Assembly: GCA_013151245.1 (NCBI GenBank)
Contig: JAADIR010000090.1
Coordinates: 1-32,001 of the forward strand
Source: Chlorobiota bacterium
GTDB taxonomy: Bacteria; Bacteroidota; Ignavibacteria; Ignavibacteriales; Melioribacteraceae
DNA: 32,001 nucleotides
Direction of reading: 5' to 3'
Shown here: positions 1 through 32,001 of the stretch, piece after piece
Numbering within the stretch: the first letter of the stretch is position 1
Layout: each line of letters opens with the position of its first letter
Translations under genes and position numbers: made by a program
The notes under the pieces: generated by a model
Databases searched by the model: none
What the model was told of the DNA's origin: nothing
What the model saw: the letters and a program-made list of their open reading frames with translations, nothing else

Positions 1-2074
1 CGTCTTCTTTCGCCTTAATCAATAAATTTTTATCTTCAATTATATCGGCGTATTTCAATTCGGGAAAGCCGCTTTGTTTTGTCCCGAAAATGTCGCCGGG
101 TCCGCGCAGTTTTAAATCAATTTCCGAAAGTTTGAATCCGTCGGAAAAATTCACCATCGCGCTTAAACGAATTACAGTTTTGTTTTTTTCGATTTGCCGG
201 CGCGAAAGATATTTGAAATCGTAGCTGATTTTTTCAACGTTTATCGGTTTTTCAATTCCCGTCACCAAAATACAATAAGCTTGTTTGTCAGATCTTCCCA
301 CTCTGCCGCGCAATTGATGCAGCTGCGAAAGCCCGAAACGTTCGGCGTCGTTTATTAAAATTATGTTAGCGTCGGGAACGTCGACGCCCACTTCAATAAC
401 TGTGGTTGAAATCAGAACGTCGATTTTCTTTTGCGCGAAATCAATCATTATTTGGTCTTTTTCCTGCCAGCGCATTCTTCCGTGGATTAACCCGACGTTC
501 AAATGAGAAAAGTATTCTTCCTTTAAGGATTTGTAATACGTTTCGGCGGCTTTAAGTTCAATCTTCTCGGATTCTTCCACAAGCGGATAAACAATGTAAG
601 CTTGGTATCCCTCGTCGCGATTCATATCTGAAATAAAGTTGTAAATATCCGAAAGACTTTTTTCTTTACGCAGAGCGGTTTTAATCGGTTTTCGGTTCTT
701 CGGCATTTCGTCGATCACGGAAACGTCCAAATCGCCGTAAACAGTGAGCGTAAGGGCGCGGGGAATCGGAGTTGCCGTCATCACAAGCGTATCCGGCGCT
801 ATCCCTTTTTGAATGAGCCGCGATTTTTGAATTACGCCGAAACGGTGCTGCTCGTCAATGACGATAAAACCGAGATTCTTAAAAACAACCGGATCTTCAA
901 ACAGAGCGTGCGTTCCAATTACTAAATCAATTTCTCCGGCTGCCAAATCATAAAGAAGTTCGCGTTTCTCTTTTGCTTTCATTCCGCCTATTAGCAATCC
1001 GACGCGAAGTTTGAGAATCTTGACCAACTCCGCGACCTTTTTGTAATGCTGATTTGCAAGAATTTCGGTTGGAGCCATAAGAACGGCTTGATAACCGTCG
1101 GTTGCCGCTATTATCATTGCGATAAGCGCGACGATAGTTTTACCGCTTCCAACGTCGCCCTGAAGAAGTCTGTTCATCGGTTCGGGCGATTCCATATCTT
1201 TTCTTATTTCGCTTAAAACTTTTAACTGTGCGTCTGTCAACTCAAAAGGGAGCGAATCAAGAAACTTCTTTAACGGTTTAGCGTTTACGTTAAATTTAAT
1301 TCCCGATATCTTATTCTTATAATTGTAATGCTTCAGCGCGACGAGCGATTCTATATAAAATAATTCTTCATATTTGAAGCGTTCTTTTGCAGCTTTTAAT
1401 TTATCGGGATTTTCCGGAAAATGAATATTCGTTATCGCTTCGCGAATGTTGCACAAACGATTTTCTTTAAGAAGTAATTCCGGAAGCGTTTCCGTAAGAT
1501 AACCGGCATATTCGGTAACTGCGGCGTTGATTATTTTGCGAATTTGAAAATCGCCGATAAGCGTGTTCCGTAAAGTTTTAGGAAGTCTGTAGAATGAAAT
1601 TATTTTCCCGGTATTTACAAATTCTTCGGGTTCGTTTTCAGAGAGCTTATCGAAATCGGGATGAACAAATTGCAGATGCCCGTATTTTGTAATTGTCGGC
1701 TTTGCCGACAGCGCGTAGAAATCGTCTTCCTTAAAACGGTCGCGGAAAAATTTTATTCCGTGAAACCAAACGCATTCGAAAAATCCCGATTCGTCTCTGA
1801 AGGTAACTTTAAAAATCGATTTTTTGCCGTAATGTATTTCTTCCGTTTCGAATACTTTTCCAAGCAGCGTTACCTCGCCTTCGAATCCTTGGATAACATA
1901 TTTATAAACTTGAGCGGAAGAAAGAATAGACGAGCGGTCGAGATAAGAAGAAGGGAAAAAATAAAGGACGTCTTTTATACGCGCGATTCCAACTTTCCGA
2001 AAAGCCTCCGCCCGTTTGGGTCCAACGGATTTCAGATATTGAATAGAATTATATAAAGGATTTTGTTCGGACAT
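1..2074 (-). CDS. recG: ATP-dependent DNA helicase RecG (3' end runs off window start)
   Basis: Reading the minus strand from ATG at 2074 gives an open frame MSEQNPLYNSIQYLKSVGPKRAEAF... with LLQGDVGSGKTIVALIAM (Walker A), VIDEQHRFGV (DEQH box), MTATPIPRAL, and LHQLRGRVGRSDKQAYC. These are RecG-specific motifs. Not listed in the ORF track because no stop lies inside the window. Confidence 0.95.
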   Translation of the reverse strand, partial: MSEQNPLYNSIQYLKSVGPKRAEAFRKVGIARIKDVLYFFPSSYLDRSSILSSAQVYKYVIQGFEGEVTLLGKVFETEEIHYGKKSIFKVTFRDESGFFECVWFHGIKFFRDRFKEDDFYALSAKPTITKYGHLQFVHPDFDKLSENEPEEFVNTGKIISFYRLPKTLRNTLIGDFQIRKIINAAVTEYAGYLTETLPELLLKENRLCNIREAITNIHFPENPDKLKAAKERFKYEELFYIESLVALKHYNYKNKISGIKFNVNAKPLKKFLDSLPFELTDAQLKVLSEIRKDMESPEPMNRLLQGDVGSGKTIVALIAMIIAATDGYQAVLMAPTEILANQHYKKVAELVKILKLRVGLLIGGMKAKEKRELLYDLAAGEIDLVIGTHALFEDPVVFKNLGFIVIDEQHRFGVIQKSRLIQKGIAPDTLVMTATPIPRALTLTVYGDLDVSVIDEMPKNRKPIKTALRKEKSLSDIYNFISDMNRDEGYQAYIVYPLVEESEKIELKAAETYYKSLKEEYFSHLNVGLIHGRMRWQEKDQIMIDFAQKKIDVLISTTVIEVGVDVPDANIILINDAERFGLSQLHQLRGRVGRSDKQAYCILVTGIEKPINVEKISYDFKYLSRRQIEKNKTVIRLSAMVNFSDGFKLSEIDLKLRGPGDIFGTKQSGFPELKYADIIEDKNLLIKAKED

Positions 2075-2139
2075 ACCTTGAATAAAATTTACTTGAAAAA
2101 TAAAAAGGGGAGTCGGTAAAAACAAAGTTTAAATTGATT

Positions 2140-3141
2140 TTATCCTTCGTGTTCGGATTTGGCGTCTCGCGTCATCAATTCGTAGGTTACTTTTATTGGG
2201 TCGCGTTCGTTAAACAGGGTGTCGTAAACCGCGTCGGCAATCGGAGTTGTTACGTGATATTTAGCGGCGAGCGCGTTTATTGATTTTACGGTTTCGACGC
2301 CTTCGGCAACCATATCCATCGACTTCAAAACTTCTTTAAGCTTTTTCCCTTGTCCAATCTGGTCGCCGACGTATCTGTTTCGGCTGTGTTGGCTCATACA
2401 GGTTACTATAAGGTCGCCCATACCGGAAAGACCGGCGAACGTTTTCGGCTTTGCGCCCATTTCAATTCCGAGCCGTGAAATCTCGGCGATGCCGCGCGTC
2501 ATAATCGCCGCTTTCGTGTTGTCGCCGAATCCCGCGCCGTCAATAATTCCGGCGCCGATTGCGATTACGTTTTTCAAAGCGCCGCCCAATTCTACGCCAA
2601 TCAAATCGTTGGAAGAATAAACTCTGAAATATGAATTGTTAAACGCCGATTGAATTTCGCGCGCCGTATCTTCGTCGTTTGAAGCTGCGACGACGGCTGT
2701 GGGAATTTTTCTGCTCACTTCTTCGGCGTGGCTTGGACCGGAAAGAACGCCGATATTTCTATCTTCAATGTTGGGAAGAACGTCTATTAAAATTTGCGAG
2801 ACCGTAAAAAAAGTTTCTTTCTCAATTCCTTTGGCGACGCTTACAAAAGTCGTATCGCGAAAATCGTAAGATTTTATTTTGCGAATTACTTCCCTGATAA
2901 ATTGAGTGGGAACGGCAATGATAATCATGTGCATATCTTTTACCGAAGCGTCGAGGTCGTAAGTAATATCAATTTCATCCGGAATTTTCACGCCCGGGAG
3001 CAATTTATTAATGCGGGTTTTCTTTAAAGATTTGGCAATGTTTTTTCTGAATTCCCAAAGAGTAACGTCGTGTCCGTTATGATAAAGGACAATGGCTAAA
3101 GTTGTGCCCCAGCTTCCGGCTCCAAGAACTGAAATTCGCAT
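2140..3141 (-). CDS. gpsA: NAD(P)H-dependent glycerol-3-phosphate dehydrogenase
   Basis: N-terminal GAGSWGTTLA Rossmann motif; SGPSHAEEV; ELGGALKNVIAIGAGI; typical length. Confidence 0.97.
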   Translation of the reverse strand: MRISVLGAGSWGTTLAIVLYHNGHDVTLWEFRKNIAKSLKKTRINKLLPGVKIPDEIDITYDLDASVKDMHMIIIAVPTQFIREVIRKIKSYDFRDTTFVSVAKGIEKETFFTVSQILIDVLPNIEDRNIGVLSGPSHAEEVSRKIPTAVVAASNDEDTAREIQSAFNNSYFRVYSSNDLIGVELGGALKNVIAIGAGIIDGAGFGDNTKAAIMTRGIAEISRLGIEMGAKPKTFAGLSGMGDLIVTCMSQHSRNRYVGDQIGQGKKLKEVLKSMDMVAEGVETVKSINALAAKYHVTTPIADAVYDTLFNERDPIKVTYELMTRDAKSEHEG

Positions 3142-3810
3142 CTACTTAGTTTTATTTTTTGAAAATGATAGTTTACTTTCTTTGCCGGCAATAAGTCTTT
3201 TAATATTTTCTCTATGCGCAAAAACAATTAATGCCGTTAGAATAACGGAGAATGGTAAAAGCGTATGATAACCTGAAATATCCACGCCGAAAATATTTTC
3301 CCTAACGATCATAATTAAAGGAACTGAAATAGCCGCGATTATTGAACCGAGCGATACGTAACGTGAAATAACAACGACCAAAGCAAAAACTCCGATTGCC
3401 AAAGCAATGTCTAAAGTAACCAAAGCCATGTAAACGCCTACTCCGGTTGCAATTCCTTTGCCTCCTTTGAATCCGGCGAAGACAGTCCAAATGTGACCGA
3501 TTATCGCAGATAACCCCGCCATGATTTGAACAAGCGTAAAATCGTCAAACGGCGTTGCATTAGGAAACGGGAAACTGCCGAGATAAAGTCTTGAAATTAA
3601 AACAACGGCGATTGCGCCTTTAAGCGCGTCGAGAAGAATCACGAGCAATCCGTATTTCCAGCCGAGGATACGCATAACGTTTGTTCCTCCGGCGTTGCCG
3701 CTGCCGTGACTTTTTATGTTTATTCCCGCTACTTTTTTGGAGACTATTATACTATTCGGTATTGAACCTACTAAATAGGAGAGTATGATGATTGTTATTA
3801 AATTAAGCAT
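3142..3810 (-). CDS. plsY: Acyl-phosphate glycerol-3-phosphate acyltransferase PlsY
   Basis: YLVGSIPNSIIVSK, GSGNAGGTNVMRILG, GHIWTVFAGFKGGKGIATGVG; multiple TM segments; adjacent to gpsA. Confidence 0.96.
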   Translation of the reverse strand: MLNLITIIILSYLVGSIPNSIIVSKKVAGINIKSHGSGNAGGTNVMRILGWKYGLLVILLDALKGAIAVVLISRLYLGSFPFPNATPFDDFTLVQIMAGLSAIIGHIWTVFAGFKGGKGIATGVGVYMALVTLDIALAIGVFALVVVISRYVSLGSIIAAISVPLIMIVRENIFGVDISGYHTLLPFSVILTALIVFAHRENIKRLIAGKESKLSFSKNKTK

Positions 3811-3896
3811 ATCGTATCTTCTTTTTTGTTTAAACTTAGAAAATTATTGGTCAAAAAACAATTTATTTTATTAGATAAAAAAAATCTTCAAAAGTT

Positions 3897-4583
3897 TCAA
3901 CAATCTTTTGAAAACAGATGTTTCAGAAACTCCAAATCTTCAGGATTTGTCACTTTAAAATTTTTATAATTTCCTTCAATAAAATTAATTCGTTTACCGG
4001 TTCTATTTACAAGCGTCGATTCATCGGTTCCAACAAAATTTTCGGAGAGCGCTTTTTCAAATGCCGCAAGTAATATTTTATATTTAAATATCTGCGGCGT
4101 TTGAACGTAATATAAATGTTCTCTGTCGAGATATTCAATAGGCGAATCGGATAACCGTTTAACAATCGTATCTCTTGCTTTAATTGCCGTTACGGCATTA
4201 TCGAATTTTTCGGCGGAATTTAAAGCGTCGGAAAGTATTTTCTTATCGAGCAGAGGACGAGCCGCGTCGTGAACGGCAATCAAATCATTTTCATCGGCTT
4301 TAATTGATTTTAGCGCGTTGTAAACGGATTCCTGCCGCGCGCTTCCGCCGGAAAGAATTTTTGTAATTTTTGAAAAACGATTCTCTTTCTTGATTTTTTC
4401 CAGAAGGTCGAAATACTCCGGCTCCGCCGGAATAATAATTTCGTCAATCTTTTTGCAGTTGTGGAAGAGGCGAAGCGTATAGGTTATCAAATATTCTCCG
4501 TGAATTTTCAGATACTGTTTGGGCGTATCCGAACCTATACGCTTTCCTTTTCCTCCCGACGGTATGATTGCAAATGTCCTCAT
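3897..4583 (-). CDS. ispD: 2-C-methyl-D-erythritol 4-phosphate cytidylyltransferase
   Basis: PSGGKGKRIGSDTPKQYLKI, VHDAARPLL, VQTPQIFKY, TDESTLVNRTGKRINFIEG. Confidence 0.95.
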   Translation of the reverse strand: MRTFAIIPSGGKGKRIGSDTPKQYLKIHGEYLITYTLRLFHNCKKIDEIIIPAEPEYFDLLEKIKKENRFSKITKILSGGSARQESVYNALKSIKADENDLIAVHDAARPLLDKKILSDALNSAEKFDNAVTAIKARDTIVKRLSDSPIEYLDREHLYYVQTPQIFKYKILLAAFEKALSENFVGTDESTLVNRTGKRINFIEGNYKNFKVTNPEDLEFLKHLFSKDC

Positions 4584-4584
4584 C

Positions 4585-5622
4585 TTAAAGAATCAACATT
4601 GCGTCTCCGTAACTTAAAAAGCGGTATTTTTCTTTCATCGCTTTTTTGTACAACTTCATTGTATCGTCGTAACCGGCGAACGCCGCCGTAAGCATAAGCA
4701 ACGTCGATTCCGGCTGGTGAAAATTAGTAATCAATTTTTTAACAATATCGAATTCGTGCGGCGGGAAAATAAATTTATCCGTCCAACCGGAATTCGGTTT
4801 TACAAATCCTTCCGCCATTACGGAAGATTCCAAAGCGCGAGTTGCGCTGGTGCCGACTACAAAAATATTCTTCTTTTTTTCGAGCGCTTGGTTGATTACT
4901 TCGGCTGTTCTTTCGGGTATTTCAAAATATTCGGAATCCATTTTGTGTTTCGTTAAGTCTTCAACTTCAACCGCGCGGAAAGTTCCCAATCCTATATGAA
5001 GAGTGACTTCGACGACTTTAATTCCTTTTTTCTTGATCTTTTTAATGAGTTCTGGAGTAAAGTGAAGACCTGCGGTAGGCGCCGCCACCGAACCGTCTTC
5101 TTTAGCGAAAACCGTTTGATAAGTTTCCTTATCTATCGGCTCTACGTTTCTTTTAATATAGGGCGGAAGCGGAGTTTCGCCGATGCTTTCGATAGCTTTG
5201 AAAATATCGCCGGCTTCGCTGTTAAATCTTACGGTTCTGCCGCGCGAAGTCGTATTGTCAATTATTTCGCACCATAGCTTATCCGTAAAATAAATTCTGT
5301 TTCCTATTCTAACTTTTCTGGCGGGATCGACAATAACGTCCCAGATATTTTCTTCTCTATTCAATTCGCGCAAAACAAAAACTTCAATTTTTGCGTTTGT
5401 TCTTTCTTTCTTTCCAAACAAGCGCGCTTGAAGAACTTTTGTTCTGTTCACAACAAGAACGTCTCCGCGCGACATATAATCAACGACGTCGCTGAACTTT
5501 TTATCCTCAACTTTTTTTGTTTCGCGATCATAGACCATCAAGCGGGAAGAATCTCTCGGCGTGACGGGATATTTTGCGATTAAGTGTTTTGGAAGATTGT
5601 ACTTAAAATCAGATAACTTCAT
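4585..5622 (-). CDS. queA: S-adenosylmethionine:tRNA ribosyltransferase-isomerase
   Basis: KYNLPKHLIAKYPVTPRDSSRLMVYDR, AAPTAGLHFTPEL, HIGLGTFRAVEVEDLTKHKMDSEYF, NFHQPESTLLMLTAAFAG. Confidence 0.97.
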   Translation of the reverse strand: MKLSDFKYNLPKHLIAKYPVTPRDSSRLMVYDRETKKVEDKKFSDVVDYMSRGDVLVVNRTKVLQARLFGKKERTNAKIEVFVLRELNREENIWDVIVDPARKVRIGNRIYFTDKLWCEIIDNTTSRGRTVRFNSEAGDIFKAIESIGETPLPPYIKRNVEPIDKETYQTVFAKEDGSVAAPTAGLHFTPELIKKIKKKGIKVVEVTLHIGLGTFRAVEVEDLTKHKMDSEYFEIPERTAEVINQALEKKKNIFVVGTSATRALESSVMAEGFVKPNSGWTDKFIFPPHEFDIVKKLITNFHQPESTLLMLTAAFAGYDDTMKLYKKAMKEKYRFLSYGDAMLIL

Positions 5623-5670
5623 TTATAACCTCTGCATCATTTACGTATCATTTAAAATTCTAAATTAAAC

Positions 5671-5698
5671 GGCGGCTTTCTCCTCGGAGAAAACCGCC
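5671..5698 (-). terminator. Stem-loop downstream of ppdK (putative intrinsic terminator)
   Basis: GGCGGCTTTCTCC-tc-GGAGAAAACCGCC inverted repeat with one non-Watson-Crick position, 12 nt past the ppdK stop on the minus strand, followed by an AT-rich but interrupted T tract. Confidence 0.6.
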
Positions 5699-5710
5699 TA
5701 ATTATAACCA

Positions 5711-8446
5711 TTATTTATATTGTAAAGCCGCTCTTGCCGCAGCTAATCTTGCAATTGGAACGCGGAACGGGGAACAGCTTACATAATCCAATCCGGTTCT
5801 GTGGCAGAATTCAACCGACGAAGGCTCTCCGCCGTGTTCTCCGCAAATACCTACTTTAAGATCTGCGCGGGAGGCTTTGCCGTTTTTAACGGCCATTTCA
5901 ACCAACTGACCAACGCCTGTTTGATCGAGAACTTGGAACGGATCGACTTTCATAATTTTCTTTTCGAGATATTCGGGTAAGAATGAACCGATATCGTCTC
6001 GTGAAAATCCGTAAGTCATCTGCGTTAAATCGTTTGTTCCGAAACTGAAGAACTGCGCGGTTTCGGCGACCTCTCCTGCCGTTAACGCGGCGCGCGGAGT
6101 TTCAATCATTGTGCCGACTAAGAATTTGATTTTATTTTTGCGGCGTTTAAATACTTCTTCTGCGGTTTTCAAAATCACCGCTCTTTGATTATCGAACTCT
6201 TGTTTCGTTGAAATCAAAGGAACCATTATTTCAGGAAGAACCTTGTAGCCCTTCTTCGTCATATTCAACGCGGCTTCAAGAATAGCTTGCGTTTGCATTT
6301 CCGTTATTTCGGGATACGTGGTTCCCAAACGGCAGCCGCGGTGCCCGAGCATCGGATTAACTTCCGCAAGTTCTTCCACTTTGCGTTTGACGATTTCAAC
6401 GGGAACGCCCATAATATCAGCCATCTCTTTTTGTTCTTTTGTTTCTTTCGGAAGGAACTCGTGCAGCGGAGGATCGAGCAGACGAACCGTTACCGGAAGT
6501 CCTTTCATTTCTTTAAAGATTCCTTCGAAATCTTTTCTCTGCATCGGGAGCAATTTTTTCAGCGCTTTTCTTCTTCCGGCTTCGTCGTCGGCAAGAATCA
6601 TTTCGCGCACGGCAAGAATTTTATCTTCGCCGAAGAACATGTGTTCCGTTCTGCAAAGACCGATTCCTTTTGCGCCGAACTCGCGGGCTACTTTTGAATC
6701 GTAAGGCGTATCGGCGTTTGTGCGGACTTTCAATCTTGCGCGTTTATCCGAAAGTTTCATCAGATGGGCAAAGTCTCCGCTTAATATAGCTTCTTTTGTT
6801 TTTATTTTTCCTTCGTAAACCATTCCGGTAGAGCCGTTCAGCGAAATCCAATCGCCTTCGCGATAGACTTTGCCGTCAACCGTGGCGGTTTTCTTCTTAT
6901 AATCAATACTCAAAGCGCCTGCGCCGGTAACGGCGCATTTACCCATTCCGCGGGCAACGACGGCTGCGTGCGAAGTCATACCGCCGCGAGCGGTTAAAAT
7001 ACCTTCGGCGGCGTTCATCCCTTTCAAATCTTCCGGCGACGTTTCGAGTCTTACCAGAATTACCGCTTTGTTATTTTCAGCCCATTGTTCGGCGTCTTCG
7101 GCATGAAAAACAATTTGACCGGTTGCCGCGCCCGGCGAGGCGGGGAGACCTTTGGTAATCGCTTTGGCTTTTTTCATTTCGTTATCGTCAAAAACGGGAT
7201 GAAGAAGTTCGTCCAGTCTTTCCGGTTCAACGCGCATCAGCGCCGTATTTTCGTCAATCAATTTTTCTTTCAGCATATCCATTGCAATTTTAACCATTGC
7301 CGCGCCGGTGCGTTTACCGCTGCGCGTTTGGAGCAGCCAGAGTTTTCCGTTTTGAATTGTGAACTCCAGATCCTGCATATCGGTATAATGCTTTTCAAGT
7401 TTATTTTGAACGTCGAAAAGTTCTTTATAAACTTCCGGCATTGTTTCTTCCAACGACGGATAATTTTCTTTTCTTTCTTTTTCGGAAATGTTTTGAGCTT
7501 TAGCCCAGCGTTTGGAACCGATAAGGGTTATTTGCTGAGGCGTGCGAATTCCAGCCACAACGTCTTCGCCCTGAGCGTTGATCAGATACTCGCCGTTAAA
7601 AAGATTTTCTCCGGTTGCCGCGTCGCGAGTAAAGGCAACGCCGGTAGCGGACGCTTCGCCCATGTTGCCGAATACCATTGCCTGCACGTTTACGGCGGTG
7701 CCCCATTCATCGGGAATTCCGTTCATCTTGCGGTAAAGAATTGCGCGGTCGTTGTTCCAACTGTCGAATACGGCGAGAACGGATCCCCACAATTGCATCC
7801 ACGGATCTGTCGGGAAAGCTTTTTTAGTTTTCTTTTTGATTATCGCTTTGAAAAGTTTTACCATTTCCTTTAAATCGTCAACGGTAAAATCCGTATCAAG
7901 CGAGATTCCTTTTTTCTTTTTCAATCCGTCGATAATTTCTTCAAACGGATCGTGGTCTTCTTTATTTTCCGGTTTCATTCCCATCACAACGTCGCCGTAC
8001 ATTTGAATGAAGCGGCGATATGAATCCCAAGCGAATCTTGCATTGTTCGTTTTCTTCGCCAAACCTTCAACAACAACGTCGTTCAAGCCCAGGTTCAAAA
8101 CCGTGTCCATCATGCCGGGCATCGAAGCTCTTGCGCCGGAGCGAACCGAAACAAGGAGAGGATTTTCTTTATCGCCGAATTTCATTTTCATTATTTTTTC
8201 GATATCCGCTATTCTTCTCTTAACTTCGGGTTCCAATAATTTCTGAGTCGCGTTATGACCGATTTCATAATATTTATTGCAAACTTCGGTTGTGATTGTG
8301 AATCCCGGCGGCACCGGAACTCCCAGTCTGTTCATCTCGGCAAGATTAGCTCCCTTGCCGCCGAGAAGATTTTTCATACTTGCTTTCCCTTCGGCTTTTT
8401 TATTGCCGAAGAAATAGACATATTTTTGAGTTTTCTTTTTTGACAT
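5711..8446 (-). CDS. ppdK: Pyruvate, phosphate dikinase
   Basis: 911 aa; YFFGNKKAEGKASMKNLLGGKGANLAEM, GGMTSHAAVVARGMGKCAVTGA (phosphohistidine region), GIGLCRTEHMFF, LGHRGCRLGTTYPEI, GICGEHGGEPSSVEFCH. Confidence 0.97.
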   Translation of the reverse strand: MSKKKTQKYVYFFGNKKAEGKASMKNLLGGKGANLAEMNRLGVPVPPGFTITTEVCNKYYEIGHNATQKLLEPEVKRRIADIEKIMKMKFGDKENPLLVSVRSGARASMPGMMDTVLNLGLNDVVVEGLAKKTNNARFAWDSYRRFIQMYGDVVMGMKPENKEDHDPFEEIIDGLKKKKGISLDTDFTVDDLKEMVKLFKAIIKKKTKKAFPTDPWMQLWGSVLAVFDSWNNDRAILYRKMNGIPDEWGTAVNVQAMVFGNMGEASATGVAFTRDAATGENLFNGEYLINAQGEDVVAGIRTPQQITLIGSKRWAKAQNISEKERKENYPSLEETMPEVYKELFDVQNKLEKHYTDMQDLEFTIQNGKLWLLQTRSGKRTGAAMVKIAMDMLKEKLIDENTALMRVEPERLDELLHPVFDDNEMKKAKAITKGLPASPGAATGQIVFHAEDAEQWAENNKAVILVRLETSPEDLKGMNAAEGILTARGGMTSHAAVVARGMGKCAVTGAGALSIDYKKKTATVDGKVYREGDWISLNGSTGMVYEGKIKTKEAILSGDFAHLMKLSDKRARLKVRTNADTPYDSKVAREFGAKGIGLCRTEHMFFGEDKILAVREMILADDEAGRRKALKKLLPMQRKDFEGIFKEMKGLPVTVRLLDPPLHEFLPKETKEQKEMADIMGVPVEIVKRKVEELAEVNPMLGHRGCRLGTTYPEITEMQTQAILEAALNMTKKGYKVLPEIMVPLISTKQEFDNQRAVILKTAEEVFKRRKNKIKFLVGTMIETPRAALTAGEVAETAQFFSFGTNDLTQMTYGFSRDDIGSFLPEYLEKKIMKVDPFQVLDQTGVGQLVEMAVKNGKASRADLKVGICGEHGGEPSSVEFCHRTGLDYVSCSPFRVPIARLAAARAALQYK

Positions 8447-8469
8447 TATTTCCTCCGAATTAATGATAG

Positions 8470-9522
8470 TTATTTTTTATTTATTTTATCCAAAATCAGT
8501 TTCTTAAATTTTTCTTCGTTTTGAATTACCAATTCAATCTTCAAATAGTAAATGTCAATATCGTCAAGCTCTTTTGAGAACTGCGATAATTTAACGGCGT
8601 CTTTTTGCGTCGTCAAAACCGAATAAGCGTTCGTTTCATAAAACTTCTTACGGATCAATTGAATTTCTTTATTTGTATAATTTTTATGATCGCCGAAAAT
8701 CAGTTTATTCGTAAAATCAATTCCATTGTTTTCAAGCGAATGCAGGAACGAAAAAGGTCGCGCAATTCCGCAGACGATCAAACTTTTCTGTCCGGAAAAC
8801 TCTTCCAGAGAAAAAGAGGTTTGTGATTTTACGTCGAAAATCCCTGCATTTTTATAGCGCGCGCAGAATACGGATTTACCGTCGAAATATTTCTTTAATT
8901 TTGACGGTATCTCTTTCTTGTCGGAGAACTTTCTGTTAACGACAATAATGTCGCTTCTGTCCAAAGAAGAAAAAGGCTCTCTCATTTCGCCGCTCGGTAA
9001 AAAGTTTTGCTCGAGTTTTCCGGTCTTCATCAAAAAACGTTGGTCGATTGTAACAATATCAACGTCGCGATGAATCCATCTGTGCTGAAAAGCGTCGTCC
9101 AAAACGAGAACGTCGATATCGGCGCGGCGCAAAAGTTTTTCCGCGCCTTCAACTCGTTTTTCAGACACAGCCGCCGGGGCTTTTAATTCCGAAGCGGTAA
9201 GCACAATTTCGTCGCCCGCGCTCTCAACGTCGGAAATAATTTTTTTACCGTCGCTCACAAATAGAAATCCTTTTGTTTCCCTCCGATAACCGCGGCTTAG
9301 AACGCCAATTTTAAATCCGGCGTCCTTCAGAAGTTGTGAAACATAAATCGTAGCCGGAGTTTTTCCAGAGCCGCCGACTGAAATATTTCCGATCGAAACG
9401 ACTTTTGCGTTTATCCTTTTTTCTTTAAACCAATTCTTATCAAAGAACGAATTACGGGTTCTGATTATCAAACCGTACAAATAAGAAAACGGCAGCAGAG
9501 CTATTCTTAAAGCGTTAAGCAT
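8470..9522 (-). CDS. lpxK: Tetraacyldisaccharide 4'-kinase
   Basis: SIGNISVGGSGKTPATIYVSQLL (Walker-like), LSRGYRRETKG, VLDDAFQHRWIHRDVDIVTID. Confidence 0.95.
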   Translation of the reverse strand: MLNALRIALLPFSYLYGLIIRTRNSFFDKNWFKEKRINAKVVSIGNISVGGSGKTPATIYVSQLLKDAGFKIGVLSRGYRRETKGFLFVSDGKKIISDVESAGDEIVLTASELKAPAAVSEKRVEGAEKLLRRADIDVLVLDDAFQHRWIHRDVDIVTIDQRFLMKTGKLEQNFLPSGEMREPFSSLDRSDIIVVNRKFSDKKEIPSKLKKYFDGKSVFCARYKNAGIFDVKSQTSFSLEEFSGQKSLIVCGIARPFSFLHSLENNGIDFTNKLIFGDHKNYTNKEIQLIRKKFYETNAYSVLTTQKDAVKLSQFSKELDDIDIYYLKIELVIQNEEKFKKLILDKINKK

Positions 9523-10168
9523 TTGCTTCGGCTTCTTTGTTTAACTCTTCTAATTTCACGCCGTATTCTTTAATCAATTTATCAGTTTCCTCGAAATTTA
9601 ATTCGGCGTCGATAAAGTAAGCGGGAGAATATTTAACGACTGCCTCGCTGAACGGTTTCGGCAATTCAAAACTATCCCAGCTTTTAAATTGAATTTTCTT
9701 TTTATAACCGACTCCGAGCAGAAACAAAGGTCGTTTTGTTTTTTTCGCCAAAACAACGGCGCCCGGTTTCATAACTTTTGCCGGTCCGGTCGGACCGTCC
9801 GGCGTAATCGCTATCGAATTATTTTTGTTAACCAATTCAATCATATTTTCCAAAGATTCTTTCCCTCCGCGACGGCTTGAACCGCGGACAACGTTGTATT
9901 TCCATCTTTTCAATATTCCCGTTAATATTTCTCCGTCTTTACTTTGGCTCGCTAAAGCGGAGAAGTTTTTTCCTTTGTTCGAATACCAGCCGGCAGCCAT
10001 CTTTCCGTGCCAAAACGCGACGACAACGTTTTCTCCGGCGTCAATAAATTTTAAAAATTCTTCTTTATTTTCATATCTAATTTTCACAGTCTTAAAAAGA
10101 ACGTCAATTGCAAAAGGAAGAAGCGTTCTGCCTGCAAAATCTAAAAGCGTTTTTTTAACCTTTTTCAT
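9515..10168 (-). CDS. Lysophospholipid acyltransferase family protein (DUF374-type)
   Basis: FWHGKMAAGWY, SQSKDGEILTGIL, RGSSRRGGKESL, AITPDGPTGPAKVMKPGAVVLAKKT; overlaps lpxK by 8 nt. Confidence 0.9.
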   Translation of the reverse strand: MKKVKKTLLDFAGRTLLPFAIDVLFKTVKIRYENKEEFLKFIDAGENVVVAFWHGKMAAGWYSNKGKNFSALASQSKDGEILTGILKRWKYNVVRGSSRRGGKESLENMIELVNKNNSIAITPDGPTGPAKVMKPGAVVLAKKTKRPLFLLGVGYKKKIQFKSWDSFELPKPFSEAVVKYSPAYFIDAELNFEETDKLIKEYGVKLEELNKEAEANA

Positions 10169-11294
10169 AACGCAAATGTTTCAATATAATTTCAGCGGCA
10201 TTATTAGACGCCGAACGGCTGCCGAATATTCCTTTTACATTGGCAAGTTTTTTTTTAATTTCTTCATATTTGCTTTGATTGCTCAAAATGTCCTCGGCGG
10301 TTTTGAAAATTTTATTTTCATTTACTTCGCTTTGAATAAGTTCGGGCGCGACGGTTTCATTTGAAATAATATTTATCATTGCAATGTTGTCAATCTTAAC
10401 GAGCGCTCTTCCGATTAAATAAGTCAAATAATTTGTTGAATAAACGACGAGCATCGGCAATTCGGAAAGTCCCGCTTCAAGCGTTGACGTTCCCGACTTA
10501 ATAATTCCGAATTTAGAATGTTTCATAAAATCGTAATGGTTTTCTTCAACTACTTTAGCGCCGCTGTTTTTCAACTCGTCCGAATCGATGTGAGGCTGAG
10601 TGAGAACGACTATCTGCATATTAAATTTATCGGCAATTCTCTTTGCGGAACTTAACATCGTTGAAAAGAGTCTTTCGATTTCTTGTTTCCGCGAACCGGG
10701 CATAAGAAGAAGTATCTCTTTCTCGTTATTCAAATTGAATTTCTCAAAAAGCGCTTCTTTTGAAATGAAGTTATAGTTTTCCATTCTTTCAATCAGCGGA
10801 TGACCGACAAACTCCGCTTTCATCCCATAACTTTCGTAGAAATCCTTTTCGAAAGGGAAGACGACGAGCATTTCATCTACGATTCTAATTATTTTTTTTA
10901 TTCTGTTTTTTCCCCAAGCCCATATCTGCGGAGAAATGTAATAGATAATATTTATTCCGAGTCTTTTCAGTTTCTTCCCGAAATTAAGATTGAATCCCGG
11001 ATAGTCGATCAAAACTACGTTCCGAATATTTTGTTCTTTTATTGTTTCTAAAAGTTTTTTCTGCACTTGCTTGATAAACGGAAGATGCTTCAAAATTTCA
11101 ACCAGACCGAGAAACGCCATATCCTTTATGTGGAACTGCGCGTTCTGTCCCGCGGCAATCATTCCGTCTCCGCCGACGCCGAAGATTTCCAAATCCGGCG
11201 ACTTCGCTTTTAACGCGGAGATCAAAGCCGCGCCGTGCATATCGCCCGAAGCTTCGCCGGCAAGAATCATTATTTTGGAAGGGGAATTCATCAA
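10155..11294 (-). CDS. lpxB: Lipid-A-disaccharide synthase
   Basis: ILAGEASGDMHGAALI, GVGGDGM, IDYPGFNLNFGK, YYISPQIWAWGKNRIKKI, FEKDFYESYGMKAEFVGHPLIE, LMPGSRKQEIERL. Confidence 0.97.
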   Translation of the reverse strand: MMNSPSKIMILAGEASGDMHGAALISALKAKSPDLEIFGVGGDGMIAAGQNAQFHIKDMAFLGLVEILKHLPFIKQVQKKLLETIKEQNIRNVVLIDYPGFNLNFGKKLKRLGINIIYYISPQIWAWGKNRIKKIIRIVDEMLVVFPFEKDFYESYGMKAEFVGHPLIERMENYNFISKEALFEKFNLNNEKEILLLMPGSRKQEIERLFSTMLSSAKRIADKFNMQIVVLTQPHIDSDELKNSGAKVVEENHYDFMKHSKFGIIKSGTSTLEAGLSELPMLVVYSTNYLTYLIGRALVKIDNIAMINIISNETVAPELIQSEVNENKIFKTAEDILSNQSKYEEIKKKLANVKGIFGSRSASNNAAEIILKHLRYEKG

Positions 11295-11875
11295 ACGCCA
11301 AAGTAAAATAAAATTATCAAAATAATTACTACCGAACCGATTGCCTGAAACGTTCTCCGTTCGGAGCGCAAGCCCGCTTTCAGATTTAGCGGCGGCTGCT
11401 TTATGTCGTCTCTTTTGAACGCTGTCAATCGCGGAATCAGTTTCGGCACGTTTCTTTTATATTCTTCGTATTGTTCTTTGAAAGTTTTCTTAAGATATTC
11501 CTCTTCTTCGGAAATAATAAAATAATATTGAACGTAAAAGAAAATAAATGCGACAATCTGCAAATAGGGGAATAGCGCCATCGACATAACGCCCACGCCC
11601 AAGTAAATCAATATGTTGCCGAGGTAAAGAGGATTGCGGACGTAAGCAAATGCGCCGCTGACAACGAGATAAGTTCCGCCCACTTCCCCCGTCGTGCGCG
11701 TTTCGCTGCCGGCGTAAGCGACGCCCCAAAGGCGGAAACTTTCGCCTATCAAAATCATTGCGAAGCCGATCATCATGCTTTCAATCGTCGCCCGCTGAAA
11801 AAATATCATTACAAGCAAAAAAGGTATCGGAGTGTAACTTCTGTATTTAAATATTTTAGAGGCTAAATTATTCAT
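11291..11875 (-). CDS. Isoprenylcysteine carboxyl methyltransferase / PEMT-like integral membrane methyltransferase
   Basis: VSGAFAYVRNPLYLGNILIYLGVG and EEEEYLKKTFKEQYEEYKRNVPKLIPR, typical of ICMT/PEMT family; several TM segments; ATGA-type overlap with lpxB. Confidence 0.8.
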   Translation of the reverse strand: MNNLASKIFKYRSYTPIPFLLVMIFFQRATIESMMIGFAMILIGESFRLWGVAYAGSETRTTGEVGGTYLVVSGAFAYVRNPLYLGNILIYLGVGVMSMALFPYLQIVAFIFFYVQYYFIISEEEEYLKKTFKEQYEEYKRNVPKLIPRLTAFKRDDIKQPPLNLKAGLRSERRTFQAIGSVVIILIILFYFGV

Positions 11876-11877
11876 CG

Positions 11878-12609
11878 TTATCCTTGTGAGTAAACTTCGT
11901 TTCTTTTTAATTGCGCTTGACGTCTTTTCTTAACAAGCGTTTTGTTTTTAAGAACTTCAATCCTTTTTTGAACGTCGCGGAACGTCGTGAACGGAAAGTA
12001 AGTGATTCTGTTCTTTTCGCAATATTTGAGCAGCGAACGTTTGGCAAAAATAAAATCGCAGAACTGCGCCGGGCAAACGTCGGAATATCCGTCGCCGATG
12101 TAAATTGAAATTTCCTCGTCGCCGCTGTGATTGATTACGTGATTCCGTTTACAGTTTGCGCAAATTTTACATTCTTCGTCTTCGTAGGGAAAAGAAAGAA
12201 TCATTTCGTTATTTTTTCCGAACTCAAGTTTGTTCGAATATGTTTTAATGTAATCGAACTTTTCTCGTTTCAATATTTTGTCGATATAATAATCAAGTCC
12301 GTCGCTTAAAATGACGGTTTCAAAATTATTCGCTTCGGTAAATTTGATAAATTCCGCAAAGTCCGGATCGATATGCATTTCGTCGAGGAAGGAATCAAAT
12401 TCGTTCAAGTTCAAATTATCAACCGTTTCCGCAAGACGAATCCAAGTTTCTTTCGAATTGATTTCGCCGTTAAGCCAAAGTTTGATTATTCCGTAAGCTT
12501 CCTCCGCGTCGCCGAATTTAAGAAAGAACTGTTCCCCGACGTCTTGCTGCGTAATAGTTCCGTCAAAATCTATGAATATTTTAAAATTTTTATTTTTGGT
12601 ATTAATCAT
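11878..12609 (-). CDS. HAD-IB phosphatase, MtnX/phosphoserine-phosphatase-like
   Basis: IFIDFDGTITQQDVGEQFF (motif I), ETVILSDGLDYYID (motif II), IYIGDGYSDVCPAQFCDFIFAK (motif IV), and a CKICANCKRNH cysteine cluster. Confidence 0.83.
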   Translation of the reverse strand: MINTKNKNFKIFIDFDGTITQQDVGEQFFLKFGDAEEAYGIIKLWLNGEINSKETWIRLAETVDNLNLNEFDSFLDEMHIDPDFAEFIKFTEANNFETVILSDGLDYYIDKILKREKFDYIKTYSNKLEFGKNNEMILSFPYEDEECKICANCKRNHVINHSGDEEISIYIGDGYSDVCPAQFCDFIFAKRSLLKYCEKNRITYFPFTTFRDVQKRIEVLKNKTLVKKRRQAQLKRNEVYSQG

Positions 12610-12615
12610 ATAATG

Positions 12616-15600
12616 TTAAACCGGAAGCTGCTCGTTAAACTGCACGGCGGCAAGTTTTGAAATGCCTTCTTGCTGCATTGTTACGCCGTACATGTTTTCC
12701 GCCGCGTCCATAGTTTTTTTATTATGCGTAATCATAATGAACTGTGTATTAACGCTGAAGTCCTTAATTAAATTAGTAAATCGTCCCACGTTTGCGTCGT
12801 CAAGCGGCGCGTCAACTTCGTCGAGAATGCAGAAGGGACTCGGCTTGACGAGATAGATTGCAAAAAGAAGAGCGGTTGCCGTCAGCGTTTTTTCGCCTTG
12901 CGAAATCAAATCAATTGAAGCGGGACGCTTTCCTTTCGGCTTTGCAATAATTTCAATTTTTGCTTCAAGCGGGTCGGCGCCTTCTTCTAAGAATAGATCC
13001 GCTTCGTCGCCTTCATTGAAAAGTTTTCTAAATGTTTTAATAAAGTTAATTCTTATTTGTTCAAACGTATCTAAAAAGAGTTTCTGCGCCGTCTCATTAA
13101 TATCTTCTATTGTGCTTATTAAATCTTTTTGCGATTCTATCAGATCGTTTCGCTGCAGATGAAGAAAATCAAGCCGCTCTTTTTCTTCTTCGTATTCCGA
13201 ATAGGCGAGAAGGTTAACGGGACCCAAATTTTTTACTTTTTGTTTCAGGTCGTGAACCTCGGCGCTTTCAGATCGAAAATCGTAAGTTTCCAAATCGTCA
13301 AATTCTTTTTCTTGAAGTTCAATCGTATATTCTTCCCGAATATGTTCCACAAGATTTTCAAGCCGGAGAGAGGCTTCGCTGAGGGCGATGTCAACTTTAT
13401 GAATTTCGTCGGAAACCGTTTCGCGTCTGTTGCGGAGCAGATTCAAATCGCTTTCATAACGCGAAGCTTCGGATTTTATTGATTCCAGTTGCAAAGAAAT
13501 TTCTCGTTTCTCGTCGCTCAATCTTTGATGAATTCCGGAAAGCTCTTCCCGCTCAACGTCGAGTTTTGCAAATATTTCCTTCAATTCTCCGATTTTCTCT
13601 TCCGTTGAAAGCAAATCTTGCTTCCGCGCCGCAATATCGTTTTCAATTTTGATTTTATTTTTTCTTCCGCGTTCAATTTCGTTAGCGAGGTTTTGAATTT
13701 GTCCGCGAAGACGTTCGATTTGGACCTTCAGCAAATTATATTCTCCGAGCGATTTATTGTAATCTTCTTCGAGCGCCTTTGCTTCTTCCTCGGCGGCGGC
13801 AAGACGCGCGGAAGATTCGTCTCTTTTACCGGAAATTATATTTAGTTCGCTTCTCACATTTTCAACTTCGTTTGCCACGCTCGTCGATTCAGCCGCAAGC
13901 GCTTGAATTTCGTACTGAAACTTGTCAATCTCCTCTGAATATTTTTCTTTCTCAAACTCAAGCTGCGCGATTTGCTTTTCGACGTTCCCCAAGTCGTTAA
14001 CGAGGAGTTTCCCTTTTTCGCTCAGCACTTTAAGATCAATTTCGGAAATCAGCCGTTCGGTTTCTTCAATTTCTTTTGTCAAATTAAAAACGTTTTGTTC
14101 AAGCTGCGGAAGTTCATTCTTCAGCTGTTCAAGTAGTTTCTTTCGCCCGAAAATAGTTTCTTCGGAATTTGTATGAGAAGATACCGCCTCAATCGTTCCA
14201 TCGGGTTGAATCAAATCTCCGTGCAGAGTTACAATTGTGAACTCGGGGAAAGAATTTCTGAACGCAAGCGCGGTTTCGATATTTTCAACGACGATTGTGC
14301 GGCTCAAAATCTTGTCAAAATAAGATTTCCATTTTCCCTCGGTGGCAACCAGCGTATTAGCCCACGCAATAAATCCGTTTTCCTTTTCAATTTTTTTCGA
14401 ACTTCTTTTAAGCGCAAAATTATTGAGTTTCGATATGACGCCTTTTTTCTTTCCATTTTCTTCGAGAAGGAAAAAAGCGGCTTTTCCCAAATCGTTTTTG
14501 GAAAGATAGTCGAGGGCGCTCAGCAAATCGTCGTAGCTTTCGATAAGAAGATTATTCAGCACGTTTTTCAACGCGGCTTCAAGAGCGTATCTGTATTGGT
14601 CTTCCGTGGTTCCCACGTCTGCTATTATTGTTTTTTCTTTCTCCGTCCAGCCGTCGCTTTCAAGAAGATGCTTTGAGCCGCCGGAAACGCCTTCGAGATT
14701 GTTTATCAGCGTTTGAATAAAATCTATTTTATCCTTCAGCCCCTGAATAGCGCTTTTCTCTTCAATCTCTTTCGAATGAAGTTCGTTTAATTTATTAGTC
14801 AGATCGTCTTTCTCTTTCTGTCTTTTTGCGTAAAGAGATTCCGACTCTTCAATCTTTAAAATAATTTCTTCTTTTTCGTTTTCAAGTTCTTCAAGGAAGC
14901 CGACGGTTTTTGCCGTATCGTTTGTGAGATTTTGAATTTTCTTATTTAATAGTTCAATCCGTTCGTTATTTCGTCCGGCTCGTTCGAGCATCGAATCAAG
15001 TTTCGTTTCTTTTTCGTTGAAATCCTTTTGAATAGAAATCGATTCGTCGCTTAAATCCTTAAGCGCTTGTCTGTTTGCTTCAACAATACTTTTTGTAGAA
15101 GAGACGACTTCGTTTTTGTCTTCGAGTTCTTCTTCTTTCACTTCAAGCTGAATTGTTAATTCTTCTTTCTTTGTCAGCGAGCGTTGAACGACGGCTTCGG
15201 TATCGTCGGCTTGCCGCATAAACTCTTCAACTTCTTTTCTGAAGCGAATAAGATTTGCTTCGGATGATTTCAATCTCTCTTTGTTAATCGAAATGGAATT
15301 GCTCAATTGATGCATCTTTTCGCTGTGGCGACCTATTTCGGAGCGCTTTTGCTGGAGTTCTTTTTCAATCTCGGTCGTTTTCGTACGATAAGCAATCAGC
15401 TCCCGTTCGGTGGAGCGAATATTTTCATCAATCGAATCTTTCTCGATTTTCAATTCTTCTTTTTTGCTCCGGTTCTCTTTTATTTTCCGAGAGGAAACGG
15501 TGAATTCTCTTTCGGCGAGACCGAGTTCTTTTTCCCTCAAAACGGTTTGAAGCCGGTTGTATTTATCAACGCGCTTTGCCTGGCGTTCGAGCGAACGAAC

Positions 15601-16203
15601 CGAGCGCTCCACTTCGGAAACTATGTCGTTCACGCGGGTTAAATCGGATTTCACGTCGTCAAGTTTTTTCAGAGTAAGTCTTCTGCGGAGCTTATATTTA
15701 TTAACTCCCGCCGCTTCCTCAAACATCTTCCGCAGTTCGTCCGCTTTGTTGTTGATGATTGTGCTTATCATCTTCAACTCAATTACCGAATAAGCGTTTG
15801 CGCCCATTCCGGTGTCCATAAAAAGATTCGTAATATCTTTCAACCGGCAGATGTTTTTATTCAGTAAATATTCGCTTTCGCCGGAGCGGAAAATTCTGCG
15901 GGTTATCGTTACTTCGGTATATTCTGAAGGGAGAGTATTGTCGTCGTTGACAATCGTCAGCGTAACTTCCGCCATTCCCATCGGTTTTTTATCGTTTGTT
16001 CCGTTGAAAATAACGTCTTCCATTTTGTCGCTTCGCAGCATGGAAGTTTTCTGTTCGCCCAAGCACCAGCGGATTGCATCGACTATGTTGGTTTTTCCGC
16101 ATCCGTTTGGACCTACAATTCCCGTAATTCCTTTTGTGAAATTTATCTGAGTCTTGTTAGGGAACGTCTTAAATCCGAATATTTCTAATTTCGAGAGATA
16201 CAA
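12616..16203 (-). CDS. smc: Chromosome segregation protein SMC
   Basis: 1195 aa; [43 protein letters not shown] (Walker A), long coiled coils, hinge region, [40 protein letters not shown] (signature plus Walker B). Confidence 0.97.
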
Positions 16204-16216
16204 TAAATTACCTTAA

Positions 16217-18805
16217 TCAGAGTAACCGATACTGTTTGAATGCGTTGATAATATAAAACAACGTCGAGTCGGCAAGCTGGAAATAAACAAGAATTCCGCC
16301 GACAGCAAAAACAAAAAACAAAACACTTACCGTGTAAACGACAATTCCGCGGACGTCAAAAATTACGTAAATCCCTTTGAGCAACCGCTGCAGAAGCCAA
16401 ATCAGAAAGAGAGCGATAAAACCGAAAATATATAGGTTTGCAATCTGCGCTTCAAGAAGGCGATGCAAAATAAGCTCAAGCGGAAGCAGAAGCGTAAGCG
16501 GCATGAACGCCCAAACGACTGTGTAAAACACATTGGAAACAATCACGCGCGTTTTTACGAAAAAGGAACCGAACTTAATAACGGCGACATGAATAAAAAG
16601 CAATAAGACTGAAACGCCGAATAAAATGAAAAACGCCTCCAAAGGATGCCACGCAAGAAAACTAACCGTTTTACTCAATCCCGCCCAATTGAACGAAAGA
16701 ACGACCTTTTCCATCAGGAGATTATTTTTCCAATGGAAAAGAAGAATATCGACGAGCAATGAAAACGTCGCAGAAATTACCAGCATTAAAATTATCGTGT
16801 GAATGCCTGAGAAGATTCGCAAGTCGCGTATGTCGGCAAAAAAGTTATATGGACGGAGCAGCGCGCGCGTTGCGTCTTCTCTGAATTTTCTTTTCGAGTT
16901 TATCAGCAGCGCCATAAAGATTGAAAGAAGCACTCCGAGTATGATAAACAAAACAGGCGAGTTATCTTTTTTACTTCCTAAAGGAATTGTGACTTTCTCG
17001 CCTCCTTTTAATCGCGATTCTAATAGTTTGAATGTTATTCTATCGGCTTTTCTCGTTTCGTTCAAAATTCCGATTTTATATAAATTATCTTTGTCGTATG
17101 AAGCAAAGAAAGAAGTGAAATCGCCTTTGTAATCGAACATTGAATTTAAAAAATAGCCGGCAATTCCTTCGCTGTTTGAAAACGAAATAACGTCGTCGAT
17201 AAATTTTGCTTGTCCCTCAATAGAGAATTTATTTAAGGAACCGTTGGCGGAGCCGTAGTAAGTCGGGTAAGTCGCTTCGCTAATCAATATTCTGTTTCTC
17301 CCGAAAAGATTTTCCGCGTCGGCAAATTTTTCAATAATTTCCGAAGGGGAGACGGCGTATAATTCAACTCCAATTAAATCCAGATTCGATATTTCACTTT
17401 TAGGAAAACCGATAAATGAAGCAAAAGTCAAAACGCCGCTTTCCGATTTTACCGTTTCTGCAAGTTTATCGACAAACTCCAACTGCGCGGGCGAATTAGA
17501 GAGAAACGAACCGCCCAAGCCGAAGCCGGTAATTTCCGTGAACTCGGAATAAGCTTTAACGGTTGTTTTAAGAATATCGTTTACTCGTTTTCTAAAACTT
17601 TGATTGTCTAAAAATTCATCGGGAAGGGAATTCAAAGGAAGTTCTAAAAACGTGAAAAGCCCTATCTTATCTGCGTAGTAAACCGCGTAAGGGTTGGGCA
17701 GATGCTTAGCGAAACGTACGCTGTTGAATCCCGCGGCTTTGATTGTATTCAAATCATTTTCAATTTGGTCGGGACTAATTATTCCGCCATCCGGAGACGA
17801 TTCAAGATACGTCGCTCCGTCGAATGCAACTTTCTTTCCATTTAATAGAGTAGCCTCTTTTGTGTGAACAATTTTTCCCAGCGAAAACGAAGACGACGTT
17901 TCGTCAATCAGTTTTGATCCGGAAAAGAATTTGCAGTTGATAACATATTTATTTGAATTATTCGAGGCGCGGAGTTTAGGATTTGCGATTACAAAATCCC
18001 AAGAGATGTCTCTGCTTCCTCCGTCAATAATTATTCCGTTGAAGAGGGAAGAATCGATTGAAATTCCATTGCGGAGAAGTTTAAATTTAACGGAAAAACT
18101 TCGGCTCGGAATGTTGGCGGTATCCGCGTCAAAAATTGCATCTTCGATAAGCGCCGCGTCGATTTTAATATCAGCTTTCCGTTTCTTCTCGTCAATCAGA
18201 CTATTTACGTTAACAATCTCTATTCTCGATTTCGGAGTAAAGTGAAAATAGACGTCGCGTAAAATTCCGCCTTTATTTTTCGGGAATAAAAATCGCTGCG
18301 CCAAAGGAATTGACGTTTGCGAATCCAGACCTTTTTGAATAATTACTTTCAATGAATTAGGTTCGCTCGATTTCAAAATGTCCGACGGCAGCGTTACGCT
18401 GAAGGGAAAAAGTCCGCCGAGATGCTTATAAACAACGACGTCGTTTATTAGGACTTCCGCAGTGTAATTCACTCCCAGAAAAACCAATTCAATGTCGTAA
18501 AAAGAAATTTCCTTCGCCGTAAGCTCAAATTTCTTTTCGTAAACTAATTCGTCGTTGCAATTTGTGTATGAAGGGACCGAAGCTGAAACCGCTTTTTCCG
18601 GCTCGTCTTTCGGATAAACTTTCCAGCCGTCGGAAAAAAACACAGCTTTTCTAGTTTTCGAAATATCGAAGAAAAGCGAATCGGCGTTTTTAACGTTAAA
18701 ACCGTTGCCGGGGACTAAGGATATTTGCGCGGAGCTCTTGCTGAAAAGCCCGAAAAGGAGGAAAAATAAAAGGAAATTTACAATTGTTTTGTTCATAGTT
18801 CTCAA
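16217..18805 (-). CDS. Glycoside hydrolase family 2-like protein with C-terminal Yip1-like polytopic membrane domain
   Basis: Signal peptide (MNKTIVNFLLFFLLFGLFSKSSAQ); GH2 jelly-roll-like region (VFLGVNYTAEVLINDVVVYKHLGGLFPFSVTL); KAAGFNSVRFAKHLPNPYAVYYADKIGLFTFLELPL (compare GH2 RTSHYP...D motif); ILISEA; roughly 230 C-terminal residues hydrophobic with several TM segments. Confidence 0.8.
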   Translation of the reverse strand: MRTMNKTIVNFLLFFLLFGLFSKSSAQISLVPGNGFNVKNADSLFFDISKTRKAVFFSDGWKVYPKDEPEKAVSASVPSYTNCNDELVYEKKFELTAKEISFYDIELVFLGVNYTAEVLINDVVVYKHLGGLFPFSVTLPSDILKSSEPNSLKVIIQKGLDSQTSIPLAQRFLFPKNKGGILRDVYFHFTPKSRIEIVNVNSLIDEKKRKADIKIDAALIEDAIFDADTANIPSRSFSVKFKLLRNGISIDSSLFNGIIIDGGSRDISWDFVIANPKLRASNNSNKYVINCKFFSGSKLIDETSSSFSLGKIVHTKEATLLNGKKVAFDGATYLESSPDGGIISPDQIENDLNTIKAAGFNSVRFAKHLPNPYAVYYADKIGLFTFLELPLNSLPDEFLDNQSFRKRVNDILKTTVKAYSEFTEITGFGLGGSFLSNSPAQLEFVDKLAETVKSESGVLTFASFIGFPKSEISNLDLIGVELYAVSPSEIIEKFADAENLFGRNRILISEATYPTYYGSANGSLNKFSIEGQAKFIDDVISFSNSEGIAGYFLNSMFDYKGDFTSFFASYDKDNLYKIGILNETRKADRITFKLLESRLKGGEKVTIPLGSKKDNSPVLFIILGVLLSIFMALLINSKRKFREDATRALLRPYNFFADIRDLRIFSGIHTIILMLVISATFSLLVDILLFHWKNNLLMEKVVLSFNWAGLSKTVSFLAWHPLEAFFILFGVSVLLLFIHVAVIKFGSFFVKTRVIVSNVFYTVVWAFMPLTLLLPLELILHRLLEAQIANLYIFGFIALFLIWLLQRLLKGIYVIFDVRGIVVYTVSVLFFVFAVGGILVYFQLADSTLFYIINAFKQYRLL

Positions 18806-18911
18806 AAATAAAGATTACAAATATAACACAAGATTGAGGGAAAAGCAACGAAAATCGACGTTCAGCCTTGCTGTAAGTTGTTGTAATTAAAGAGGTTTAT
18901 AATGGATAATC

Positions 18912-18960
18912 CGCCGGACGCCGGATGGAGAATGGACAATTGGATGTTTGAAGTCCGGCG
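18912..18960. repeat. Inverted repeat CGCCGGAC...GTCCGGCG in noncoding region
   Basis: CGCCGGAC at 18912-18919 and its exact reverse complement GTCCGGCG at 18953-18960, in a stretch with no recognisable gene. Confidence 0.5.
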
Positions 18961-19152
18961 TTGGCGATTTCAAGGAATTTGCGGCATATTAGAAAATCAA
19001 TAAAATCTAATACGTAAACGAAAAGATCAAGAAAGCGAAATGTTCCATTTATCGGGAAGAATTTAGGCGCTAATGCTATAGAGTTTCTGCAAAATAAACG
19101 TTCTGTCATTCAACCGGAGGCTGATAAGTTCGGATCCAGCGGCTGCCGGATG

Positions 19153-19208
19153 AGAAATCTTCTGATTATTACACATAATAAGAGATTTCTCCCTTCGGTC
19201 GAAATGAC
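19153..19208. repeat. Imperfect hairpin plus GAGATTTCTCCCTTCGGTCGAAATGACA dispersed-repeat-like sequence
   Basis: agaaatcttctgattatt...ataataagagatttct inverted repeat followed by cccttcggtcgaaatgaca, which resembles a dispersed intergenic repeat type seen in many genomes. Confidence 0.45.
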
Positions 19209-19245
19209 AAATCATCTAAGAGTTCGCTCTAAAATGGTCGTTTCA

Positions 19246-19328
19246 GTCATTGCGAGGTGTTTTTTACCGAAGCAATCTGTTGATTTTAAGCTGAATTCAA
19301 AAGAGCGCTTCGCGCAGCTCGCAATGAC
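19246..19328. repeat. Small palindromic interspersed repeat (MITE/REP-like)
   Basis: GTCATTGCGAG (19246-19256) and exact reverse complement CTCGCAATGAC (19318-19328) flank 61 nt that include CCGAAGCAATCTG and CGCTTCGCG. This is the familiar GTCATTGCGAG...CGAAGCAATCT...CTCGCAATGAC element type. Confidence 0.75.
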
Positions 19329-19507
19329 AATCATCAATTATTGCTTTTTAGAGAGGACTCATCTAAATATCTTATTTTGCGGAAGCTCTTATATTTATCG
19401 TTAAGAAATTAAAGAAAAATAGTTTCGCATTTTTGTTTGAACAAAATAGAAAAAACCAAAAAGAGATGTATCCGCTCCCATTTAAAACCGGAATTCTCCA
19501 TTGCTAT

Positions 19508-20260
19508 TTACGCGTTAATTATTCCCGCGAAAGAATCGGCTTTCAAACATGCGCCGCCGACGAGCGCGCCGTCAATATCTTTTTCGGCAAGAAGCGTTGC
19601 GGCGTTTTCCGGCTTGACGCTTCCGCCGTAGAGTATTATTACTTTTTCAGCCGCCGGCGAAGAATACTTAGTTTCAATTAATTCGCGGATGAATTTGTGA
19701 ACTTCTTCCGCTTGTTCGGGCGACGCCGTTTTTCCGGTGCCGATTGCCCATACCGGTTCGTAAGCGATAATAACTTCATTCAGCTGATTTTCAGTTACGC
19801 CGTTAAGTCCTTTTTCAACTTGAGACCGTATAACGTCGTTCGTGATTCCGGCTTCCCTCTGTTCCAAAGTTTCTCCTATGCAGAATACCGGTTTCAAATC
19901 TTCCTCCAGCGCTTTCTTGATCTTTTCGTTTATTAATTCGTCGCTCTCTCCAAAAATGTGTCTTCTTTCGGAGTGACCGAGAATAACGAACTCACATCCC
20001 ACGCTTTTGAGCATTCCGGCGGAAATCTCTCCGGTGAACGCGCCGCCGTCGGCTTGGTGCATGTTCTGCGCTCCGAGTTTTATCGATGAATCTTTCGTAA
20101 GCGCGCTCGCGGTTTCCAGCGACGTGTATGGCGGAAAGATAAGCACGTCAACGTTTTCCGGCTTCGAGGCTACTTTACTTTTCAATTCGGAAATCAATCC
20201 GATTGATTCGGAAAGATTTTTATTCATTTTCCAATTGCCCGCAATTATTCTTTTACGCAT
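19508..20260 (-). CDS. tpiA: Triosephosphate isomerase
   Basis: RKRIIAGNWKMNKNL, LGAQNMHQADGGAFTGEIS, VILGHSERRHIFGE, IAYEPVWAIGTGKTASPEQAEEVH, ILYGGSVKPENA. Confidence 0.98.
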   Translation of the reverse strand: MRKRIIAGNWKMNKNLSESIGLISELKSKVASKPENVDVLIFPPYTSLETASALTKDSSIKLGAQNMHQADGGAFTGEISAGMLKSVGCEFVILGHSERRHIFGESDELINEKIKKALEEDLKPVFCIGETLEQREAGITNDVIRSQVEKGLNGVTENQLNEVIIAYEPVWAIGTGKTASPEQAEEVHKFIRELIETKYSSPAAEKVIILYGGSVKPENAATLLAEKDIDGALVGGACLKADSFAGIINA

Positions 20261-20288
20261 AAATTCCTCAAAAATAATTTGTGATTGA

Positions 20289-20525
20289 TTATTTTACCGC
20301 TTCAACTCTTCTGATCCAGGGAATCTCTCTTATCAAAGCGCGTTCGACTCCCGCGCGGAGCGTCATCTGCGACATCGGACAACCGACGCACGCGCCCGTT
20401 AATCTAACTTCTACAATTCCATCGTCGGTTATGTTTACCAGTTCAACGTCGCCGCCGTCCGCTTGCAGATAAGGTCTTATCGAATCTAGCGCCGTTAAAA
20501 TCCGTTCTTTCATTTCATTATCCAT
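20289..20525 (-). CDS. NifU C-terminal domain-like Fe-S scaffold protein
   Basis: 78 aa; IRPYLQADGGDVELVNI, LTGACVGCPMSQMTLRAGVERAL (CxxC). Confidence 0.93.
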   Translation of the reverse strand: MDNEMKERILTALDSIRPYLQADGGDVELVNITDDGIVEVRLTGACVGCPMSQMTLRAGVERALIREIPWIRRVEAVK

Positions 20526-20598
20526 ACTCTTTACTATACATTATTTTGCCATAAAAACCAAAAGGACAATACCTTTTATTTTGCCGAATCTCTACCGC

Positions 20599-21702
20599 TT
20601 AATTATCATTATTAAAAACAATTTCGACGTCCGACAAAGCGTAATTATAATTCGTTATGCTGATCCGAGCCGCAAGATTTTTCCCGATTGAACTGATTAT
20701 CTTTGCGTTTTCAGTTTCGGGCAGAGCGTGAACAATCGGTTTCCCTTGATCGCCGCCCTCGCAGATTCTCGGGTCAATTGGTATTCCGCCTAAGAAAGTC
20801 GCGTTCAAATCCTTAGCGAGTTTCTCTCCGCCGCCGCTGCCGAAAATATTGTAAGTTTTGCCTGTATCCGGCGCAATAAAATAACTCATATTTTCGATAA
20901 TCCCAAATACCGGAACGTTTACTTTTTCAAACATTTTCAATCCCTTTTTTGCGTCGATAAGAGAAACATCCTGAGGAGTAGTTACAATCACCGCTCCCGT
21001 CAAAGGAATAGTTTGGACGAGCGTTAATTGGATGTCGCCCGTTCCTGGAGGCATATCAAAAATAAGATAATCGAGTTCGCCCCAATTTACGTCGGTTAAA
21101 AACTGTTTGATTGCGCCGGAAGCCATTGGACCGCGCCAAATAACGGGGTTGTCTTCGTCAATTAAAAATCCAATCGACATTAATTTCACGCCGTAACTTT
21201 CAAGCGGCGTCATTTTGTTTGTTCCGGCTTCCTGATAAATTTTCGGATGACCCGAAATTCCGAGCATTAGGGGAATAGAGGGACCGTAAATATCGGCGTC
21301 AATCAATCCGACTTTCGCGCCGTCTTTAGCAAGCGCCACGGCAAGATTGACTGCGACTGTACTTTTACCGACTCCGCCCTTGCCCGAAGCTACGGCGATA
21401 GTATTTTTAACGCCGGGGATTATTTCAGCTCCCGTATGTTCGCGCTGCGTAACGTTGGAAATCATGTTCACTGATATTTCAATGTCGCCGCCGAATTCTT
21501 CTTTCAAAGCGTTAACGCTATCGGTTTTTAATTTATCTTTCAACGGACATGCGGGAGTCGTTAATTCAACGGAAACTTCAATTTTATTTCCGTCAATATT
21601 TATCTCTTTCACCATATTTAACGTAACCAAATCCTTATTAAGATCAGGGTCAATAACTTTGCTCATCGCTTTGAGAGCATTCTCTTTCGTGATATCGCTC
21701 AT
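20599..21702 (-). CDS. mrp: Mrp/NBP35-family P-loop ATPase with N-terminal MIP18/DUF59 domain
   Basis: N-terminal VIDPDLNKDLVTLNMVKEI; VASGKGGVGKSTVAVNLAVALA (deviant Walker A); LIDADIYGPSIPLMLG; IFDMPPGTGDIQLTL. Confidence 0.95.
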   Translation of the reverse strand: MSDITKENALKAMSKVIDPDLNKDLVTLNMVKEINIDGNKIEVSVELTTPACPLKDKLKTDSVNALKEEFGGDIEISVNMISNVTQREHTGAEIIPGVKNTIAVASGKGGVGKSTVAVNLAVALAKDGAKVGLIDADIYGPSIPLMLGISGHPKIYQEAGTNKMTPLESYGVKLMSIGFLIDEDNPVIWRGPMASGAIKQFLTDVNWGELDYLIFDMPPGTGDIQLTLVQTIPLTGAVIVTTPQDVSLIDAKKGLKMFEKVNVPVFGIIENMSYFIAPDTGKTYNIFGSGGGEKLAKDLNATFLGGIPIDPRICEGGDQGKPIVHALPETENAKIISSIGKNLAARISITNYNYALSDVEIVFNNDN

Positions 21703-21901
21703 CGTAAAATCCTTCGCTATATTGTTAAAAAAATAATCTTCAAATTTAATAATATTTTCATTAACTGATGATGAATAATTCCGGTTAGGAATTTGAAGTT
21801 GCTTTTATTTTCATATTCCATTGAATGAAAAACAATATTCGGATTGCTTTTTCAACGGATAACACGCTTCAATTCATAACGCAAATTGTTTTCCTAAGAG
21901 A

Positions 21902-21915
21902 ATTAAGTAGTCTAA
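21902..21915. promoter_or_regulatory. Degenerate copy of the putative DtxR-like operator
   Basis: ATTAAGTAGTCTAA shares ATTAAGTA and a CTAA-type right arm with the 16-nt element at 21955. Weak on its own. Confidence 0.3.
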
Positions 21916-21954
21916 AAACAAACCGGGATAAAATTTAATAAACTTGATAAATAA

Positions 21955-21970
21955 ATTAAGTATGCTTAAC
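21955..21970. promoter_or_regulatory. Putative DtxR-family operator upstream of the feo-like operon
   Basis: ATTAAGTATGCTTAAC; palindromic arms TTAAG-N4-CTTAA; identical 16-mer at 23658-23673; 27 nt before the regulator ATG. Confidence 0.55.
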
Positions 21971-21997
21971 TTATCGGCGGAATAAAATATTTTAAAA

Positions 21998-22666
21998 ATG
22001 AAATCAATATCGCAAGAAGATTATATTAAACGCATTTACAAAATGCAGAGCGGGAACAAAAGTTCGGTTGCTTCCGGGAGTTTAGCCATTGAGCTGGGAG
22101 TGTCAAAAGCGGCGGTTACCGATATGACAAGAAAGCTTGCCAAAGAAGGTCTGATAAATTATCAATCGTACAAAGGATCTTTTTTAACGCGGAAAGGAGA
22201 GAGGAAAGCGCTTGATATTATTCGCCGGCACCGGTTGTGGGAATTATTTCTGGTAGAAGCATTGAATTTAAATTGGGCGGAAGTTCACGACGAAGCGGAA
22301 AATTTGGAGCATTATACATCCGAATTCTTGATAAACAGAATTGACAAGTACTTAAACTTCCCTGAATTCGATCCGCACGGCGACCCGATACCGGACAAAA
22401 ACGGGAAACTTCCGAAAACGAGAAAAAGAATTCAATTGAGCAAAACGAAATCGGGAAAAGATTTTGTCGTTTGCAGAGTGGACGATAAAAATGCCGGCTT
22501 AGTTGATTATTTGGGAAAAGTTGGAATTGGAATCGGAGTGAAACTCAAAATAATCGAACGGTTGGAATTTGACAATTCCGTGATGTTAAAAATCAAAAAA
22601 AAAGAAATTGTTCTGAGTGAAAAGATAGCTGAAAAAGTTTTTGTCTCGGAGTTGAAAGATGAATAG
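21998..22666 (+). CDS. DtxR/MntR-family metal-dependent transcriptional regulator with C-terminal FeoA/SH3-like domain
   Basis: SQEDYIKRIYKM, LGVSKAAVTDMTRKLAKEGLINYQSYKG wHTH, RRHRLWELFLVEALNL, VHDEAENLEH metal-binding/dimerisation motif, DPHGDPIP. Confidence 0.93.
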   Translation: MKSISQEDYIKRIYKMQSGNKSSVASGSLAIELGVSKAAVTDMTRKLAKEGLINYQSYKGSFLTRKGERKALDIIRRHRLWELFLVEALNLNWAEVHDEAENLEHYTSEFLINRIDKYLNFPEFDPHGDPIPDKNGKLPKTRKRIQLSKTKSGKDFVVCRVDDKNAGLVDYLGKVGIGIGVKLKIIERLEFDNSVMLKIKKKEIVLSEKIAEKVFVSELKDE

Positions 22667-23672
22667 TCCGGTAATATTATTGCTGTTGGGCGTTTTGATT
22701 CTTGCGCTCCCTGTATTTCTTTTCCATCCGAAAAAAGGATTGATCGCGCTGCTAAAAAGATATAATAGAGACGCCGAAAAGGAAAAGATTGAAAATGCGT
22801 TGAAACATATTTACGACTGCGAGTATAGAGAGCATTACTGTTCGCTTGAAAGTATTGCCGGAAACCTCGGCGTTACTTCCGATAAATCGTCCTCAATTTT
22901 CGACGATCTGGAGAAACGGAATTTGGCTTTAACCGGCAACGAAGGAATTAAACTAACCGCCGAGGGAAGAGATTACGCGTTGCGTCTTGTCCGCATTCAC
23001 AGATTGTGGGAAAGATATTTGGCGGACGAGACCGGAGTCGATCCGGATCAATGGCATATAGACGCTGAAGAAAAAGAACATGACTTAGTCGATAGCGCAA
23101 ATGAAATTGCCGAGAAAATCGGAAATCCCGTCGTCGATCCTCACGGCGATCCTATTCCGGATAAGGACGGGCAGATATTCAAACTCGAAGGTAAAAGTCC
23201 GCTTGACCTTGAACGGGGCGAGATTGCCAAAATTGTTCATATTGAAGACGAGCCCGATTCTATTTACGCGCAGCTGATGGCGCAGGGTTTATACAAAGGA
23301 ATGCAAATCCAAATTGTCGAAAAAAACGACGGTAAAATTGTTTTTTCAGCCGATGGAAAGGAAGTTGTTTTGGCTTCTTCTTTTGCAAATAATTTAACGG
23401 TTGCGCCAATTACCGCGAAAGAGGAAATTAAGGAATCATTTCAAACGCTCGATTTGCTCGAAGAGAATCAAGAAGCGGAAGTCGTCGGATTTTCGGGGAG
23501 AATAAGGGGACAGCAAAAGAGGCGTTTAATGGATTTGGGAATTATTCCGGGCACGAAAATTAAAGCGCTCCTAAAATCCCCATTCAATGATCCGGTTGCA
23601 TATTTGATTAGAGGGACTACAATTGCATTGAGAAAAGATCAGTCGGAAGGAATATTTATTAAGTATGCTTAA
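22659..23672 (+). CDS. Membrane-anchored DtxR-like protein with C-terminal FeoA domains
   Basis: N-terminal TM (SPVILLLLGVLILALPVFLF); DtxR-like wHTH (YCSLESIAGNLGVTSDKSSSIFDDLEKRNLALTGNEGIKLTAEG); RIHRLWERYLADETGVDPDQWHIDAEEKEH; DPHGDPIPDKDG; an SH3-like segment; then a second FeoA-type segment (EAEVVGFSGRIRGQQKRRLMDLGIIPGTKIKALLKSPFNDPVAYLIRGTTIALRKDQSEGIFI). Confidence 0.88.
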   Translation: MNSPVILLLLGVLILALPVFLFHPKKGLIALLKRYNRDAEKEKIENALKHIYDCEYREHYCSLESIAGNLGVTSDKSSSIFDDLEKRNLALTGNEGIKLTAEGRDYALRLVRIHRLWERYLADETGVDPDQWHIDAEEKEHDLVDSANEIAEKIGNPVVDPHGDPIPDKDGQIFKLEGKSPLDLERGEIAKIVHIEDEPDSIYAQLMAQGLYKGMQIQIVEKNDGKIVFSADGKEVVLASSFANNLTVAPITAKEEIKESFQTLDLLEENQEAEVVGFSGRIRGQQKRRLMDLGIIPGTKIKALLKSPFNDPVAYLIRGTTIALRKDQSEGIFIKYA

Positions 23673-23673
23673 C
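23658..23673. promoter_or_regulatory. Second copy of the putative operator, overlapping the stop codon of the preceding gene, upstream of feoB
   Basis: ATTAAGTATGCTTAAC, exact copy of 21955-21970; ends 8 nt before the feoB G-domain ATG at 23682. Confidence 0.5.
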
Positions 23674-23681
23674 AAAATTAT

Positions 23682-24497
23682 ATGACAACACAAACAGAAT
23701 CAAATTGCGTAAACTGTCCGGTTCACAATGCCGCCCATCTTAAAAAGCTCGGCGTTAATATGAGCGATTATGATTATCTGGTTGCGCTTGCCGGAAATCC
23801 GAACACCGGGAAAAGCACGGTTTTTAATTCTTTAACGGGATTAAAACAGCACACGGGCAATTGGCCCGGAAAAACCGTTACGCGCGCCGAGGGCGGTTTC
23901 GAATACGATAACTCGAAATTTAAAATAATTGATCTGCCGGGGACGTATTCGCTCCTTTCAACGAGTAAAGACGAGGAAGTTGCGCGTAATTTTATTTTAT
24001 TCGGTCAGCCGGATGTAACGGTAATTGTTGTTGACGCAACGCGTCTTGAAAGAAATTTAAATTTAACTCTGCAAGTTCTTGAGATAACGGATAATGCGGT
24101 GCTCTGCCTGAATTTGATGGACGAAGCCGAAAGAAATAACGTTGAAGTTGACGCGCGAACGCTTTCTAAAATGCTGGGGATACCGGTAGTCCCGACTTCT
24201 GCGCGGACAAAAGAGGGGATTGACAATTTACTGAGAAGCATTAAAGAAGTTGCGACGGGCGAATACGTCTGCAAACCCCGAAAAGTAAAAAAAATGAATA
24301 GAAAATATCAGCGCGCCGTTGATACGCTTGTTGAAGATCTGAATAAAAATTTCACTAATCTTAAAAATCCGCGGTGGATTGCTATGCGTTTGCTTGAAGG
24401 AGATCAAAGTATTATCAACGCGTTGGAAGACGGTTCGCTGACTGCTGAAACGGAAAAAACAATTTCCGAAAATAACAAATTTGTCGAGAATAGATGA
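23682..24497 (+). CDS. feoB: FeoB-type GTPase domain (separate ORF)
   Basis: [32 protein letters not shown] (G1/G2), DLPGTYSL (G3), NLMD (G4), SARTKEG (G5); ends in TGA at 24495-24497 before the permease region. Confidence 0.92.
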
Positions 24498-25909
24498 ATA
24501 ACGTAAAAGAAATAGTGAACAAAGCAAACGTTCTTCGGTGGGAACTCGGAGAAAATTTTCACGATTCGCTAATTGAAGCGATTTACAAAGAAGCGGAAAC
24601 TATCTCAAAAGAAACGGTAAAGTTTAAGGGCGAAAATTATTCGTTTAGTCTTGATAGAACAATTGATAAGTATGTTACCAGCAGGCTATACGGTTTTCCG
24701 ATTATGCTTATTCTCCTTGCGCTTGTATTTTGGATTACAATTATCGGCGCTAATTATCCGTCGCAATTTCTTTCCACTCTCTTGCTCGACAAACTTCATC
24801 CGGTTTTGAAAGATTTTGCGCTCGGAGTTGGAGCGCCTTTTTGGCTGGTGGGACTTTTGATTGACGGCGGGTATCTAGCCACTGTTTGGGTAATTGCGGT
24901 AATGCTTCCGCCGATGGCGATTTTCTTTCCTCTTTATACGCTGTTGGAAGATTTCGGTTATCTGCCGCGAGTGGCGTTTAACATGGATCGTCTTTTTAAA
25001 AAAGTGGGAGCGCACGGAAAACAAGCTCTCACAATGAGTATGGGATTCGGCTGCAACGCCGCGGGCGTCGTTGCGGCAAGGGTAATAGACAGTCCGCGCG
25101 AACGTTTGATTGCGATAATCACAAATAATTTTTCGCTTTGCAACGGACGCTGGCCCACGCAGATTTTAATAGCGTCAATATTTGTCGGCGCTCTCGTGCC
25201 TGCGCAATTGGCTGGAATCGTTTCCGCGCTTGCCGTTGTTTCGGTTGCGCTGCTCGGAGTTTTCCTAAGTTTAGCGGTTTCGTGGGGACTTTCGCGAACG
25301 GTTCTTCAAGGCGAGGTCTCGTCTTTTAGTTTGGAGCTTCCTCCTTACAGACCGCCGAGAATTTTGCAAACAATCTACACTTCGCTTATTGATAGAACGC
25401 TTATTGTTCTTTGGCGCGCCGTTATTTTTGCATTTCCCGCGGGGCTTGTTATCTGGTCGGTTGCAAACATTACAATCGGCGGAGAACCTTTAGCTTCCTA
25501 CATAATAAATTTCTTTGATCCCGTCGGGATATTAATCGGTTTAAATGGAATTATTTTACTCGGGTTCGTCATCGCCATTCCCGCTAATGAAATTGTAATA
25601 CCGACGATACTTATGCTAACGGTATTGTTCACCGGTTCCGCCGCCGGTCACGAAAACGGCGTTCTTTTCGAACTCGATTCGCTCAAAGATACGGAACAAC
25701 TTCTGCGTCTCGGAGGATGGACGCTTCTTACGGCGGTGAACGTAATGCTCTTTAGTTTGATTCACAATCCATGCTCGACGACAATTTACACAATCTACAA
25801 AGAAACGGGAAGCTTGAAATGGACGCTTCTTTCAACATTTCTTCCCGTGGGAATGGGATTAATGCTAACATTTTTTGTCGCCCAAATCTGGAGAATATTT
25901 TCCGGATAA
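24494..25909 (+). CDS. feoB: FeoB-type membrane permease domain (separate ORF)
   Basis: [71 protein letters not shown] and [21 protein letters not shown], the FeoB gate motifs; many TM segments; ATGA overlap with the preceding ORF. Confidence 0.92.
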
Positions 25910-25997
25910 ATCTCGACCGGAATAATCTATCAAAAAACCACAAATCCAATAAACCCTTTAACAATAAAGCGAAGACTAAAAAATAAGAAGTAAAAAC

Positions 25998-26039
25998 CAT
26001 TAACCAATGACTATTGACCATTGACTATTAACAATTCAC
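25998..26039. repeat. Heptanucleotide tandem array, 6 units (consensus YATTGAC)
   Basis: CATTAAC CAATGAC TATTGAC CATTGAC TATTAAC AATTCAC, contiguous 7-nt period. Confidence 0.75.
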
Positions 26040-26051
26040 AAAATCCAAAAA

Positions 26052-26086
26052 ATTGTTCATTGTTCATTATTAATTGTTCATTGCTT
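26052..26086. repeat. Heptanucleotide tandem array, 5 units (consensus ATTGTTC), opposing orientation
   Basis: ATTGTTC ATTGTTC ATTATTA ATTGTTC ATTGCTT; runs over the dCMP deaminase stop codon (TGA, minus strand, 26078-26080). Confidence 0.7.
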
Positions 26087-26608
26087 TTCTTCGTCTAATT
26101 TATCCGCGTCAATTATTTTTGCCGATGAAAAACTTTCTAAATCGTAATCAATAAGCTTTTCCGGCATTGGCAGTCTTCTAACTTTTACGTTCGACGCTTC
26201 GAAAAACTCCTCGGCTTTTGTATTGTGATATTCAGAAAACACAACTACTTCCCTAACTCCCGCGGCAATCAGAGCCTTTGTGCAATTTGTGCACGGCATA
26301 TTCGTTACGTATGCGGTTGCGCCATTTGTAGAAGTTCCGTGCGCGGCGCATTGGATAAGCGCGTTCATTTCCGCGTGAATAGTGCGGATACAGTGGTTCT
26401 CAACAATCATGCAGCCAACGTCGTAGCAGTGCGGCTGTCCGGGCAGCGAACCGTTGTAGCCGGTTGATAAGATTTGTTTGTCTTTAACAAGAACGCATCC
26501 GACGTGCATTCTGGGGCAAGTTGCGCGCTCGGAGACGAGCATTGCCATTTTTAAAAAATATTGATCCCAACTCGGACGGTTTCTTTTTGTTTTTTCCATA
26601 TTATTCAA
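26078..26608 (-). CDS. Deoxycytidylate (dCMP) deaminase / ComEB-like
   Basis: RPSWDQYFLKMAMLVSERATCPRMHVGCVLVKD, GYNGSLPGQPHC, TIHAEMNALIQCA, MPCTNCTKALIAAGV zinc motifs. Confidence 0.95.
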   Translation of the reverse strand: MNNMEKTKRNRPSWDQYFLKMAMLVSERATCPRMHVGCVLVKDKQILSTGYNGSLPGQPHCYDVGCMIVENHCIRTIHAEMNALIQCAAHGTSTNGATAYVTNMPCTNCTKALIAAGVREVVVFSEYHNTKAEEFFEASNVKVRRLPMPEKLIDYDLESFSSAKIIDADKLDEEKQ

Positions 26609-26659
26609 TTTTATCTAAAAACATTATTTTAACAATTGACAAATATAGGATGAGAGGAG

Positions 26660-28261
26660 TTGAAAAAAAAATATAAGCTTTTTGCCAACGGAAATATTTA
26701 TACTGTAAATAAAATTAACCCTAAAGCGGAAGCTGTTGTAACGGGAAATGGAAAAATTGAATTCGCGGGAAATTTATCCGACGCAAAAAAGCGACTCGGT
26801 TTTTCAAATTACGAATTTATTGATTTGCGCGGCTCCACAATGCTCCCGGGATTTATCGATTCGCATCTTCATCTTTTAATCGGCGCAAGATATCTTACAA
26901 ACATCAATCTTTCCGAAGCGATTGATAAAAAATCATTCCAAAGGATTATAAGAGAATTCACAGATGAAAATAAGTTCGAGTGGTATCTTGGAGGAAATTG
27001 GAACGAGGAAAATTTTTCCGGCGGAAAATATCCGGATAAAAGTTGGATCGACGAAGTAATCCCCGACGTTCCGGTTTTCTTAACAAAAAGCGATCTTCAC
27101 ATGGGATTGGCAAACGCCGCCGCGCTTAGAATGGCAAATATTTCCGAGAAGACAAAAAACCCGCCCGGCGGAATAATTGAACGACATGGAGAAACCGGCA
27201 AGCCTACGGGAATATTGAAAGATAACGCAATGAGACTAATTCTCGATTTAGTTCCGCAGGAAAATGACGAAGAAAGAAAAAAAAATATTCTCAAAGGAAT
27301 GAAGTTTCTTAATTCGTTCGGAGTAACTTCCGCGCATGATTTAGCGATGGAAAATTATTTTCATAATTATGAGGAATTATTTTATGAAAATAAATTATCT
27401 TTACGAATCAATTATATCCCTTTAATCGAATCAGTAGAAAAATTTTCAAGATTTAAAATTAGCGGCGAAAAATACAATCACTTTTTGAAGCGGATTGCGT
27501 TGAAGTCTTTTGCGGACGGTTCGCTCGGTTCTTCCACCGCATGGTTTTTCGACGGTTATTTTGACGAGCGGGAAAACAGAGGATTGTCGTCGGAAATTTT
27601 TAGCGGCGGAGCGCTAAAGAAATTAGCTGTTAATGCCGATAATTATAATATAAATTTATTAATTCATGCAATCGGCGACCGCGCGAATCACGAGATCGTA
27701 AATTTATATGAGGAGATGAATAGAATTAACGGGGGAAAAGAACGGCGAAACAGAATCGAACACTGTCAGCATATCGCTGAAAGCGATTTTATCCGATTTG
27801 CCGAGAATAAGATAATAGCTTCAATGCAGCCGTATCATTTGGCGTTTGACGGGAGTTGGTGCGAGAGAAAGATTGGGAAGGAAAGATTAAAAAATACATT
27901 CCCGATTTCCTCCCTTGCAAAAAGAAATGTAAAATTAATATTCGGCAGCGATTGGCCCGTTGTCGAGCCTTCGCCGTTAAAGGGAATTGCAGCGGCGGCA
28001 ACGCGAAAATTGGAGAGCTCGGATTTATCATTTATAAATAAAGAGAAAATTTCAGTGATGCAAGCAGTTGAAGCTTATACGATTAATGCCGCTTTTGCCG
28101 AATATGAAGAAAAATTTAAAGGGTCGATTGAAGTTGGGAAATTTGCCGACTTTGTGATTTTGGACCGAGATATTTTTCACATTAATCCGGACGGGATTAA
28201 AAAAACTCACGTCGAAGCGGTCGTTCTCAACGGGAAATTAACGACAGAAGGGAATATATGA
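26660..28261 (+). CDS. Amidohydrolase family protein (YtcJ-like); 5' end uncertain
   Basis: LRGSTMLPGFIDSHLHLL, HAIGDRANHEIVNLYEE, RIEHCQHI, IFGSDWPVVEPSPL, KFADFVILDRDIF. The start is called as TTG. Confidence 0.9.
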   Translation: MKKKYKLFANGNIYTVNKINPKAEAVVTGNGKIEFAGNLSDAKKRLGFSNYEFIDLRGSTMLPGFIDSHLHLLIGARYLTNINLSEAIDKKSFQRIIREFTDENKFEWYLGGNWNEENFSGGKYPDKSWIDEVIPDVPVFLTKSDLHMGLANAAALRMANISEKTKNPPGGIIERHGETGKPTGILKDNAMRLILDLVPQENDEERKKNILKGMKFLNSFGVTSAHDLAMENYFHNYEELFYENKLSLRINYIPLIESVEKFSRFKISGEKYNHFLKRIALKSFADGSLGSSTAWFFDGYFDERENRGLSSEIFSGGALKKLAVNADNYNINLLIHAIGDRANHEIVNLYEEMNRINGGKERRNRIEHCQHIAESDFIRFAENKIIASMQPYHLAFDGSWCERKIGKERLKNTFPISSLAKRNVKLIFGSDWPVVEPSPLKGIAAAATRKLESSDLSFINKEKISVMQAVEAYTINAAFAEYEEKFKGSIEVGKFADFVILDRDIFHINPDGIKKTHVEAVVLNGKLTTEGNI

Positions 28262-31200
28262 CCTTGCGGAGATTTCATATTGTTCTATCGTTACTGATTC
28301 TATTTACTTCCTCGATTCTTTCGCAAACAAAATTTATAAAAACATTCTACGACGACGATATTTCAAAAAAATATCTTGTTGAACAATGGACTACCGACAA
28401 CGGTCTTCCGCAAAATTCGATAAATGACATTACTCAAACAAAAGACGGATTCCTTTGGTTTGCTACCGAAGAGGGAGTAGTTCGCTTCGACGGGGAAAAT
28501 TTTTCTTACTTCAACGTATCTAATTCGCCGGGATTAAAATTTAATAGAATTAAATCCCTAAAAGCAGACGAGAAAGGAGGATTATGGATTGGAGGAGAAA
28601 ACGGAAATATTGCATATTTAAAAAACAAATCAGTCCGAGACTTAAGCGATAAATTCCACAAATATCTGGGATCGGTTTATAAGATTGATATTAGCGAAAA
28701 TGGAACTATCTGGATAGGCGCGGGAAATAGTTTATTAAAATCCAACGGCGAAAAATTTGAAATAATTTATTCGGCGCCTAAAAAATATATCATGTTTAAC
28801 GATCTGCTTATAATGAATAATAATAAAGTTATTTTTTCAACCGGCGAAGGTATTTTCCAAACAGATTCTTCAGGTAATGTTATAAATTTATCGAAAACTT
28901 TTTCGCCCGTCGTATTGCGCCCGTTTTCTGAAAGCGAAATATTGATTGCCGAAGTCAATCAGTTAAAATTGTTTTCTCTTAAAACGCATAAAATAGTCAA
29001 AGTGTTGTCGAAAAAGAGAGAATTAAACAGCTATGAAAAATTACTTATTGATAAAAACAAGAATATTTGGTGGGGCAGTATTAATTTCGGTCTTTATGTA
29101 ATACTGTCGGGCAATATTGAGGTAAAGTTTAATCAAGAGGACTTGAACAAAGGATATGTTACTTCGTTTTTTGAAGATAATTCCGGAAATATTTGGATTG
29201 GTACCGGCACGAAAGGATTGTTCAAGTTATCTGAGAGATATTTCTACGGAATATCTCTTTTTAACGGATATTTTAACGACATCATAAGTCAAATTTATCA
29301 AGCTCGGGACGGTTCAATTTGGGTTGGAGCAAATTGCGGAGGAGTTGCGGAAATAACAGATTCAGGAATTAACTATTATTTTGACGGTTCCGGTTCATTG
29401 AATCAAGGCTGCGTTTGGTCAATTTTTGAGAAGGAAAACGGAACAAAATATTTTGGCACGTATAATTATGGAATTTATAAATTTGATCCGAATTCAAATA
29501 AGAGCGTTAGTTTGCCCGGATCGGTTTCAGCTCTTACATTTATGGAAGACGGCGACAGTCTTTGGGCAGCCGGCGTTTACGGTCTTTATATTATAAAAAA
29601 TGATTCCGCATTTATATTTAAATCAAAGAATTTTCCTGAGAACAGCTGGTTTAATACTATTGTCAAGGATAAAAACGGCATACTTTGGTTAGGCGGCAAA
29701 AAGGGGTTATATAAATACAACGGCGCTGATTTCGAGGCTGTAACCTTGTTGGATGGCGGGACGGAAACGCCGGTTAGACCAATTTATTTTGATGAAAACA
29801 ACAGAATGTTTGTAGGAACGTATGGTTACGGTTTGTTCGTTTATGATTCCGGCAAATTCCAAAATATAAAAATGAAAAACGGTTTATTTGATAATACGAT
29901 TCACACTATTTTTGAAGATTTCAGACATAATTTTTGGATGACAAGCAATCATGGGATCTTTATCGTAAAAAAGAAGGATATTCTATCTTTCGTTAAAGAC
30001 AATTCATCTAAAATATCTTCGAAAGTATTTACAAAAAAACTTGGTTTCCCGAATAATGAATTTAACGGCGGATTTCAACCGGCTCATTTATACTTGGAAG
30101 ACGGAACATTATTGCTGCCGACTCTCGAGGGAATAGTAGCCGTAGATATTAACAACATCAGTTTGGAAGGGAAACAGCCAAACGTTTATATTGACGATTT
30201 TTTAGTGGATGGGAAAGCTTGTCAGACGAACAAAGAAATTATTGTTAAGGCGGGATTTGGAGATATAGAAATTAAATTTACGGCAATCAACTTATTGGGC
30301 GGGGGAGTGCAATTTAAATATAAAATTGAAGGTTTAGATGAAGGTTGGAGCCGTCCAACGAATGAAAAATATATTGTGTTAAAATCGATTCCGCCGGGGG
30401 AATATATATTCAAAGTAAAAGCAAGAAAAAGTTTAAGCTCCTGGGGAACTAGCAGTAAAGAACTGCGTTTTATCGTGGAACCGAAATTTTATCAACTTGC
30501 TGTCTTTAAAATATTGGTAGTTTTTTTGTTCATGCTTTTAGTGGTCGGCGTCGCGTTGATTTATATGAATATTCAGAGAAGAATGTCGCAGCATTTGGTG
30601 AAAATAGTAAAACAAAGAACCAAAGAACTGCAAGCTGAAATTATTAAAAAAGAAGACGTATTGAATGAGCTTGAAATAGCGAAAGAAGATGAAAAACGTC
30701 ACAGAAAACTTGCGGAAAAACTGAACCGAGATAAAACGGAAATGTTCCGTATAATTTCGCATAATCTTAAAAATCCTATCGGCGTTATTCGTAGTTCGGC
30801 AAATTTAATAAATGAAGAAAGCGTCGATGAAAGCGTTCAAAAGGAACTTAGCGATATAATTATTAAAGCGTCCAACGAAGCTTTAGACGGAATTGAAGAA
30901 ATTCTGCACCACAGCGAAGTTGAAGACCTTGAATTCAAATTAGCTTTGAGCGAGTTTGATCTTAACGACCTTGTTCAAAAAGTAATAACCAGAAACTTGA
31001 ATGTTGCGAAAGACAAAAATCAAACTATTCTTTTTGACAAAAACGCCGACGGCAAATTTCTCATTTCAGCCGATTACGAAAAGCTTTTTCTGGCAATTGA
31101 AAACTATTTAAGTAATGCAATAAAATATTCTCCAATCGGCGGGGAAATAAAAGTAAAAATTCAATCCGAAAGAGATCGAATATATTTCAGCGTTACAGAT

Positions 31201-31410
31201 AAGGGTCCGGGAATTACTGAGGAAGATAAGAAAAACTTGTTCGGAAAATTTCAAAAATTATCCGCCCGTCCGACGGGAAACGAAAGTTCTTCCGGATTGG
31301 GCTTAGCCATTGTAAAGCGAATCATTGAACTTCATAAAGGAAAATATGGCGTGATCTCCGAGAGTTCAGAGGAAGGAAGCGAATTCTTTTTCATTATTCC
31401 CAAAGCGTAA
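28258..31410 (+). CDS. Two-component-propeller sensor histidine kinase (reg_prop + Y_Y_Y + HisKA/HATPase)
   Basis: Signal peptide; repeated WTTDNGLPQNSINDITQTKDGFLWFATEEGVVRFDG-type propeller blades; FKYKIEGLDEGWSRP...PPGEYIFKVKAR (Y_Y_Y); TM; FRIISHNLKNPIGVIRSS (H box); DKGPGITEEDKKNLFGKFQKLS and SSGLGLAIVKRIIELHKG (G boxes). No receiver or AraC domain. Confidence 0.95.
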   Translation: MTLRRFHIVLSLLILFTSSILSQTKFIKTFYDDDISKKYLVEQWTTDNGLPQNSINDITQTKDGFLWFATEEGVVRFDGENFSYFNVSNSPGLKFNRIKSLKADEKGGLWIGGENGNIAYLKNKSVRDLSDKFHKYLGSVYKIDISENGTIWIGAGNSLLKSNGEKFEIIYSAPKKYIMFNDLLIMNNNKVIFSTGEGIFQTDSSGNVINLSKTFSPVVLRPFSESEILIAEVNQLKLFSLKTHKIVKVLSKKRELNSYEKLLIDKNKNIWWGSINFGLYVILSGNIEVKFNQEDLNKGYVTSFFEDNSGNIWIGTGTKGLFKLSERYFYGISLFNGYFNDIISQIYQARDGSIWVGANCGGVAEITDSGINYYFDGSGSLNQGCVWSIFEKENGTKYFGTYNYGIYKFDPNSNKSVSLPGSVSALTFMEDGDSLWAAGVYGLYIIKNDSAFIFKSKNFPENSWFNTIVKDKNGILWLGGKKGLYKYNGADFEAVTLLDGGTETPVRPIYFDENNRMFVGTYGYGLFVYDSGKFQNIKMKNGLFDNTIHTIFEDFRHNFWMTSNHGIFIVKKKDILSFVKDNSSKISSKVFTKKLGFPNNEFNGGFQPAHLYLEDGTLLLPTLEGIVAVDINNISLEGKQPNVYIDDFLVDGKACQTNKEIIVKAGFGDIEIKFTAINLLGGGVQFKYKIEGLDEGWSRPTNEKYIVLKSIPPGEYIFKVKARKSLSSWGTSSKELRFIVEPKFYQLAVFKILVVFLFMLLVVGVALIYMNIQRRMSQHLVKIVKQRTKELQAEIIKKEDVLNELEIAKEDEKRHRKLAEKLNRDKTEMFRIISHNLKNPIGVIRSSANLINEESVDESVQKELSDIIIKASNEALDGIEEILHHSEVEDLEFKLALSEFDLNDLVQKVITRNLNVAKDKNQTILFDKNADGKFLISADYEKLFLAIENYLSNAIKYSPIGGEIKVKIQSERDRIYFSVTDKGPGITEEDKKNLFGKFQKLSARPTGNESSSGLGLAIVKRIIELHKGKYGVISESSEEGSEFFFIIPKA

Positions 31411-31457
31411 TAATAAAAACAGAAGAAAGAATAGAAATTATTGATCAAAAAAGAAAA

Positions 31458-31481
31458 GGCGCAGACCCGAAAGCCTGCGCC
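31458..31481 (-). terminator. Intrinsic terminator downstream of the T9SS-tail protein gene
   Basis: GGCGCAG-N10-CTGCGCC stem; on the minus strand the stem is followed by TTTTCTTTTTT. Confidence 0.8.
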
Positions 31482-31488
31482 GATAAGA

Positions 31489-32001
31489 TTATTTCAAGAG
31501 AAGCATTTTCTTTGTCGCTGAGTTATTTCCCGCGGTTACTCTTAAAATATAAGTTCCACTGGATACTTTATTTCCAAGATTATCGCGTCCGTTCCAAACG
31601 GCTTGATGAATTCCCGCGTTCAATTCAGTATTTACTAAAGTTGCTATTTCGCTGCCGAGAATATTGTAAATCTTAATCGTTACAAAAGACGCTTCCGGAA
31701 TTCCATATTTAATAACCGTACTGGGGTTGAATGGATTGGGATAATTCTGTGAAACCCGGAATGATTCAGGAATTATTCCATCTTCATCATCAATTGCGGT
31801 TACTGCATTATCATCCACTTTGAAAATTCCAAAGCTGGGAGCCGTCAGATAATCTCCGTCAACGCTTGAACTAACGCGCCATTTATAATACTTGCCAACT
31901 TCCAGATTGGAGACAACCGCATAAGGATCAGTCAAACCTTTTAAAACTGCAGCGTCAGCCCAATTTGTATTATCGTTTTTAAGTAATTCTAGTTTGTATG
32001 T
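31489..32001 (-). CDS. C-terminal part of a secreted protein with T9SS type A (Por) sorting domain; 5' end outside window
   Basis: SFRVSQNYPNPFNPSTVIKYGIPEASFVTIKIYNILGSEIATLVNTELNAGIHQAVWNGRDNLGNKVSSGTYILRVTAGNNSATKKMLLLK. The track's start at 31935 is an internal TTG; the frame stays open to the window edge (TYKLELLKNDNTNWADAAVLKG...). Confidence 0.93.
   Translation of the reverse strand, partial: TYKLELLKNDNTNWADAAVLKGLTDPYAVVSNLEVGKYYKWRVSSSVDGDYLTAPSFGIFKVDDNAVTAIDDEDGIIPESFRVSQNYPNPFNPSTVIKYGIPEASFVTIKIYNILGSEIATLVNTELNAGIHQAVWNGRDNLGNKVSSGTYILRVTAGNNSATKKMLLLK

Follow-up and report, generated by a model that had tools for sequence, protein, structure and literature searches.

A conserved candidate operator of DtxR type within the putative promoter of a feo operon

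Why does a feo operon of a Chlorobiota bacterium carry the same 16-nt sequence twice, once before the gene of a DtxR-type regulator and once before feoB, and is either copy an operator? We analysed the locus within a stretch of 32,001 nt, hereafter the window. A preliminary description had proposed an autoregulated operon with a second, internal control point for feoB. The operon lies on the forward strand in the order dtxR1, dtxR2-feoA, feoB-GTPase, and feoB-membrane. The first gene (21998-22666, 222 aa) encodes a helix-turn-helix (HTH) domain, a metal-binding/dimerisation domain, and a FeoA/SH3 domain (PF01325, PF02742, PF04023). The second (22659-23672, 337 aa) encodes an N-terminal membrane helix, a DtxR-like metal domain, and a FeoA domain (PF02742, PF04023). 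No other DtxR-family protein was found in the whole genome, and of these two, dtxR1 alone has a recognisable DNA-binding domain (PF01325). FeoB is split (23682-25909) into a soluble GTPase ORF (23682-24497, 271 aa; PF02421, PF17910; TIGR00437 positions 1-191) and a membrane ORF (24494-25909, 471 aa; PF07670, PF07664; TIGR00437 positions 223-594) that overlap by 4 nt; the feoB matches of some relatives, L153 and L154 among them, are likewise in two parts. On the far side of the control region, on the reverse strand, is a divergent P-loop gene (20599-21702) that we take to be mrp/ApbC-like. In many relatives, tblastn places a match to it ahead of the feo genes and in divergent orientation.

The two copies are identical, as had been described: ATTAAGTATGCTTAAC occurs exactly at 21955-21970 (copy 1) and 23658-23673 (copy 2). 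Copy 1 is 27 nt from the ATG of the regulator (21971-21997) and copy 2 is 8 nt from the ATG of feoB (23674-23681), where it overlaps the TAA (23670-23672) that ends the dtxR2-feoA ORF; these details of the preliminary description were all recovered. Its 16-nt palindrome is in fact a 14-mer core, TTAAG-TATG-CTTAA, symmetric at 12 of 14 positions, whereas the outer A and C are asymmetric. The window has no further match to ATTAAGTATGCTTAAC with up to three mismatches. The motif had been expected not to be widespread, and copies 1 and 2 are indeed its sole matches with fewer than three mismatches in the whole genome (3.58 Mb). Given the base composition, the expected number of exact second copies is about 5e-5 in the window and about 0.006 in the genome. 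The looser consensus TTARGN4CYTAA has seven sites genome-wide, two of which are copies 1 and 2, in the same operon. A non-palindromic match with three mismatches, about 20 nt upstream of a Fur-family fragment that lies at the end of a contig (L161, G000 C289), is probably due to chance.

We carried out the scan of related genomes suggested in the preliminary description and found the core of copy 1 (21956-21969, forward strand) to be kept upstream of dtxR orthologs. Of the 51 homologous loci, which include 15 additional loci of the family and 6 drawn from another collection, 49 have the exact pattern TTARG-N4-CYTAA within 250 nt upstream of the regulator; in this count, the core columns are fixed by the search pattern and the flanking and central columns alone are independent. 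The family consensus is TTARG-YATR-CYTAA, and the core precedes the dtxR1 start by 27-61 nt in most of the 49 loci. The flanks are strongly conserved: a CTTGA element precedes the palindrome at constant spacing (C46 T48 T48 G48 A47 of 49 loci), and two T follow the palindrome directly (47/49 at each position). The site is also visible by eye, without any pattern search, in the sequences upstream of dtxR1 orthologs (~45-54% identity), and it is present out to Ignavibacteria MAGs at 44-49% protein identity. One of the two exceptions (L126) has a degenerate site, TTAAA-GACA-CTTAA after CTTGACA. The other (L135, genome G053) is a second dtxR1-like paralog, 46% identical, with neither dtxR2 nor feoB in the fetched stretch and with no operator. 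The site is shifted or degraded in L124, L126, and L033. Several Pedobacter homologs of dtxR1 (among L109-L118) have a different upstream palindrome, GTTAGACTAGTCTAAC or near variants, which is perhaps the operator of that branch.

The conserved flanks look like promoter elements. In the window, the putative -35 element, CTTGATA (21943-21949; CTTGA followed by C or T in the family), and the putative -10 element, TAACTT (21967-21972; TAAnTT in the family, often TAACTTTG), both on the forward strand, give the layout TTGATA-17 bp-TAACTT (21944-21972). The palindrome fills the spacer and runs on into the -10 element, with which it shares TAA. The -10 of many relatives, extended as TAACTTTG, agrees with the TAnnTTTG element of Bacteroidota. 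A generic promoter scan did not list the copy 1 site, and the assignment of -35 and -10 rests on their conservation. Copy 1 is thus an inverted repeat resembling TTAGG-N4-CCTAA that overlaps the putative promoter of an operon whose gene content indicates metal uptake. Two other elements had been pointed out in this region. The letters of a second inverted pair, TAAGT-N7-ACTTA, are there, but the comparison gives the pair no support: in relatives its right half is the putative -10 element (TAACTTTG) rather than half of an inverted repeat. The weaker copy at 21902 exists, with one mismatch, but it is not conserved, and its matrix score (6.8) is no better than that of unrelated matches in the window.

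Could the palindrome act instead in RNA, by forming a hairpin in the leader or ahead of feoB? It can fold into a stem of 5 bp closed by a loop of 4 nt. However, folding is weaker than in most shuffled sequences at copy 1 and at copy 2 (z of +1.66 and +0.98, respectively), a fixed distance to CTTGA would be pointless in an RNA, and the transcription start predicted in the window, about 7 nt after 21972, is downstream of copy 1. We regard this explanation as extremely improbable. Since neither copy forms a hairpin as strong as the shuffle mean, a DNA-level site is favoured.

If copy 1 is an operator, which protein reads it? The operons that lack dtxR1 are informative in this respect. There are 13 of them, all with dtxR2-feoA and feoB and most with mrp adjoining, and the operator site is upstream of none. 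On the dtxR2 protein tree, dtxR1 switches between presence and absence no fewer than 5 times if supported branches are counted, and the best tree gives 9 such changes. The operator tracks dtxR1 in a mean of 4.5 out of 5 independent pairs and never goes in the opposite direction, with too few pairs for p to fall below 0.05. The operator adjoins dtxR1, and a single deletion could remove both, which makes this co-loss weaker evidence than independent losses. As dtxR2 is present in all the operons, it does not by itself keep the operator site. These data also bear on another candidate reader of copy 1, either a factor of Fur type or one that regulates the divergent mrp gene. Two Fur-family matches were found in the genome, and copy 1 lies between divergent genes; yet the operator is missing where dtxR1 is absent even though mrp and feo remain, and the layout of copy 1 is that of DtxR-type sites, so that we find such a factor very unlikely. 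The conservation of copy 1, its geometry, and its co-occurrence with dtxR1 were all established computationally. The family-wide footprint (49/51), the promoter overlap, and the co-loss with the regulator strongly support copy 1 as the conserved operator of a DtxR-type autoregulated feo operon. To this extent the initial proposal stands, without its internal point at feoB.

The domains of DtxR1 are consistent with this role. Its N-terminal winged HTH is of the iron-dependent repressor type (PF01325, 49.6 bits for a cut-off of 26), and it is followed by the metal-binding/dimerisation domain (PF02742, 108 bits). The residues of the metal site are nearly invariant: H78 in 50/50 sequences; E82, H97, E104, and H105 in 49/50; and E101 in 48/50, all of them ligands if, as we assume, their roles are those of DtxR/MntR. 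Copy 1 is very probably the operator of DtxR1, acting as a metal-activated repressor of its own operon. We infer that DtxR1 binds copy 1, that it does so with metal, that it represses rather than activates, and that there is a promoter at this site. With enough Fe(II) (or Mn(II)) in the cell, a metal-loaded dimer of DtxR1 would sit on TTAAG-N4-CTTAA. The site fills the spacer between the putative -35 (CTTGAT) and -10 (TAACTT) elements and takes in the initial three bases of the latter, so the bound protein would exclude RNA polymerase. When metal is scarce, DtxR1 would leave the DNA and the operon would be transcribed.

The control exerted by DtxR1 appears to be local and autoregulatory. Across 79 genomes, the combined promoter and operator pattern matches mainly the dtxR1 sites. 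We rejected a wider regulon because the other matches are no commoner than those of reversed-pattern controls. The off-locus matches that we inspected fall mostly in coding sequence or near unrelated genes, e.g., a ParA-like gene in G045. The five TTARGN4CYTAA sites outside this operon in the present genome have no metal genes nearby.

The second copy raises a different problem. Its core, identical to that of copy 1 (23659-23672, forward strand), coincides with the last codons (IKYA) and the stop of dtxR2-feoA. We found no counterpart before feoB in the ~44 relatives examined, a comparison whose closest genome is 54% identical in DtxR1, the best match that a search for nearer relatives gave. 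A match near feoB in L134 was discarded as a counterpart, since it is inside feoB, at a contig end and in another position. Copy 2 also lacks -35 and -10 elements of the conserved kind (score of 1.6 with the promoter+operator matrix vs 39.5 for copy 1), and it does not duplicate the promoter. The second internal control point suggested for feoB is therefore not borne out by the relatives. At the same time, copy 2 is unlikely to have arisen by pure chance, given its exact identity and its position. Its core scores 20.2, within the range of the sites of relatives (lowest 17.3), and no sequence in 2 Mb of simulated DNA reached this level.

Two explanations of copy 2 must then be weighed. It is somewhat probable that copy 2 has no function and is either a coincidence or a remnant of local copying: it is unique to this genome and without promoter elements, and its first half, ATTAAG, is set by shared Phe-Ile-Lys codons. 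Such a coincidence requires ten further bases to match exactly, and the core is intact rather than decaying. It is also possible, if not quite probable, that copy 2 works as a lineage-specific second operator, where bound DtxR1 would block the elongating polymerase or cooperate with copy 1, adding repression of feoB only. The exact identity of the 16-mer, 1.7 kb away in the same operon, its score among those of relatives, and the location of two of the seven genomic consensus sites within the feo operon are in line with this possibility. Furthermore, the second half of copy 2 corresponds to the codons after the shared FIK motif, and protein conservation does not explain it. The absence from relatives and the missing promoter elements weigh against a working site, and the nearby promoter-like match (23628-23656, 9/12) belongs to a weak class seen in shuffled sequences too.

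The other DtxR-family protein of the operon differs from DtxR1. A strong N-terminal hydrophobic stretch is found in 55 of 57 dtxR2-feoA orthologs vs none of 50 dtxR1. The metal-site residues H114, E118, H133, E137, E140, and H141 are invariant (57/57), whereas neither PF01325 nor any recognised HTH family was detected and the HTH recognition region is variable among the 57 orthologs. A membrane-anchored DtxR-FeoA protein with an intact metal site is thus kept family-wide. Its features suggest a metal sensor for FeoB that is tethered to the membrane and has given up reading DNA. One can imagine a two-tier control of feo, in which DtxR1 would act at the promoter and as a roadblock at feoB, while DtxR2-FeoA would sense the same metal at the membrane and gate the split FeoB directly; we consider this scheme as a whole improbable. 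Our literature search found no paper on a membrane-anchored DtxR-FeoA protein. The known protein that dtxR2-feoA resembles in domain content is PgMntR of Porphyromonas gingivalis, which is of DtxR type, has twin FeoA domains, binds DNA, and is encoded together with a transporter of FeoB type (PMC4805248). In that paper a transmembrane part is not mentioned; dtxR2-feoA differs by its N-terminal membrane helix and its variable HTH region.

These results provide a testable operator and promoter geometry for the control of iron (or manganese) uptake in a little-studied bacterial family, in which operons with and without dtxR1 offer a natural comparison. The dedicated, seemingly local regulon and the membrane-anchored DtxR-FeoA protein bear on the control of FeoB, at a time when the role of FeoA is still debated.

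How does this system compare with known ones? We found no paper on the copy 1 operator. The closest solved relatives of DtxR1 are 5zr4, 8pvt, ScaR, and SloR. DtxR1 lacks the Asp8/Glu11 site of MntR: Asp8 is present (Asn in 34/50), and Glu11 is Lys (44/50). Nor does it have the Cys102/Met10 primary site of DtxR/IdeR, as it shows Glu101 and Asp8 at what we take to be the corresponding positions. Its scores are far below the cut-offs of the curated models for both the Mn-selective MntR (NF047407, 181 for 350) and the Fe-dependent DtxR/IdeR (NF053665, 69 for 290). The streptococcal ScaR and SloR (3hrs, 5cvi), which control Mn uptake, are homologous to DtxR1 from end to end, C-terminal domain included, but their operators differ from copy 1. 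The structure 8pvt is, we assume, that of DR2539 of Deinococcus radiodurans. Like DtxR1, DR2539 has Lys at the position of MntR Glu11, His at that of DtxR His98, and an SH3-like C-terminal domain; it binds an inverted repeat in a promoter with Mn(II) or Fe(II) and controls mntH rather than feo (PMC3327659).

The DNA site itself is best compared with the DtxR/IdeR box, a 19-bp sequence, TTAGGTTAGSCTAACCTAA, for which a 14-bp element, TTAGGNNNNCCTAA, was proposed as the site of one dimer (PMC8464063). IdeR still binds when C2 is changed to T in every CCTAA repeat (~105 vs 45 nM), and specific binding is lost when C1 and C2 are both changed (PMC8464063). The 5-4-5 layout with symmetric changes noted in the preliminary description is what we observe: TTAAG-N4-CTTAA is the CCTAA half-site with exactly C2 changed to T and C1 kept. 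Copy 1 is therefore like the DtxR/IdeR box in its layout and in the constant first C and third T of the CCTAA repeats, and it varies at the second repeat position, where IdeR tolerates change (PMC8464063). The family of copy 1 differs from the DtxR/IdeR box in the prevalence of TTAAG/CTTAA over TTAGG/CCTAA, in consisting of the 14-bp one-dimer site only, and in the linkage of the regulator gene to feoB.
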